DNA of 64,000 nucleotides from Actinomycetes bacterium (GTDB lineage Bacteria; Actinomycetota; Coriobacteriia; Anaerosomatales; Anaerosomataceae): positions 1-64,000 of the forward strand of contig JAJFTR010000041.1 in NCBI GenBank assembly GCA_021372825.1. Reading direction: 5' to 3'. Position numbers and translations under genes: made by a program. Below the pieces are notes generated by a model. That model did no database searches. It was given only the letters and a program-made list of their open reading frames with translations, and was not told the origin of the DNA. Below, one piece after another: positions 1-64,000 of this stretch; positions within the stretch are counted from its first letter, which is position 1; each line of letters begins with the position of its first letter.

Positions 1-1293
1 CAACATATCCCCATGCCGAGGCGTGCGACGGCGTTGATGAGGCGCCGTGCTGACTCCATGCTCGGATTCCGCCAGACGCGCCTCGAGCCGGCCGACGAGG
101 TTGATCAGCGGGATCGTGATGATCAAGTAGTAGCATGCGGCGACCACGTAAGGTGAGAGGTTCCCGGTTCGCGCCACGAAGTTCTGCGACCTCATCATCA
201 GTTCGAAGATGCCGACCGCGGCGAACAGCGCGGTGTCTTTGAACAGCAAGATGAACTCGGAGGTCATGGTCGGCAACACGCGACGCACCGTCTGCGGGAT
301 GATCACATGCCGCATCGCCTGCCAGTAGGTCATCCCCAGCGAAGACGCCGCCTCGAACTGACCCTTCGATATCGATTGGATGCCCGCGCGGAAGATCTCG
401 GCAAGGTATGCCGAAGAGTTGAATGCGAGGACCGCGACGGCAGAAGCAAAGTCCGGGAATCGGATGCCCGTCATCCGAAGGCCGATGAACACCACGTATA
501 TCTGCAGGAACAGCGGAGTGCCTCGGATGACGTTGATATACACGGAAGCGGGCCATCGAACCAGCGCGATCTTCGCCATCTTCATGAACGCGGTGAGAAG
601 ACCGCCCACAATGGCGATCGGGAACGCAACGAGTACGAGAGCGATCGAGAGCAGCCACCCCTCGAAGACGAGTGGGACCGCCTGCACAAGCTGCTGAGGA
701 CGCAAGAAAATGTTGAGGAACTTCACCGAGTTCCACGCCTTTACCCACGGCTGCTGATCGAGCCAGCGCGCGAGCATCTCGTCTCGGGCAGGCGTCTTGT
801 ACTCGAACGGCACACCTTCAGTCGTTCGCTTCTCCGACGTCACCACAGGCGTCGTCTCGACGGTGTAGTCCACCGATAGCTCATACGTGCCGCCAGTGAC
901 AGGAGTGACGACTTTGTACAGCTCGATGAAAAGGTTGCTCCCCGCCGGAACTGGTGTCGTGAACACGAGGCGGATCGTGCCGTCTGCCGCAGGTTCCTGC
1001 GCATAGTGCGCCTGTACGCGATCGAGCCCGCTCAGCAGCGTGACTTTGGCCGTCGATTCGGCGGTTTTGAAGCCCTCTGGGAAGATGAAAACCATCTCGG
1101 AAAGAGAAGCGTCCTCATCACTTACTGCCGTGAACGTGAACCTGGTCGGTTGGCCTCCAGTCTCTTCGTCGAGCGTGACCTTCGGATTGGTGAGCGCTGA
1201 GGCCGATACGGGAACCTGAAGGACTCCGAGAAGGATGGCCGCGGCGGCGAGGTCTCGGCAGACACGCCGCCATCTGGATCTACCGTACGTCAT
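1..1293 (-). CDS. Amino-acid ABC transporter permease with exported N-terminal domain (3' end beyond window)
   Basis: Inner-membrane subunit of a polar amino-acid uptake ABC transporter (HisM/GlnP type). The frame opens at an ATG at 1293 and stays open for 431 codons to the window edge, so the true C-terminus is not seen. Residues 1-33 look like a Sec signal, 34-195 like an exported beta-rich domain, and membrane segments start near residue 213. The ABC-coupling loop EAASSLGMTYWQAMRHV lies at 314-330. It follows the binding-protein gene in the same direction across a strong hairpin, so the two are probably one operon. The exported domain ahead of the permease is odd; most permeases of this family begin directly with the first membrane helix. 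What that domain does is not clear to me. Confidence 0.9.
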   Translation of the reverse strand, partial: MTYGRSRWRRVCRDLAAAAILLGVLQVPVSASALTNPKVTLDEETGGQPTRFTFTAVSDEDASLSEMVFIFPEGFKTAESTAKVTLLSGLDRVQAHYAQEPAADGTIRLVFTTPVPAGSNLFIELYKVVTPVTGGTYELSVDYTVETTPVVTSEKRTTEGVPFEYKTPARDEMLARWLDQQPWVKAWNSVKFLNIFLRPQQLVQAVPLVFEGWLLSIALVLVAFPIAIVGGLLTAFMKMAKIALVRWPASVYINVIRGTPLFLQIYVVFIGLRMTGIRFPDFASAVAVLAFNSSAYLAEIFRAGIQSISKGQFEAASSLGMTYWQAMRHVIIPQTVRRVLPTMTSEFILLFKDTALFAAVGIFELMMRSQNFVARTGNLSPYVVAACYYLIITIPLINLVGRLEARLAESEHGVSTAPHQRRRTPRHGDML

Positions 1294-1322
1294 CGACACC
1301 CCTTGTTCGTCGCTACATACGT

Positions 1323-1356
1323 GCGGGGGACTCCCGGTGCATCAGGAGTCCCCCGC
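1323..1356 (-). terminator. 12-bp stem-loop between binding-protein and permease genes
   Basis: A perfect 12-bp inverted repeat (1323-1334 with 1345-1356, 10-nt loop) lies between the stop of the binding-protein gene and the start of the permease gene. No T-run follows on the minus strand. It is therefore better read as a partial terminator or mRNA-stabilising hairpin that keeps the binding protein more abundant than the permease, as is common in such operons. Confidence 0.6.
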
Positions 1357-1389
1357 AGGATACACGCTACGAGCCTTGCCCGGCAGACC

Positions 1390-2223
1390 CTACTCGGCAG
1401 GAGGCTCGATGCCGAACCACTTCTTGTAGATCTCGGCGTACGTTCCATCGGCCTTGAGCTCGGCGAGCGCCTTGTTGATAGCAGCGGTGAGCCCGGGATT
1501 GTCCTTGCTCACGCCGAAGCCATACTGCTCCCCAGTCGGGATCTGAGCTACGATCTCCAGGCCACGGTCGTCTTGCTTGAGCAGCTCGGTCGTGACAGGA
1601 AGATCGTTCACTACCGCGTCGACGTTGCCCGCCGCAAGCGCCGCGAATGCATCAGTCGCATTCTTGAAGGGAACGAGTTGAGCATCTTTGATGCTCTCCT
1701 TCGCCCATGCCTCACCCGTCGTCCCTGACTGAACACCGATCTTCTTGCCCGCCAGGTCCTCGGGACCGGTGTAGGTCGAACCCTTCTTCATGGCGATCGA
1801 CTGGTTGGAATCGTAGTACGGATCAGTGAAGTCGATGAGTTCCTGACGATCAGGCTTGATCGTCATGCCCGAGGCGATCACGTCGAACTTGCCACCCGCC
1901 TGCAACGTCGAGATCAGCGTGTCGAATATCTCGGTCTTGAACTCGACCTTCAAGCCCAGCTTCTCGCCGATCGCGTTCATCAGGTCGACGTCGAACCCTT
2001 CGGCAACGTCTCCGTTCATGGACTCGAACGGCGGGAAAGCCGTATCCGAACCCACCAGGAGCTTACCTGGTTCGATCAACTTGATCTCGGAAGCCGGAGT
2101 CGTCGTACCCTCGCCCGTCGGTTCCTCTGCGGGCTGCTCCGTGGCACACCCCCCTAGCGCGAACACGCTCATGATGAGAGCGACGACGAGGAGCAGCGAA
2201 AACACCCTGCCGGTCCTGCTCAT
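1390..2223 (-). CDS. Amino-acid ABC transporter substrate-binding lipoprotein (family 3)
   Basis: Extracytoplasmic binding protein that should deliver an amino acid to the permease encoded just downstream. The start is placed at the ATG at 2223 because AGAGGAGG lies seven bases upstream and the protein then begins with a lipoprotein signal ending in the lipobox LGGC (about residues 22-25). After a Glu/Pro/Thr-rich linker the SBP_bac_3 fold follows, with typical motifs LLVGSDTAFPPFES, EGFDVDLMNAIGEKLGL and FDVIASGMTI. At 277 residues the length is normal for the family. The substrate cannot be fixed from the sequence; polar amino acids are likely. Confidence 0.93.
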   Translation of the reverse strand: MSRTGRVFSLLLVVALIMSVFALGGCATEQPAEEPTGEGTTTPASEIKLIEPGKLLVGSDTAFPPFESMNGDVAEGFDVDLMNAIGEKLGLKVEFKTEIFDTLISTLQAGGKFDVIASGMTIKPDRQELIDFTDPYYDSNQSIAMKKGSTYTGPEDLAGKKIGVQSGTTGEAWAKESIKDAQLVPFKNATDAFAALAAGNVDAVVNDLPVTTELLKQDDRGLEIVAQIPTGEQYGFGVSKDNPGLTAAINKALAELKADGTYAEIYKKWFGIEPPAE

Positions 2224-2362
2224 GGATCCTCCTCTGATTGCCCTATGAAGCGAGCGTCTGCTTGGCGCTCTTTGCCACCGACGCTGCATAACTATAGCGC
2301 AATTCAACTTCGCTCATGTGAAGCTGGTGATGATGATACATGCTCATCACCGCAATATGCAA

Positions 2363-2390
2363 TAATGCCCGCGAGCCAGCGCGGGCATTA
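2363..2390 (-). terminator. Probable terminator after the second binding-protein gene
   Basis: A perfect 10-bp stem (2363-2372 with 2381-2390, 8-nt loop) sits just past the stop of the gene ending at 2414. The minus-strand sequence after the stem begins TTGCAT, a weak T-tract. It separates the two binding-protein transcription units. Confidence 0.6.
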
Positions 2391-2413
2391 CGTCTATTCA
2401 TGCAACACACGCC

Positions 2414-3283
2414 TCACGGAGTGGCGCTCGACTCCGTTGAGGCTGTGCGAAGCTGAGGGAGGGAACCCACCCACTTGGTCCGTATCGTGTCCAGCACACC
2501 GTCAGCCGCAAGCACATCGAGGACGTCTCTCACCGTCTTCTCGAGTTCAGTCGCATCCTTGGCGACCGAGACACCGAGCGGAACCGCGGGTGCGAGTTGG
2601 CCGGCATATCTCACGCGTGGGAGATCGCGCGTGAGATATGCGCCGACGATCGCGTCTCCCGCAACCACATCAACCTCACCGGCCTCAAGAGCTTGGAAAG
2701 CGGCGCGCAGCGAGTCGTACTCCTTCGCGAAGCCCTCACCATAATCCGACTCGAGCTTCCACCACGCTGCTGATTCCTTCTGAGCCCCCACTCGAAGCGC
2801 ACCGAGGTCCGCTGGATCGACCTCGCCCACGCCGGACGCGTTGCTCGTCGCGTCAGCGGTGGCGGAGCTCGCCAGAGAGAACAGCGCCGGGCCATCGCTT
2901 ACGTAGGATCCCGCGACTGTCACATCCGCGAGGATGGCGTCAGTGATGGGCATGGCGGCAAGCGCGATGTCGATCTTACCGGACTCCAATGCCGACGCGA
3001 TCTCTGAAGGTGAGACATCGACGAGGTTGAGTTCCAGCCCGAGCCGGTCCGCTATGGCGGCGGCGACGTCGACATCCAGCCCTACCTCGTGTCCCTCATC
3101 CACTCCTGCGAAAGGCGGGTAGCCCATGTCGACGCCGGCTTTGAGGATTCCTTCGGTGGAGATCATCGGAGGCGCCACCTTCGGCGCGACGGCAGGTTCC
3201 TTCGGCGTACTACTGCAGCCGAAGAGCGCCATAGCCACGATCACGGCCGAAACAACAAGCGGCACTCTCCCACGTCGCAGCAT
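2414..3283 (-). CDS. Second family-3 substrate-binding lipoprotein
   Basis: A 289-residue solute-binding lipoprotein of the SBP_bac_3 family. The ATG at 3283 has GGAGG nine bases upstream. The N-terminus is a lipoprotein signal with lipobox LFGC at about residues 20-23. Family motifs include ILKAGVDMGYPPFAGVDE, VGLDVDVAAAIADRLGL and KIDIALAAMPITDAI. No permease or ATPase gene is next to it; it either shares the neighbouring transporter or works in sensing. It is only distantly similar to the binding protein at 1390-2223. A long leader (3284-3578) with possible RNA structure precedes it. The ligand is unknown. Confidence 0.88.
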   Translation of the reverse strand: MLRRGRVPLVVSAVIVAMALFGCSSTPKEPAVAPKVAPPMISTEGILKAGVDMGYPPFAGVDEGHEVGLDVDVAAAIADRLGLELNLVDVSPSEIASALESGKIDIALAAMPITDAILADVTVAGSYVSDGPALFSLASSATADATSNASGVGEVDPADLGALRVGAQKESAAWWKLESDYGEGFAKEYDSLRAAFQALEAGEVDVVAGDAIVGAYLTRDLPRVRYAGQLAPAVPLGVSVAKDATELEKTVRDVLDVLAADGVLDTIRTKWVGSLPQLRTASTESSATP

Positions 3284-3294
3284 CTATGCCTCCT

Positions 3295-3375
3295 ATCCGA
3301 GCAACCGGCGCTTCCATCCGGCTGACCTGGTCTTTGGCCCCACACTCGCGTACTGGGACTTCCGCTTGATACTGT
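3295..3375 (-). promoter_or_regulatory. Possible structured 5' leader, distantly like a class-I c-di-GMP (GEMM) riboswitch
   Basis: The 295-base gap 3284-3578 holds no gene that I can support. Next to the ribosome site of the binding-protein gene, the minus strand has a stem capped by GCGA (a GNRA loop), then CCAAAGACC, then GATGGAAGCGCCGGTTGC. Short complementary blocks close the element (ATC..AGC with GCT..GAT) directly before AGGAGG. This order of parts resembles the GEMM-I layout, but the usual GGCAAACC block is replaced by GCGGAAGTCCC, so the assignment is weak. A second small stem lies at 3505-3520. Confidence 0.22.
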
Positions 3376-3578
3376 CTCACTACCGGTCCTCTCGCCCGCG
3401 TGAACGCGGACGGTACGACTTACCCCTAAGGCGCGCCATGCTCACACGCCGGCCGTGCCGCACGTGCTTACGTGGATCCCTTCGGCCGCGCCTACCTTGG
3501 ACTAGGGTGCCGGAGCACCCGCAACCACAGACCCGGATGGAAGCACACAGAAGTGTAGCAGATGGACTGCCATGTCAT

Positions 3579-4250
3579 TCACGCGTGCGCAAGCACCGCC
3601 GCTCGCACCTCTTCGGCCCCCGCCGCGAGCAACGCCTCGGATGCCGCATCAAGAGTGGCTCCTGTCGTCATCACGTCGTCCACCAGGACGATGCGCCTGG
3701 GTACCGGACCGTCACCGATGACAGTGAAGGCCCCGGACATGTTCTCAAGACGTGCAACTCGTCCAAGGTCGCGCTGGTCTCGCCGGGCTCCAACGGCAAG
3801 CAGCGTGACCACCGGGGCATCCAGAGTGACTGCGACTGCTCGTGCGAGCGGCAGCGTGTGGTCGAATCCCCGGCGGCGACGCGCCGTTCGTGTCGGAGGA
3901 ACTGCGACGACCGCCTCGGGCCAGCCTTGCCACTCCTCCACGGCATGGGCCAGCAGGTCGCCGAGCAACGCCGCGTATCGACGCTCTCCCCCGTCTTTGT
4001 ACACGGTGATCACCCGCGAGAGCGGGGTTTCGAGCGGTCCCACGCTCCGTGTGGCCGAGAAGCTCACCGGACGCTGAGAACAACGCGGGCACCGCAGTGC
4101 CCCGTCGACCTCACCGCACCGTGGACACACCGTCGACGAATCGGTACGCACGATTCGGCTCATGCACTGCGGACAAAGCGTGTGCCCAGGCAGGTCACAC
4201 CCTGCGCAGCGGATTGGTGCGATCAGTTCGAGCAGACTCCAACGCAGCAT
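3579..4250 (-). CDS. comF: ComF-family phosphoribosyltransferase-like protein
   Basis: A 223-residue ComF homologue, linked in other bacteria to DNA uptake; the exact reaction is not settled. Start ATG at 4250 is supported by GGGAGGGGG upstream. The N-terminal third has zinc-finger-like Cys pairs (CAGCDLPGHTLCPQC and CPRCGEVDGALRCPRC), and the C-terminal half has the PRTase loop VLVDDVMTTGATLDAASEAL preceded by GFDHTLPLARAVA. It is the last gene of the run that starts at 8605 and follows the AEC transporter by 22 bases. No other competence gene is visible in the window. Confidence 0.92.
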   Translation of the reverse strand: MLRWSLLELIAPIRCAGCDLPGHTLCPQCMSRIVRTDSSTVCPRCGEVDGALRCPRCSQRPVSFSATRSVGPLETPLSRVITVYKDGGERRYAALLGDLLAHAVEEWQGWPEAVVAVPPTRTARRRRGFDHTLPLARAVAVTLDAPVVTLLAVGARRDQRDLGRVARLENMSGAFTVIGDGPVPRRIVLVDDVMTTGATLDAASEALLAAGAEEVRAAVLAHA

Positions 4251-4272
4251 GACGCCCCCTCCCGGGAGCGTC

Positions 4273-5184
4273 TCAGCCCACCAGCACTTGCAGCAGTGGG
4301 ATCGTGACGATCGCCCCCACCGTCGTGACCAAGATCGCAGAAGCGATGAGGTCGACATCAAGTCTGAACCGTGTGCCGACCACCACGGTGAGCATCATCG
4401 AGGGTACCCCGGCCTCGAGTACGAGGACCCTCACCGAGGCAGGGTCGGCAAGCAGCAGCGTGCCCAACCCCCACGCCAGCAGCGGCAGCACCAGCAGCTT
4501 GATGGCTGCGATAGCTGAGACGACCGGCAAGTGCTCCCTAAGGCGTCCTGGCTGGAGCGACAACCCTACGGACACCATGATGAGCGGCACAACAAGCTTA
4601 CCGAGGACACCTAGCCAATCCATCACCGCTGACGGAACAGGAACTGAACGCAGGACAAGCGCCACGGCCAACGCGATGAACGGCGGGAAAGTCACGATCT
4701 CTTTGATGGGGTTCACCTTGAGCCCGTGCTCGCCGAAACGGCTTGCCACCATAGAGCCGATGGTCACGATTGCCGCGGTGTTCCCGAAGATGTCGTAGAA
4801 GATCGCTCGCACCAGGCCAGGATCCCCCAATAGAGCGGATGCCACCGGGTAGCCGATGTACCCCGTGTTGCCGAAAGCGGCCGCAAGCAGGAAGGCTCCC
4901 GCAGCTGCGCCTTGCAGCTTCAGCAGCCGCACGCAGACCCAGGCGAGTGCCAGTCCGGATACCGCGATCACCCAGCCCAAAGCAGGAATCGCCACAAGCT
5001 CAAGGCTCACCTCGGCGGGCTGCACCGTGGTGAAGACGAGGGCAGGAAGCGCGACGTAGATGAGCACGGTGTTGAGCGGTTTAGCATCGTTCGGGGAGAG
5101 CATTCCCGTCAGACGCAGCGCGACGCCGATTGCGACGTAACCCAACACCCCGAAGATGACCGATGCGAGCGCAGCGATTGACAC
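4273..5184 (-). CDS. AEC-family (auxin efflux carrier-like) membrane transporter
   Basis: Integral membrane carrier of about 303 residues with some ten hydrophobic segments. The family moves small organic acids or related solutes; bacterial substrates are mostly unknown. The GTG at 5184 is chosen because TAGGAG lies five bases upstream, and the longer reading would run into the mtnA end. Recognisable pieces are FGNTGYIGYPVASALLG in the first half and a symmetric second bundle. It starts nine bases after the mtnA stop, so it belongs to the salvage operon, which suggests, without proof, export or import of a methionine-salvage by-product. Confidence 0.85.
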   Translation of the reverse strand: MSIAALASVIFGVLGYVAIGVALRLTGMLSPNDAKPLNTVLIYVALPALVFTTVQPAEVSLELVAIPALGWVIAVSGLALAWVCVRLLKLQGAAAGAFLLAAAFGNTGYIGYPVASALLGDPGLVRAIFYDIFGNTAAIVTIGSMVASRFGEHGLKVNPIKEIVTFPPFIALAVALVLRSVPVPSAVMDWLGVLGKLVVPLIMVSVGLSLQPGRLREHLPVVSAIAAIKLLVLPLLAWGLGTLLLADPASVRVLVLEAGVPSMMLTVVVGTRFRLDVDLIASAILVTTVGAIVTIPLLQVLVG

Positions 5185-5192
5185 TGATGCTC

Positions 5193-6416
5193 CTACAGCT
5201 CGTGGATCGCTCCCGACCCGTCGCACGCTACCGCAAGCGCGTCACCATAAGGCTTTCGGGCCACGCCACGCTCCGTGATGATCGCAGTGACGTAGTCAGC
5301 GGGAGTGACGTCGAACGCAGGATTGTGCACTTCCACGTTCGGTGGGGCGACCCGGAACCACCCATCGAACCGGTATGCCGCCCCTTTCCGGTCGATCTGC
5401 AGCTGGTGGCCCTTTTGGAGAGGCAGGTCATAGGGCCCAGCGGCTGTGAGCGTGTCGAACGCGCGTGATACTGCTGGCGTGTCCGGCTCGATGATGCCCG
5501 TGACGGTCAGTCCCGTCACCTCACGCGGGTCGCGTTGCTCGATCACGATCTCATCGCCGGAGCGAAGCGTAAGGTCGACCGTGGAGGTCGGAGCTGCCAC
5601 GTAGAAGGGGATCCCGTGCTCCTTGCACAGCACCGCGAGCCCGTACGTACCGATCTTGTTGGCGACATCCCCGTTAGCCGCGATCCTATCGGCCCCCACG
5701 ATCACCGCGTCGACCAACCCTGCGCGCATGATGCTTGCGGCCACGTTGTCGGCGATAAGCTTGAACGGAATCCCTGCAAGCTTGAGCTCCCACGCGGTCA
5801 GACGTGCGCCCTGTAGGACCGGACGCGTCTCGTCGACCCATACGCCCTCGATCTTGCCCTGCTCATACGCCGAGAAGATGACGCCCAACGCCGTCCCGTA
5901 GTACGCCGTCGCAAGCGAGCCTGCGTTGCAGTGGGTGAGCACCCGGCTCCCCGGACCGAGCAGAGCCGCGCCGTTGGCCCCGATCATCCGATTACGCTTC
6001 TCGTCTTCGGCTCGCACATCGAGCGCCTCTTGAAGGATCATCTCGCGCAGACGCTCCAACTCCACGTCGGCGTGAGCGTGCGCGAACCGCTTCATGCGCT
6101 CCGCGCCCCAGGCGAGGTTGACGGCGGTCGGACGGGTCCCCGCGATCTCATCGGCCACGCGGTCCAGAGCCGAGAGGAACTCTGCGGTATCGTCGATGGA
6201 CGCGCCCTCGGTGGTCGCCCACAGGGCCACCCCTAAGGCGGCCGCGACGCCAAGGGCAGGTGCGCCGCGCACCGCCATACCTCGAATCGCGTGACACAGC
6301 CCTTCGTATGTGTTGCACGCGAGCAGATCACCTTGCAGGGGCAGACGGGACTGGTCGACCAAGTAGACCTTGCCGTCTTCCCACCAGATCGTGCGCGGGA
6401 TGTCCTCTATGCCCAT
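5193..6416 (-). CDS. mtnA: S-methyl-5-thioribose-1-phosphate isomerase
   Basis: Converts 5-methylthioribose-1-phosphate to 5-methylthioribulose-1-phosphate in methionine salvage. Residues 49-56 carry VRGAPALG, catalytic Cys163 lies in THCNAGSLAT, and catalytic Asp243 in GADRIAANGDVANKIGTY. The C-terminal NPAFDVTPADYVTAIITERG is also intact. The protein is 407 residues against about 340-360 for relatives; the excess is a stretch of roughly 50 residues (about 302-355) between EVTG and VAPPNVEV. CAGGAG precedes the ATG at 6416. The gene lies between ahcY and the AEC transporter in one direction. Confidence 0.95.
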   Translation of the reverse strand: MGIEDIPRTIWWEDGKVYLVDQSRLPLQGDLLACNTYEGLCHAIRGMAVRGAPALGVAAALGVALWATTEGASIDDTAEFLSALDRVADEIAGTRPTAVNLAWGAERMKRFAHAHADVELERLREMILQEALDVRAEDEKRNRMIGANGAALLGPGSRVLTHCNAGSLATAYYGTALGVIFSAYEQGKIEGVWVDETRPVLQGARLTAWELKLAGIPFKLIADNVAASIMRAGLVDAVIVGADRIAANGDVANKIGTYGLAVLCKEHGIPFYVAAPTSTVDLTLRSGDEIVIEQRDPREVTGLTVTGIIEPDTPAVSRAFDTLTAAGPYDLPLQKGHQLQIDRKGAAYRFDGWFRVAPPNVEVHNPAFDVTPADYVTAIITERGVARKPYGDALAVACDGSGAIHEL

Positions 6417-6437
6417 TCACGTCTCCTGACACGGACA

Positions 6438-6463
6438 CGGGCCGACAGCTTGCCGTCGGCCCG
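6438..6463 (-). terminator. Intergenic stem-loop between ahcY and mtnA
   Basis: A perfect 9-bp GC-rich stem (6438-6446 with 6455-6463, 8-nt loop) lies between the ahcY stop and the mtnA ribosome site. There is no T-run after it, so it may be an mRNA-processing or attenuation hairpin inside the operon rather than a full stop. Confidence 0.45.
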
Positions 6464-6481
6464 CTTCCTGCTGACGTCGAC

Positions 6482-7741
6482 CTAGACGGTGCCTTCTTGC
6501 CACGAGTTCAGGTACGCCCGCTGCTTCTCGGACAGCGCATCGATGCGGACGCCCATCGACGCCAGCTTGAGCCTCGCGATCGTCGAATCGATGTCTGCCG
6601 GCACGCCGTGGACACCCGGCGTCATCTCCTCGGCATTCTTCACCATGTACTCGGCGCACAGCGCCTGGTTGGCGAAGCTCATGTCCATCACCGAGGCGGA
6701 ATGCCCTTCGGCCGCCGAGAGGTTGACGAGCCTGCCGTCGGCAAGCAGGTACACTCTCCGGCCGTCGGCGAACACGAACTCCTCCACGAAGGGACGCACT
6801 TCCCGAGACGACACTGCCTTCTCACGCAAGTGCGGGATATCGATCTCCACGTTGAAGTGCCCGGAGTTGGCGATGATGGCTCCGTCTTTCATGACAGCGA
6901 AGTGCGCCGAGTCGATCACGTCCGTATCGCCAGTCACGGTGACCCACACATCGGCGATCGCCGCCGCCTCGACGCTCGGCATCACACGATAGCCGTCCAT
7001 CACGGCTTCGAGTGCGCGCAACGGATCGACCTCGCAGACGACCACGTTGGCGCCCATCCCCTCGGCGCGCATCGCTACTCCGCGGCCGCAGTAGCCATAC
7101 CCCGAGACGACGAACGTCTTGCCCGCGAGCAGGATGTTCGTGGCGCGCATGATCGCGTCCACCGTCGATTGGCCAGTGCCGTACCGGTTGTCGAACAGGT
7201 GCTTGGTCATGGCGTCGTTCACCGCGATGATCGGGTAGCGCAAGGCTCCGTCGGCGGCCATCGCTTTCAGGCGGATGACCCCCGTTGTCGTCTCCTCGGT
7301 ACCCCCGATGATGTCGGCAAGGGCCTCGGTGCGCTGCGCATGGATGCGCCCCACCACATCGGCTCCGTCATCCATCGTGATCTGGGGCTTGTGCTCGATC
7401 GCTGCGTCGATATGCGCGTAGTACGTGCCGGTGTCCTCACCCTTGATCGCGTACGTGCGCACCCCGTAGTGCTGCACAAGCGCAGCTGCCACGTCGTCTT
7501 GCGTCGAGAGCGGGTTGCTGGCGCACAGCACCGCGTCCGCGCCCGCGGCCTTGAGCGTACGCATCAGGTTGGCCGTCTCGGTCGTCACATGCAGACACGC
7601 GCTCACGCGTACGCCTGCCAGCGGTTTCTCGGCCTCGAAACGCTCGCGGATGCTCGCGAGCACCGGCATGTCCCGATCGGCCCACTCGATACGCGCCTTG
7701 CCAAGATCAGAAAGCGAGAGGTCCTTGACGTCGAAGTCCAT
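6482..7741 (-). CDS. ahcY: Adenosylhomocysteinase (SAH hydrolase)
   Basis: Reversibly splits S-adenosylhomocysteine to homocysteine and adenosine, removing the product inhibitor of methyltransferases. ATG at 7741 starts [20 protein letters not shown], as in relatives, with AAAGGA upstream. Motifs seen: [32 protein letters not shown] (substrate site), and the NAD-binding [20 protein letters not shown]. At 419 residues it is of the shorter form typical of thermophiles and archaea and lacks the long C-terminal Lys-Tyr tail of the animal type. It lies between the nucleoside phosphorylase and mtnA in one operon, a setting that fits SAH and methylthioadenosine clearance. Confidence 0.96.
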
Positions 7742-7786
7742 GGAGGTCCTTTCAAAGCGGGTGCGCACCGGTTACCCGGTGAAGGT

Positions 7787-8605
7787 TCACAACCGTTGCA
7801 GTATACCAAGCATCAGCGCGCCGAGCGTCTCGCCCGCGGCCCTGCCCGCTTCAAGCACCTCTTCGTGAGAAAGCCCTGCCCCCGCGGCAACGTTCGTGAC
7901 CAGTGAGAATCCCAGCACGCGCAATCCGAGCGCCCGGGCGGCGATCACCTCGGGCACGGTCGACATGCCCACCACGTCCGCACCGATGCGCTCAAGATAG
8001 CGCACTTCCGCAGCCGTCTCGTAGCTCGGGCCAAGAAGGCCCGCGTACACGCCTTCCTGCAGGGCGACGCCGCGCTCGGCAGCCACCGCGCGAGCGAGCG
8101 CGATAAGCTCTGGGTCGTAGGCATCCCTCATCGGCACGAAGGGGACCCCACCCGCGGGGCCGGGCCAGCCGATCAGCGGGTTGGTCCCCATCAGGTTGAT
8201 GTGGTCGGAGATAAGGACGATGTCGCCGGCTGCAAGCTCGTGTGAGACAGCTCCCGCAGCGTTCGTGACGATCAAGACCTCGCAGCCGACAGCCGCCGCC
8301 AGACGCGCAGGGTACGCCGCATCCAGCGCGCTCACACCCTGGTACTGATGAGCCCGGCCAGCGAAGAGCACCACTTCCACGCCCGCCAGACGGCCGATGC
8401 GCAGCTCCCCCGCATGCCCCGCCACCGGACCCGTCGCGGGGAAGCCCTGCAGACCGGAATACGGGACGATCGCTGGATCTTCAACGCACGCGGCGACACC
8501 AGACAGCCCGCTGCCGAGAACGGCGGCGACGCGTGGAGGCTCTCCCGCGAGGTCCCTCACACGCCTCACGTCAGCGACAGGCACCTCAAGTGAAACAGCA
8601 GGCAT
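7787..8605 (-). CDS. Purine nucleoside phosphorylase (trimeric type I), possibly acting on methylthio-nucleosides
   Basis: Phosphorolyses purine nucleosides to base and ribose-1-phosphate. GGAGG seven bases before the ATG at 8605 decides the start. Signatures of trimeric PNPs are present: AAVLGSGLSGVA, VVLFAGRAHQYQG, VTNAAGAVSHELAAGDIVLI, GPSYETAAEVRYL and VGMSTVPEVIAARALG, with SLVTNVAAG near the end. It is the first gene of the operon PNP-ahcY-mtnA. Because MtnA needs methylthioribose-1-phosphate and no other phosphorylase is present here, this enzyme may also take methylthioadenosine or methylthioinosine; that is inference from context only. Confidence 0.92.
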   Translation of the reverse strand: MPAVSLEVPVADVRRVRDLAGEPPRVAAVLGSGLSGVAACVEDPAIVPYSGLQGFPATGPVAGHAGELRIGRLAGVEVVLFAGRAHQYQGVSALDAAYPARLAAAVGCEVLIVTNAAGAVSHELAAGDIVLISDHINLMGTNPLIGWPGPAGGVPFVPMRDAYDPELIALARAVAAERGVALQEGVYAGLLGPSYETAAEVRYLERIGADVVGMSTVPEVIAARALGLRVLGFSLVTNVAAGAGLSHEEVLEAGRAAGETLGALMLGILQRL

Positions 8606-8666
8606 CGCCACCTCCGAACACACAGTGCCGCACAACAGCTCCGGACATCGAATCTCGCGTGCGCGT

Positions 8667-10901
8667 CTACTGCATCATCACCGTGTCGATCGCCTTGAGT
8701 CCGGCCTCTGAGATCGCTCCGACGCCGCCGAGAAGCCAGATCTGCGAGATCGTGGTGCGCTTCTCGGCGAGCAGGCTCGCTGTGCCGGCGGGACATGTGT
8801 CGCGACGGCTCAACACCAGCGCATTGGGCTTGGTGCCCGCGAGCATGGCCCCGGCAAGCGCATCTGCGTAGGACTCACCTGTCGCGATGTAGACCTCTGT
8901 GAAGGTGAAGCCCTGCGTGCCCGCGTAGCGCGCGAGCGCGGCCGAGGTGGCATACCGATCGCTGCCGGCGATGCGCGTGGACTGCACTCCGGTGATAGTC
9001 TCGACAGCCGTCTCCACGGGTGATCCGACCGCGGCCGTCCCCCCTGCGATGACCACCGTGGACGGCTTCGCGGCGCCAAGATAGTCAGCCGCGGAAGGCG
9101 GGAGGGTCGCCTGTTTGGTGAGAATGATAGGCCACGCTTTCGCATACGCAAGAGAGGAGGCCGACGCTGCGTCGGGCCACATCTGACCGCTCACGACGAT
9201 CACCCCTTGCGGGCTCATCAGCTTCCGGGTCTTGTCCGCCACCTTGCGCGCGGTGTCGTACCGGTCCACGCCCTCGATCCGCTCGACGGTAGCGGTGGGC
9301 ACGGCGGCCCTTACCGCCTCCGTGACCTCGGCAGAGACCGCACCGGTCCCGCCAAGCACGTAGACCGCCGACGGTTTCAGCCGTCCAAGCTCGCTTGCGA
9401 CCGGCGAAGGCAACCTATCGGCTGCGGTGAGAAGAAGCGCGCCTTTGGTGGCGCCCGCAAGAGACGAGCCCGCAAGGGCGTCGGCGAACTGCTCACCACT
9501 CGCGATCACGACCGCCGGCGCTGTCGAAGAGAACGTCCGCTTGGAGAGCGCGACGGCTGTGGCATATCGGTCCGTGCCGCTTATGCGCGTGATCGGGAAC
9601 CCGGAGAAGGTGAAGTTCGGTGACTTGAGAACGAGTGCGGACTTGACAGTGTATGAGGTGAGCTTGACCGAACCACCGTTCGAGAAACGGAAGGTCACCC
9701 AGCGCGGGTACCCGGAGACACCCCGCTGGATGAGCACACCTGTCACCCACACCGACGAGCCTGCGCCTGCGGGAACAGGCGCCAGACCGTGGTTCGCAAG
9801 TTCGTTTGCGACGGTCGAAGAAGCCTTGAGGTCGCCCGCGATGGTCAGACCCGACATCGTGACCTTCCACGAGCTGTGCGGCGATCCGGCGTCGCCCTCA
9901 TACGGGTCGTCGACGCCCGTGTAGTACGGCCGAGGCGTCGAGTACCCCCACGAGTCCTCGATGTTCGCCGTGTGTCCGCCGGAGGCCGAGAAGAAGAACG
10001 TCTGCACGATGGTCGTGCCGTACTTGACGAGCTTGCCGAGAGTGGCATCCACCGCGGCGTTCGTCGACGCTTGCTCGTGCTGTACCACCTGTCCCTGTGA
10101 AAGACGGGAGTGGCCGCCGTAGACCTGGTCGGAAGTGGTGCAGTAAAGCGCCGAGTCACTGTTGCGAACGCCGTCGTCGTCCGGGTCGACCTCGGCCTTC
10201 GCATACGAGTGAGCGACCACGGCTTGGGCCTTGAGAGCTTCCGGCTTCCAGCTCGCCGGACTTTCTCGCGGAACGACACCGTACAGGTAATGCTTGAGAG
10301 TCACGACGTTGAGAAGGAGCAGCTTTCCAGACTTCGGAAGCAGATGCGCGGAGCCGCGCCAGCGCACCCAGCCGAACCCGCTCGGCCCGCTGGGGTCTTT
10401 GACCTGGAAGACCGAGTCCCCGCCCACGGGGTCGAGAGTGACCTCCCCGCTGAGCGTCGCCAGCGTGTTCCCCGCGGCATTCTTCATCACCACGCTCGTC
10501 CCGCTGCAGGTGAACGTGTAGTCGGTGTTCTTAGGGTAGGAGCGTGTACCCGCGCTGTCGCGAACCGTGAGAGTCGCGTCCACACCGCGTATCGTCCAAT
10601 CGGTTTGCGGGAGGGCGTCTGCCGCGAGGTGCACCTTGATGTCAGGGTTCTTCGCCGCAGTCGCGATCGTCGTTCCCTGGAAGTAGTGTTTGACGATAGC
10701 GTCGTACTTCCACCCGTGGAGCGCATGACCCTGCGATCCGTACTGCGACAGCCCGATACCATGACCGTACCCGCCACCGTGGATCGTGAAGTCAGGGATC
10801 GCGAGAGGCTCAAGGGCCTGCGCGGGGATCGCTCCGATCGATGCGGCCAGTGCGCAGGCGCACACCGACGCGACAAACCGGATGAGCTTACTGTGTTTCA
10901 C
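8667..10901 (-). CDS. Secreted SpoIID/LytB-domain protein with C-terminal cell-wall-binding repeats
   Basis: A 744-residue exported protein that probably cleaves or remodels peptidoglycan. A signal peptide (about 1-30) is followed by a SpoIID-type domain to about residue 370 with GGYGHGIGLSQYGSQG near the start, then ESPASWKPEALKAQAVVAHS and FFFSASGGHTANIEDSWG. Residues about 440-744 hold three CWB2 repeats, each with an RISGTDRYATA-like opening and a VYVLGGTGAVS-like end, which anchor proteins to wall polymers. GTG at 10901 is preferred to the one six bases earlier because GGAGG then has an eight-base spacing. The GHG(I)G motif, normally C-terminal in SpoIID, comes first here. Confidence 0.93.
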   Translation of the reverse strand: MKHSKLIRFVASVCACALAASIGAIPAQALEPLAIPDFTIHGGGYGHGIGLSQYGSQGHALHGWKYDAIVKHYFQGTTIATAAKNPDIKVHLAADALPQTDWTIRGVDATLTVRDSAGTRSYPKNTDYTFTCSGTSVVMKNAAGNTLATLSGEVTLDPVGGDSVFQVKDPSGPSGFGWVRWRGSAHLLPKSGKLLLLNVVTLKHYLYGVVPRESPASWKPEALKAQAVVAHSYAKAEVDPDDDGVRNSDSALYCTTSDQVYGGHSRLSQGQVVQHEQASTNAAVDATLGKLVKYGTTIVQTFFFSASGGHTANIEDSWGYSTPRPYYTGVDDPYEGDAGSPHSSWKVTMSGLTIAGDLKASSTVANELANHGLAPVPAGAGSSVWVTGVLIQRGVSGYPRWVTFRFSNGGSVKLTSYTVKSALVLKSPNFTFSGFPITRISGTDRYATAVALSKRTFSSTAPAVVIASGEQFADALAGSSLAGATKGALLLTAADRLPSPVASELGRLKPSAVYVLGGTGAVSAEVTEAVRAAVPTATVERIEGVDRYDTARKVADKTRKLMSPQGVIVVSGQMWPDAASASSLAYAKAWPIILTKQATLPPSAADYLGAAKPSTVVIAGGTAAVGSPVETAVETITGVQSTRIAGSDRYATSAALARYAGTQGFTFTEVYIATGESYADALAGAMLAGTKPNALVLSRRDTCPAGTASLLAEKRTTISQIWLLGGVGAISEAGLKAIDTVMMQ

Positions 10902-10973
10902 GGCCACGTCCTCCGCGTGCTACGACGTCATCCACCAGTCATCCTAGCACATCGGCAGTTCCACCCGGCGCGC

Positions 10974-12113
10974 TCAGCCGCTCGCGGTAAGCGTTTCGTA
11001 GGCGTTGACGATCGTGCCCGAGACATGCTGCCACGACAGCTCGCGCTCTATCAACTCACGTCCACGGCGTCCCATCGCCCGAGCGAGCCCGGGCTCGTCC
11101 TTGAGCCGTAGGAGCGCCTCTTCTCCTGACGCCGGATCATCCGGGTCGATCGCGATGCCCACTCCGTTGCGCTCGACGAAGTCGCCAGTCCAGGTACCGG
11201 AGTACACGATCACCGGAAGGCCGCATGCCATGGACTCCATGACCTTCACCGGGAACGACGTTCTCACGTTGCCGAGATGTGCGTCATACAGCACCCAGCT
11301 CACATCGATGCGCCGGTACAGGCTTGGTGTCTCGTCATAGGTGAACGCACCTGACACCTCGATACGGCCGTTCCCTGCCGCTGCCTGGGCGACCGCGCGC
11401 TCCGCGACTCCTCCGCCCGCCAGGAGCGCCGCCATGTCCTCGTGACGGCCGACGATGTCGATCAAGGCGAGAAGGCCCTTGACGTAGCGTTTCGAGCCGA
11501 TGTACCCCACGGTGAAGAGCCGCTCGGGGCGCGACTCGGCAGGCCGGAACATCTCGGCATCCGGCGCGTTGGGTATCGCGCGCGCGCGGGACCCTGCAAG
11601 CATCTGGTAGTGGTCCATCGTCCCCGGATTCGCTACGAACACGAGCGCGGCGTGAGCGACGGCGCGCCGCTCCAAGACGTCGACAAGAGTCCGAGCCACG
11701 ATGCCCACCAACCCCTTCTGAGGCACCATGCTTGCGTCTCGGTAGAGTTCGTGGAAGTCGAGGACCACCTTCACCGCGTCGCGACGGTTTCGGACCCGCA
11801 TCCCGACGACGGCGGTATCCAGATCGTGACAATGCACGACGTCCGGCTCGAGTTCCAGAACGCGACTCGTGGCATTCGCCCAGAACCGTGCGAAAAGCGG
11901 CAGGCTTCGCAGTCCCGCGCCGTACGCCGCCTGCGGCCCCACACGCTCTATCACGAACCCGTCGCGCTTCTCGCGCGCCGGCGCGGCGCCCGAGCGGTCC
12001 CACGCCACGATGGTGACCTCGCGACCCGAGCTCGCCAACACACGCGCCTCCTTCTCGACCCTCGGGTCAGAGACGCAGTCGTTGGAAAGCACCATGACCA
12101 CACGCTCACCCAC
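10974..12113 (-). CDS. GT4-family glycosyltransferase
   Basis: Cytoplasmic or membrane-associated sugar transferase of the GT-B fold, acting in polysaccharide repeat-unit assembly. The N-terminal half has LSNDCVSDPRVEKEARVLA, a pattern shared with the transferase at 16865, and the C-terminal donor domain has TVGYIGSKRYVKGLLALIDI and FPVKVMESMACGLPVIVYSG with the conserved Glu. GTG at 12113 overlaps the stop of the upstream transferase by eight bases, so translation is probably coupled. Donor and acceptor sugars cannot be told from sequence. Confidence 0.9.
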   Translation of the reverse strand: MGERVVMVLSNDCVSDPRVEKEARVLASSGREVTIVAWDRSGAAPAREKRDGFVIERVGPQAAYGAGLRSLPLFARFWANATSRVLELEPDVVHCHDLDTAVVGMRVRNRRDAVKVVLDFHELYRDASMVPQKGLVGIVARTLVDVLERRAVAHAALVFVANPGTMDHYQMLAGSRARAIPNAPDAEMFRPAESRPERLFTVGYIGSKRYVKGLLALIDIVGRHEDMAALLAGGGVAERAVAQAAAGNGRIEVSGAFTYDETPSLYRRIDVSWVLYDAHLGNVRTSFPVKVMESMACGLPVIVYSGTWTGDFVERNGVGIAIDPDDPASGEEALLRLKDEPGLARAMGRRGRELIERELSWQHVSGTIVNAYETLTASG

Positions 12114-13329
12114 GTCCAGACCCCCCGGATGCCGCAGCTCCCACCACAGAGCGGTAGACCGCCGTGAGCTGCTCCCCTATGCGCTCCTGGGAATAGCGCT
12201 CGTGAGCCCGTGCGGCGATAGACTCCCTATCCCACTGCGCCTCGGCCGAGAAGAGACGCGACAGACCCTGTGCCACCGCGCTCACGTCATCTGGCGCGAC
12301 CAGCACGCCGTCCTGCTCGGTCACGATGTCCTCGGGCCCTCCTGATCGTGTCGCAAGCACCGGCAGCCCGGTAGCAAGCGCCTCGACGATCGCCACGCCG
12401 AAACCTTCGCTTCGAGACGCAAGTGCGAAGGCGTCCGCTCTCGCGAGCACGCTCGCGACCTCCTCGTCAGAAAGCGGACCGAGGAAACGCACGCGCTCCG
12501 CGAGCCCCTCTTCGACAGCGATCGCCTTCAATCTTCCCAGCTCGGGCCCGCCGCCGACGACATCCAGAGTGATGTCCATACCCGAGCGAACGGCCTCGCC
12601 CACCCCCCGGACAAGCACGTCGTGTCCTTTGACGGGCACGAGATTGCCGATACTGGCAAGCCGAAACGGCCCGTCGTGGTGCTCGCGGGGCACATAGGTG
12701 AAACGCAGATCATCGTAGGTGTTGGGTATGACACCGATCTTGGTCGGATCCACGCAATCCAGGGCCCGGATCTCATCGGCTAGCGCGGTGCTGACGCATA
12801 CCACAGCCGCTGCACAGCTGAGCGTGTGCCGCACTTCGCGGACCCACGAGGGCCGAGCCAGGTTGCTGCGCAGGTCAGAGCCGTGCACTGATATCACCAG
12901 CGGGATCCCTGACCCGCCGATCAGTCTGCGCGCTGCCGCGGCACTCGGGTAGATGGCGTGCGCGTGCACGAAATGGGGGTGGTGTTCCGCACACACCTCA
13001 CGGAAAGCCCCGCGGGACGCCGCAGCCATCGAGGGCGCGACCGACATGTACATCAACCGCCGAGGAAGCACCGCGTACCGGGGGCGCCACACAGGAATCC
13101 CTTCGTACGCCGGCGCGCCGGCGACGTAGGGACGGCGCAGCGCCGCGGCCAGCCATCGTGGAGCCCACGGAACGGGAGCGATCACACACCAGTCCGTCTC
13201 GGCACGCGTCGCCCGCAGTTGCTGAACGGTGAACAGCCCGCGGGACGGCTCGGCGTCGTTGGGGAACTGCTTCGCGAAGGCGAGCCCACGCAGCGGATGC
13301 TGCGCGCGACCATGGCCTACCTCAGTCAC
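12106..13329 (-). CDS. GT4-family glycosyltransferase
   Basis: About 407 residues. The start is placed at GTG 13329, with GGAG five bases upstream; a GTG two codons earlier is an alternative. Everything further upstream in this frame is shadow of the Wzz gene, which it overlaps by eight bases. Glyco_transf_4 and Glycos_transf_1 domains follow each other: HAHAIYPSAAAARRLIG and VISVHGSDL in the acceptor half, then VIPNTYDDLRF, LASIGNLVPVKGHDVLV and SRSEGFGVAIVEALATGLPV in the donor half with the E-x7-E pair. It works in the same polysaccharide locus; specificity is unknown. Confidence 0.91.
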   Translation of the reverse strand: MTEVGHGRAQHPLRGLAFAKQFPNDAEPSRGLFTVQQLRATRAETDWCVIAPVPWAPRWLAAALRRPYVAGAPAYEGIPVWRPRYAVLPRRLMYMSVAPSMAAASRGAFREVCAEHHPHFVHAHAIYPSAAAARRLIGGSGIPLVISVHGSDLRSNLARPSWVREVRHTLSCAAAVVCVSTALADEIRALDCVDPTKIGVIPNTYDDLRFTYVPREHHDGPFRLASIGNLVPVKGHDVLVRGVGEAVRSGMDITLDVVGGGPELGRLKAIAVEEGLAERVRFLGPLSDEEVASVLARADAFALASRSEGFGVAIVEALATGLPVLATRSGGPEDIVTEQDGVLVAPDDVSAVAQGLSRLFSAEAQWDRESIAARAHERYSQERIGEQLTAVYRSVVGAAASGGSGRG

Positions 13330-14068
13330 GTGCACTCCGGAGGAACAACAACTCACGGATGAATGCAAGCAGAAGTCCCGCGACCAGACCGGCCACTGCC
13401 GCGCCCAGAGCGCCCTGAGTCCGCTTGCTCGCCGCGGATGCCGTGCCGACAGACACGTCACCAGTGTAGACGTACGCCTTGGCGTAGGTCGCGCTGAGTG
13501 CTTCCAGATCGGCGAGCTCCCTTTGCGCTTGCCACTTGCGAAAAGCGAGATCCACGCGCTCCCATCCTGGTTCGAGCTCAGCGACCTTAAGGGCATCCAG
13601 CAGCGCCTTGGTGTTGGCGATCGCCTTCTCCTGACGTCCGAGTTCTGTCGCGCCGAGCGCACGCACCTCCTCAAGGGTGGCTAGGGCCGCGGCATCCACG
13701 ATCTTCTCTGCTCCGGAACGATCAGGGCCCGTGTACTCCAGCACAAAAGAACTCACTGGGGAGCCCACTGTGTACGCGCGCAGCTTCGGAGCAAGGTCGC
13801 TTGCGGGCGTTCCGGTGCGTTGTGCCACACCGTCGATGAACTGCGTGTCTTGGGCGGCCGTGAGAAGCCGCTGAGGACCTGGGAGACCGTTCACGCGCGC
13901 CAGAATGGATGCGTCGACCTGCACGGATGCGCTTGCGGTGTATGTCGTCTGTTCATCGAGTGCAAGGGCGTATCCGGCGATCGCCGCCACGACTGTCGCG
14001 ATCACGATGATCCACCACTGACGTCTCAGCGCATCCCCCACAGTGACAGACAGGGTTCTCGGTGTCAT
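13322..14068 (-). CDS. Wzz-like chain-length determinant / polysaccharide co-polymerase
   Basis: A 248-residue membrane protein with one transmembrane helix near each end (WWIIVIATVVAAIAGYALAL near residue 20 and GAAVAGLVAGLLLAFIREL near the C-terminus) and a helical exported middle, the architecture of Wzz proteins that set polymer length. The ATG at 14068 overlaps the TGA of the ligase gene (ATGA) with GGAGG upstream, which indicates translational coupling. No kinase domain follows, unlike many Gram-positive co-polymerases. A diverged paralogue is at 55136-55930. Confidence 0.8.
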   Translation of the reverse strand: MTPRTLSVTVGDALRRQWWIIVIATVVAAIAGYALALDEQTTYTASASVQVDASILARVNGLPGPQRLLTAAQDTQFIDGVAQRTGTPASDLAPKLRAYTVGSPVSSFVLEYTGPDRSGAEKIVDAAALATLEEVRALGATELGRQEKAIANTKALLDALKVAELEPGWERVDLAFRKWQAQRELADLEALSATYAKAYVYTGDVSVGTASAASKRTQGALGAAVAGLVAGLLLAFIRELLFLRSARD

Positions 14069-15447
14069 ACATGGACCTCCTCGGCATCCCTCGTGAACCG
14101 TGTGGCCGCCACCGTCAGAGCGAGGAACAGCCACAGGTACTCGAAGTACAGATAGTACTGGAAGAGCGACTGTACGAGCACGGCTAGAAGCCCAGCGACT
14201 CCTAGCGACTCGTAGACGTTCCAACCCCGATGACGCCGGCTACGTACCACCCACACGATACTGCCGACGATGAGAATCTCCGACACGAGCCCCATGATGC
14301 CCATTTCCGCCCAGAGCGCCAAGGGCAGCTGGTGCGGACGGGTGATCGAGATCAGTGCGCCGATCCTCCTGTACTTCGGATACGCGAGACTGTACGCTCC
14401 AAGCCCCGTGCCGAAGACCCAGCGGTCACGGATCATGTCCACCGTCGAACCCACCATCAAGTAGCGAGTCCGAATCGAGCTGTCGGCCTCGATGTCGACG
14501 ACTGAGGTGAGCCTATCGAGCACCTGCCCAGGCGCGGCCAACAGAATGACGGCAGCACATGCGACAGCCGCTCCGGCGAGCCATGGACGCCGCTTCCGAG
14601 GCGCGGTCATCACCAGCACCACGACGCCGAGTAGAACACCCACCATCCCCGTGCGCGAAAGCGTGACACCTAGTCCGAGTCCGCAGACCCCTGCCAAGGC
14701 GAGCCACACTGCTGCGTCACGCCACCTGCGCGCATGCACCGCCTTTGCCAGCGCGGCGATCACCGCCACAGAGAGGAACGTCCCAAGGAGGTTGGGATCC
14801 TCAAAGAACGCACCGGGACGTGCGCGAGAGACGCCGCCTGCGGCAACATCCACGTGTGTGCTGCCGATGGGGAACCCTGGCACCGCATATTGCACAAGTG
14901 CGAGCATGGACGACGCAGCGCCCGTCCCCACGACCACTGACACCACGCGATCCGCCATACGCTCGTCACGTACGAAAGTCACGACCGACAGCGTGAAAAG
15001 CCACAGGAACACCAGCCGAACGATGGAGACCACAGTGGCCGCCTTGTCGAGCGAGCCTGGCAGAGACCACACGGCCGCGGCCACGAGTGCAGCGATGCCG
15101 ACGTCGAGTGCCGAGAGACGAGGGGCCGACGTCTCGGGATCACGAAGCCAGGCGATCGCCCACGCGACCAGCGTGAGCAACAGGGACACATGGAAGACCG
15201 TGATGGACAGCGGCTCGGTCAAGAGGCGTCCTGCCACATCAAGCGGGAGTACCAAGAGCATGAGGAGCACTCCACGTTCCGGATGCGGGAGAACCAAGAC
15301 GAGAGCAATGACGAGCACTGCCACAGCAACAACGGTGGCAGCAGCAGATCTTGCTCCTTCCTGCGCGGCGAGTGCCGCCAACAGCCCGACGACAGCGGCG
15401 GCCAGCGCCCACGGCAGACGCGTCGCAGCGGCGGTTCTTCTTTCCAC
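14065..15447 (-). CDS. O-antigen ligase / Wzy-type polymerase family membrane protein
   Basis: About 460 residues with some twelve hydrophobic helices, of the Wzy_C/O-antigen ligase family, which joins lipid-linked glycan units on the outer face of the membrane. The family loop is visible as DRWVFGTGLGAYSLAYPKYR followed by TRPHQLPLALWAEMGIMGL, with an essential His. In a Gram-positive cell the polymerase role is more likely than ligation to lipid A. GTG at 15447 directly follows the stop of the upstream transferase. A paralogue lies at 55908-57317 and shares an identical 41-base stretch near the C-terminal end. Confidence 0.88.
   Translation of the reverse strand: MERRTAAATRLPWALAAAVVGLLAALAAQEGARSAAATVVAVAVLVIALVLVLPHPERGVLLMLLVLPLDVAGRLLTEPLSITVFHVSLLLTLVAWAIAWLRDPETSAPRLSALDVGIAALVAAAVWSLPGSLDKAATVVSIVRLVFLWLFTLSVVTFVRDERMADRVVSVVVGTGAASSMLALVQYAVPGFPIGSTHVDVAAGGVSRARPGAFFEDPNLLGTFLSVAVIAALAKAVHARRWRDAAVWLALAGVCGLGLGVTLSRTGMVGVLLGVVVLVMTAPRKRRPWLAGAAVACAAVILLAAPGQVLDRLTSVVDIEADSSIRTRYLMVGSTVDMIRDRWVFGTGLGAYSLAYPKYRRIGALISITRPHQLPLALWAEMGIMGLVSEILIVGSIVWVVRSRRHRGWNVYESLGVAGLLAVLVQSLFQYYLYFEYLWLFLALTVAATRFTRDAEEVHV
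14131..14171. repeat. 41-base copy 1 shared by the two O-antigen-ligase genes
   Basis: This stretch is identical to 55980-56020. On the minus strand both encode SLFQYYLYFEYLW close to the ligase C-terminus. It marks the two ligase/Wzz modules as paralogous; full DNA identity over 41 bases in otherwise diverged genes suggests local gene conversion or strong constraint. Confidence 0.85.
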
Positions 15448-16766
15448 TACGACACGACCTCGTCAAGCAGGGCTGCTACGGTCCTTACCTGCAGCCGACG
15501 GTCGAACCGCTCGATCACGCTTTCCACAGGCGCATGCCGTGACGCACCCGAGCGCTTCTCGTGTGCGATGGCGTTGAGTGCGGCGGCCACCCCAGTAGCA
15601 TCGCCGTAGGGTACGACCGTGCCGGCGTGGGCGTCCCGAACGAGATGAGCGGCAGCGCCATCTGGTGGGCCGACCAAGAGCACCGGAAGCCCGATGCCGA
15701 GATACTCGAACAACTTTCCGGTGTATATGGCCTCGGCCCCCGGACGATCGGCAAGCACGACAAGTCCTGCGTCCGCGTGCGAAACGATGCCAAGAGCGTC
15801 GCGATGAGGCAGGAAGCCATGGCGTACGACGTGGTCGTCCAAAGCGCGCGCTCGGATGATCTGAGTGACGTGATCGGACTCGGGGCCCACGATATCGATG
15901 ATCACATCGCTGGCCGGCCCGTGCTGTTCCACGGCACAAGCTACTCCGTCGAAGAACGGCGTCGGATCCGTACTGCCGTAGAACCGCCCCATGAAGGCGA
16001 TGCGTGCGGGACCATCCAGGGGCGCCCATGCGGGTAGATCGGCCCTGTCGAAGCCGTTCGGGACGGTGATCGCCCGTGGCGCTCCATACTCCAGCGCTTC
16101 GGCTGAAATGGGCTCGGAGACGCACACTGCGGCGGCGGCACGGTGCATGACTTCGCGTTCGAGCGCAAGAGAGCGCGCGTCGCGCCGCGGCGATTCCGGC
16201 CACCTGTAGGCGGGATTGCTCACCCACGGGTCGCGGACATCCGCGACCAAGGGCAGATCCAAGACCTTCGCGACATAGGCGCCCGCCACAAGGGCGGAGT
16301 GCGGAGGACCGGAGGCGAGGACCGCATCGAACCCGACGCATGCGTGCAACCGTGCTGCGGCCCTCGGGACCTCAGCCGCCCACCGCGCAGCCGCATCCAG
16401 CCAGAAGGCGCGCACGACGCGAGTACTCAAGGGCGCCCTGCCGGTGTTCGTCGAGGTGCGTGGCGCCTGGGAATCCGTGGGCCTCGTTCTGCGCCGATGC
16501 ATTCGTTTCGCCGGAGCAAGGGCGCGCGCAACGAGCGCAGACGGGTCGCGGTTTGGGATGCGCTCCACCGGCACGAAGTCCACCTGCTCTAGAAGACTCT
16601 CGTCTGTGGGACGGCCCCACACCGGAGTGGCCGTAACAACATACGGGCTCCACCCCCATTCAGGCAGGTAGTGCGCAAGCTTGGCCACTCGCTGCACACC
16701 ACCGCCAGCTGAGGGCGGGAACTCGTACGTTATAATGAGCAGGTTCCTGGGCTGGTTCTGAGTCAC
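15447..16766 (-). CDS. GT4-family glycosyltransferase
   Basis: A 439-residue transferase. The N-terminal domain begins LLIITYEFPPSAGGGVQRVAK, a typical opening of Glyco_transf_4 enzymes, and the donor half has VPNGFDRADL, IAFMGRFYGSTDPTPFF and FEYLGIGLPVLLVGPPDG. The start is a GTG at 16766 that has no purine-rich ribosome site; a good -10 box ends only ten bases upstream, so the message may be leaderless. It is the first gene of the minus-strand run ligase-Wzz-GT4-GT4 and is divergent from the gene at 16865. Confidence 0.9.
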   Translation of the reverse strand: MTQNQPRNLLIITYEFPPSAGGGVQRVAKLAHYLPEWGWSPYVVTATPVWGRPTDESLLEQVDFVPVERIPNRDPSALVARALAPAKRMHRRRTRPTDSQAPRTSTNTGRAPLSTRVVRAFWLDAAARWAAEVPRAAARLHACVGFDAVLASGPPHSALVAGAYVAKVLDLPLVADVRDPWVSNPAYRWPESPRRDARSLALEREVMHRAAAAVCVSEPISAEALEYGAPRAITVPNGFDRADLPAWAPLDGPARIAFMGRFYGSTDPTPFFDGVACAVEQHGPASDVIIDIVGPESDHVTQIIRARALDDHVVRHGFLPHRDALGIVSHADAGLVVLADRPGAEAIYTGKLFEYLGIGLPVLLVGPPDGAAAHLVRDAHAGTVVPYGDATGVAAALNAIAHEKRSGASRHAPVESVIERFDRRLQVRTVAALLDEVVS

Positions 16767-16775
16767 GAGTCAGAT

Positions 16776-16804
16776 AGTATACGGACTCGGCTGGAGGGGC
16801 CACA
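16776..16804 (-). promoter_or_regulatory. Promoter for the leftward glycosyltransferase run, probably leaderless
   Basis: On the minus strand TATACT (16776-16781) has a TTGTGG/TGTGGC block 17-18 bases upstream. The predicted start of transcription is only about three bases before the GTG at 16766. The 98-base gap to the divergent gene at 16865 must hold promoters for both directions; the short repeated gagtc/gactc blocks in it may be an operator, which I cannot confirm. Confidence 0.45.
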
Positions 16805-16864
16805 ACCTGCAGGAGCGACCCGTCACCAACGTGTCACATCGTTCATGTGCGAACAGGAGTCTCC

Positions 16865-18046
16865 GTGCGCATCGGCATGCTGCTGCCAAACCACCACTTC
16901 CCTCCTGACATCAGGGTCGAGAAGGAGGCGCAGGTACTCTCGGCCGCAGGCCACGAGGTGTTCCTGCTGAGCCGCCGAGACGGTTCGCAACCCCCCGAGG
17001 AGCAAGTCGGACCCATCCACGTCGTGCGGCACCGCGTGCATCCGGGATCGGCCCTACGGCGAAAGGCTGACTCGCTCACCTTTCTTGTCACGATGGACTC
17101 CCCCTCATGGAGGGCGGGCATGGAGAGCCTCATCATCCAACATGGCTGTGAAGTCCTGCACCTGCACGACCTGCCCTATGTTCCGTCGGCAGTCAAAGCC
17201 GCCCGGCGCCATGGAGTGCCGGTTGTGCTCGATCTGCACGAGAACTACCCGGCCGCCCTTGCATTGTGGGGCCGTCAGAGGCGCAAGCTGCTCTTCTCGC
17301 CTGCGCGTGCCGCTCGATTGGAGAGGTGGGCTCTTCGATCCGTGGACCGCGTCATCGTCGTGGTCGATGAAGCCAAGGACCGCGTGACGGCGCTCGGCGC
17401 CGATCCAGACCGAGTGACCGTCTTCGGCAACACAGAACCGCTCGGCCTCGTCCCTCCCGCTCCCCTACCCCTGGACTTCTCACACGGCCTTCGTTTGGTG
17501 TACGTGGGCGGGATCGCGGCTCACCGTGGGCTCGATACCGCGATCCAGGCCATGACCACAGTGTGTGAACACGATCCCGCGGCGATGCTCACCATCGTCG
17601 GGGATGGCGATGCTCTGCCCACATTGCGAGCACTGACAGACGAGCTTGGGCTTGCCGACCATGTGCGCTTCACGGGGTGGCTCGGCAAAGACGAAGCGAT
17701 GACCTACATCGCGGATGCGAACGTGGCGCTCGTACCTCACCACAGATCGCCGCACACCGACGCGACCATCCCCCACAAGCTTTTCCAGTACATGGCCCTC
17801 GGCCGCCCCGTGATCGTGAGTGATTGCGCGCCGCTCGCCCGGATCGTGCGCCAGGAGGGCTGCGGGCTGGTGTTCCGCTCGGGAGATGCCGTAGACCTCG
17901 CCTCACAGGTGCTCAAGGTCGCTGATCCTGCGACTGCCGGGGAGATGGCCGCTGCAGGACGGGCGGCAGTCCTCGAACGCTGGAATCTTGAGGCCGAGGG
18001 AGTCGCGCTGACCGAGATGTACGCGGGCCTGGCCCGGCACCGCTAG
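16865..18046 (+). CDS. GT4-family glycosyltransferase
   Basis: About 393 residues. AGGAG five bases before the GTG at 16865 fixes the start. The opening VRIGMLLPNHHFPPDIRVEK and LHDLPYVPSAVKAARRHGVP belong to the acceptor domain; LVYVGGIAAHRGLDTAIQAM and HKLFQYMALGRPVIVSDCAP to the UDP-sugar-binding half. DIRVEKEAQVL recalls DPRVEKEARVL in the transferase at 10974, so the two are probably related. It is the first gene of the rightward run GT4-Wzx-GT4-ugd-GT4. Confidence 0.9.
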   Translation: MRIGMLLPNHHFPPDIRVEKEAQVLSAAGHEVFLLSRRDGSQPPEEQVGPIHVVRHRVHPGSALRRKADSLTFLVTMDSPSWRAGMESLIIQHGCEVLHLHDLPYVPSAVKAARRHGVPVVLDLHENYPAALALWGRQRRKLLFSPARAARLERWALRSVDRVIVVVDEAKDRVTALGADPDRVTVFGNTEPLGLVPPAPLPLDFSHGLRLVYVGGIAAHRGLDTAIQAMTTVCEHDPAAMLTIVGDGDALPTLRALTDELGLADHVRFTGWLGKDEAMTYIADANVALVPHHRSPHTDATIPHKLFQYMALGRPVIVSDCAPLARIVRQEGCGLVFRSGDAVDLASQVLKVADPATAGEMAAAGRAAVLERWNLEAEGVALTEMYAGLARHR

Positions 18047-18175
18047 ACGTGCGCGGTCTTGCTCAGTCGACGAATCGTTGACACGGCGCTCCTGCCGAAA
18101 CGAATGCCCGTTCAGTGCACTACAATCGCGTGATGATCATGTGCTGATCCCGGCGGATGCGTCGAGGAGGTGCTG

Positions 18176-19675
18176 GTGCTCAAAGACATACTACGCGGGG
18201 CGGGCGGAGACGCGCTCAAGTACTTCCCAGTCCGCCTCGTGCCGGCTCTCACATCACTCGTCACCGTGCCGGTGTTCACCCGAATGGTCGAGAAGACCGA
18301 CTACGGCAACTTCTACCTTGTGAACTCCATGACGTCGCTCGCCGCGACGCTGGCCACGGCCTGGATCATGGCATCGGTCGTCCGCTTCTACTGGGCCTAT
18401 GAACGCCGAGGAGAGCGTGACACATATGTTTCCACCATCGTGTGGTCCACGATCGGCTCACTTGTGCTGGTCTCCGCAGTCGCGGCTGTTGTCGTGTTCG
18501 CTTTCCCGGGCGCATTCGACCAGGGTGTGCGGCGGCTCTTGCCGATAGCCCTCATCGGCTTGGGCGTGAACTACCTTGTGCAGGTCCTCCAGCAGATCAT
18601 GCGCGCTGCCAACCGCTCCTCAGCGTATGCAACGCTCGCTGTCGCCTCGAACATCCTGGCGACCGTCTTCGGCGTCTACTTCGTGTCCCGCGGGAAGATG
18701 GGTGCGTTCGGCATCCTGCTCGGAGTCGTGGCGGGCAATGCGCTCCTGGTCCCCTTCGGGTTGCGCAACGCCCACAGCGAGGGCTCGCTTTCGCCGTCGC
18801 GCTTCTCCCGCAATGCTCTCGCGGAATTCGCACGGTTCGGTCTGCCGATGGTGCCCTCCGCGATCTCATCGTGGATGCTCGTGCTCTCGGACCGCTACAT
18901 CATCGGTCTTACCCGGACCGCCGGAGAGGTGGGCGTGTACTCGGTCGCCTACGGACTCGGCGACAAGATCATGGGCCTGATCACGGTACCCCTGTTGATG
19001 ACCATGGGACCGGTGATGGTACAGACGTTCGAGAAGCAGGGCCAGCGGCTTGCGCAAGACGTGCAGACACAGTTCACGCGGTACTTCATGATGGCGGCGC
19101 TCCCGCTCCTCGCAGGTCTCGTCGCTGTCTCGCAGGACTTCATGGCTGTCTTCACGGGTGAGCAATACCGCTCGGCGTATGCGATCCTGCCGATCGTCTC
19201 GGCCAGCGTGTTGTGCAACGGGCTCGTGCAGATCGCAGGCAACGGCATCGCTCTCCACAAGAAGACCACCATCACGATGACCAACACCATCATCGCCGCC
19301 GTGACACAGATATGCGCCAACCTTGTCCTCGTGCCTCGATTCGGCTACTCCGTCGCAGCCTGGACGACCTTTGGCTCCTATGTCGTGTTGCTGTCGTTGA
19401 CGTGGATACGCAGTCGTCCCTTCATGGCGTGGAAGATCCCTTGGGGGGACATCGGGCGCGTCGCACTTGCGGCAGCCCTCATGGGCATCGCAGTCTGGGG
19501 CATCTTCAGTGTCGCGCGACCCTCCTTTGGGATCCTTGTCGCAGAGGCTCTGACAGGGCTCCTGCTGTATGCCGCCTTCCTCATGGGCGTCAAAGCGGTG
19601 CGTCCCGACGAGAGGGACTTCGCGGTGGAACTCCTCGGTAAGGTCCGATCCCGAGTGCTGGGGCGAAGGAGATGA
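18176..19675 (+). CDS. Wzx-type polysaccharide flippase
   Basis: A 499-residue polytopic membrane protein of the MATE/MVF-like polysaccharide transport family, with 12-14 hydrophobic helices; it should flip undecaprenyl-linked repeat units outward. The N-terminal KYFPVRLVPALTSLVTVPVF and FTRMVEKTDYGNFYLVNSMT are family hallmarks. GAGGAG six bases before the GTG at 18176 decides the start. A good TACAAT box stands at 18121 but lacks a clear -35. Its last codons overlap the next transferase start. It completes the Wzx/Wzy machinery with the ligase and Wzz genes on the other strand. Confidence 0.92.
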   Translation: MLKDILRGAGGDALKYFPVRLVPALTSLVTVPVFTRMVEKTDYGNFYLVNSMTSLAATLATAWIMASVVRFYWAYERRGERDTYVSTIVWSTIGSLVLVSAVAAVVVFAFPGAFDQGVRRLLPIALIGLGVNYLVQVLQQIMRAANRSSAYATLAVASNILATVFGVYFVSRGKMGAFGILLGVVAGNALLVPFGLRNAHSEGSLSPSRFSRNALAEFARFGLPMVPSAISSWMLVLSDRYIIGLTRTAGEVGVYSVAYGLGDKIMGLITVPLLMTMGPVMVQTFEKQGQRLAQDVQTQFTRYFMMAALPLLAGLVAVSQDFMAVFTGEQYRSAYAILPIVSASVLCNGLVQIAGNGIALHKKTTITMTNTIIAAVTQICANLVLVPRFGYSVAAWTTFGSYVVLLSLTWIRSRPFMAWKIPWGDIGRVALAAALMGIAVWGIFSVARPSFGILVAEALTGLLLYAAFLMGVKAVRPDERDFAVELLGKVRSRVLGRRR

Positions 19676-19677
19676 CG

Positions 19678-20832
19678 GTGCGCGTCGCCATACTCGGACC
19701 GCTGCCCGCGGGCGGCGTCGTGGGAGGAGTCGCGACGCATACCGGCGAGCTCGCTAGAGCGCTCACACGCGCGGGAGTCCCGGTGCGCGTGTTCGACGAC
19801 GCTCACCCTCACGGCGCCGCACCAGAAGGCGCAGACGGGGTACGCGGCGCGTCGGCCGGCACACGTCTACGCCTTGCGCTTGCGGACCTCCGCCACGGGC
19901 TCGGCGGTCTCCAGGAGCTCTCCCGGCTTGGAATCCCGCGCACGACGTCGCGCGCAAGGACACTGCTGCTCGCGGACGCGGCCCGCGCTTTCTCCCCGGA
20001 GGTCATCCACATCCAGCAGGCCGACTTCCGTCCGCTTTACGCCGACGCTGCCGGACTCGACCGGCCCCGCGTGATCACCGTCCACGGTCTGGGGGCGCTC
20101 GAAACAAAGGAGTACCCGGGACTCGCGCAGGTCATCCCAGCCAATTTGGCGAACGCCGACGCCGTCACCACCCCTTCGCATGCTCTTGCCGAGGAAGTCA
20201 CGGCTCTCGGGGTACCCGCGGACCGCGTGACCGTCATCCCGAACGGCGTCGACCACACGCGCTTCTATCCTCGGGACCGCGGGCAGGCCCGGCTGCGCCT
20301 GGGAGTCGATCACGATTCGCCACTCGTGGTCTTCGCAGGACGCATCACCGTTCACAAAGGAGCAGTGGACCTCGCGAAGGCATGGCCTGACGTCCGTCGC
20401 GCGCATCCTCATGCGCTGCTTGCATTCGTGGGACCAAGCGGAGACGCTGACGTCAACGGAGTCGAAGGAGCGCTCCTGCCGGGCACGGCCACTCCCGCGG
20501 ACCTCGCATGGTGGTACGCCGCGGCCGACGTGGTCGTCGTGCCCAGCCGCTACGAAGGATTCGGACTGGTCGCGCTCGAGGCGATGGCCTGCGGGCGCCC
20601 CGTCGTCGCCACTGCTGTCGGAGGTCTCCCTGAAGTCGTGCCACCGAAAGCCGGCGCCCTCGTGCCCCCCCGTGACCCGGCTGCACTCGCGGATGCCATA
20701 GCGGCCTTGCTCGGCGACCCCCAGACCCGCAGCGTGGCAGAGGATGCGAGCCAGGAGGCCGCCGCACGGTACACGTGGGACGCGACAGCCTCATCCTTCA
20801 TCCATATCTACCGTGAGCTGCAGCGATGCTGA
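19678..20832 (+). CDS. GT4-family glycosyltransferase
   Basis: About 384 residues with VRVAILGPLPAGGVVGGVAT at the start, HIQQADFRPLYADAAGLDRP and ITVHGLGALETKEYPG in the acceptor half, and VVFAGRITVHKGAVDLAKAW plus PSRYEGFGLVALEAMACGRP in the donor half. The ATG at 19672 overlaps the flippase stop (ATGA), but AAGGAG touches it directly; the GTG at 19678 has the right six-base spacing and is preferred. The residue pattern is close to phosphatidylinositol-mannoside-type GT4 enzymes, but the substrate is unknown. Confidence 0.9.
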   Translation: MRVAILGPLPAGGVVGGVATHTGELARALTRAGVPVRVFDDAHPHGAAPEGADGVRGASAGTRLRLALADLRHGLGGLQELSRLGIPRTTSRARTLLLADAARAFSPEVIHIQQADFRPLYADAAGLDRPRVITVHGLGALETKEYPGLAQVIPANLANADAVTTPSHALAEEVTALGVPADRVTVIPNGVDHTRFYPRDRGQARLRLGVDHDSPLVVFAGRITVHKGAVDLAKAWPDVRRAHPHALLAFVGPSGDADVNGVEGALLPGTATPADLAWWYAAADVVVVPSRYEGFGLVALEAMACGRPVVATAVGGLPEVVPPKAGALVPPRDPAALADAIAALLGDPQTRSVAEDASQEAAARYTWDATASSFIHIYRELQRC

Positions 20833-20858
20833 CACCCCCGGAGAGGCTGTGCTACCCT
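20829..20858 (+). promoter_or_regulatory. Likely promoter upstream of ugd
   Basis: CTGACA (20829-20834) and TACCCT (20853-20858) are 18 bases apart and lie 48 bases before the ugd ATG. The same TACCCT hexamer appears before murA. An 8-bp inverted repeat (20838-20845 with 20867-20874) flanks the -10, so it may be an operator or the terminator of the preceding gene. Confidence 0.4.
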
Positions 20859-20905
20859 AGCGCGGGCTCTCCGGCCGCATCGTCTGCCAGGAAAGGACCG
20901 CACTC

Positions 20906-22210
20906 ATGAGCCAAGTCACCGTGATCGGAACCGGATACGTAGGACTCGTCACCGGAGTGTGTCTCGCACATTCTGGACACGATGTCATCTGCGTGGACAT
21001 AGATCCCGCCAAGATCGCGATGCTTGCATCCGGCACAAGCACGATCTACGAACCAGGCATCGAGGATCTCCTGCGCCAGGGGATCGATCGAGGTAATCTG
21101 CGTTTCGCGACGCCGGAGAACGGGTGGCGCGACCTGATCGCCGACATCACCTTCGTCGCTGTGGGAACACCGATGGCGGCCAACGGTGCTGCCGACTTGA
21201 GCGCCGTGCGCAGCGTGGTCGAAGGTCTTGTGAGCGCCGCCGAGCGGCCTTTCACCCTCGTGATGAAGTCGACGGTGCCCCCGGGAACGGGTGCGGCACT
21301 CGCCGAGCGGTTCCTTTCGGATGCGCGTGTCGCGATCAGCTACGTGTCGAACCCAGAGTTCCTGCGTGAGGGACACGCCATCGACGATTGGTATACGACG
21401 GACCGGATCGTGATCGGTACGAACGACGCTGCCGCCGAAGCGAGGATGCGGGAGCTGTATGCCGACATCGAATCTCCTATCATCGCGACCGACGTCTCCA
21501 GCGCCGAGACGATCAAGTATGCATCCAACGCGTTCCTGTCGACGAAGATCTCTTTCATCAACGAGATAGCGAATCTGTGTGACTGCATCGGTGCCGACAT
21601 CGACGCGGTCTCGCGCGGGATAGGGCTCGATACCCGGATCGGCAGCCAGTTCTTGCGTGCCGGCATCGGGTACGGCGGATCGTGCTTTCCCAAAGACACT
21701 CGCGCGCTGGACTTCATCGCGACACTCAACGGCTATCAGTTCACGCTGCTGAAGTCAGTCATCGAAGTGAACAACCGCCAGCGGCTCCTGCCGGTCGTGC
21801 ACTTGTTGCACGCACTTCCCGACTTGCATGATCGCTCGGTCGCGATCCTCGGGCTGTCGTTCAAGCCGAACACCGATGATGTCCGCGAGTCCCCCGCTTT
21901 GGACATAGTCCCGTTGCTCACCGAGGAAGGGGCCTCCGTCAAGATCTACGACCCTGTGGCGCACGATGTCCAGATCCCCGGAGCGACACGTGTCGATTCT
22001 GTGTGGAGCGCGCTCGAAGGCGCTTCTGCCGCGGTCATCGTGACGGAATGGGAGGAGTTCGTGCAGCTCGACTGGCAGCACGCGAAAACCGTCATGTGCA
22101 TGCCAGCGGTGATATTCGACGGGCGCAACTGTCTTGATCCGCTGGCCATACGCGCCGCGGGACTCACCTACATGGCGGTCGGGCGTGACGGCGCCCATCG
22201 GGGGGCGTGA
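20906..22210 (+). CDS. ugd: UDP-glucose 6-dehydrogenase
   Basis: Oxidises UDP-glucose to UDP-glucuronic acid with two NAD+. VTVIGTGYVGLVTGVCLAHS is the Rossmann fingerprint at the N-terminus; KSTVPPGTG, SNPEFLREGHAIDDW and EVNNRQR are family motifs; the catalytic Cys lies in GIGYGGSCFPKDTRALDFI (about residue 260). The length of 434 is normal. AGGAAAGGA precedes the ATG. Set between two GT4 genes, it supplies an acidic sugar donor for the polymer. A second dehydrogenase of the UDP-HexNAc type lies at 28975, so both uronic acids and HexNAc uronic acids can be made. Confidence 0.96.
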   Translation: MSQVTVIGTGYVGLVTGVCLAHSGHDVICVDIDPAKIAMLASGTSTIYEPGIEDLLRQGIDRGNLRFATPENGWRDLIADITFVAVGTPMAANGAADLSAVRSVVEGLVSAAERPFTLVMKSTVPPGTGAALAERFLSDARVAISYVSNPEFLREGHAIDDWYTTDRIVIGTNDAAAEARMRELYADIESPIIATDVSSAETIKYASNAFLSTKISFINEIANLCDCIGADIDAVSRGIGLDTRIGSQFLRAGIGYGGSCFPKDTRALDFIATLNGYQFTLLKSVIEVNNRQRLLPVVHLLHALPDLHDRSVAILGLSFKPNTDDVRESPALDIVPLLTEEGASVKIYDPVAHDVQIPGATRVDSVWSALEGASAAVIVTEWEEFVQLDWQHAKTVMCMPAVIFDGRNCLDPLAIRAAGLTYMAVGRDGAHRGA

Positions 22211-22220
22211 ACCCTGGGCC

Positions 22221-23441
22221 GTGAGGATTCTCTATATACATCAGTTCTTCGCGACGCGAGAGTCCTCACTGGGGCTCATCCGGTCGTATGAGTTCTCTCG
22301 ACGCTGGGTCGCTCAGGGACATGAGGTCACCGTCGTGACCAGTTCTTCTCGTCTCTCCGAGCAGTACAGCCGGAAGCTGTTCGCGAGTGGCGACATCGAC
22401 GGCATCCACGTCCGCTCTGTCCGGGTCAAGTATTCGAACTACATGGGGCATTTGCGACGCATGTGGTCCTTTGCTCTTTTCACTCTCGGCGCGACATGGC
22501 TCGCGGTGACAGCGGGGCGACACGACGTCGTCTTCGCCACGTCCACGCCGCTCACCGTGGGCATCCCAGGGTGGTCAGCTGCCGCTGTCACTCGTACCCC
22601 TTTCGTCTTCGAGGTGCGAGACCTGTGGCCAGAGGCCGCGATCCAGATGGGCGTGATCTCCCGCAACGGTATCGTCGGTCGCACCGCTAAGGCGCTCGAA
22701 CGCTTCTTGTATCGGCGCGCGAAGCATGTCGTGGCGCTCTCGCCGGGCATGGTCGCCGGTGTCGTCGCGGAAGGCATACCTCCCGAGCGGGTGCACATGG
22801 TGCCGAACTCTGCTGACCTCGACCTGTTCTATCCGTCCGAGAAAGACACCGACTTCCTCCGCAGGCTGGGAGTACCCGAAGGCGCGTTCGTCGTGGGCTA
22901 TGCCGGAGCGATCGGCCCCTCGAACGCCGTGGAAGCACACGTCCCTGCCGCAGCGAGAGTGCTCCACGAGCGGGGACGTGACGACATCGTGTTCGTCATC
23001 GCCGGTGACGGCAAATCCTTGCCGGCGCTCACTGAGGCCGTGCGCGGCCTGCCGAACGTACGGCTTGTCGGCTCACTCCCCAAGCGTGACGTACCCATCC
23101 TCACCCGCTCAGCGGACGTGCTCATGACGCTCTTCGCCGACGTCCCCATCCTGGCCACCAACTCGCCGAACAAGTTCTTCGACGGACTCGCGTCCGGACG
23201 CCCGATGATCGTCAACTCTCCTGGCTGGACGAAAGACCTCGTGGAAGAGCATGAGTGCGGCGTCTATGTGCCCGCCGGGGACGGGGTTGCGCTCGCGGAC
23301 GCCATCGAGCGAATGGCCGACGACCCCGAGACCGTCGAGAGGATGGGCCGGAACGCCCGCGCGCTTGCCGAGAAGCGATTCAGCCGCGATGAGCTCGCGG
23401 ATCGCGTGCTTGCTATACTCGAGGACGCCGCTTCGCGTTAG
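22221..23441 (+). CDS. GT4-family glycosyltransferase (WbuB-like)
   Basis: The coding part starts at GTG 22221 (VRILYIHQFFATRESSLGL), ten bases after the ugd stop; the longer upstream reading is inside ugd. HEVTVVTSSS, FEVRDLWPEAAIQMGVI and VPNSADLDLFYP match the WbuB branch of GT4, which transfers acetamido sugars in O-antigen units; the donor half has SPNKFFDGLASGRPMIVNSP. The ribosome site is weak, so coupling to ugd is probable. Its stop overlaps the stop of the convergent LCP gene by four bases. Confidence 0.9.
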   Translation: MRILYIHQFFATRESSLGLIRSYEFSRRWVAQGHEVTVVTSSSRLSEQYSRKLFASGDIDGIHVRSVRVKYSNYMGHLRRMWSFALFTLGATWLAVTAGRHDVVFATSTPLTVGIPGWSAAAVTRTPFVFEVRDLWPEAAIQMGVISRNGIVGRTAKALERFLYRRAKHVVALSPGMVAGVVAEGIPPERVHMVPNSADLDLFYPSEKDTDFLRRLGVPEGAFVVGYAGAIGPSNAVEAHVPAAARVLHERGRDDIVFVIAGDGKSLPALTEAVRGLPNVRLVGSLPKRDVPILTRSADVLMTLFADVPILATNSPNKFFDGLASGRPMIVNSPGWTKDLVEEHECGVYVPAGDGVALADAIERMADDPETVERMGRNARALAEKRFSRDELADRVLAILEDAASR

Positions 23442-24850
23442 GGAGTGACCGTCCCGGACGCTGTTACCGAGGCCCAGTCCTTGCCCACAACGACGAGGAT
23501 GTCCGTGTTGAACGCATACATCCCACGGCTTGGCACCAGTTCCGCTGTCGGAAGGGCCGCCGCGACAGTTTGAGCCATGGCCTTGTCGTTCTCGTTGTAG
23601 ACGACGAGGGTCTTCTCGTACACGAACTGGTTGGCGTTCCCCACCTCGCTGACATCGAATCCCGCACGCTTCAGGACGTCCGCTGCGCTTGCGGCGACCC
23701 CCGAGATACCTGCGCCGTTGCGCACCGTCACACTCACTGTTGCTGGAACGATCGCCTGGGTCGCAGGTGCTGTCTCCTCGAACGAGCGGCTGTTCCGCAT
23801 CGCGTCGATGAGGAAAGCCTTGCGCTCTTCATCCGGCCATACGTACGGGCTTTTCCATTCCCCCGTGATGGTGGCTGTCTGGATGTCATCGCCTTTGATG
23901 CCCTGAAGCGCCTGCGCAAGGCGAACCATGTCACCGACGGGCATGGTCGATGAGATGTGCTTGGAGATCCCGGTGACAACGGTGGGGATCTTCAAGAAGT
24001 TGCCCGGTTTGCTCATCTGCGCCGCGAGGGCCTTGAAGAACTCCTGCTGATGGCGCATGCGCGTGAAATCCGCGTCGGGGAAGTCGCGGCTGCGCACGTA
24101 CGTCAGCGCGTGATAGCCATCGAGAAGCTGGTAGCCGGGCTCGATCTTGGCGGCGCTATTGTCCGGGCTCATGTCGGCTTTCCAGTCGTCGATCGGGACA
24201 TCCACGTCCACCCACACTCCCCCGATGGTGTCTACTGCACTCACGAACCCCCGGAAGTTGATGTCCATGTAGTAGTTGACCGGGAGGCCTGTGAACTGCT
24301 TGACGGTGTCAACCAGCAAGGCGTTGCCACCGTAGAACTTCGACGCGTTGATCTTGTCCACTCCGTGACCAGGGATTTCGACACGGGTGTCTCGAGGGAT
24401 AGAGAGCAGCCAGACCTTCTTCTGTTTCGGATCGACTTTCGCGAGGATGATCGTGTCTGCCCGGGCGGCCTTCTCACCAGGACGCTTGTCATTCCCTGTG
24501 AGGAGTAGGTAGAACGGCTCGGACGGCGTCTCCTGCGGCGAGTCGAGAGCGGCCTGGAGCTTCGTATCGGCGAGCGCCGCCTTGCTCATGTTCCGATCGA
24601 CTGAGCGATACCAGAAGAAGCCGTACGCCGCGCCGCCGAGCAGCACCACCGCGAGCGCGATGCCCACTCCCGTGGCCCAGCGTTTCGCAGTCTGCTTGCG
24701 ACGCTCGCGCTGGATTCGCATGCGCGGGGCGGGTTCGATGATCCCGCGCGAACCGGCCGTGCGGCGCGTGCGGGCAGCCGCATGTCTCGCGTGGGCACCG
24801 CCCCGGCTCCTGCGGGCCGAGCTCCGGCTATGTGCGTCGTAGGGTTCCAT
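23438..24850 (-). CDS. LCP (LytR-CpsA-Psr) family cell-wall glycopolymer ligase
   Basis: A 470-residue type-II membrane protein: about 55 basic, Arg-rich cytoplasmic residues, one helix (GVGIALAVVLLGGAAYGFFW), then the LCP domain with RADTIILAKVDPKQKKVWLL, SIPRDTRVEIPGHGVDKIN and YVRSRDFPDADFTRMRHQQ, whose Arg/Asp residues bind the polyprenyl pyrophosphate. A LytR_C domain (about 375-465, VTVRNGAGISGVAASAADVL) ends the protein. It should transfer polymers from undecaprenyl pyrophosphate to peptidoglycan. The ATG at 24850 has GGTGG at a suitable distance; a GTG three codons earlier is possible. It closes the wbp run. Confidence 0.93.
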   Translation of the reverse strand: MEPYDAHSRSSARRSRGGAHARHAAARTRRTAGSRGIIEPAPRMRIQRERRKQTAKRWATGVGIALAVVLLGGAAYGFFWYRSVDRNMSKAALADTKLQAALDSPQETPSEPFYLLLTGNDKRPGEKAARADTIILAKVDPKQKKVWLLSIPRDTRVEIPGHGVDKINASKFYGGNALLVDTVKQFTGLPVNYYMDINFRGFVSAVDTIGGVWVDVDVPIDDWKADMSPDNSAAKIEPGYQLLDGYHALTYVRSRDFPDADFTRMRHQQEFFKALAAQMSKPGNFLKIPTVVTGISKHISSTMPVGDMVRLAQALQGIKGDDIQTATITGEWKSPYVWPDEERKAFLIDAMRNSRSFEETAPATQAIVPATVSVTVRNGAGISGVAASAADVLKRAGFDVSEVGNANQFVYEKTLVVYNENDKAMAQTVAAALPTAELVPSRGMYAFNTDILVVVGKDWASVTASGTVTP

Positions 24851-24879
24851 CTGCTCCACCGTCTCGCCAGCAAGCGGCG

Positions 24880-25953
24880 CTAATGTGCGTAGCGTTTCTC
24901 AAGCGAGGCCACTATCGCCTCTGCCGCCCGACCGTCTCCATACACATCCGGATGCATGTCGGGCCGTGACAGCTCGGCCACCGCTTGAGCGATCCTGGAC
25001 TCGTCTGTACCTGCCAGGCTGTTCCAGCCTAGTTCTACCGTCTCGATCCACTCGGTCTCTTCGCGCAAGGTGACACACGGCACCCCGAAGAAGTAGGCCT
25101 CCTTTTGCATCCCTCCGGAGTCCGTGATAAGCCCACGCGCCGCACGCAACAAGCCGACTGTCTGGATGTACGAGAGCGGCGGTACCGGACGGATGTTCTC
25201 GGCTCGCTTCAGCATGTCCCCAAGTCCCAGCGACTCCAGGTTCTTCGCGGTACGCGGGTGGATGGCCCAGATCACCGGATGGTCGAGCGTCGAAAACGCC
25301 GAGATCACCGAAGCGAGGCGCTCTCGGTTGTCGCTGGTACTCGCACGATGGACGGTCGCGAGGTAGAAGCGTCCTTCCTCGACGCCGAACTCCTGTACGG
25401 TTGCGGCGATATCCACGTTCTCGGCGAAGAAGCGCGCGGTGTCCAGCATGACATCACCGACAAGCTCGACGCCATCGGTGATGCCTTCGGCCAGGAGATT
25501 GGCCACCGCGGCGCGCGTCGGACACAGCAGCAGGTCCGACACATGATCGACGACGACGCGGTTGATCTCCTCGGGCATCGTGCGGTTGTACGAGCGCAGT
25601 CCTGCCTCGACATGCGCCACAGGGATCGTGAGCTTGGCCGCCGCAAGCCCTCCTGCGAGCGTCGTGTTGGTGTCGCCGTAGACGATCACGCAGTCGGGGG
25701 CGAGCTCCACAAGGAGCTCCTCGAGCATCCCCAGCATCTCGCCAGTCTGCCTGCCGTGCCCACCTGACCCCACCGCCAAGTTGTAGTCGGGAGCCGGGAT
25801 TCCAAGCTGCTCGAAGAACACGTCGGACATCTCGTAGTCGTAGTGCTGACCCGAATGCACAAGGACCTCTGTATGGCGCTCCCGCAAGGCACGACAGACA
25901 GGAGCCGCCTTCACGAACTGGGGCCGCGCGCCTACGATGGAGACGACCTTCAT
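24880..25953 (-). CDS. wbpI: Non-hydrolysing UDP-N-acetylglucosamine 2-epimerase family (WecB/WbpI)
   Basis: A 357-residue epimerase. The ATG at 25953 (MKVVSIVGARPQFVKAAPVC) overlaps the end of the aminotransferase gene; the frame upstream of it is non-coding. Motifs: HSGQHYDYEMSDVFFEQL, VYGDTNTTLAGGLAAAKL, HVEAGLRSYNRTMPEEINR and TDSGGMQKEAYFFGVPC. WecB, making UDP-ManNAc, and WbpI, acting on UDP-GlcNAc3NAcA, cannot be told apart by motif alone. The position directly after the WbpA-, B-, D- and E-like genes makes WbpI the better guess, giving UDP-ManNAc3NAcA as product. Confidence 0.88.
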   Translation of the reverse strand: MKVVSIVGARPQFVKAAPVCRALRERHTEVLVHSGQHYDYEMSDVFFEQLGIPAPDYNLAVGSGGHGRQTGEMLGMLEELLVELAPDCVIVYGDTNTTLAGGLAAAKLTIPVAHVEAGLRSYNRTMPEEINRVVVDHVSDLLLCPTRAAVANLLAEGITDGVELVGDVMLDTARFFAENVDIAATVQEFGVEEGRFYLATVHRASTSDNRERLASVISAFSTLDHPVIWAIHPRTAKNLESLGLGDMLKRAENIRPVPPLSYIQTVGLLRAARGLITDSGGMQKEAYFFGVPCVTLREETEWIETVELGWNSLAGTDESRIAQAVAELSRPDMHPDVYGDGRAAEAIVASLEKRYAH

Positions 25954-25954
25954 G

Positions 25955-27070
25955 CTAGCCGAGCACCGCCTTGACGACATCCACGACCTCTTGCTGTTGT
26001 TCCCGAGTGATGCCCGGGAACGCCGGCAGCGCGAACGTGCGCCCGTCGCAGCTCTCAGCAACGGGAAGCGTGGGCCGCACCCAGCCCTGCAGTTGATCGA
26101 AAGCCGCTTGCTCGTGGAGCGCAAGCGGGTAATACAAGGCGGTACCTATCCCCGCTTCTTTCAGTGCGGCCATGACCTTCTCGGCGACATCTGCGGAAGG
26201 CGCCTTCACGACATACAGGTGGTACACGGGCTGTCCGTAGTCGCGCGCCTGGGGGATCTCAAGATCGGGCACGTCGGCCAAGAGCTCATCGTAGAGCGCC
26301 GCGGCCGAGCGCCGGAGCTCGTTCCACCGGTCGAGATGCGGGAGCTTGACCAGCAAGATGGCTGCCTGAAGAGCGTCAAGCCGCGAGTTCACACCGAACG
26401 CGTCATGGAAGTACTTCTTGGAGGTTCCATGGCTTGCGATCTTGCGGCAGCGCGCCGCCAGATCGGCATCGTCAGTGGTGATCATGCCCCCATCGCCGGC
26501 AGCGCCCAGGTTCTTGCTCGGGAAGAAGGAGAACGCGGCCGCGTGGCCGAGCGAGCCTGCCCGCTTGCCCTTGTAAGTCGCCCCGATCGCCTGGCATGCG
26601 TCCTCGACCACGACCAGACCGTGACGCTCAGCGACTTCTCGCAAGGGATCCATATCGACACACTGGCCGAAGATGTGGACAGGCAGGATGGCTTTCGTGC
26701 GGGGTGTGATCGCTGCCTCCACGAGCGATGCGTCCATGTTGTAGGCGCCTGGCTCGATATCGACGAACACAGGTGTCGCCCCTACCGAGTGGATGCACTC
26801 CACAGTCGCCCAGAACGTGAAGGGCGTGGTGATGACCTCGTCACCTGGTCCGATGCCGAGCCCGCGCATGATCAGGAAGAGTGCGTCTGTCCCATTGCCG
26901 CACGACACCGCGTGCTCGACGCCGCAGTACTGCGCGATCGCCGACTCAAGCTCAGCGACTTTCGGCCCACCGATGAAGGCCGCACTGGACATGACGTCGG
27001 TGATAGCCGCGTCAAGCTCGGCCTTGAGCTCGCGGTACTGCGCTTTCAAATCCAGAAGAGGTACGCCCAT
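25955..27070 (-). CDS. wbpE: DegT/DnrJ-family PLP aminotransferase, WbpE-like
   Basis: Sugar aminotransferase of 371 residues that would put an amino group on C3 of the 3-keto sugar nucleotide made by the WbpB-like oxidoreductase, using glutamate. It begins MGVPLLDLKAQYRELKAELD; the PLP site has CGNGTDALFLIMRGLGIGPG, VEDACQAIGATYKGKRAGSLG and the PLP-binding Lys in FSFFPSKNLGAAGDGGMI. AAGGAG lies nine bases upstream of the ATG. It is separated from the acetyltransferase by 84 bases with no clear promoter, and overlaps closely with the epimerase start. Confidence 0.92.
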   Translation of the reverse strand: MGVPLLDLKAQYRELKAELDAAITDVMSSAAFIGGPKVAELESAIAQYCGVEHAVSCGNGTDALFLIMRGLGIGPGDEVITTPFTFWATVECIHSVGATPVFVDIEPGAYNMDASLVEAAITPRTKAILPVHIFGQCVDMDPLREVAERHGLVVVEDACQAIGATYKGKRAGSLGHAAAFSFFPSKNLGAAGDGGMITTDDADLAARCRKIASHGTSKKYFHDAFGVNSRLDALQAAILLVKLPHLDRWNELRRSAAALYDELLADVPDLEIPQARDYGQPVYHLYVVKAPSADVAEKVMAALKEAGIGTALYYPLALHEQAAFDQLQGWVRPTLPVAESCDGRTFALPAFPGITREQQQEVVDVVKAVLG

Positions 27071-27154
27071 CGCGTCCGGCTCCTTCGTCTCGTCGGTCTA
27101 GAACTAGTATTCTCTCACCTGGCGCCGCCGGCGAATGCCGTCGTCATTTCCCTG

Positions 27155-27952
27155 TTACTGGTTCTCCAGCAGCTCTTCGGAGCGCACCTCGCGAACCGGC
27201 CTTGCGGGCACACCCATCACGAGCATCCGAGGAGGCACATCGCGCGTGACGACCGAACCCGTCGCCACGAAAGACTCCTCGCCGATCTCGATGCCCGGCA
27301 AGATGTGCGAGCCGCCGCCCACCCTCGCCCCACGGTGGATGGTGCAACCCCTGAGGTGAGCGAAGCGCTCCTGCGTGCGCCCCATGAAGTTGTCATTCGT
27401 GGTGACCACCATCGGTGCGATGAAGACGTCCTCTTCGATGGTCACATACGCGGTTATGTAGGCTCCGCTTTGAATCTTGGTGCGCGAGCCGATCGCCGTG
27501 TCGTTCTCGACCGTGACGCCTCGGCCGATCACCGCTCTCTCACCCACCGTGCAACGTTCACGGACGCCCGCATTGTCACCGATGATGCAGCCTGCGCCGA
27601 AAGTCGAACCGGCCATGAGCACGGTGTGACTCCCCACCGAACAGTGATCGCCCAGCACCACACCGTCGAGTTCACCTGACTTCGCGGTCGACGCGGGTCC
27701 TAAAGTGGGACGCTTGCCGATGACCGCAAAGTCCGAGACCGAGCAGCACTCTCCGACATGAGCGCCATCGCAGATCGTGACATGGTCCCCGATCACGACA
27801 CCGTCTTCGAGTACGACCCCCTTACAGACATGCACGAACGAGCCGATCTTCACATGGGCGCCGATCACCACATCCTCGTCGACGATGGAGTAAGGCGACG
27901 GCGCGAACCCCTCGCCGATCGTGGCACCCGGATGCACAAGGATCCCTGACAC
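27155..27952 (-). CDS. wbpD: Left-handed beta-helix acetyltransferase, WbpD-like
   Basis: A 265-residue hexapeptide-repeat acyltransferase. The repeats VIGAHVKIGSFVHVCKGVVL and following run through most of the protein in the [LIV]-G-X4 pattern, ending with IGEESFVATGSVVTRDVPPR and VMGVPARPV. It is expected to N-acetylate the C3 amino group of UDP-GlcNAc3NA. GTG at 27952 has GGAGG five bases upstream and lies right behind the oxidoreductase stop. The protein is longer than the roughly 190-residue P. aeruginosa WbpD because of extra beta-helix coils. The assignment rests on operon context. Confidence 0.87.
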   Translation of the reverse strand: MSGILVHPGATIGEGFAPSPYSIVDEDVVIGAHVKIGSFVHVCKGVVLEDGVVIGDHVTICDGAHVGECCSVSDFAVIGKRPTLGPASTAKSGELDGVVLGDHCSVGSHTVLMAGSTFGAGCIIGDNAGVRERCTVGERAVIGRGVTVENDTAIGSRTKIQSGAYITAYVTIEEDVFIAPMVVTTNDNFMGRTQERFAHLRGCTIHRGARVGGGSHILPGIEIGEESFVATGSVVTRDVPPRMLVMGVPARPVREVRSEELLENQ

Positions 27953-28978
27953 CTAGACCTCCATGCCTGTCGCCACGGGAGCTCCCGCGGCAGCCATGGA
28001 TTCGTCAGCCGCTTCGAGCACGCGCACGACACGCAGGCCGTCGCGACCGTCGCTCCTCGGCGTGCTACCGTTTCTGCAACAATCCAAGAAGTGCTGCACT
28101 TCGATCGCCAGAGGCTCTTTCATCGGCACCCAAGGGACGTTGATGTCTCCGAATCGCAACTGAAGGTCGGCGCCGTACGGCAGAGCCTCTTTTGGCTCGA
28201 CCCCGCGGTCGTAGATCCAGATCTTCTCGGTCGCTTCCATGTCGTCGAAGACGAGCATCTTGCGCGTACCGACGATCGTGAGTCGGCGGACCTTGTGAGG
28301 ATCCAGCCACGAGACGTGGATGTTAGCCATCTTCCCGCTGGGGAAGTGCAGATTGGCGAATACCGTGTCCTGCACGCCAGGCGTGACGTATGCTGCGCCG
28401 CTTGCGCTCACCCGGTCAGGCGCCTCTCCCAGAAGATAGAGGATCACCGAGATGTCGTGCGGCGCAAGGGACCAGAAGGCGTTCTCCTCGGTACGGACCT
28501 TGCCCAGATTGAGGCGCTGCATGTACAGGTACAGGACATCACCGAGCTCACCCTGGGCGATGTAGTCACGGATCCAGCCGATCGCCGAGTGGTACTCCAT
28601 CAGATGACCTACCATCAGCACCACTTCTGCCTCGTCTGCCGCGCGTACCAGGGATTCGGCGTCGGCGGAAGTGAGCGTGAGCGGCTTCTCCACAAAGCAG
28701 TGCTTGCCGGCAGCTATCACCTTGCTCGCGATCGCGAAATGGCTCGGGGCACTCGTCGCCACGACAACCGCATCCAGCCCATGGTCGCGCAGCATCGCGT
28801 CGAGATCGGACGTGGTCGCGACGTTGGAATACGCTGACGCCACCTTGGCGAGGTTGGACTGCGACAGATCACACACTGCCACGAGTTCGGCATCGCCGAG
28901 GCGGTCGAGGTTGCGCACCAGATTCGGGCCCCAGTAGCCGTATCCGACGACGCCCACACGCACAGGTGCACCGCTCAC
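27953..28978 (-). CDS. wbpB: Gfo/Idh/MocA oxidoreductase, WbpB-like
   Basis: NAD-dependent sugar dehydrogenase of 341 residues. The Rossmann start RVGVVGYGYWGPNLVRNLD and EKPLTLTSADAESLVRAAD (with the conserved EKP) define the family; the GHLMEYHSA and LAPHDISVILYLLGEAP region carries the catalytic His/Asp. In the P. aeruginosa pathway WbpB oxidises C3 of UDP-GlcNAcA. The gene overlaps the dehydrogenase upstream by four bases and abuts the acetyltransferase downstream, so the order of genes equals the order of reactions apart from the swap of D and E. Confidence 0.9.
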   Translation of the reverse strand: MSGAPVRVGVVGYGYWGPNLVRNLDRLGDAELVAVCDLSQSNLAKVASAYSNVATTSDLDAMLRDHGLDAVVVATSAPSHFAIASKVIAAGKHCFVEKPLTLTSADAESLVRAADEAEVVLMVGHLMEYHSAIGWIRDYIAQGELGDVLYLYMQRLNLGKVRTEENAFWSLAPHDISVILYLLGEAPDRVSASGAAYVTPGVQDTVFANLHFPSGKMANIHVSWLDPHKVRRLTIVGTRKMLVFDDMEATEKIWIYDRGVEPKEALPYGADLQLRFGDINVPWVPMKEPLAIEVQHFLDCCRNGSTPRSDGRDGLRVVRVLEAADESMAAAGAPVATGMEV

Positions 28979-30270
28979 AGGCGCACCACCTTGTCGCTGG
29001 CGACGTCCTTGAAGGCGTTACGTGTGTCGAGTACCAGCTGTGAGTGGTCAGCAACGAAAGCATAGTCGACGTCGGTGTGGTCAGTGATCAGTAACACCAC
29101 ATCAGCGGCGCCGATCGTCTCAGCAGTGATGTCGACGTGAGGGATGCCGGCGCCCTTGACCGAGAACTGAGGCACGTACGAGTCGTGATAGCTCACTTCC
29201 GCGCCCTTGGCGAGGAGAAGCTCCGCCACCTTGATCGCGGGAGACTCGCGCATATCGTCGATGTCGGCCTTATAGGCGACGCCGAGTATGATGACTTTGC
29301 TGCCTGCAAGTGCTTTGCGCTGACCATTGAGAGCATCCATGAGCCGCGTGACGACGTAGTAGGGCATGTTCTCATTGATCTTGCCCGACAGCTCGATGAA
29401 CTCGGTGTGGAAGTCATATTGCTTTGCTTTCCACGAGAGATAGAACGGGTCGATAGGGATGCAGTGGCCGCCCAGACCGGGTCCGGGATAGAAGGGCATG
29501 AACCCGAAGGGCTTGGTCTTCGCGGCATCGATCACTTCCCACAGGTTGATGCCCATGCGATCGGACATCATCAGAAGCTCGTTCATAAGAGCGATGTTCA
29601 CGCTGCGGAAGATGTTCTCCAGGAGTTTTGTCATCTCGGCTGCGCGAGTCGTGGACACAGGAACGACGGTGTCGATGAAGCGACTGTACATCGCCACCGC
29701 GAGACGCGTGCACTCCGGGGTGACGCCGCCCACTACTTTCGGGGTGTTCTTCGTCTGGTAGACCGGATTGCCCGGATCGACCCGCTCTGGTGAGAACGCC
29801 AAGAAGAGGGTCTTACCGACAACGAGGCCGTGCGCCTCCAGAATAGGAGCTATGACCTCCTCGGTGGTGCCGGGGTAGGTGGTGGATTCAAGAGTCACAA
29901 GCGCGCCTGGGCGCAGGTACGGCGCCACTGAGCGGGCCGCGTTCTCCATGAAGGAGGTGTCAGGCTCCTTCATCTCGTCGAGGGGCGTGGGGACGCAGAT
30001 GGCTACCGCATCGACCTCGCCGATGCGTGAGAAGTCCGTCGTCGCCTGGAGCAGGCCCTTGCTTACCAACGAGGCGAGCTCGGATGTGGGAACATCGGGA
30101 ATATAGCTCTTCCCCGCGTTCACTGAGTCGACCTTGCCCGGCGTGATGTCGAACCCGACGACCGAAAACCCCGACTTCCCCATCTCGGTGGCGAGAGGCA
30201 GCCCGACGTACCCCAGCCCGACCACCCCGAGAACAGCACTGCCGTCTTCGAGCTTCTCCAAAAGTCCCAT
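28975..30270 (-). CDS. wbpA: UDP-N-acetyl-D-glucosamine/mannosamine 6-dehydrogenase, WbpA-like
   Basis: Oxidises a UDP-HexNAc to its uronic acid. Residues from 15 on show VLGVVGLGYVGLPLATEMG, then STTYPGTTEEVIAPILE, FSPERVDPGN, and the catalytic Cys in GPGLGGHCIPIDPFYLSWKA. The C-terminal domain has ILGVAYKADIDDMRESPAIK. The ATG at 30270 (MGLLEKLEDG) is taken as start; 431 residues fits the family. It is the first of the five sugar-nucleotide genes and begins 56 bases after fabZ, so it may be read through from the murA promoter. Confidence 0.93.
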   Translation of the reverse strand: MGLLEKLEDGSAVLGVVGLGYVGLPLATEMGKSGFSVVGFDITPGKVDSVNAGKSYIPDVPTSELASLVSKGLLQATTDFSRIGEVDAVAICVPTPLDEMKEPDTSFMENAARSVAPYLRPGALVTLESTTYPGTTEEVIAPILEAHGLVVGKTLFLAFSPERVDPGNPVYQTKNTPKVVGGVTPECTRLAVAMYSRFIDTVVPVSTTRAAEMTKLLENIFRSVNIALMNELLMMSDRMGINLWEVIDAAKTKPFGFMPFYPGPGLGGHCIPIDPFYLSWKAKQYDFHTEFIELSGKINENMPYYVVTRLMDALNGQRKALAGSKVIILGVAYKADIDDMRESPAIKVAELLLAKGAEVSYHDSYVPQFSVKGAGIPHVDITAETIGAADVVLLITDHTDVDYAFVADHSQLVLDTRNAFKDVASDKVVRL

Positions 30271-30325
30271 CGCTTCTCTGTCGTCCTTTCGTTTCAGGCC
30301 CGGGTGGGCCGCTATCATCGCAACC

Positions 30326-30751
30326 TTAGGATTTTATCGCAAAGGTGAGCTCACCGGAGCACGCCAGCTCATCACCCACGTACGCCCGGCCCGATCCAAA
30401 GCCGACCACTCCGCGGGATCTTGTGATGCCCACCTCCATGCGCAGCGTTTCTCCCGGAAGCACCTGACGCTTGAAGCGGACCTTGTCTATGCCGGCGAAC
30501 AGCGCGATCTTGCCTCGGTTCGTGGGAAGAGAGAGCAAAGCGACGGCGCCGACCTGCGCCATGGCCTCGACGATGAGAACACCCGGCATGACCGGGTACT
30601 CTGGGAAGTGACCGGGGACCCAGAACGCACCGGAAGTCACGTCGAGGTACCCGGTCGCGCGCTCGCCGGGGATGACGTCCTCGGCTCGGTCGACCAGAAG
30701 GAAGGGCGGCCTGTGCGGGATGATCGCCATGATCGCGTCGGTGTCGAGCAT
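30326..30751 (-). CDS. fabZ: 3-hydroxyacyl-[acyl-carrier-protein] dehydratase FabZ
   Basis: Dehydrates 3-hydroxyacyl-ACP in type-II fatty-acid synthesis. At 141 residues it has the full hot-dog fold with IIPHRPPFLLVDRAEDV (conserved His-Arg-Pro-Pro) and the catalytic pair in PGHFPEYPVMPGVLIVEAMA (His and Glu). It starts nine bases after the murA stop, and a fabZ-murA neighbourhood also occurs in some Gram-positive genomes. The other fab genes are not in the window. Confidence 0.95.
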   Translation of the reverse strand: MLDTDAIMAIIPHRPPFLLVDRAEDVIPGERATGYLDVTSGAFWVPGHFPEYPVMPGVLIVEAMAQVGAVALLSLPTNRGKIALFAGIDKVRFKRQVLPGETLRMEVGITRSRGVVGFGSGRAYVGDELACSGELTFAIKS

Positions 30752-30760
30752 GCTGCTCCC

Positions 30761-32017
30761 CTATTCGTCGAGGATCTGGATGTCTGCGCCCAGCGCGCCG
30801 AGCTTGGAGGCGAAAGACTCGTATCCTCGCTGGACGTGGTGGATATCACTCACCACAGTCTCGCCATCTGCGACGAGTCCGGCGAGGACGAGTGCGGCTC
30901 CTCCCCGGAGGTCGGGACATCTCACGGGTGCGGCGGACAGCTTCGTGACACCACGAACGAGCGCGCGGTGACCCTCTATGGCGATATCGGCACCCATCCT
31001 GCGAAGTTCATCGGCGAACATGAAGCGGCTCTCGAAGACGTTCTCGGTGATGACGCTGTCGCCGTCCGCAAGGGCCATGAGAGTCATGAACTGCGGCTGC
31101 ATGTCTGTGGGGAAACCCGGGTACGGTAGTGTGGCGACGTCGACCGGCCGGATCGGCCGCGTCCGCGAGACAGTGACATCTCCGGACTGCGTGACGATCT
31201 CGGCCCCGGTGTCGGCGATCTTGGCGAGCAGAAGCTCCATGTGCCTCGGGTCAGCGCCGCATACTGTCACCGGCCCGCCGACGAGCGCGCCTGCAGCGAT
31301 GAAGGTCCCCGCCTCTATGCGGTCACCCACCACAGCGTGCTCGACGGAGCTGAAGCGATCGACACCTTCGATCTGGATCGTAGAGGTACCTGCGCCTTCG
31401 ATGTGGGCGCCCATGGCGTTCAGGAAAGCGACGAGGTCTTGGATCTCGGGTTCGCGTGCGGCGTTCTCGATCACCGTCGTTCCCCTCGCGGCGGCCCCCG
31501 CCATGACCAGGTTCTCGGTAGCTCCCACACTAGGGAAGTCCAAGACGATGTGCGCGCCGGTCATGCCCTCAGGCGCCGTGGCCTCGATGTACCCGTGCTC
31601 GCTTGTGATCTCCGCGCCCAGTTGTTGGAGTCCGCGCAGGTGTAAGTCGATCTTCCGCGACCCGATATTACAGCCGCCAGGCATCGCGACACGCGCGCGG
31701 CCGAGCCGGGCAAGCAACGGCCCGAGCACGATGATCGACGCCCGCATCGCCGAGACAAGCTCGTAGGGCGCCTCGAACGAGTCGACCGTGCTCGCGTCGA
31801 TTACAAGAGTGTGGTCTTCGCGCGACACATGCGCACCCAGGCGCTCGAGCACCAGTTGCATCAGAGCCACGTCCGCGATGTCAGGGACGTTGCGGAGGGT
31901 GGAAGTCCCGGGGGCTAGAAGAGCAGCCGCCATGAGCTTGAGAGCGGAGTTCTTGGCGCCGCCGACGCTCACCGTACCAGTAAGCGGGCGACCGCCGGTC
32001 ACGACGTAGGATGCCAT
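30761..32017 (-). CDS. murA: UDP-N-acetylglucosamine 1-carboxyvinyltransferase
   Basis: First committed step of peptidoglycan synthesis: transfers enolpyruvate from PEP to UDP-GlcNAc. GGAKNSALKLMAAALLAPG near the N-terminus, the active-site loop MPGGCNIGSRKIDLHLRGL with the fosfomycin-sensitive Cys, and PYPGFPTDMQPQFMTLMAL are all intact. The ATG at 32017 is taken as start; a TTG three codons upstream has a slightly better-placed AAAGG and is possible. Length 418 is normal. It heads the run murA-fabZ-wbp-LCP, tying wall precursor and wall polymer genes together, and lies downstream of the atp operon as in Bacillus. Confidence 0.96.
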   Translation of the reverse strand: MASYVVTGGRPLTGTVSVGGAKNSALKLMAAALLAPGTSTLRNVPDIADVALMQLVLERLGAHVSREDHTLVIDASTVDSFEAPYELVSAMRASIIVLGPLLARLGRARVAMPGGCNIGSRKIDLHLRGLQQLGAEITSEHGYIEATAPEGMTGAHIVLDFPSVGATENLVMAGAAARGTTVIENAAREPEIQDLVAFLNAMGAHIEGAGTSTIQIEGVDRFSSVEHAVVGDRIEAGTFIAAGALVGGPVTVCGADPRHMELLLAKIADTGAEIVTQSGDVTVSRTRPIRPVDVATLPYPGFPTDMQPQFMTLMALADGDSVITENVFESRFMFADELRRMGADIAIEGHRALVRGVTKLSAAPVRCPDLRGGAALVLAGLVADGETVVSDIHHVQRGYESFASKLGALGADIQILDE

Positions 32018-32072
32018 AGACGGCAAGAAGCCTTTCTGAGGATACTGAAGACCAGGGGTCTAGAACCTCTAC

Positions 32073-32101
32073 AGGGTATCGGACGTGGCCCGCCACGGCA
32101 A
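32073..32101 (-). promoter_or_regulatory. Likely murA promoter
   Basis: Minus-strand TTGCCG (32096-32101) and TACCCT (32073-32078) are 17 bases apart, about 56 bases before the murA start, in the 200-base gap 32027-32242 that otherwise shows no gene. The -10 equals the one proposed for ugd. Confidence 0.42.
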
Positions 32102-32242
32102 CGCGATAGTGACGCCGTCACCATGCTGTAGCCTTGTGCCTGACTCGAGCACACGACTCCCCGGACCCGCGTCCAAGGCTCCCGATGCGGCCTGGCCGGC
32201 TCGCGCCAGTGAAGGCTTCGTGGAGCGCATCTGTGCGAGCGC

Positions 32243-32776
32243 CTACCAGCGCCACCCTTCGATAGGCCTGAAGGCATCGTCTTCGCCCACGGCCCAGAGT
32301 CCCTCGTCCAAGTCCAGGTAGACGCGCCTGCCGCCTACCATCGCGATGTTGTAGGGCCAGGCGTCTCCTCGGTGCTCCAGAGGAAACTCCAGCTGAAGTA
32401 GGAATGCTCCCGAATCATCAGCCTGCACCCAGGTATCAGCCGGCCCGACCGAAGCGTCCGACGTGTATGCGATGCCACCCACTCGCTGCCGATCAGTACC
32501 ATCACCAGAATCGGTCGTCCGGCCCACGAACACGAAGGTCATCTCATTGGTCGCCCGCACATCATCGATTACGACGCCCGCGCTCGACTCATCCGACGGG
32601 ATCTCGCGCGAGACGACTCGAGGTCCGACGGAGGCCTCAGTTGTGGTCTTCCCGGCGGGACCGCCATCGTCGGACAGTGCGCCTCGATCACCGCTCGGTC
32701 CGGTCGTGCACGCCGACAGCAGCGCAGATGCGGCAAGCACGGTCAGCAGAATGTGTCTCCAGGCACGTCCGCTCAC
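32243..32776 (-). CDS. Hypothetical secreted lipoprotein
   Basis: I do not recognise a family. The GTG at 32776 starts one base after the stop of the preceding frame and gives a clean lipoprotein signal, VSGRAWRHILLTVLAASALL followed by SAC; longer starts would put about 16 non-hydrophobic residues ahead of it. After a Gly/Ser/Thr-rich linker (about 24-50) the globular part holds TFVFVGRTTDSG, ADTWVQADDSGAFLLQLEFP and YNIAMVGGRRVYLDLDEGLW, beta-rich and acidic. Total about 177 residues. It is coupled to the decayed gene upstream and lies in the position where Bacillus has ywmB-like genes, before murA. Confidence 0.72.
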   Translation of the reverse strand: MSGRAWRHILLTVLAASALLSACTTGPSGDRGALSDDGGPAGKTTTEASVGPRVVSREIPSDESSAGVVIDDVRATNEMTFVFVGRTTDSGDGTDRQRVGGIAYTSDASVGPADTWVQADDSGAFLLQLEFPLEHRGDAWPYNIAMVGGRRVYLDLDEGLWAVGEDDAFRPIEGWRW

Positions 32777-32777
32777 A

Positions 32778-33668
32778 CTAGTCGCCCAATGGCTCATTGG
32801 TTTCGGCATCCACGAACACCGCACTTCCGTCTTCGAGTTCGATTCTCCACGCAGGAACCAGCTCAGTGATTCCGTCCTCCCGGAAATCAGGGTAGTACAC
32901 CATGCTCATGCGGTTCACGGTGACCTGACTTGGTAAGTCCATATGCCGGTCTGCTGACACTAGCCCCGTCTCCAAAGCACGCCTCGGATTCGGCGTCTGC
33001 GCCCCCGCGTCGGCTGGCCCTGGGGTGGCCGAGAAGCACGTCTTGTATACCTCGCGCACTCCCTGTCCATTAAGACACACGAGGAGACCAGCGCCGTCAC
33101 CGTCAACGAATCCGTCACCGAGCCGCTGCATGAATCGAACCTCGTGCTCCACCGGCTGCATGACCTCCGGGCGATCCGATTCGAGGTCGAACGTGGCGCC
33201 CATGATCGCCCTCACTTCGGCACAGACGGCATCGGAAGGGAATTCGCCGTGATCACGAAGAAACTCCTCAGCTCATCTGACGGCTTCAGCGGCGTCGAAA
33301 TCCAGTGGCGTGAACTGTATCCCGCGTTCCGAGTGGTACTCTGCACCGCCATCGAAGCACCGAATAGCGCCCTCGCGTCCGTTGAGACCCTGACGCTCCG
33401 TCGTCACGGACATGAGTTCGTTGGGTACCAGCTCACCTGGCTCCGCCCGAGTCTGAGTCTTTCCCACCATCAAGTGCTCGAGTCCGCCCGACGTTGGCCG
33501 GGCAGATGGTCTCTGCATGTCCGTGCGAATGCGAGGCCGGGCCTCCTTCATTCGAAAGGTCGTCTGGCCGACCTTGACCGTCACGGGCAAGGGTGCGTCG
33601 TCTCCGAACACCTGCTCCGACTCCAACGTGCCCCTCACCAGCCTGAACCACGTCATCGTGCCTGCCAT
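32778..33668 (-). pseudogene. Coding region interrupted by one in-frame TGA (two-part ORF, possibly YycH-like)
   Basis: Two open stretches, 33273-33668 and 32778-33272, lie in exactly the same frame and are parted only by TGA at 33273-33275. The residues run on across it: FTPLDFDAAEAVR before and AEEFLRDHGEFPSDAVCAEV after, and the second part has no good start of its own before residue Met at 33215. Codon use is coding-like on both sides. The C-terminus PAWRIELEDGSAVFVDAETN resembles PepSY/YycH-type exported domains, a weak guess. No signal peptide remains in this frame; a further remnant lies upstream in another frame. Most simply a decayed gene, though sequencing error is possible. Confidence 0.55.
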
Positions 33669-33853
33669 GCGTGAAGCCCCCGTGACCCGCCTGTCGTGCG
33701 GGGGAGATCATTGAAGGGGTGAACTCTTCGCGCGTCCAGCCTCGATCCGAGAAGTACGCGTCGATGATCTTGGCATCAAAGTCGTCGCCCTGCGAACGCC
33801 CATAACCTGGCGCCGATACCTCCCAGCAAGAAGTGCGCATCCCCCTACGCACA
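33669..33853 (-). other. Remnant coding sequence upstream of the decayed gene
   Basis: Between the atp terminator and the interrupted frame, the minus strand has coding-like fragments in a different frame, for example DDFDAKIIDAYFSDRGWTRE (about 33720-33780), and a hydrophobic stretch in the same frame as the downstream part (MVALVCVGGCALLAG, 33820-33866). A small GC stem (33677-33682 with 33699-33704) lies between. This fits the 5' half of the same gene broken by a frameshift, but I cannot prove that. Confidence 0.3.
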
Positions 33854-33879
33854 CGAGGGCGACCATACGGCCGCCCTCG
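33854..33879 (-). terminator. Terminator-like hairpin after atpC
   Basis: An 8-bp stem (33854-33861 with 33872-33879) with a loop that can pair three further bases starts 26 bases after the atpC stop. The T-run is poor (TGTGCG), so Rho dependence is possible. It marks the end of the ATP synthase operon. Confidence 0.55.
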
Positions 33880-33904
33880 CAGGTAGTGCCCGTGGCTACC
33901 GCGC

Positions 33905-34333
33905 TTACGAGTGGCTCTCGGCCACCTTGAGCTGCGCCTCGCACCAGGCCAGGTCGAATTCGCACTCGTCAAGTCCGTCGCGTTCCTCAGCCGTCATGGC
34001 CTTGATCTCGCGCATGCGCTCTTCGAGGTGCTCCTTGGCCTGCCGTGCACGATCGATGTCGATCTGTGACGAGTGCGTGGCGTTGTCGGCGAGCACGATC
34101 ACCTTGTCTTCGTGCACCTGCATGTAACCGCCCGAGATGGCGAACCACTCGACGTCCTTGTTGTCGTTGTACCGCACGCGGAGTTCGCCCGGGACGAGCA
34201 CCGTCACCATCGGAGCGTGCAGCGGCAGAACCCCGACCTCGCCGAGGAGTGTTGGAGCGACAACCATCTCCACCTCGTTTGTATAGACGATGCGTTCCGG
34301 TGTGACGATCTCACACATGAGGGTGCGCGCCAT
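33905..34333 (-). CDS. atpC: F1Fo ATP synthase subunit epsilon
   Basis: Small F1 rotor subunit that couples and inhibits the enzyme. Residues 1-85 form the beta-sandwich (MCEIVTPERIVYTNEVEMVV, EVGVLPLHAPMVTVLVPGEL) and the rest the two C-terminal helices, with QAKEHLEERMREIK. At 142 residues it is full length. It begins ten bases after the atpD stop and is the last gene of the atp operon. Confidence 0.95.
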   Translation of the reverse strand: MARTLMCEIVTPERIVYTNEVEMVVAPTLLGEVGVLPLHAPMVTVLVPGELRVRYNDNKDVEWFAISGGYMQVHEDKVIVLADNATHSSQIDIDRARQAKEHLEERMREIKAMTAEERDGLDECEFDLAWCEAQLKVAESHS

Positions 34334-34342
34334 CTCTCTCCC

Positions 34343-36663
<2,321 letters not shown>

Positions 36664-36666
36664 CAG

Positions 36667-38227
<1,561 letters not shown>

Positions 38228-38235
<8 letters not shown>

Positions 38236-38794
38236 GGTATGCCTCACCTCCCTGGCGTGATGTGATCAGGACGTGACGGAGCTCGCGTAGCTGCGACGTC
38301 ACGCTGCCGTCGAGCACTCGCCCCGCCACTCGGATGACGATGCCGCCCAGGATCGACTCGTCCACGCTCTCACGGAGCGAGACCTTGCGACCCAGCGCGG
38401 TCGAGAGTTTGTCCACAAGAGCCGCGCGCAACGCGTCGGTGAGGGGAACAGCGGTCGTGACCTCGGCCACGACGATCCCGCGCTCGGCCTCCGCGATGGT
38501 CGCATACGCGCGCGCGAGGTCACCGATGTAGCCGGTCAGATCGCGATCGACCATGAGCGTGATCACTGCGAGCGCCTCGGGCGCCACCGCGCCTCCGAAG
38601 ATATCGCGCAAGACGTCGCGCTTCTTCTCGGCAGGGATGCCCGTATCGACGAGCGCCTCGCGCAAGTCGATGCTGCCGCGAACGGCGGCGGCGACGCCGC
38701 GCAGACCTTCGTCGACGGCGTCGACCGAGTCAGAGGCAGCGGCAAGGTCGAAGAGCGCGCGGGCGTAGGTCTCCACCAGCTCGCTACTTTTCAT
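38228..38794 (-). CDS. atpH: F1Fo ATP synthase subunit delta
   Basis: Peripheral stalk subunit linking F1 and b, 188 residues. The opening [20 protein letters not shown] and the C-terminal [20 protein letters not shown] and [14 protein letters not shown] are family marks. It overlaps atpF upstream by eleven bases, so translation is coupled. Confidence 0.95.
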
Positions 38795-39284
38795 TCAGGC
38801 TACCCACCTCTGCGATGTACCTCTCGATGAGTGCGTGATGCTCTGCGGGGTCCAGCTTCTCGCCGATGATCTTCCCGGCGACTGCGACAGAAAGGTCCGC
38901 GACGCTGGTCTGCAGCTCCGCCATGGCGGCTGCCTTCTCGGCGCGGATCGCTTCCAGAGTGCGCGTCTTCTCGGCCTCGGCCTCTTCTCTGGCCTTGGCA
39001 AGGATCTCCGCCTTCATGTTCTCGGCTACCGTCCGGCCCTGCTCGATGATCTTGGCTGCCTCGGTACGGGCGTCGGCCATCTGCTGGCGGTACTCCTCAA
39101 GCAGACGCTCCGCCTCGACGCGAGTCTCCTCGGCTTTCTCGATGGAGTCGCGGATCTTCTCGGCACGCTCGTCGAGCATCTTCGTCATCGGTGGAAAAGC
39201 GACCTTCCACATGACGATGAAGAGCACGACGAACGCGGCGACGTTGACCCACATCTCTGTGGTGTTGGGGATGATCAGTTCCAC
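38784..39284 (-). CDS. atpF: F1Fo ATP synthase subunit b
   Basis: Peripheral stalk, 166 residues: one membrane helix (WVNVAAFVVLFIVMWKVAF) followed by a long charged amphipathic helix from ERAEKIRDSIEKAEETRVEA onward that dimerises. GTG at 39284 has GGGAGGAG upstream. Only one b gene is present, so a homodimer is likely. Confidence 0.95.
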   Translation of the reverse strand: MELIIPNTTEMWVNVAAFVVLFIVMWKVAFPPMTKMLDERAEKIRDSIEKAEETRVEAERLLEEYRQQMADARTEAAKIIEQGRTVAENMKAEILAKAREEAEAEKTRTLEAIRAEKAAAMAELQTSVADLSVAVAGKIIGEKLDPAEHHALIERYIAEVGSLNEK

Positions 39285-39315
39285 GCTGTCGCTCCTCCCG
39301 CTCGTCGATGACCGT

Positions 39316-39615
<300 letters not shown>

Positions 39616-40413
39616 CTAGTGCTCGCCCGTGTGCAGGGCGCCGTTGATGTACACCGCCGTGAGGATGCTGAAGATGTATGCCTGCAACACTGCGACGAAA
39701 AGCTCGAACACGCGCAAGACGACCTGCATCAAGAACGAGAGCGGCACAACCAGGGCTCCGACCGCACTGAAGTGCTCGATGCTCATGGCTACGAAGACCG
39801 CGAAAACACCCAGCATGATGTGTCCCGCATACATGTTGGCGAAGAGCCGGATACCCAGCGTGAACGGTCTCAACAGGTGCGAGATGACCTCGATCACGAA
39901 GATGAGTGGCGCAAGCCACATCGGCGTGCCCGCGGGCACGAAGCTCTTGATGTAGTGACCAAAACCCACCTTCTTGATGCCGATGCCGTTGTACACGAGA
40001 AACACGATGATGGCCCACGTGAAGGTGGTGCCGACAGTGCCCGTGCCTGGCAACGCCGGCGGGATGTTCCCCAGCAAGTTGTTGAACAAGACGAAGAAGA
40101 AGATCGTACCGATGAACGGGAAGTACTTCTTCCCCTCGGGTCCGATGATGTCCACGCAGATACTGTTGCGGACGAGCTCCACGCCCGCTTCTGCAAGGTT
40201 GCCGATCCCTGACGGCACGAGCTTGGCCTTGCGCGACGCGACCACCATGAAGACGAGCAGAAGCAGGACGGCGATGATCAGCCAGAAGGTGTAGTTCGTG
40301 AGGCTGAACGCGGCATTCTCCGAGAACGGGCGCACAGAGAGCTCGTGGAGCAGCTCGGCGATCTTCTCGCCCATCGGGCTCGCCTCGGCGGCTGGGACGA
40401 CAGGTGCGGACAC
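39616..40413 (-). CDS. atpB: F1Fo ATP synthase subunit a
   Basis: Membrane stator that forms the proton half-channels, 265 residues with five to six helices. The essential Arg lies in HLLRPFTLGIRLFANMYAGH, and FNNLLGNIPPALPGTGTVG and the final VFELFVAVLQAYIFSILTAV are conserved. GTG at 40413 has GGAGGGAG upstream. It is 17 bases behind the AtpI-like gene. Confidence 0.96.
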   Translation of the reverse strand: MSAPVVPAAEASPMGEKIAELLHELSVRPFSENAAFSLTNYTFWLIIAVLLLLVFMVVASRKAKLVPSGIGNLAEAGVELVRNSICVDIIGPEGKKYFPFIGTIFFFVLFNNLLGNIPPALPGTGTVGTTFTWAIIVFLVYNGIGIKKVGFGHYIKSFVPAGTPMWLAPLIFVIEVISHLLRPFTLGIRLFANMYAGHIMLGVFAVFVAMSIEHFSAVGALVVPLSFLMQVVLRVFELFVAVLQAYIFSILTAVYINGALHTGEH

Positions 40414-40430
40414 GGTTGGTGTCTCCCTCC

Positions 40431-40778
40431 TTACGCGGACGTTCTGGACGCGGACACACGACTCGTCCTCACGGCCTCGGTCACAAGCGAGCCGAGAAAC
40501 GCAGCGACGAGGGCGATGCCGAACGCGCTGAGCGCACCTCGCGCAGACAGATAGTACGCGAGAAGCGCGCCAGCGGCGACGAGGAACTCACCGAGCATGA
40601 TGAGCAAGACGACGAGGAAGCCCCTCACGGGGTCTCCCGGGGTGACGAGTCGAGAGGCAGCCCTCGAAACCAGCATCATCACGATGCCGAGGGCCACTCC
40701 AAGGATCATCGCGACCGCGGGATCCGCGAGCAACGTCGCACTATCACCTGAATGACCTGCCAGTGTCCCAGACCCCAT
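40431..40778 (-). CDS. AtpI-like small membrane protein
   Basis: About 115 residues with four hydrophobic stretches (AVAMILGVALGIVMMLVS, GFLVVLLIMLGEFLVAAGAL, SAFGIALVAAFLGSLVTEAV). It has no strong signature, but its place directly before atpB and its size fit AtpI, which assists c-ring assembly. The ATG at 40778 is a choice by length and context; its ribosome site is weak. It might also be an unrelated membrane protein. Confidence 0.62.
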   Translation of the reverse strand: MGSGTLAGHSGDSATLLADPAVAMILGVALGIVMMLVSRAASRLVTPGDPVRGFLVVLLIMLGEFLVAAGALLAYYLSARGALSAFGIALVAAFLGSLVTEAVRTSRVSASRTSA

Positions 40779-40880
40779 CCCATTGCCGAATCGAGGCCAC
40801 ACTCCGTGTGGCGCCCCCGGATGCGAGCCAGGACATGACGTGCGCCGAGAGCGGCACGCGTCGATCCGGCATGCGGAATC

Positions 40881-40907
40881 GCTTTCCGACCGGGGGGAGC
40901 GGAAAGC
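40881..40907 (-). promoter_or_regulatory. Stem-loop at the 5' end of the atp transcript
   Basis: An 8-bp perfect stem (40881-40888 with 40900-40907) starts within a few bases of the transcription start predicted from the promoter beside it. A hairpin at the very 5' end commonly protects an mRNA from decay. Confidence 0.45.
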
Positions 40908-40913
40908 GTGCTC

Positions 40914-40942
40914 ACTATACAACAAGGGCGGGCGAGCAACAA
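40914..40942 (-). promoter_or_regulatory. Promoter of the atp operon
   Basis: Minus-strand TATAGT (40914-40919) is preceded by TTGTTG (40937-40942) at 17 bases. It lies in the 200-base gap between wecA and the AtpI-like gene, the only gap large enough in this run. The -10 matches consensus in five of six positions and the -35 only in its TTG. Confidence 0.5.
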
Positions 40943-40979
40943 CACCGAACGCTGCCAGAAAGGCGCGCTTCCCGAACAG

Positions 40980-42053
40980 TCAGTCCTCGTCGTGGTGCAC
41001 GGTCTCGAAAAGACCCAGCCAGTACGCCATCACTCCAGAGAGTCCCGCGAGAACGATGAGCGTGAGGATCCTCCACACCGGCGGCGCCCACCGCATCGCG
41101 TAGCCTCCCACCGCGAGGGCGGCGGACCACACGTAGATGATGAGCACTGTCTGCCGCTGATTGAACCCGCGGCCCAGGAGCCTGTGATGGATGTGTCCCT
41201 TGTCGGCCACTTGGATGGGCTTCCCGCCCATCCGTCGACGCACGATGGCGGAGAAGGTGTCGAAGATCGGCACCCCGATGATCACCAGCGGTACCACGAG
41301 CGTGATCGCTGCGACCGACTTCATCACGCCCAGAAGCGAGATGCACGCCAGCGTGAATCCCAAGAACAGCGCGCCGGAATCGCCCATGAAGATGCTCGCG
41401 GGATGGAAGTTGTATCGCAAGAAGCCGACGCACGCGCCGAGAAGCGCCGCTGCCATCGCACCAGCGACGAGCACGTTGCTTTGTTGCGCGATCACCATCG
41501 ATGTGAGCGCGGCGATGCCTGAGACACCCGCAGCGAGGCCGTCGAGGCCGTCGATGAGGTTGATGACGTTTGCAAACCCGACGATCCACAGCAAAGTGAT
41601 CGGGATACCCAACACGCCGAGCATGATGATCCCGCCGCCGAAGGGATTGCCCAGGAAGTTGATCTTCACTCCGAAAGCGACGACCACGCTCGCAGCCGCA
41701 AGCTGGCCCACGAACTTCTGTCCCGGTTTGAGTTCCACGATGTCGTCGATGACACCGATGACGAACATGAGGACGATCCCGAGCATCGTGCCGAGCAGCG
41801 CCTTCTCTTGGCGGAGCATCATGCCCGGCCAACCCCAGAATCGCTCGCCGAGGTACTCGACGCCCACAGCTGCCACGAAACCGGCGAACATCGCGACTCC
41901 GCCGATACGAGGTATCAGACCCGTATGGACGTGACGACCCCCCGGATGCGCGACGATACCCCACTTCGTGCCCAGCGCTCTCACTATCGGTGTGACCACG
42001 AGGGTCACGACGGCCGCCACTCCGATGAGCACCGCGTACTGCATGATGGTCAC
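40980..42053 (-). CDS. wecA: Undecaprenyl-phosphate GlcNAc-1-phosphate transferase (WecA/TagO type)
   Basis: Loads GlcNAc-1-phosphate on undecaprenyl phosphate, the first membrane step of wall polymers and capsules. 357 residues, about eleven membrane helices. [19 protein letters not shown] has the catalytic [22 protein letters not shown] the second Asp motif, and [18 protein letters not shown] the His cluster typical of WecA/TagO and not of MraY. GTG at 42053 overlaps the dCMP deaminase stop. It is the natural initiator for the polysaccharide locus at 10974-30270, although it sits 10 kb away. Confidence 0.94.
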
Positions 42054-42505
42054 GCGCGGTCACCACCGAGACGCCGGGGTGCGATGCCCGCCTCGGCAAG
42101 CAGCTCCTCGGCAAGTGGATCAGGATATGGCTGGCGATAGACGATCTCCACCACGCCGGCGTTGATCAGGATCTTCGCGCACAGGACGCACGGTTGGTGA
42201 GTGCAGTACACGGTCGCTCCGTCGATGGAGATCCCATGCCGGGCCGCCTGGATCACGGCGTTCTGCTCGGCGTGGATACCCCGGCAAAGCTCGTGTTGAG
42301 TGCCGGAAGGGATCCCCCGCTTCTCGCGAAGGCAGCCGACTTCCTCACAATGCGCAAGGCCGGACGGCACGCCGTTGTACCCCGTCGCGAGTATGCGCTT
42401 GTCCTTCACGAGGACGGCCCCGATCGATCGCCTAAGGCATGTCGCTCTTCCTGCCACCTGCTCGGCGATCGCCATGAAGTACTCATCCCATGACGGACGG
42501 GTCAT
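42050..42505 (-). CDS. dCMP deaminase (ComEB-like)
   Basis: Zinc enzyme that turns dCMP into dUMP, the substrate of thymidylate synthase. 151 residues from the ATG at 42505, which has GGAGG six bases upstream. The zinc ligands are in [18 protein letters not shown] and [14 protein letters not shown] (HAE and PCxxC), with an extra zinc-site Cys in [13 protein letters not shown]. Together with ThyX at 48635 it gives a route to dTMP inside this cluster. Confidence 0.94.
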
Positions 42506-42519
42506 ACCGCGCCTCCGCG

Positions 42520-43164
42520 TCACTTCGTCCCGAACAGGCGGTCTCCGGCGTCGCCCAGTCCAGGTACGATGTACCCATGGCTGTTGAGGTGACTGTCGAC
42601 AGCGCACGTGTAGATGGTGACGTCGTCGCACTTTGTGACAAGAGCATCGATGCCCTCGGGCGCCGAGATCAAGCACAAAAGATTGATGGTCTTCGCACCC
42701 TTGGCGCGGAGGAACTCGACCGCTGCGACGGCCGAGCCACCGGTCGCGAGCATCGGGTCCACGATCAGGATATCGCGCTCACCGATATCCTCGGGCAACT
42801 TGCAGTAGTATTCCACCGGCTGGAGCGTCTCAGGGTCACGGTAAAGCCCGACATGGCCTACTTTGGCGGCCGGTAACAACTCAAGGATGCCCTCGACCAT
42901 CCCGAGCCCCGCCCGCAGGATAGGTATCACCGCAACCTTCTTGCCCGCGAGGACATAGGTGGTGGTTTCGGCCACCGGAGTGGTCACTGTCGTCTCCGCA
43001 AGCTGAAAGGACCGGGTCGCCTCATAAGCCATGAGCATCGCAAGCTCCTTCACGAGCTCGCGGAACTCCTTGGCGCCCGTCCCCACGTCACGCAGGATCG
43101 AAAGCTTGTGCTGGATGAGCGGGTGGTCCATCACGACCACGTTGTCCCACGCGCGACCGGGCAT
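42520..43164 (-). CDS. upp: Uracil phosphoribosyltransferase
   Basis: Salvages uracil to UMP with PRPP. From ATG 43164 (GGAGG upstream) it has 214 residues. Motifs: [20 protein letters not shown], the family [20 protein letters not shown], and the PRPP loop [20 protein letters not shown], ending with [18 protein letters not shown]. The glyA-upp order equals that in Bacillus. Confidence 0.96.
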
Positions 43165-43198
43165 ATCGACGTCCTCCTCGGAAGGCAGCCTTGTTCTT

Positions 43199-44443
43199 CT
43201 ACAACTCAGGATAGAGCGGATGAGCCGCAAGCATCTCCTTGACCTCGGCGGCGATACCTGCGAGCTTGGCGGCGTCGTCACGGTTGAAGACTGTCTCCGC
43301 GATGAGCTGTCCTACACGCCGCATCTCGTCTTCGTTGAAGCCGCGCGTGGTCATCGCGGGTGACCCGACCCTGATGCCGCTGGTCACGAACGGGCTCTCA
43401 GGGTCATGGGGGATCGCGTTCTTGTTGGTGGTGATGCCGACGCTTTCCAGAAGCGCCTGCGCGTCCTTGCCCGTGATGTTCGCAGGCCGGAGGTCCACGA
43501 GCAGCAAGTGGTTGTCGGTGCCCCCCGAGACGAGCCTGAGTCCTGCCTCGACCATGGCTTCGCCCATCACCCGTGCGTTGAGAACGACCTGCTCGATATA
43601 TGCCGTGAACTCCGGCTGCATAGCCTCTTTGAATGCCACGGCCTTCGCCGCGATGATGTGCTCGAGAGGACCTCCTTGCAGCCCCGGGAACACCGCTTTG
43701 TCGATCGCTGCCGCGTGCTGCTCCTTGCACAGGATGAGGCCACTGCGGGGACCGCGAAGCGTCTTGTGCGTGGTCGAGGTCACCACGTCGGCCCACGGCA
43801 CCGGGGAGGGGTGAGCGCCAGTCGCAACAAGTCCGGCGATATGCGCCATGTCCACCATGAGGATAGCGCCCACATCGCGCGCAATCGCCGCGAACCGCTC
43901 GAAGTCGATGATGCGCGGATACGCACTCGCGCCCGCAAGGATCATCTTCGGGTGATGCTCGTGAGCGAGCCTCTCCACCTCGTCGTAGTCGATACGCTCG
44001 TCTGGGCCCAGACCATACGGCACGACGTTGAACCACTTGCCCGAGAAGTTCACGGGCGATCCATGAGTGAGGTGCCCGCCCATCGCAAGGTTCATGCCGA
44101 GGAAAGTGTCTCCGGGCTGCATGAAGGCGTAGTAGACGGCCAGGTTCGCGGGGGCTCCCGCATGGGGTTGCACGTTGGCGTGCTCGGCGCCGAAGAGTCG
44201 CTTCGCGCGCTCACGCGCGAGATCCTCGACGATATCGACCTTCTCGCACCCTCCGTAGTACCGCTTGTGCGGAAGGCCCTCGGCATACTTGTTGGTGAGA
44301 ACGGTCCCAGCCGCTTCGAGGACCGCAAGAGACACGAAGTTCTCACTCGCGATGAGCTCGATCGTGTTCCTCTGTCTTTCCAGCTCAGCGTCGATCGCGC
44401 TCGCGAGTTCAGGGTCTTGCGCGGGGATGTATTGCAGTGCCAT
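43199..44443 (-). CDS. glyA: Serine hydroxymethyltransferase
   Basis: PLP enzyme that interconverts serine and glycine and feeds one-carbon units to folate. The ATG at 44443 ([20 protein letters not shown]) is the real start; the frame upstream is shadow of rpi[20 protein letters not shown], the PLP Lys in [20 protein letters not shown] and [20 protein letters not shown] are conserved. 414 residues is normal. The one-carbon product is used by ThyX in the same gene block. Confidence 0.97.
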
Positions 44444-44471
44444 CGGCTGGAGTCCCTCCGTCTCGTGATGT

Positions 44472-44921
44472 CTACGCGTCCTCGCCCTTTTCGATCTTCG
44501 TGATCTTGTCGACCCGACGCGCATGCCTACCGCCCTCGAACTCGGTGCCGAAGAAAGCATCCACCACCTTGTCGGCCTGCTCGGGGGACATGTATCTGCC
44601 CGGCAAGGTAAGCACGTTCGCGTCATTGTGCTGGCGTGCCAGGACCGCGAACTCAGGATCGGTGACCTGCACAGCCCGCACGCCATGGACCTTGTTGGCT
44701 GCGATCGCCATTCCAAGACCCGAACCACAGATAAGCACTCCCCTGTCGGCTTCGCCGGACGCGACCGCCAAAGCGACCGGACGCGCATAGTCGGGGTAGT
44801 CCACCGGGTCTTCACTCGTGGTCCCCACATCGACGACATCGTGGCCCGCTTCGATGAGGTGGTCCTTCACGTGCTCCTTGAGCAAGAAGCCCGCATGATC
44901 GCTGCCGATGTATACGCGCAT
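44472..44921 (-). CDS. rpiB: Ribose-5-phosphate isomerase B
   Basis: Interconverts ribose-5-phosphate and ribulose-5-phosphate. The ATG at 44921 has GGAGG four bases upstream. [20 protein letters not shown], the catalytic Cys in [18 protein letters not shown], and [20 protein letters not shown] are diagnostic. 149 residues. Paired with glyA as in Firmicutes. Confidence 0.96.
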
Positions 44922-44941
44922 GAAGCCTCCTCGAAGACGCG

Positions 44942-44982
44942 AATGCGGGAGACGGCGGCTTGTCGCCGGCGCCTCCCGCATT
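44942..44982 (-). terminator. Long hairpin between ywlC and rpiB
   Basis: Outer 10-bp stem 44942-44951 with 44973-44982, plus an inner GC stem (cggcg/cgccg), fills the 75-base gap. The minus-strand tail starts TCGCGTC, without a T-run. Partial termination or processing between the two halves of the run is likely. Confidence 0.6.
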
Positions 44983-44996
44983 GTACCGTACCTGGC

Positions 44997-45644
44997 TTAT
45001 CCGGCGTTGGTTCCTGACAACACGGCCATGATCTCATCTGCGGGTATAGCTCCCTCGCGTGTGATCACAGCCTCAGGTCCGGAGCAATCCACGACCGTGG
45101 AGTGAACACCGTGACGCGTTTCTCCGCCATCCAAGGTAAGATCAGCAGCTGCGATGATCCGTTCTTCCAGTTCATCGAACGAAACGGCGGGGGGCTTGCC
45201 CGATGTGTTGGCCGATGTGGTGACGATCGCATTGCCACACGCGCGGATGAGTTCCTGCACCACCTCATGGTCGGGGCACCGGAGAGCTACCGTCCCCCGG
45301 TCATCACGGAACTCCGGGGCGACGACGTCAGCCGCCTTGACCACGATCGTAAGGGCACCAGGCCAGAAGGCGCGAGCAAGCCGATGAGCGTACTCTGGTA
45401 CGTCCACGCCGTACATGTCGAGGGCGCGATCGTTCTCCACGAGCCATGGCAGCGGCTTGTTCTTCGGTCTCATCTTGATGTCGATGATCTCTTGGGAGCC
45501 GAAACATGAGTCCGCGGAAGCGCCGATCCCGTAGACGGTCTCTGTCGGGAAGACCACGATGCCGCCTTCACGCAGTACCGTTGCAGCGAGATTGATCGCT
45601 TCCGCTGAGGGGTTGTCGGGGTCGATGTGTATCACCTTGCTCAT
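44997..45644 (-). CDS. ywlC: L-threonylcarbamoyladenylate synthase (TsaC/YwlC/Sua5 type)
   Basis: Makes threonylcarbamoyl-AMP for the t6A modification of tRNAs that read ANN codons. 215 residues, the short form without the Sua5 C-terminal domain. GGIVVFPTETVYGIGASADS, KMRPKNKPLPWLV and TTSANTSGKPPAVSFDEL are the YrdC-fold signatures. It overlaps prmC by four bases, as in many Gram-positives. Confidence 0.95.
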   Translation of the reverse strand: MSKVIHIDPDNPSAEAINLAATVLREGGIVVFPTETVYGIGASADSCFGSQEIIDIKMRPKNKPLPWLVENDRALDMYGVDVPEYAHRLARAFWPGALTIVVKAADVVAPEFRDDRGTVALRCPDHEVVQELIRACGNAIVTTSANTSGKPPAVSFDELEERIIAAADLTLDGGETRHGVHSTVVDCSGPEAVITREGAIPADEIMAVLSGTNAG

Positions 45645-46525
45645 GATTGCCTCGCCTCCCGTTTCGTGCCCGTGACGATCCTGTCTCGTCCTGCCAGGTC
45701 CTTGTGGACCTTGATCCCGGTGAAGTGCGGTGCGATCTCCTCGGCGAAAAGCTCCGCCCTTGACTCGTCGACCTCCAGAGCAAGCATCCCGCCCTCACGG
45801 AGCAGACCGTGCGCACCTTCTGCGATGCGGCGCGCGATATCCAAACCGTCCGGCCCGCCGTCAAGCGCGAGGTGTGGCTCGAAATCGAGAATCTCGCGGG
45901 GGAGTCCCGTCATGGCGCCACTCGGAACATAGGGAGGGTTCGCGACCACGAGGTCGAGCGGACCCGGAAGGGTGTGAGTATACGGCGCGAACAAGTCTCC
46001 ATGAAATACTTGTACCCTGTCCGCAACGTGGACGTACAGCGCGTTCTGACGAGCGGACCTGACCGCGATCTCACTTACGTCGGACGTCCAGACCCGCGCG
46101 TCCGAGCGCTCATAGGCGATCGACACCGCGACGCACCCCGAACCAGTGCAGACCTCACCAACCTTCGGCTCAGTCACGCCGCGCAGGGCCTCTAGGGCCA
46201 CGTCCACAAGCACCTCGGTCTCGGGCCGTGGAATGAAGACACCGGGTTGGATGTGTATCACAAGATGACGGAAGGGCATCTCGCCCGTGACGTACTGAAG
46301 AGGCTCTCCTGCCGCTCGTCGTTCGATGAGCGTGTGGAGCGACGCTCGCTCCTCCCGCGAGAGAGGACGGTCATGGCAGGTATAGATCTCGACTCGGGAA
46401 AGACCGGTGGCGGCACCGAGCAACCACTCCGCCGACCGGCGCGGATGTTCATCGTCCTTGCGCTCAAGATATGCGACGGTCCAGTCCAGCGCGTCCTTGC
46501 ACGTCCAGACGCGCTCGTCGGACAT
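45641..46525 (-). CDS. prmC: Peptide chain release factor N5-glutamine methyltransferase
   Basis: Methylates the GGQ glutamine of release factors; its target gene prfA is immediately upstream. 294 residues: a helical N-terminal domain, then FIPRPETEVLVDVALEAL, VGEVCTGSGCVAVSIAYE (SAM loop) and the catalytic DLVVANPPYVPSGAM. It starts one base past the prfA stop. Confidence 0.96.
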   Translation of the reverse strand: MSDERVWTCKDALDWTVAYLERKDDEHPRRSAEWLLGAATGLSRVEIYTCHDRPLSREERASLHTLIERRAAGEPLQYVTGEMPFRHLVIHIQPGVFIPRPETEVLVDVALEALRGVTEPKVGEVCTGSGCVAVSIAYERSDARVWTSDVSEIAVRSARQNALYVHVADRVQVFHGDLFAPYTHTLPGPLDLVVANPPYVPSGAMTGLPREILDFEPHLALDGGPDGLDIARRIAEGAHGLLREGGMLALEVDESRAELFAEEIAPHFTGIKVHKDLAGRDRIVTGTKREARQS

Positions 46526-46526
46526 G

Positions 46527-47597
46527 TCAGATCACCGCCGCCGCAAGTTTGTCGGCGCGTTCGGCAGCTGCGAGCGCCTCGATGATGTCGTCGAGCTCCC
46601 CCATCATCACCGCTGAAAGGTTGTGCACGGTCAGGCCGATACGATGGTCGGTGACGCGGTCCTGAGGGAAGTTGTACGTGCGAATCTTCTCGGACCTGTC
46701 ACCGGATCCGATCTGGCTGCGACGCTCGGCGCCAAGCATGGCTTGCTGCTTCTCGAGCTCGATCTCGTACAGACGCGCGCGCAAGACGCGAAGCGCTGCT
46801 TCTTTGTTCTGCAGCTGCGATTTTTGGTTCTGGGACTGCACCACCAGACCGGTGGGCAGGTGGGTGATGCGCACCGCCGAGTCGGTCGTGTTGACCGACT
46901 GTCCACCGGGACCGCTTGAGCGGTAGACGTCGATGCGCAGGTCGTTGGGATTGATCTCCACCTCGACCTCGTCGGCTTCAGGAAGAACAGCGACAGTGGC
47001 CGTCGATGTGTGGATGCGGCCCTGGGATTCGGTCGTCGGCACGCGTTGCACCCGATGCACCCCAGACTCGAACTTCATCTTCGAGTACACCTTGTCGCCA
47101 CGGACACGGAAGGATATCTCCTTGTATCCGCCCGCATCGCTCTCGCTCGAGTCGATCTCCTCGACCTTCCAGCGTTGGCTTTCGGCGTAACGCGTATACA
47201 TGCGATACAGGTCACCGGCAAAGATCGCCGCCTCGTCACCACCTGCTCCCGCACGTATCTCGACGATGATGTCCTTGTCGTCGTTGGGATCTCCTGGCAG
47301 AAGCATCACCTTGATCTCATCTTCAAGCGCAGGAAGCCTGCCTTCGAGCTCGCGTACCTCCTCAGCAGCCAGATCCTTCAAGTCAGGGTCCTGCTCGGAA
47401 TGCAGGATCTCCCTGGCGCCCTCGAGCTGCGCGCACGTTTCAAGGTACTCTCTGGCCTTCTCCGCAAGCGGAGTCTGGGCGCGGTGCTCCTTGGCGAGGC
47501 GCGTGTACTCTTTCTGGTCGGCCAGAACCGCCGGATCGCCGAGCCGAGCCGTGAGCTCATCGTATGTCGCCAGTATCTGCTGCAGTCTTTCGTTCAT
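46527..47597 (-). CDS. prfA: Peptide chain release factor 1
   Basis: Terminates translation at UAA and UAG. The ATG at 47597 starts [20 protein letters not shown]; upstream sequence in frame belongs to the DUF1385 gene region. [20 protein letters not shown] holds the anticodon-like PxT tripeptide of RF1 (PTT), and [20 protein letters not shown] the GGQ loop. 356 residues, full length. Confidence 0.97.
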
Positions 47598-47655
47598 CGA
47601 TCCGTCATTCCTCGAGCAGGGACAAGAGCGTACCACGCGGGAGGGCAGCCCTCGC

Positions 47656-48642
47656 TCAATCGATCGCCGCGGCGGCCTCTTCGACCGGCGCACCCGCCGT
47701 GTTCTCGCGCTCCTCGCGGGCGACCACCAGGCTCATCGCAGTCACGGCCACTTCGACCATGCTGTCATCCGGTTGGCGTGTCGTCATCCGCTGAAGCTGC
47801 ATACCGGGCCACATAAGGACCTTCACGAGTGGATTGTCCGGATGCGAGCCCGCCCATTTCACCGATACCTCATAGGCCAACCCGGCGATCAGAGGCAGGA
47901 GCAGTATGCGGATGCCGATGTTGAAGAGCAAGATCCAACCCCGCGCAGTGACACCCCACGCATCAAGGATCGCCTTGCCCGGGAATGCCGAGAAGACAAG
48001 GATCGCCACGACCATCACCATGAGCAGAAACGCAGTCCCGCAGCGCACATGAAGAGTCTCGTATTGTTGGATGTACTCGGGGGTCAGGGGCGACCCGTGC
48101 TCATAGGCGTGGATCGTCTTGTGCTCGGCGCCGTGGTAGGCGAACACGCGTTGGATGTCCTTGATACGGCTGACCGCCCAGATATACGCAAAGAACGCTG
48201 CCATTCTGAGCACGCCGTCGACGAGGTTCCACACGAGAGGCTGCTCGGTCTGAGGTCCCAGTATCCAGTCTGTCACGATGGCCGGTAGCACGATGAAGAG
48301 CCCGACGGCGAGTCCTACGCCGAGAACCATCGTAAGCGCGATCTCCTTGCTTGAGAGCTGCTCCTCTTCGGTCTCGCCGGCGTGCTCGGCCGAGACTCCG
48401 AACGCCTTGACTGCAAGCACCATCGACTCATAGAAGCTGCGAACTCCTCGGATCACCGGCCACGTCAGCCACTGATGCTTGCCGGGCGATGCAACCAGGT
48501 CGTGCTCCTCGGTGTATATCGAGCCGGACGGCTCGCGGACCGCGATCGCCCAGTTGTACTTGCCGCGCATCATGATGCCCTCGAGCACCGCCTGGCCACC
48601 GATGTGTGTGTGCTTGATAGGAGCGGTCGTGTTCTCAGTCAC
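47656..48642 (-). CDS. DUF1385 (YqhQ-like) membrane protein
   Basis: A 328-residue member of the DUF1385 family, annotated elsewhere as a putative metal-dependent enzyme; its function is not known. Near the N-terminus [20 protein letters not shown] is the family hallmark, and [16 protein letters not shown] with its His/Glu cluster and [19 protein letters not shown] follow, with about five membrane helices. GTG at 48642 overlaps the thyX end by eight bases. In many Gram-positives the gene neighbours prfA and rpmE, as here. Confidence 0.92.
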
Positions 48643-49318
48643 GTCGCGGCACTTTCGGGTAGGGGTCGCCGCACGTCATCTTGCCCTCACCACACGGTCC
48701 ACGGCGGCATGACGCACCTGCGTCCATGAATATGTACGGCGCAGTCGGCTCAACAAGCTCGAGCATGCGCAACGCGAGTTCCCGGATCTCCCACTGCGCG
48801 CGCTTGCAGCAACGCAGTTCGAAGAAGTGCAGAAGCTCGCGCACGTTCATCGTGATCACGATCTTGGTCTCCATCGCATTGGGAAGCACGTAACGGGCAT
48901 CTTCAGCGGGGATTCCCCTGTCCACGAGTGAGCGATATGCGGTGAACGCTTCGCTGGTCGCTCGTTCGAAGATCGCGTGGGCCTCGGCGTCCGCTGCCAC
49001 GCTCTCGGGCTCCACGAACGTCGGGGGCGAATCGTAACGTACATATCGTTGCGATTGCTGGTTGTAGCTCGCCAGGCGGTGCCTCACGAGCTGGTGCGTC
49101 ATAGCACGCGACACGCCTTCCACCGCGAAAGTGTAGCTTGCGTGCTCGAGTGCCGAGAGATGCCCAGAGGTGATGACCGTCTTCAGCACGCGGCGCACGG
49201 CCTCCGGAGACATCGTCTCCAGAAGCTCCGCGGCACCGACTGGCGCGTAGCACAACCTTGCGGCAGAAGCGATGGCACGCTCCGGATCCGGCGTATGGTA
49301 CATGAGCTTGACGTCCAC
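48635..49318 (-). CDS. thyX: Flavin-dependent thymidylate synthase
   Basis: Makes dTMP from dUMP with methylene-tetrahydrofolate and FAD. The ThyX motif RHRLASYNQQSQRYVRYDSP is present (RHR-x7-S). Further marks are LEHASYTFAVEGVSRAMTHQ and RAQWEIRELALRML. The C-terminal tail has Cys residues in ASCRRGPCGEGKMTCG plus a CC pair in LRCCKRAQWE, a pattern I associate with a clostridial/Chloroflexi-like subgroup. Start at GTG 49318 is chosen because GAGG precedes it; a GTG two codons earlier is possible. Confidence 0.95.
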   Translation of the reverse strand: MDVKLMYHTPDPERAIASAARLCYAPVGAAELLETMSPEAVRRVLKTVITSGHLSALEHASYTFAVEGVSRAMTHQLVRHRLASYNQQSQRYVRYDSPPTFVEPESVAADAEAHAIFERATSEAFTAYRSLVDRGIPAEDARYVLPNAMETKIVITMNVRELLHFFELRCCKRAQWEIRELALRMLELVEPTAPYIFMDAGASCRRGPCGEGKMTCGDPYPKVPRRD

Positions 49319-49348
49319 GCTCACCTCACACTGACGCACATCACGAGA

Positions 49349-49376
49349 AAGGAGGCGGGATGGTCTCCGCCTCCTT
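49349..49376 (-). terminator. Terminator between rpmE and thyX
   Basis: A perfect 10-bp stem (49349-49358 with 49367-49376) with an 8-base loop is followed on the minus strand by TCTCGTG after a T-rich stem end. It closes the rho-rpmE transcription unit. Confidence 0.65.
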
Positions 49377-49399
49377 CATCATACAGCGACAACGAGCGC

Positions 49400-49819
49400 C
49401 TACTCCGCCTGGTCCTGCTCGACCTCACCGCGGGAGGCTTCGACACCGTCGGCGCTCGCCTCCCCGTTCTCGACAGCGGTCGCGACCTCATACTTCGCTG
49501 CCTTGCTCGCCTTCTCGGCAGCCTTGGCGTCGCGCTCCGCCTTGAGACGGACCGCAGCCTCTTGCGCTGCCTTACGCCGCGTCTCTTTCTCTGCGGCCTC
49601 CTTCTCGAGCATCGCTGTCGCCGCGTTCCCGAACTTGTCGGCGAACCGCTGCACGCGTCCGCCGGTGTCGACGAACTTCTGCTGACCCGTGAAGAAAGGG
49701 TGGCACTTGTTGCAGAGCTCGACGTGGAGCTCGGGCTTGGTGGAGCGGGTGGTGAACGTGTTGCCGCACGAGCAGATCACGCGGCTTTCCACATACTCCG
49801 GATGAATACCTTCACGCAC
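49400..49819 (-). CDS. rpmE: Ribosomal protein bL31, with long C-terminal extension
   Basis: The first 65-70 residues are a normal zinc-type bL31: [20 protein letters not shown] with CSCG, then [20 protein letters not shown] giving the CxC...CxxC zinc set, and [11 protein letters not shown]. It then runs on for about 70 more residues of Lys/Glu/Ala-rich helix ([17 protein letters not shown] and on) with an acidic end, 139 in all. GTG at 49819 is fixed by GGAGG eight bases upstream. The tail may reach beyond the ribosome surface; its role is unknown. Zinc binding is inferred from the Cys residues. Confidence 0.93.
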
Positions 49820-49837
49820 TGCATACACCTCCGATGC

Positions 49838-49860
49838 GCACCTGGTTTCCGACCAGGTGC
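49838..49860 (-). promoter_or_regulatory. Hairpin in the rho-rpmE gap
   Basis: A 9-bp stem (49838-49846 with 49852-49860) with a five-base loop ends a few bases before the rpmE ribosome site. It may be a rho terminator or a leader element that lets bL31 control its own mRNA; no T-run follows. Confidence 0.45.
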
Positions 49861-49921
49861 AAGGACAGCCTGCAAAGGATAGCACGGCCGGACGCGCACA
49901 ACCAGCAACCAGCCGCAGACG

Positions 49922-51250
49922 TCAGTCGCCGTTGCCGACCTTCGTCTTGGAGATCGCCGCGAGGAACTCACGGTTGGAGCCCGTCTTGCGCAGTCTGTCG
50001 ATGAGAAGCTCGATGGCAGGACCTGGTTCGAGGGCGTGCAGAACGCGGCGCAGCTTCCAGATGTAGGGAGCTTCGGCCGGGTCGAGAAGCAGCTCTTCCT
50101 TGCGCGTGCCCGAAGCGATAACGTCGATCGCGGGGAAGATCCGGCGATCCGCCAGTTTGCGGTCCAGTCTGAGCTCCATGTTGCCCGTGCCCTTGAACTC
50201 CTCGAATATGACCTCGTCCATCTTCGAACCCGTGTCGATGAGCGCAGTCGCGATGATCGTGAGACTGCCGCCGTACTCGATGTTGCGTGCAGCGCCGAAG
50301 AACTTCTTCGGCGGATAAAGCGCGGTCGAATCCACACCGCCGGAGAGAATGCGGCCCGAGGCTGGAGTCGCCAGGTTGTACGCCCGAGCCAACCGCGTGA
50401 TCGAGTCCAGCAAGATCACCACGTCATAGCCGCTCTCGACGAGGCGCTTGGCGCGCTCCATGACGAGCTCAGCCACCGCGATATGGTTCTCGCTGGGCAT
50501 ATCGAACGTCGAGGAGATGACCTCGCCTTTGATCGAGCGCTCCATGTCCGTGACTTCCTCGGGACGCTCGTCCACGAGTAGACACATGAGATATGCCTCG
50601 GGGTTGTTCGCGGCGATGGCGGCCGCGATGTCCTTCAAGATGGTCGTCTTACCGGCCTTGGGAGGCGACACGATGAGGCCACGCTGACCCTTACCGATCG
50701 GTGCGACCAGGTCGATGATGCGCGCCGTGATCTGATCGGGACGCCATTCCAGGCTGAACTTCTCGTCGGGATAGACAGGAGTGAGGTCCCGGAAGTCCTT
50801 GCGACGACGCGCTTCCTCGGGCTCCATGCCATTGACCGAGGTGACCTTGAGAAGAGCCGGGTACTTCTCGGACTCCTTGGGTGGGCGGACCTGGCCTTTG
50901 AGCATGTCGCCGCGGCGCAGGTCGTACCTGCGGATCTGTGACATCGAGCAGTAGACATCCTTGTCGCCCGGCAGGTACCCGCTCGTGCGGATGAAGCCGT
51001 ACCCCTCCGGCAGGATGTCGAGGATGCCCATGATCTCGACGAAACCCTCCGCCTTGACCTTGGCGTCGTAGACGGCCTGGACGAGCTCGTCTTTCTTGCG
51101 AACGGCCTTGACGTCGAGTTCGAGCTCGGTCGCCATCTGGCGCAGCTCGGCCATGGTCTTGGCAGCAAGCTCCTCGCGGGTGATCGAGGGCGCTACCTCC
51201 TGAGATGCGCCGCCGCCTCTGCGGCCGCGCTTACGTGGACGTGAACTCAT
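49922..51250 (-). CDS. rho: Transcription termination factor Rho
   Basis: Hexameric RNA helicase of 442 residues. A short basic N-terminus ([11 protein letters not shown]) and the Rho_N domain ([20 protein letters not shown]) are followed by the RNA-binding fold with [20 protein letters not shown], Walker [21 protein letters not shown], and the Q/R-loop regions [19 protein letters not shown] and [20 protein letters not shown]. It lacks the large N-terminal insertion of many actinobacterial Rhos. The ATG overlaps the fsa stop (ATGA), so translation is coupled. Confidence 0.97.
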
Positions 51251-51909
51251 GCGTTCTTCACTTTCTCCCAATCTGCAAGGAATGATTCGAGCCCCCGGTC
51301 GGTGAGCGGGTGCTTCACGAGGTTCTTGAGGACCGCGAACGGCACCGTCGCGATATCAGCGCCGAGCAGCGCCGCTTTCGTGACGTGGCTCGCGCTCCTG
51401 ATCGACGCAGCGATGACCTCGACCTCATGTCTGAAGTCATAGTTGGCGAGAGCGGCGACGATCTGGCCGAGCTGGTCGACACCGTCTTCCGAGATGTCGT
51501 CGAACCGGCCGACGAAAGGTGAGACATACCTGGCTCCCGCGCGGGCGGCCAGCAGTGCCTGAGGCACGGAGAAGCAGAGCGTCATGTTGACGCTGATCCC
51601 CATCGATGCGAGCACCTTGGTGGCGGCCAGGCCTTCTGGCATCGTGGGGACCTTCACCACGAGGTTCGGCGCGATCGCCGAAAGCTCTTGCGCCTCCCGA
51701 ACGATCTCGTCGCGCGCAAGACCCACTGTCTCCCCGCTCACCGGACCGTCCACGATCTCGCAGATGCGCTTAAGATGCGCATGGAAACCGGCAAGCTTCC
51801 CGCCCTCGCGGGCGTAAAGCGTCGGGTTGGTGGTGACCCCCGACAGCACTCCCCAGCTTGCCGCTTCTTCTATCTCGGCGATGTTCGCCGTGTCCAAGAA
51901 GAACTTCAT
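51247..51909 (-). CDS. fsa: Transaldolase-like fructose-6-phosphate aldolase
   Basis: A 220-residue TalC/FSA-type enzyme of the pentose-phosphate/sugar-phosphate pool. MKFFLDTANIAEIEEAASWG, GVTTNPTLYAREGG and the Schiff-base Lys in NLVVKVPTMPEGL are diagnostic; VNMTLCFSVPQALLAARAGA and YVSPFVGRFDDI follow. Whether it acts as transaldolase or as aldolase is not decided by these motifs. It lies between the 2-phosphoglycerate kinase and rho. Confidence 0.95.
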   Translation of the reverse strand: MKFFLDTANIAEIEEAASWGVLSGVTTNPTLYAREGGKLAGFHAHLKRICEIVDGPVSGETVGLARDEIVREAQELSAIAPNLVVKVPTMPEGLAATKVLASMGISVNMTLCFSVPQALLAARAGARYVSPFVGRFDDISEDGVDQLGQIVAALANYDFRHEVEVIAASIRSASHVTKAALLGADIATVPFAVLKNLVKHPLTDRGLESFLADWEKVKNA

Positions 51910-51915
51910 GTGTGC

Positions 51916-52863
51916 TTACGCTCCTTGTCCCGCCGAAGTGCTCCGCTCGTGCATGATCTTCTCGTCATCGCGGATCGCCGCGTTGACAACCAGCTCCAGT
52001 ACCTCCGCCACCGTCTTGTCCAACTGATGGCTATGAACGATGGGTGTCCCGTGCTCCGCCGCAAGATCCTCGATGTACCTGCCGAGCAGTCTGATGCTCC
52101 CGAAGTTCGCGCGATACTTCTCGAACGGCCTGGTGCCGTCCGTCTGGACCTCCCGGATGTAGAAGTGACTCCGGTGTGCTTCCTCATCATCGACCGTCAC
52201 GAGCAGTTGCACCACAGACGCATTCTTGAACTGGGAGGGCTCGATGTAACCGGGAACGACGTGCACGCCCTCCACCACAAGGCTCTCGCCCTCGAGAACC
52301 GCGCGCTCGATGAGTGACCGGATACCCGTGATGACGACAGAGGTCTGCTCCCGGAATCCGACGATCACGGGGTTGGCGCCATGAGGCACCGGGACCCGAA
52401 GCCCGCGCCATGCGTTGAACGACGATTCGTAGATCGCGGGCATGAGCTCCTTTGCAAAGATACCACGCATCACCTCTCGAATGGAATCCGTCGATACGAT
52501 CCGCGTGATTCCGAGCCGGTGAGCGATCTCGGTGGCGATGGTCGACTTGCCGACTCCCGTGGTGCCACCGATCAGGATGACGAGCGGACGCTCGAGTTTG
52601 GAAAGCTCGCGGAGCTTGAGATAGCGCTCTGCGTACTCTTCGCCCGCCTGGCGGGCGAGCACATCGACCGCCAGTTCCTGCAGTTCGCGAATGGTAAGCG
52701 CCCGCACACCCCGCTCGATCATCTCGTCTTGCAACTTCTGTGCCGCCAGATAGGCGCGGGCGGGCGAAAGACCTGTTGCCGTGAACGACTGAGCCATGAG
52801 CCCCTTGCTATAGGGAAGCCCGTGCTTCTCATCCCGGATCAGAATCGGGGGGATTGCCGGCAT
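51916..52863 (-). CDS. 2-phosphoglycerate kinase
   Basis: Phosphorylates 2-phosphoglycerate to 2,3-diphosphoglycerate with ATP. From ATG 52863 it has 315 residues: an ATP-cone-like N-terminal part (LIRDEKHGLPYSKGLMAQSF, then ALTIRELQELAVDVLAR) and a P-loop kinase domain with LIGGTTGVGKSTIATEIAHR at about 97-116, STDSIREVMR, VVEGVHVVPGYIEP and EKYRANFGSIRLL. This is the arrangement of the archaeal 2PGK. The ATG is one base behind the stop of the cDPG synthetase gene, so both are co-translated. Function is read from family and pairing. Confidence 0.9.
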   Translation of the reverse strand: MPAIPPILIRDEKHGLPYSKGLMAQSFTATGLSPARAYLAAQKLQDEMIERGVRALTIRELQELAVDVLARQAGEEYAERYLKLRELSKLERPLVILIGGTTGVGKSTIATEIAHRLGITRIVSTDSIREVMRGIFAKELMPAIYESSFNAWRGLRVPVPHGANPVIVGFREQTSVVITGIRSLIERAVLEGESLVVEGVHVVPGYIEPSQFKNASVVQLLVTVDDEEAHRSHFYIREVQTDGTRPFEKYRANFGSIRLLGRYIEDLAAEHGTPIVHSHQLDKTVAEVLELVVNAAIRDDEKIMHERSTSAGQGA

Positions 52864-52864
52864 G

Positions 52865-54202
52865 TCAGGACACCCCCGCCTCACGCGTCGCGGCTGCATG
52901 GACCACTGAGTCGAGGAGGCCGTCGAGGTCATCGCCCGCCACTGCTTGCGGCACATTGTCACAAAGCACCGTCGGCACGCCCATCTCGCGTCCGGCCATA
53001 GCGACCACCTCTATCGCAGCAGCCTTGAGTTCGGTGAGCAAGACGTCGAAGCGGCCCGCTGCCGAGGCCATGTCCTCGCGTAACCGCGTTCTGTCCGAGA
53101 GGTGCGGGCTCGACCCGACGACCGTGCACCCATGCTCGGACTCGAGGTGCGCCACGAGGATGGGTACCAGCGAGGATGGCGCCGTCGTCGCGAAGAACAC
53201 CCGCTTGCCCGCTATCGCCTCGAGCGGCGACGGCCGAAAGATGACGGCGGCGACAGGAACGCCGGGGCGGATGCGCTCGATCGCGGACTTGGCCTCGGCG
53301 ACCTGTTTCTCGGTCGCCCCGGGGGCTTCCGCGCCCGCCAGAACGACCGCATCAGCACGGCCGAGCCGGTACGGACCGAAGTACTCCTCGATGTAGGAAA
53401 GCCCCTGACCAGCTCCGATCACGAGAAGGGTGGCGTCGACCCTGACGGGCGGGATCGCCGCTCCGGAGCCTTCCACGATGACGATGTCCTTGCCGAGAGA
53501 GTCCGCAAGACGCGCTCCTTCGTGCACGTTGCTGAAGAACGTGTCCCCCGCCATCCCTCCGCCGCACCGGCGACAGCCCACGGTCGTGACTCTGCTCATC
53601 ACAGCATCTTCGTAGTTGTCTGAGGCCGCGTGCTTTCCTTGAGCCGCAAGAGCGAGGAGGTCATCTGTGGAAAGCGGGACCTCGTCTCCACGGATCAGGT
53701 CCGGGACTGCAGGACCTCCACGGCCCATCGCCAGCACCACGACGTCGACACCCTGGGACTTCACACGTCGGGCGAGGTACGCGGAGACCGCCGTCTTGCC
53801 GACACGTTTCCCCGTGCCCACGACGGCAAGCGCAGGCGTCCCAAGAGCGAGCATAGACCGCGGCGGAGTGAAGCAGAAATCAGCTCCCCGGTATTCGACC
53901 CCTGCCCCTAGAGCGATCGATGCGAGCCGGAAGCGGTCTTTCGCCGAGAGGACCGGCTCGTCTGAGAGGTCCACGAGAGCGTGAGGATGGTACTGGTCGA
54001 TCGCCATGCGAACCGACTCGTCAGCACTTTCAGCCCAAACGACCGGGAGTCCGTACACCTCGCCGTGCTCGACATCGATCTTCTCGGTGCCGCCCACAAA
54101 CGCCGCCGCAACGACATCGAACTCCACAGAAAGTGCGGAAAGCGCCGCCCTGACCACGGGCGGGTAGTGCTCGCCGTCGATGAGCGCTACCGCCGTGCTC
54201 AC
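52865..54202 (-). CDS. Cyclic 2,3-diphosphoglycerate synthetase
   Basis: Closes 2,3-diphosphoglycerate to cyclic 2,3-diphosphoglycerate using ATP, a pathway described in hyperthermophilic methanogens. 445 residues. The opening VALIDGEHYPPVVRAALSAL, the P-loop AVVGTGKRVGKTAVSAYLAR (Walker A at 129-137), MGRGGPAVPDLI and GCRRCGGGMAGDTFFSNVHE fit that family, and VEGSGAAIPPV and DAVVLAGAEAPGATEKQ follow. GTG at 54202 overlaps the phosphoesterase stop by four bases. The kinase that would make its substrate is directly downstream. Bacterial homologues exist but are little studied. Confidence 0.88.
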   Translation of the reverse strand: MSTAVALIDGEHYPPVVRAALSALSVEFDVVAAAFVGGTEKIDVEHGEVYGLPVVWAESADESVRMAIDQYHPHALVDLSDEPVLSAKDRFRLASIALGAGVEYRGADFCFTPPRSMLALGTPALAVVGTGKRVGKTAVSAYLARRVKSQGVDVVVLAMGRGGPAVPDLIRGDEVPLSTDDLLALAAQGKHAASDNYEDAVMSRVTTVGCRRCGGGMAGDTFFSNVHEGARLADSLGKDIVIVEGSGAAIPPVRVDATLLVIGAGQGLSYIEEYFGPYRLGRADAVVLAGAEAPGATEKQVAEAKSAIERIRPGVPVAAVIFRPSPLEAIAGKRVFFATTAPSSLVPILVAHLESEHGCTVVGSSPHLSDRTRLREDMASAAGRFDVLLTELKAAAIEVVAMAGREMGVPTVLCDNVPQAVAGDDLDGLLDSVVHAAATREAGVS

Positions 54203-55023
54203 TCGTCACCATCTCCTATCTCCGACACTCCAGGTGCGGCCGCTTCGCCGCTTCCTGGGCGCCAGGCGCATTGCTTGCGCGCTGGACGGGAAAAGTCCGC
54301 CACTATCTCGGGCGGCTCGAACGGATGCTTCAAAGTCACACGAACCCGAGGCTCGCGGATCTCGATGATGTTGTAGGATGCCCTGGTCTTGCCTCGAAGC
54401 CGATACGAGCAGGCCGTCCCGGCGTTCACGACGATCATGTCCTCGAGACGCCAGACGTTCGGCACATGTTTGTGGCCGCACAGTACCATGTCGCAGCCGC
54501 TGTTGGAGAGCACACGCAGCAAGTCCCCTGCATCGAACACGATGTTGCGCTCGCGACCGGTACCGGGCACCGGAAGAAGATGGTGGTGGAGAGCCACTAT
54601 CTTGAACTCGTCAGGTTCCGAGAAGCGCTCCTCTATCCAGCGATACCGCTCCCGGCCCACACGGCCCGAGTCAAGGTCAGGTTCCGACGAGTCCAGCCCG
54701 ATGATCCGCACTCCGGGCAGCAGAAGCTCGGTGGAGCGAGCGCCGAACAGCTCCTCGAAGTGCATGTCTCCGACGTTGCGTGCGTCGTGGTTACCGGGCA
54801 GCACCATGGTGTTGCCGACCTGCATCCTGGAAATGAGGTGTTTGGCCATCCGGAACTCTTGCCGAAACCCCATGTCCGTGAGATCACCCGTGATGACAAG
54901 CGCATCGGGGGCCAGCTGGTTCACCTCGTCGACCACGCGCGTCGCGAGACTCGGGATGTGATACTGCGAGCCGCAGTGCAGATCCGAGACTTGGGCGATC
55001 ACAATGGATCCTGCGTCGCTCAT
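54199..55023 (-). CDS. Calcineurin-like metallophosphoesterase
   Basis: Metal-dependent phosphohydrolase of 274 residues from ATG 55023 (GGAGG five bases upstream). The five family blocks are present: QVSDLHCGSQYH, VITGDLTDMG, VLPGNHDARN, ALHHHLLPVPGTG and CGHKHVPNVW, giving the two-metal site. It heads the run phosphoesterase-cDPG synthetase-2PGK-fsa-rho with overlaps between the first three genes. It could be a cAMP-type phosphodiesterase, or could act on the phosphate metabolite made by its partners; the latter is only context. The region 55024-55135 should hold the operon promoter. Confidence 0.9.
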   Translation of the reverse strand: MSDAGSIVIAQVSDLHCGSQYHIPSLATRVVDEVNQLAPDALVITGDLTDMGFRQEFRMAKHLISRMQVGNTMVLPGNHDARNVGDMHFEELFGARSTELLLPGVRIIGLDSSEPDLDSGRVGRERYRWIEERFSEPDEFKIVALHHHLLPVPGTGRERNIVFDAGDLLRVLSNSGCDMVLCGHKHVPNVWRLEDMIVVNAGTACSYRLRGKTRASYNIIEIREPRVRVTLKHPFEPPEIVADFSRPARKQCAWRPGSGEAAAPGVSEIGDGDE

Positions 55024-55135
55024 GTGACCTCCAGTGGGAGCCGGAGCGGATGTGAGCGAAGACGGGCGCATCGGCGCAGGGACGTAGACTATTGTTCCCA
55101 GAACTCGGTGCTACACGTCAAGGGTCGTCGCCCGA

Positions 55136-55930
55136 TCACTCGTCAGCAGGGTCATCGACAGAGCTCGCGTCAGGTCGAGACAGCACCGCCTCGCGTAGTA
55201 CAGCGAGTACCAGGCCAAGAACCAGGCCAAGGACCACCGCTCCTGCGACTGTGGCTCCCCTCCGGCGGACCGGGGCGATGTCGGCGGTAGCCACGTTGCC
55301 GTTGTAGAAGTACGAGGCCCTGAGCTTCCTGAGTTCTAGACGGTCCTCGAACAGACGCATGTGCATGGCCCACTGCGTCGACGCCAACTCGAGCTCGTAA
55401 GCCGCGTCCCGCTCGCTCGCGGGGGCTTCGTTGTCGACCTTCCGCACTTCGTCGAGCATGCGCTCGGTCTCCTCCACGAGCCGTTGCACCGCGAGGACCT
55501 CTGGGCCACCCATGTCGATCGCCTTGTCGCACAGCGTCCTGGCCGCGACAACGGTGACGCTAGTGGCTTTGCTCGCATCTGGAGAGCGGAACGTCACCGC
55601 GATCTCGCCCTGGGTCGGCCCGCGCGTGAAGACCTTGAGCCCCGCGCGCACCGTTTGCGCGGGGACAGCTGAGGCGCTCGCCACCACAGACAAGAACTCG
55701 TCGGAGGTGGCATGGCTGACCACGTCGTCCGGTTTCGGCAGATCCGGGTACTTGGACAGGACAGCAGTGTCGACGGCGATGACCGAGGTCCCCTCATAGA
55801 GCGGAGTCGGGTCAGCCGCAGACACGGCGAGCCCGATGGCGACGGCCGCCGCGGCAGTGACAAGCGGCAGCCACCACTCTCGCCTGACTGCGACGAGGAA
55901 CCTCGATTCAGCGTTCGTCTCGGACATCAT
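55136..55930 (-). CDS. Second Wzz-like chain-length protein
   Basis: A 264-residue paralogue of the protein at 13322: one helix near the N-terminus (WWLPLVTAAAAVAIGLAVSA), an exported helical middle, YFYNGNVATADIAPVRRRG and a C-terminal helix (GAVVLGLVLGLVLAVLREAV). It overlaps the upstream ligase gene by 23 bases. No glycosyltransferase is next to it, so this pair may act on another polymer or form an alternative size class. Confidence 0.78.
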   Translation of the reverse strand: MMSETNAESRFLVAVRREWWLPLVTAAAAVAIGLAVSAADPTPLYEGTSVIAVDTAVLSKYPDLPKPDDVVSHATSDEFLSVVASASAVPAQTVRAGLKVFTRGPTQGEIAVTFRSPDASKATSVTVVAARTLCDKAIDMGGPEVLAVQRLVEETERMLDEVRKVDNEAPASERDAAYELELASTQWAMHMRLFEDRLELRKLRASYFYNGNVATADIAPVRRRGATVAGAVVLGLVLGLVLAVLREAVLSRPDASSVDDPADE

Positions 55931-57317
55931 CGCCTTCTTGCCTCACCGCCGAGAACGCAGACAGCAGTCCAAGGAAGATCCACAGGTACTCGAAGTACAG
56001 ATAGTACTGGAAGAGCGACTCGACCACCAACGCCGTCACAGCGGCGAGTGCCGCTGTCCCCGGCGCAGGATAGCGCTGCTTTGCGAGACGCCGCCACGCC
56101 CACACGATCCCGGCGACGATCGCAAGCACGGAAAGCGCTCCGGGCACTCCCATTTCGACCCACATCGCTAAAGGAACCTGATGCGGATGGGTGATGCGCG
56201 GCAATGCGCCCGGCTTGCGATATGCCGGATACGCTAGGTCGTAAGCCCCGAGACCTGTACCACCGATTCCGAACTCAGACAGCATCTCGACGCTGGACTG
56301 CACCATGAGATAGCGCGTGGCGAGTGACCCTTCTGAGGTGGGGTCGAGCAGACCAGCGACTCGCTGGTACATTGCAGCCGGCACGAACGGCGCCACCACG
56401 AGAGTGAGCACGATGACCGCGACGATCAGTCTGGCGCGACGCTGTCGTGGTGCGGTGAGGAGTACGACGACAAGCCCGACCGCGAGCCCGATGAGCGCCG
56501 AACGGGACGATGTCACAGCGATGCCGCCGAGCGCTACGAGAGCTCCAGCACCCCACCATACAGCCTGTCGCATGCGCGTGGCCCGGACCATGAACACAAG
56601 TGCGACGAGCACTGCAGCGGAGAGGTACCCGGCGAGGAAGTTCGGGTCAAGGAAGAACGCCGATGGCCTCACGAGAACGACCAAGGACGAGAAGCCCTGT
56701 GTCGTGAGACGTCCGATCCCGAGTGCGGGATCGAAGTACTGCAGAGCCGCCACACCTGCCATCACGCACGCGACCGCCACAAGCTCGGCGAGTAGAGCGC
56801 GACCTCGGCGGGCGTCGTTGGCGCGCCATGCGATGAGCATCGCCAAGAGCCACAGAACCAACAGACGGCCTGTCCCGCTGAGTGTGGAGGAAGGTGCGAG
56901 CGACCCGGCAAGCGAGATCGCGCCAGCGAGCCACGGCATCGCGAGTGCAGCCACGAGAGGAGTCGGTCTGGGCAAGGCTCGGCGCCCATCCCGCACGATG
57001 CGGGCAGACCACCCCAGTATCGTCGAGGCGAGCAGCACATGAGCCGCCGTGAAAGGAGCGGCTGGAGGGCCGAGCGTCGCGAAGTCGAAGAGTGGGATCG
57101 TGGCGACGAGAAGCGCAAGACCAACGTCGGTGGAGATCAGGCCGAGAGCGAACAGAGTCACCGTGAGAGTGCCGTAGAGCGTCGCATGTGTGACCGGCCA
57201 TTGCATCCATTCGAGTGCCACCACCGCCGACACCGAACCGCACAGCAGCGCGCACGCGATCCAGACCCCTGTCCTAAGACCGGATGTTCCCGAGAGTGTG
57301 TCGTGGCCTGCATCCAC
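55908..57317 (-). CDS. Second O-antigen ligase / Wzy-family membrane protein
   Basis: A 469-residue polytopic protein with about twelve helices and the same loop as its paralogue: GIGGTGLGAYDLAYPAYRKP, then THPHQVPLAMWVEMGVPGAL. Its C-terminal SLFQYYLYFEYLWIFLGLLS is nearly the same as in the gene at 14065. It starts 12 bases behind the thrB stop, so it may be transcribed with hom-thrB. Role as at 14065: joining lipid-linked glycans outside the membrane; which polymer is unknown. Confidence 0.86.
   Translation of the reverse strand: MDAGHDTLSGTSGLRTGVWIACALLCGSVSAVVALEWMQWPVTHATLYGTLTVTLFALGLISTDVGLALLVATIPLFDFATLGPPAAPFTAAHVLLASTILGWSARIVRDGRRALPRPTPLVAALAMPWLAGAISLAGSLAPSSTLSGTGRLLVLWLLAMLIAWRANDARRGRALLAELVAVACVMAGVAALQYFDPALGIGRLTTQGFSSLVVLVRPSAFFLDPNFLAGYLSAAVLVALVFMVRATRMRQAVWWGAGALVALGGIAVTSSRSALIGLAVGLVVVLLTAPRQRRARLIVAVIVLTLVVAPFVPAAMYQRVAGLLDPTSEGSLATRYLMVQSSVEMLSEFGIGGTGLGAYDLAYPAYRKPGALPRITHPHQVPLAMWVEMGVPGALSVLAIVAGIVWAWRRLAKQRYPAPGTAALAAVTALVVESLFQYYLYFEYLWIFLGLLSAFSAVRQEGDDVRDER
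55980..56020. repeat. 41-base copy 2 shared by the two O-antigen-ligase genes
   Basis: Identical to 14131-14171 and in the same position of the coding frame (minus strand). The identity stops abruptly on both sides. Confidence 0.85.
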
Positions 57318-57329
57318 GAACTTCGCCGC

Positions 57330-58250
57330 CTACTCCACCCGCACGCCACACCGGTCCACTGGTACCGGTATCGCCACGCGCCCCGGCGCATCACTGTTCG
57401 CTTCGAAAGCAGCCTGCACCCGGTGCGCCCTGTCGAGCGCCGCTTGCTCGTCGTCCGCGCTCACGAGCCCGATCACCGTCGGCCCGGCGCCCGAGAGCAC
57501 CGCGGCGTCGGCTCCTGCATCCATGAGAGCGGCTTTCACGCGCGGTACGTCCGGATACAGGCGCTCACGGTACGCCTCGTGGATCTTGTCTGCGCCTCCC
57601 GCGCGGATCAGGTCGGCTCTGCCCAGCGCGATGCCTGCGGCAAGCAAGCCGGCGCGGCCCGCCCCGAACGCGGCATCCGCGTGCGGCACACTCGCGGGAA
57701 GCACACGCCGTGCCTCGGCGGTGGCGACAGCGGCCTCGCTCACGACCGCGACTGCGGCTAGGCCGCCGCCGGGTTCGATACGCTCGGCACGGGGTATCGC
57801 GCCCTCGTACCAACAAACAGTGAACCCTCCGAGTAATGCGGCAGCGACATTGTCAGGGTGGCCTTCCAGCTCGACGGCGAGCTGGAACAGGCGGGTGAGA
57901 CCAAGAGGGCCCCCCAGAAGCTCATTGGCCAACACAAGACCGCCGACAATCGCTGCTGATGACGAACCGAGCCCTCTGCCGACAGGGATACCGTTCTCGC
58001 ATCGCACGCGAGCGGCGCCGCGATAGCCCGTCTCGGCGAATGCGCGCTGCATCGCACGCACGACCTGGTTGCGCTCGTCTTCGAGAAGCTCGCCCTCCCC
58101 CTCGCCTTTGACCTCGACCTCCCACACCGGCGATCGTTCGGCCTCGAATCGATCATACAAAGCGACGGCCAGGCCGAAAGCGTCATAACCCGATCCCAGA
58201 TTGGCCGAGGACGCGGGTACGACGACGCGCGCACTCACACGGACCGTCAT
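57330..58250 (-). CDS. thrB: Homoserine kinase
   Basis: Phosphorylates homoserine on the way to threonine. 306 residues of the GHMP kinase family: VVVPASSANLGSGYDAFGLA, the ATP loop IPVGRGLGSSSAAIVGGLVL, and VLSGAGPTVIGLVSADDEQA near the end. It overlaps hom by four bases. Threonine synthase is not in the window. Confidence 0.95.
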   Translation of the reverse strand: MTVRVSARVVVPASSANLGSGYDAFGLAVALYDRFEAERSPVWEVEVKGEGEGELLEDERNQVVRAMQRAFAETGYRGAARVRCENGIPVGRGLGSSSAAIVGGLVLANELLGGPLGLTRLFQLAVELEGHPDNVAAALLGGFTVCWYEGAIPRAERIEPGGGLAAVAVVSEAAVATAEARRVLPASVPHADAAFGAGRAGLLAAGIALGRADLIRAGGADKIHEAYRERLYPDVPRVKAALMDAGADAAVLSGAGPTVIGLVSADDEQAALDRAHRVQAAFEANSDAPGRVAIPVPVDRCGVRVE

Positions 58251-59536
58251 AGCTCCTCGACCCGGATCACGGAGGCCACTTCTCGCACCACGTCCAGCAG
58301 AGCTATCGCATCAAGGGCCGCTCGCACGTCGCGCTCGGCTGCAGCATGGGTGACCCACACGATCTCCGCTCCTCCGTGCTCGTCCGTCCGCGTCTGCAGA
58401 ACAGAGGCGAGCGACACATCGTTCTCGCCGAAGATCTGGGCCACCTTGGCAAGTACTCCCGGGCGGTCCTCGACGAGCAAGCGCACGTAGTACTGGGTGA
58501 CAAGATCGCCTATCTCGCGAACGGGAAGCTCCTCCCGGCACGTGCAGCCGACGATGTTGAGACATCCGCTCTGGATGTGGCGTGCGACCTCGATGACATC
58601 GCCGACGATCGCGCTCGCAGCCGGCAGGGAACCGGCTCCCTCGCCGAAGAACATCGTCTCCCCCACCGCGTCGCCGACGACGTATATGGCGTTGTAGACC
58701 GCATCGACCTTGGCAAGCGGGTGCCCGGACCTGATCATCGTGGGGTGCACGCGAACATCGACTCCACCTTCGACGCGCCGTGCGATCGCCATGAGCTTGA
58801 TGACATAGCCCATCTCCGTCGCATACGCGATGTCGACCGGAGTGATGGAGCGGATCCCCTCGGCAGGCACGTCACCTAGAGTGACGCGCGAGTTGAAGGC
58901 GATGGAGGCCAGGATGGCGATCTTGGCGGCGGCGTCCAGTCCGTCAACGTCAGCGCTGGGGTCAGCCTCGGCGTAACCGCGGGCCTGCGCTTCCGTGAGC
59001 GCTGTCGCGTAGTCAAGACCGTCTCTTGTCATCTGCGTGAGCATGAAGTTCGTCGTTCCATTCACGATTCCGTACACCGCGGTGATCTCGTTGCTCACAA
59101 GCGAGTGCTTGAGCGGGCCGATGATAGGGATGCCGCCTCCCACGCTCGCTTCGAACATGAGGTCGACGCCGTGAGCCTCCGCCGCATCCATGACCTCCTG
59201 CCCGTGGCTCGCCATCAGCGCCTTGTTGGCCGTCACCACGCTCTTGCCTGCCTCAAGGGCTGCGAGTACGACGCCGCGCGCGGCGCCGGTGCCGCCGATG
59301 AGTTCGATAACGACATCGATATCCGCATCCGCAATGATCTCCGCCGCATCGGTCGTGCACGCCTCGGGCGGTAAGCCGAGGCGCGCGAAGCGCGATGCGT
59401 CACGATCGGCGTAACGAGCGAGCTCGATATCGACACCCGCACGCGTCGCGAAATCCTCGCGATGCCGACGCAGGATCTCGACGACGCCGCTGCCGACGGT
59501 GCCCAGACCGATGAGACCGACTCTTACAGTGCGCAT
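58247..59536 (-). CDS. hom: Homoserine dehydrogenase with ACT domain
   Basis: Reduces aspartate semialdehyde to homoserine. ATG at 59536 with GGAGG eight bases upstream starts MRTVRVGLIGLGTVGSGVVE. The NAD(P) site, TANKALMASHGQEVMDAAEA, FEASVGGGIPIIGPLKHSLV, NGTTNFMLTQM and YAEADPSADVDGLDAAAKIA are intact; a C-terminal ACT domain (about 350-429, VEDRPGVLAKVAQIFGENDV) suggests feedback by threonine or a related amino acid. 429 residues is normal. Confidence 0.97.
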   Translation of the reverse strand: MRTVRVGLIGLGTVGSGVVEILRRHREDFATRAGVDIELARYADRDASRFARLGLPPEACTTDAAEIIADADIDVVIELIGGTGAARGVVLAALEAGKSVVTANKALMASHGQEVMDAAEAHGVDLMFEASVGGGIPIIGPLKHSLVSNEITAVYGIVNGTTNFMLTQMTRDGLDYATALTEAQARGYAEADPSADVDGLDAAAKIAILASIAFNSRVTLGDVPAEGIRSITPVDIAYATEMGYVIKLMAIARRVEGGVDVRVHPTMIRSGHPLAKVDAVYNAIYVVGDAVGETMFFGEGAGSLPAASAIVGDVIEVARHIQSGCLNIVGCTCREELPVREIGDLVTQYYVRLLVEDRPGVLAKVAQIFGENDVSLASVLQTRTDEHGGAEIVWVTHAAAERDVRAALDAIALLDVVREVASVIRVEEL

Positions 59537-59570
59537 GGTGTTGTCCTCCGCGTGACGGCCTGCCCGGTCC

Positions 59571-59576
59571 ATTGTA
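59571..59576 (-). promoter_or_regulatory. -10 element upstream of hom
   Basis: Minus-strand TACAAT, 35 bases before the hom start in the 90-base gap 59537-59626. No convincing -35 is seen at 16-18 bases, so the element is tentative. Confidence 0.35.
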
Positions 59577-59626
59577 GCCGAGTGGGCTTCTGCGGACCGA
59601 GGAGCGACGAGGTACGCGGGGAAGGC

Positions 59627-60946
59627 TCACCACTTCGGCGCTTGGGCCCACACCTCGTCGGGGTAGAAGCGCTGCTCGTAATTGAAACCGAAGATCTCTT
59701 CGACAGTAGAGATCGCTCGTGGAAAGCGCAGCCAGAAGTAGTAGAAGATCATGAGCGGAGCCGTCCACAGCAATTGCCACTCGTCGTGTCGCTCCGACAA
59801 TGCGCATGCGATCAGAAGCGACAGCGTGTTGGCGATTCCGTAGATGACGAAGGTCAGGATGAACACCCACGCGATCTGCCCACGTTCTTGGAACAGAAGG
59901 TCATAGAAGAACCAGAAGAGGAACGCAAAGAGAAGAACCATCTTGTAGAACACGCTTATCGCGACGGCGGTCGAGTTACGAGCCCCATACACGAAGGGAT
60001 TGAGGATACCCACGTGCTTTCGTAGGCGATTGCGATAGCCCGACTTGTCCCATCGCCGGCGTTGCCGCCACAGCACCGTCCACCGCTCAGGCACGTCCGT
60101 GAGGCAGACCGCTTCGGGTGCGAAAACCACCTTGCGACGGCGTTTGCGCACCTTGATCGTGATGTTGGAGTCATCGCCGATCCCGGGGTCCCAGGCTCCG
60201 ACGGATTCCAGATCGGACCTGCGATAGGCGCCGAAGGCGCCAGATATCACGGTGAGCCACCCGACGTAGGAAGAAACGCGGCGGCCGGTCGCTATCGCGA
60301 TAGCGTACTCGGAGGCCTGGAGCCATGTGGCGAGCGAACTCTTGCGATTGCGCACCTTGATGTTGCCGCTCACGCCACCGACCTCCGGGTCCCGCAGGTA
60401 CTGCACCAGCCACCGGATGGCGTCCCTGTCGAAGGTAGAGTCGCTGTCGACCGAGACGACGATCTCCCCCGACGCGAGCCGGAGCGCCGTCTGAAGCGCG
60501 GAAGCCTTCCCTCCGCGTGTCTGGTTGCGCACGAGACGCACTCGCACATCGCTACTGAAAGCCTGCAAGGACTGCCAGGTACCGTCCTGGCTGCCGTCAT
60601 CCACGACGATGATCTCGGCGATAGGGTAGTCCTGCTCCAGAAGTGAGCGCACCGTCTTCGCCACGCTCGCCTCTTCGTTGTGGGCGGGGACGAGCACGCT
60701 CACCGAGGGCTCGAACGAGCGGTCCATGGTGACCTTGCGCGGCCATCGGAACAACAGGCGCGACAGGATGTAGAACACCATGACGATGTCTGGAAGCACG
60801 TAGCGGGGGAAATCGAAGATGATCAGCCACCAGAAAGCTCCCAGGAAGCGATTCCATGTCATCGCCTGGATATCGTGGAATCCCTGCGCCCACCAGTCCG
60901 CGAACGCGACCACGATCGCAACCAGGTGCTGGAGAAGCTGCTCCAC
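59627..60946 (-). CDS. Processive family-2 glycosyltransferase (PgaC/BcsA-like membrane synthase)
   Basis: A 439-residue membrane synthase that should polymerise and export a beta-linked polysaccharide from a UDP-sugar. N-terminal helices are followed by the GT2 domain: SVSVLVPAHNEEASVAKTVR, IIVVDDGSQDGTW, VVSVDSDSTFDRDAIRWLV (DxD-type), TVISGAFGAYRR, DDSNITIKVRKRRRK and the QRRRWDKSGYRN motif of processive enzymes, then C-terminal helices. No PilZ domain is present. GTG at 60946 has GAGGA upstream and lies 12 bases after the zinc/GGDEF gene, which suggests joint control. Confidence 0.9.
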   Translation of the reverse strand: MEQLLQHLVAIVVAFADWWAQGFHDIQAMTWNRFLGAFWWLIIFDFPRYVLPDIVMVFYILSRLLFRWPRKVTMDRSFEPSVSVLVPAHNEEASVAKTVRSLLEQDYPIAEIIVVDDGSQDGTWQSLQAFSSDVRVRLVRNQTRGGKASALQTALRLASGEIVVSVDSDSTFDRDAIRWLVQYLRDPEVGGVSGNIKVRNRKSSLATWLQASEYAIAIATGRRVSSYVGWLTVISGAFGAYRRSDLESVGAWDPGIGDDSNITIKVRKRRRKVVFAPEAVCLTDVPERWTVLWRQRRRWDKSGYRNRLRKHVGILNPFVYGARNSTAVAISVFYKMVLLFAFLFWFFYDLLFQERGQIAWVFILTFVIYGIANTLSLLIACALSERHDEWQLLWTAPLMIFYYFWLRFPRAISTVEEIFGFNYEQRFYPDEVWAQAPKW

Positions 60947-60957
60947 TTCTGTCCTCG

Positions 60958-62025
60958 CTACTTCGACTCGGGCAGGGAGATGTGCAGTATCTCGCCAGAG
61001 ATGATCGCGGAACGGTGCGCCTCATCTCTGCCGACAGCATGCATGTACGCCTCAGCCGACTCGGTGAGTTTCTTGAGGGCGACCTCTGCACCCTTTTCAT
61101 CCGTCTCCGGAAGCAAGGCCTCGAAACCATAACGCTCAGAACGGCCCACGACATCGATGGCACGCAGGTTCTCGCGAGCGATGGTCGCAAGCGTCTTCAT
61201 GACCCGGGACACCGCTTCGTCCCCGAACCGCTCGGCAAGCTCTGCGCCGTTGCTGAGACCGAAACCGATGAGACTGAACGTGGTGCCGTAGCGCACCGCT
61301 CGAGTCTTCTCCAACTCCAGCGAGCGTTCGACAGCTGCCGAGTTAGGAAGTCCTGTAAGGGAGTCCGTGACATCGGGACGCTCGATCGCGGCGCGGAGCG
61401 CTCCCTCGGACACAAGACTGGAGCCGTCTGGAGAGAGTCTGTAAGCGCTGAGCTCACGATCGACCACATCATCGAGTGGAACGGGCCTGCCACACGTGAG
61501 CGAGTGGTAGCGAAGCTGCGGGGCATCGAATACAGCCGAGCAGTCAACGCAGAGCCATACGCCGCTGGGGCGCTCGTAGTCCACACCGATGTGACGCAAC
61601 ACGTGATCGCATTTCGGACATACAAGCTCGCCGTCGCGGCGATAGGTCTCCTCGGGCGAGACATTCCCGCAGCGGTAGTGGTGGATCATGGTGGTGCGGT
61701 GCACGGACGTGCTCCCGCACTCGCGACATAGCCTCTCGACACGCAGCGGGTATGTGTGACAGAACGGGCAGATGGGCACGGTGGTCACAGGCTCAGCGAC
61801 GAGGATGCCACGGTCCTCGAGCGCGTCCAACGTGGCGATCTCCTCGCCAGGAGCGACCCCGAGTATGCGCGCGGCCTCGGGATACGCGTAGGCGACGGGA
61901 CTCTGCATCCACCTCTCTGGCACGAGTCGCTCGATCTCGCCACGCGCGAGGGCGCTCACGAGCTCCACCACGCGATCGGTGAAGGTCAGACCTGATGTCC
62001 CGCTGCTGACCGTCTCTACGTTCAT
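60958..62025 (-). CDS. Zinc-ribbon (TackOD1-like) protein with degenerate GGDEF domain
   Basis: 355 residues. Residues about 1-80 are helical. Residues 86-178 hold repeated Cys pairs (C86/C89, C100/C103, C136/C139, C159/C162) and HYRCG at 116-120, closely like the TackOD1 output domain. From about 219 a GGDEF fold begins, DSLTGLPNSAAVERSLELEK being the typical opening, but at 296-306 SERYGFEALLP stands where RxGGDEF should be, so diguanylate cyclase activity is very unlikely; it may bind or sense instead. No membrane segment is seen. It is the gene before the GT2 synthase. Confidence 0.86.
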   Translation of the reverse strand: MNVETVSSGTSGLTFTDRVVELVSALARGEIERLVPERWMQSPVAYAYPEAARILGVAPGEEIATLDALEDRGILVAEPVTTVPICPFCHTYPLRVERLCRECGSTSVHRTTMIHHYRCGNVSPEETYRRDGELVCPKCDHVLRHIGVDYERPSGVWLCVDCSAVFDAPQLRYHSLTCGRPVPLDDVVDRELSAYRLSPDGSSLVSEGALRAAIERPDVTDSLTGLPNSAAVERSLELEKTRAVRYGTTFSLIGFGLSNGAELAERFGDEAVSRVMKTLATIARENLRAIDVVGRSERYGFEALLPETDEKGAEVALKKLTESAEAYMHAVGRDEAHRSAIISGEILHISLPESK

Positions 62026-62044
62026 CTGCGATCTCCTCGTTCCC

Positions 62045-62569
62045 CTATGTCAACACGACTGCGTTCCACACACCGGTGAGCACCGCACCAAGCAGGCCGA
62101 CGACCACACCCCCCATAAGCACCTTACGGAAGCGCACGCGCCACACACGCCATCCCGGATGCCGGGTGAGGTAAGCTCGCTGCCGCTCGGCGTCACGCTT
62201 GCGCCAGGCGGCAGGGGTGGCAGCGACGATGAGGAGTCCTAAGAGACCGAGCGCGAGGATCGGAGCTCCCGGCTCCATGAAGATGAGCCCGGCGCCCCAG
62301 CCCGCGATCACCATACTGCCGACGCAGAGTGTGGCCGATTTCCGCATTGCAACGCCCTCGATCGCGAAGCCCGCGGCGAGCGCTACGAAGCTGCCCACCG
62401 CCATGGCGATAGAGGCTGTCGCGACACTCCCGTGACTCCTCGCCACGACATACAGCGCGACGACCCACACGAGCAACACTCCGAGCACGTCGCGCACGAG
62501 CACCCACCATGACTGGATGCGTGACGATGTGCGAACGCCTTCGGGGCGCTCATCGGCCCGTCGTGTCAA
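62045..62569 (-). CDS. Hypothetical membrane protein
   Basis: No family recognised. 174 residues with about five hydrophobic helices (VLVRDVLGVLLVWVVALYVV, SIAMAVGSFVALAAGFAIEG, LCVGSMVIAGWGAGLIF, ILALGLLGLLIVAATPAAW, LMGGVVVGLLGAVLTGV) and a basic loop WRKRDAERQRAYLTRHPGWR between the last two. The frame opens at a TTG (62569); a better start could be the GTG codons near residue 23. Between lysA and the zinc/GGDEF gene; gap 62570-62694 shows nothing clear. Confidence 0.6.
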   Translation of the reverse strand: MTRRADERPEGVRTSSRIQSWWVLVRDVLGVLLVWVVALYVVARSHGSVATASIAMAVGSFVALAAGFAIEGVAMRKSATLCVGSMVIAGWGAGLIFMEPGAPILALGLLGLLIVAATPAAWRKRDAERQRAYLTRHPGWRVWRVRFRKVLMGGVVVGLLGAVLTGVWNAVVLT

Positions 62570-62694
62570 GCGGAACCCCCCGTCTCAAGTGCAGGCAGTA
62601 TGCCACGGACTCCGGTCGATCGCCACAGCGTACGCAGAAGAACGTGACGTACGGCACGTTTCAGCGACGAACGGTTGCCCTAACGGCTGATCTG

Positions 62695-63984
62695 CTACCC
62701 GAGGTCCGTCCTCATCAGGTCTTCGTACGTTTCGCGCCTGACCGAGAAGCGCCACTGGCCATCACGCACGAACACCACCCCCGGGCGGACCTGCTTGTTG
62801 TAGTTGCTGCTCATCGACTGGCAGTATGCGCCGGTGGCGAGCACACACAGGACGTCCCCCGTCTCGGGTGACTGAAGCGACGCGTCGCGGACGACGATGT
62901 CGCCGCTCTCGCAGTGCTTGCCTGCCACTGTCACCACCACATCGCGGGGTTTGTCGGCCTTGTTGGCGATGAGGGCCTCGTAGTGCGCCCCATAAAGCGA
63001 TGTCCGGATGTTGTCGGTCATGCCTCCGTCGACGGCGACGTAGGTGCGGATACCCGGGATCTGCTTGATCGACCCCACCGTGTAAAGGGTCACCCCTGCG
63101 TTCGCGACCACAGAGCGCCCAGGCTCCACCGCCATGCGCGGCACGGGGAGTCCATACTTCTCGCATTCGGCTTTGATCCCATCGACGACCACCTTGCCGA
63201 ACTCCTGCACGGTGGAGGGCTCGTCTGGCACACCATAGGCGACACCCAGGCCGCCGCCCACATCGAGCATGCGCACGCTCACGCCGGTCTCGGCGCGGAT
63301 CTGGCTCATGAACGCCACCATGACCTCGATCGCCTTCGCGTAGCTGCGAAGAGCGAAGATCTGGCTCCCGATGTGCATGTGGAGTCCTTCGAAATCCAGC
63401 CCTGGCAGCGCGAGTGCACGCTTCACGGCCTGCATCGCGAGCCCTTGGTTGAGGCCGAAGCCGAACTTGGAGTCCTCGGCCCCCGTCATGATGAAGTCGT
63501 GGGTGTCGGCTGCGATCCCCGGTGTCACGCGGATGAGGACGCGCTGGCGCACACCCCGGTCCGCGGCGAGCGCCGAGAGGCGCTCCATCTCCTCGAAGTT
63601 GTCCACCACGATCCGCCCGACGCGGGCATCGAGACACTCGGTGAGCTCGGCGGGAGTCTTGTTGTTGCCGTGCACCTGCACGCGTTCCATGGGGAAGCCC
63701 GCGCGGACAGCGTAGGCGAGTTCGCCGCCGGAGGCGCAGAGCAAACAGCAGTCCTCCTCGGCGACTATCCTTGTCATCGCAAGCGTGAGGAGGGCTTTTC
63801 CCGCGTAGACGACGTCGACATCAGGCCAGTGGTAGCGTGTCCATTTCACGTACTCGGCCAGCTGGTGCCGGATCGTCGCCTCGTCCATGACATACAGCGC
63901 CGTGCCTGCTTCGTGTGCGAGCTCGACCATGTCGACCCCGCCGATCCACAGGTGGCCGTCGCGGATCTCCGCCGTCATCGGCAT
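62695..63984 (-). CDS. lysA: Diaminopimelate decarboxylase
   Basis: PLP enzyme making lysine from meso-diaminopimelate. 429 residues from ATG 63984 (GAGG upstream). VYAGKALLTLAMTRIVAEED carries the PLP Lys, LCASGGELAYAVRAGFP and HMHIGSQIFALRSYAKAIE follow, and VEPGRSVVANAGVTLYTVG, GMTDNIRTSLYGAHYEA and ESGDIVVRDASLQ line the active site. Upstream sequence is only 16 bases in this window, so its control cannot be seen. It opens the lysine/threonine part of the region. Confidence 0.97.
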   Translation of the reverse strand: MPMTAEIRDGHLWIGGVDMVELAHEAGTALYVMDEATIRHQLAEYVKWTRYHWPDVDVVYAGKALLTLAMTRIVAEEDCCLLCASGGELAYAVRAGFPMERVQVHGNNKTPAELTECLDARVGRIVVDNFEEMERLSALAADRGVRQRVLIRVTPGIAADTHDFIMTGAEDSKFGFGLNQGLAMQAVKRALALPGLDFEGLHMHIGSQIFALRSYAKAIEVMVAFMSQIRAETGVSVRMLDVGGGLGVAYGVPDEPSTVQEFGKVVVDGIKAECEKYGLPVPRMAVEPGRSVVANAGVTLYTVGSIKQIPGIRTYVAVDGGMTDNIRTSLYGAHYEALIANKADKPRDVVVTVAGKHCESGDIVVRDASLQSPETGDVLCVLATGAYCQSMSSNYNKQVRPGVVFVRDGQWRFSVRRETYEDLMRTDLG

Positions 63985-64000
63985 GAGCGACCTCAGGTCG

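Follow-up and report, generated by a model that had tools for sequence, protein, structure and literature searches.

Adjacent kinase, synthetase and phosphoesterase genes form a proposed cyclic 2,3-diphosphoglycerate turnover module in deep-branching Actinomycetota

Cyclic 2,3-diphosphoglycerate (cDPG) has been described as found exclusively in hyperthermophilic methanogens (PMC10690619). The cDPG synthetase (cDPGS) of Methanothermus fervidus has been solved (PDB 8oru and 8ork), and its reported contacts are E45, K145 and R146 for 2,3-diphosphoglycerate (2,3-DPG), T150 and D208 for Mg, and E305, T353 and E404 for ADP (PMC10690619). As to breakdown, a membrane-bound cDPG hydrolase activity that K+ and phosphate inhibit has been reported from Methanothermobacter thermautotrophicus, together with a proposed storage role (PMC1224877); the literature searched, which takes in few subscription papers, names no gene for that activity. 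On the bacterial side, a 2-phosphoglycerate kinase (2PGK) gene of Deinococcus/Thermus has been noted as archaeal-like (PMC1274311), and in the literature searched neither an enzyme activity nor the metabolite has been measured in a bacterium.

The window analysed here is a stretch of 64,000 nucleotides at the start of contig JAJFTR010000041.1, from a genome of the class Coriobacteriia, order Anaerosomatales, of 1.94 Mb that is 99.5 % complete. An initial annotation, made from the sequence, had described a 2PGK and a cDPGS gene one base apart, both with intact Walker A loops, in an operon with a phosphoesterase. The spacing is exact, 2PGK beginning 1 base after the cDPGS stop (TGA-C-ATG), and both loops are present as claimed. 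The phosphoesterase, a calcineurin-like metallophosphoesterase (MPE), is also there, with an overlap of 4 bases (GTGA) between its stop and the cDPGS start, and its status as a conserved third member, developed below, goes beyond that annotation. With names assigned by inspection of the translations, the gene order on the minus strand is hom, thrB, two surface-polysaccharide-like membrane genes, MPE, cDPGS, 2PGK, tal, rho, rpmE, thyX, yqhQ, prfA and prmC (Table 1). The Wzz-like chain-length and O-antigen-ligase-like genes between thrB and MPE (55136-57317) are seen in the close relatives of the window only.

Table 1. Coordinates of the three genes and their conserved context in the window
Feature	Coordinates	Strand	Remarks
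Homoserine kinase (thrB) and homoserine dehydrogenase (hom)	57330..59572	(-)	Conserved upstream context
Calcineurin-like metallophosphoesterase (MPE)	54199..55023	(-)	274 aa; Pfam Metallophos E 5e-17; proposed cDPG (or 2,3-DPG) hydrolase
Cyclic 2,3-diphosphoglycerate synthetase (cDPGS)	52865..54202	(-)	GTG start, 445 aa; P-loop GTGKRVGKT, residues 129-137
2-phosphoglycerate kinase (2PGK)	51916..52863	(-)	ATG start, 315 aa; ATP-cone and P-loop kinase, P-loop GGTTGVGKST
Transaldolase-like gene (tal)	51247..51909	(-)	Conserved downstream neighbour, outside module; follows 2PGK across the phylum and is kept at loci lacking the three genes
Transcription terminator Rho	49922..51271	(-)	Conserved operon context

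cDPGS and 2PGK are genuine genes and no chance reading frames; compared with relatives, dN (0.13-0.25) is far below dS (0.93-1.45). MPE is likewise a genuine gene. Judged by the named relatives closest to its cDPGS in the contig scan, which are MAGs of Coriobacteriia and Anaerosomatales, the genome most likely belongs to the latter order.

Residues 4-432 of the window cDPGS align to residues 6-442 of the M. fervidus enzyme (PDB 8oru, also 8ork; E 6.3e-122), and a second solved cDPGS (PDB 9sxb) matches the protein over its full length (E 1.7e-104). This full-length similarity takes in the unusual N-terminal domain. We mapped the published ligand residues (PMC10690619) onto the window protein and found E45, K46, K145, R146, K149, T150, D208, E305, T353, E404 and K406 of M. 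fervidus to be identical, corresponding to E40, K41, K132, R133, K136, T137, D195, E292, T340, E391 and K393 in the window numbering. All except E305 are invariant across bacteria and archaea in an alignment of 11 sequences, comprising nine actinobacterial proteins and the two solved enzymes. The published P335 aligns to a Phe in the window protein while an invariant Pro stands two positions on, at 337, and the mismatch seems to be a numbering slip in the published account (PMC10690619). The full-length match to 8oru and 8ork and the conserved ligand residues rule out a chance P-loop match. These comparisons support a full-length cDPG synthetase, predicted to convert 2,3-DPG and ATP to cDPG. 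Matching over its full length and alike in P-loop and in the ligands of 2,3-DPG, Mg and ADP, the window enzyme differs from that of M. fervidus in being bacterial and 46 % identical. Its gene is coupled directly to a kinase gene, whereas no kinase adjoins cDPGS in the nine methanogen loci searched.

The kinase matches its family over the full length (NCBIfam PRK12337, 5e-94; PRK04220, 4e-92), with a Pfam ATP-cone at 9e-7, and its structure model is confident (pLDDT 92.6) with an adenylate-kinase-like core. Its scores lie under the curated NCBIfam cut-offs, at 308.7 bits against 343 for PRK04220 and 315.5 against 603 for PRK12337, which describes a longer protein. We therefore treat it as a 2PGK homologue whose function is backed by linkage and not as a certified equivalog. 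The assignment as 2PGK is supported, and the enzyme is predicted to phosphorylate 2-phosphoglycerate. With archaeal 2PGK (PRK04220) it has in common the ATP-cone and P-loop kinase architecture and 26 invariant positions. The Walker A Lys is present in the window protein (GVGKST), whereas all seven methanogen copies have Thr (GVGTSS, within GGASGVGTSS); Lys is found in all 156 readable bacterial copies. The Deinococcus/Thermus 2PGK (COG2074; compare PRK12337) is likewise bacterial, and PRK12337 matches the window protein over its kinase and ATP-cone part, but the extra N-terminal part of this 492-position model is missing from the window 2PGK. Both enzyme names given in the initial annotation are supported, by the full-length matches of the two proteins and by the conserved ligand residues.

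We surveyed the pair in a sample of 347 Actinomycetota genomes. We found cDPGS in 187 genomes and 2PGK in 185, with both present in 182, one alone in 5 and 3 respectively, and neither in 157 (Fisher 2e-88, shared ancestry ignored). The five genomes with cDPGS only are drafts of 81-92 % completeness, and in one of the three with 2PGK only (G463) the kinase lies at a contig end; G278 and G492 are among the few genomes with 2PGK and no cDPGS match. Within Anaerosomatales both enzymes occur in 65 of the 69 sampled genomes, the same four lacking both. By comparison, none of 181 sampled genomes from the other orders of the class has either at a convincing level, matches there reaching 1e-3 to 1e-5. 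The cDPGS-2PGK pair is therefore an old trait of deep-branching Actinomycetota. Among them its presence is the norm, and the window is no special case. The remark that a bacterial pair is little explored holds for the literature searched, whereas the gene pair itself is common in these lineages. In one family (f35; three loci) cDPGS and MPE are adjacent before rho, and a diverged 2PGK sought beside cDPGS was not found between cDPGS and rho. Genomes of this family hold a more diverged 2PGK (E of about 1e-33 to 1e-53), which is probably located elsewhere in them.

A homologue of MPE lies directly upstream of cDPGS at 45 of 49 named loci of Anaerosomatales or close kin, and at 26 of 29 Actinomycetota loci outside the order, some loci in these counts deriving from the same genomes. 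Across the phylum sample, 181 of the 187 cDPGS genomes carry a member of the MPE subfamily (E <= 1e-20), as against 4 of the 160 others; both genes occur in 181 genomes, cDPGS alone in 6, MPE alone in 4 and neither in 156 (Fisher 3e-85, shared ancestry ignored). For at least one of the four genomes with MPE and no cDPGS (G463), a break of the contig at the kinase accounts for the pattern. In the six cDPGS genomes where MPE was not detected, another hydrolase or reversal of cDPGS may serve. At a few loci (L086, L118 and L095/L157) other, unrelated genes take the place of MPE; cDPGS and 2PGK are present in L086, L118 and L095.

The genomes without the pair are informative at the operon locus, which is where joint absence was judged. 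Of the pair-less genomes within the order, G099 retains hom-thrB followed by tal-rho, G080 retains hom followed by tal-rho, and G034 has an O-antigen-type gene upstream of its retained tal-rho. G041, from another order of Coriobacteriia, reads hom-thrB-tal-rho. In each case MPE, cDPGS and 2PGK are all absent from the place they would occupy. That all three go missing together from an operon that is otherwise retained argues for a single functional unit, as opposed to genes merely carried along in the operon. MPE is a conserved third member beside cDPGS and 2PGK, and it has not been tied to cDPG before in the literature searched.

The MPE structure model (pLDDT 86.9) comes closest in fold to the glycerophosphodiesterase GpdQ and the class III cyclic nucleotide phosphodiesterase Rv0805. 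The calcineurin-like fold and metal motifs are common to all three, at 17-23 % identity in the structural match. MPE carries the metal-binding motifs DxH, GDxxx, GNHD, H and GHxH, and D14, H16, D47, N78, H79, H147, H184 and H186 are invariant in 41 sequences. Beyond the metal ligands, these 41 bacterial and archaeal proteins share D111-S112-x-x-P115-D116...G120..G123, H146HH....P153.TGRE158 with a nearly invariant R159, GHKHVP..W191 with a nearly invariant K185, and R210. In short, the signature common to bacteria and methanogens is D-S-S-x-P-D..G..G / HHH..P.P.TGRERN, and Rv0805 lacks the TGRERN and GHKHVP elements in the aligned stretch. The additional conserved arginines would be in keeping with a substrate as compact and highly charged as cDPG. 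Members of the calcineurin-like superfamily such as LpxH cleave pyrophosphates, which makes the chemistry of cDPG hydrolysis plausible for MPE. Matches of MPE to antiphage models (NCBIfam, PADLOC) are weak and partial, with bits far below cut-off as is typical of a large superfamily, and we reject an antiphage role.

Methanogens provide a second view of MPE. In the contig scan, a clear MPE orthologue is present in eight of nine archaeal cDPGS genomes, one of the nine being a Thorarchaeota MAG of doubtful label, with E values of 1e-40 to 1e-63 and 42-50 % identity over the best stretches. In these genomes the remaining members of the superfamily reach no better than 1e-5. Neither MPE nor 2PGK is linked to cDPGS in methanogens. 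Using a joined cDPGS-MPE query on 80 sampled genomes of the methanogen phylum, we found both genes in about 66, cDPGS only in 6, MPE only in 5 and neither in 3, where "both" rests in four genomes on the number of matches among those listed. Since nearly every sampled methanogen genome has both genes, co-occurrence there offers little contrast. The informative point is that the MPE orthologue is present, unlinked, in a second domain. Several methanogens (G578-G584; L252, L254, L260 and L261) have two MPE copies falling in two well-separated clades, and one of the copies may have a different substrate.

The cDPGS tree unites the methanogens in a clade (100/100), and a topology with Actinomycetota forming one side of a branch is not rejected (AU p 0.33). 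The MPE tree recovers both groups, though they are less well supported. The exchange between bacterium and archaeon is old, whichever its direction. For the window genes, a recent import from an archaeon is ruled out by their shared operon place across the phylum and a base composition like that of their neighbours.

From the gene identities, the conserved sites, and the way the three genes are inherited and lost together, we infer that the three genes (55023-51916) would work as one cDPG turnover module, and we regard this reading as probable. In this module, 2PGK would convert 2-phosphoglycerate to 2,3-DPG, and cDPGS would close 2,3-DPG to the cyclic pyrophosphate cDPG at the cost of one ATP. 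Cultured Anaerosomatales are described as relying on a cofactor-independent phosphoglycerate mutase (PMC9686372), so 2PGK probably does not serve to supply a mutase cofactor. MPE would then either reopen the cDPG ring to 2,3-DPG or take phosphate off 2,3-DPG, so that phosphoglycerate and phosphate flow back into central metabolism. It is very probable that cDPG is made. That MPE is the cDPG hydrolase, a proposal drawn from its co-inheritance, is about as likely as not. The reaction proposed for MPE is the one reported for M. thermautotrophicus, and orthologues of the window MPE occur in methanogens of that phylum. That activity is membrane-bound. Inspection by eye, in contrast, shows no obvious membrane segment in the window MPE or its model, where peripheral binding is possible.

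Alternatively, MPE may act on another substrate, such as cyclic nucleotides or glycerophosphodiesters, and be a mere passenger of an old operon that also holds unrelated housekeeping genes, as its structural neighbours GpdQ and Rv0805 might lead one to expect. A passenger would not be expected to disappear along with the pair from an operon that keeps hom, thrB, tal and rho, to be almost absent from genomes that lack cDPGS, or to accompany cDPGS in methanogens where the genes are unlinked. We consider this explanation unlikely.

The likely role of the turnover module is to hold phosphate and carbon in soluble form, and to supply a counter-anion or protectant, in anaerobes that grow slowly; nothing points specifically to heat protection. 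A rival reading takes cDPG to serve as a thermoprotectant here as in Methanothermus, the pair being the mark of a host that is thermophilic or derived from a thermophile. The initial annotation, which described cDPG of Methanothermus fervidus as both thermoprotectant and phosphate store, had suggested that the pair may point to such a host. The best-studied cDPG producers are indeed thermophiles in which cDPG increases with growth temperature (PMC10690619), and one cultured member of the order, Parvivirga hydrogeniphila, has its optimum at 47-60 C (PMC9686372). However, Anaerosoma tenue of the same order grows best at 30 C (PMC9686372). The pair is carried by nearly all genomes sampled across an order with this range of temperatures. 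Moreover, cDPGS is found in Methanobrevibacter, an ordinarily mesophilic genus. A thermophilic meaning of the pair is therefore improbable, and this part of the earlier reading is not supported.

It is also conceivable that bacterial cDPGS homologues catalyse a different ATP-dependent cyclisation or phosphorylation, given the modest identity to the M. fervidus enzyme and the fact that no bacterial enzyme has been tested in the literature searched. With every reported ligand residue conserved except one apparently misnumbered Pro, and with the gene for the substrate-making enzyme adjoining cDPGS in nearly all bacterial cases, we find this very improbable. Finally, 2,3-DPG is the known primer of cofactor-dependent phosphoglycerate mutase (dPGAM), and a few genomes do hold 2PGK with no cDPGS match, but that 2PGK mainly supplies this primer with cDPGS as a side branch is scarcely credible when the kinase is almost never found without cDPGS and cultured Anaerosomatales use the cofactor-independent mutase.

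Both enzymes of the turnover module are of known kinds. What is unusual is that a compound described as exclusive to hyperthermophilic methanogens is predicted, from gene content, for half of the Actinomycetota sample. Should the module function as predicted, a large and mostly uncultured section of the phylum would be making cDPG. Many members of this section come from the subsurface or from sediment, and the view of phosphate and carbon storage in such habitats would then change. We hypothesize, tentatively and with slightly less than balanced confidence, that the TGRERN MPE subfamily is the cDPG breakdown gene in both bacteria and methanogens, and that cDPG, far from being peculiar to hyperthermophilic methanogens, is a widespread phosphate or carbon store of deep-branching Actinomycetota. 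MPE is a concrete candidate for the gene of cDPG hydrolysis in bacteria and archaea alike, one that could be tested cheaply, and the bacterial enzymes may give non-thermophilic catalysts for cDPG production.

A few loci carry unexpected taxonomic labels. MAGs labelled Aeromicrobium, Slackia and Thorarchaeota (L144, L147, L158 and L151) carry a cDPGS resembling those of Anaerosomatales, other Actinomycetota or an Acetothermia MAG, and their labels or bins are probably wrong. Separately, a Gemmatimonadetes MAG (L156) has 2PGK upstream of cDPGS and no MPE orthologue, and an Acetothermia MAG (L164) has cDPGS only; together these two suggest that the cDPGS family reaches other bacterial phyla.
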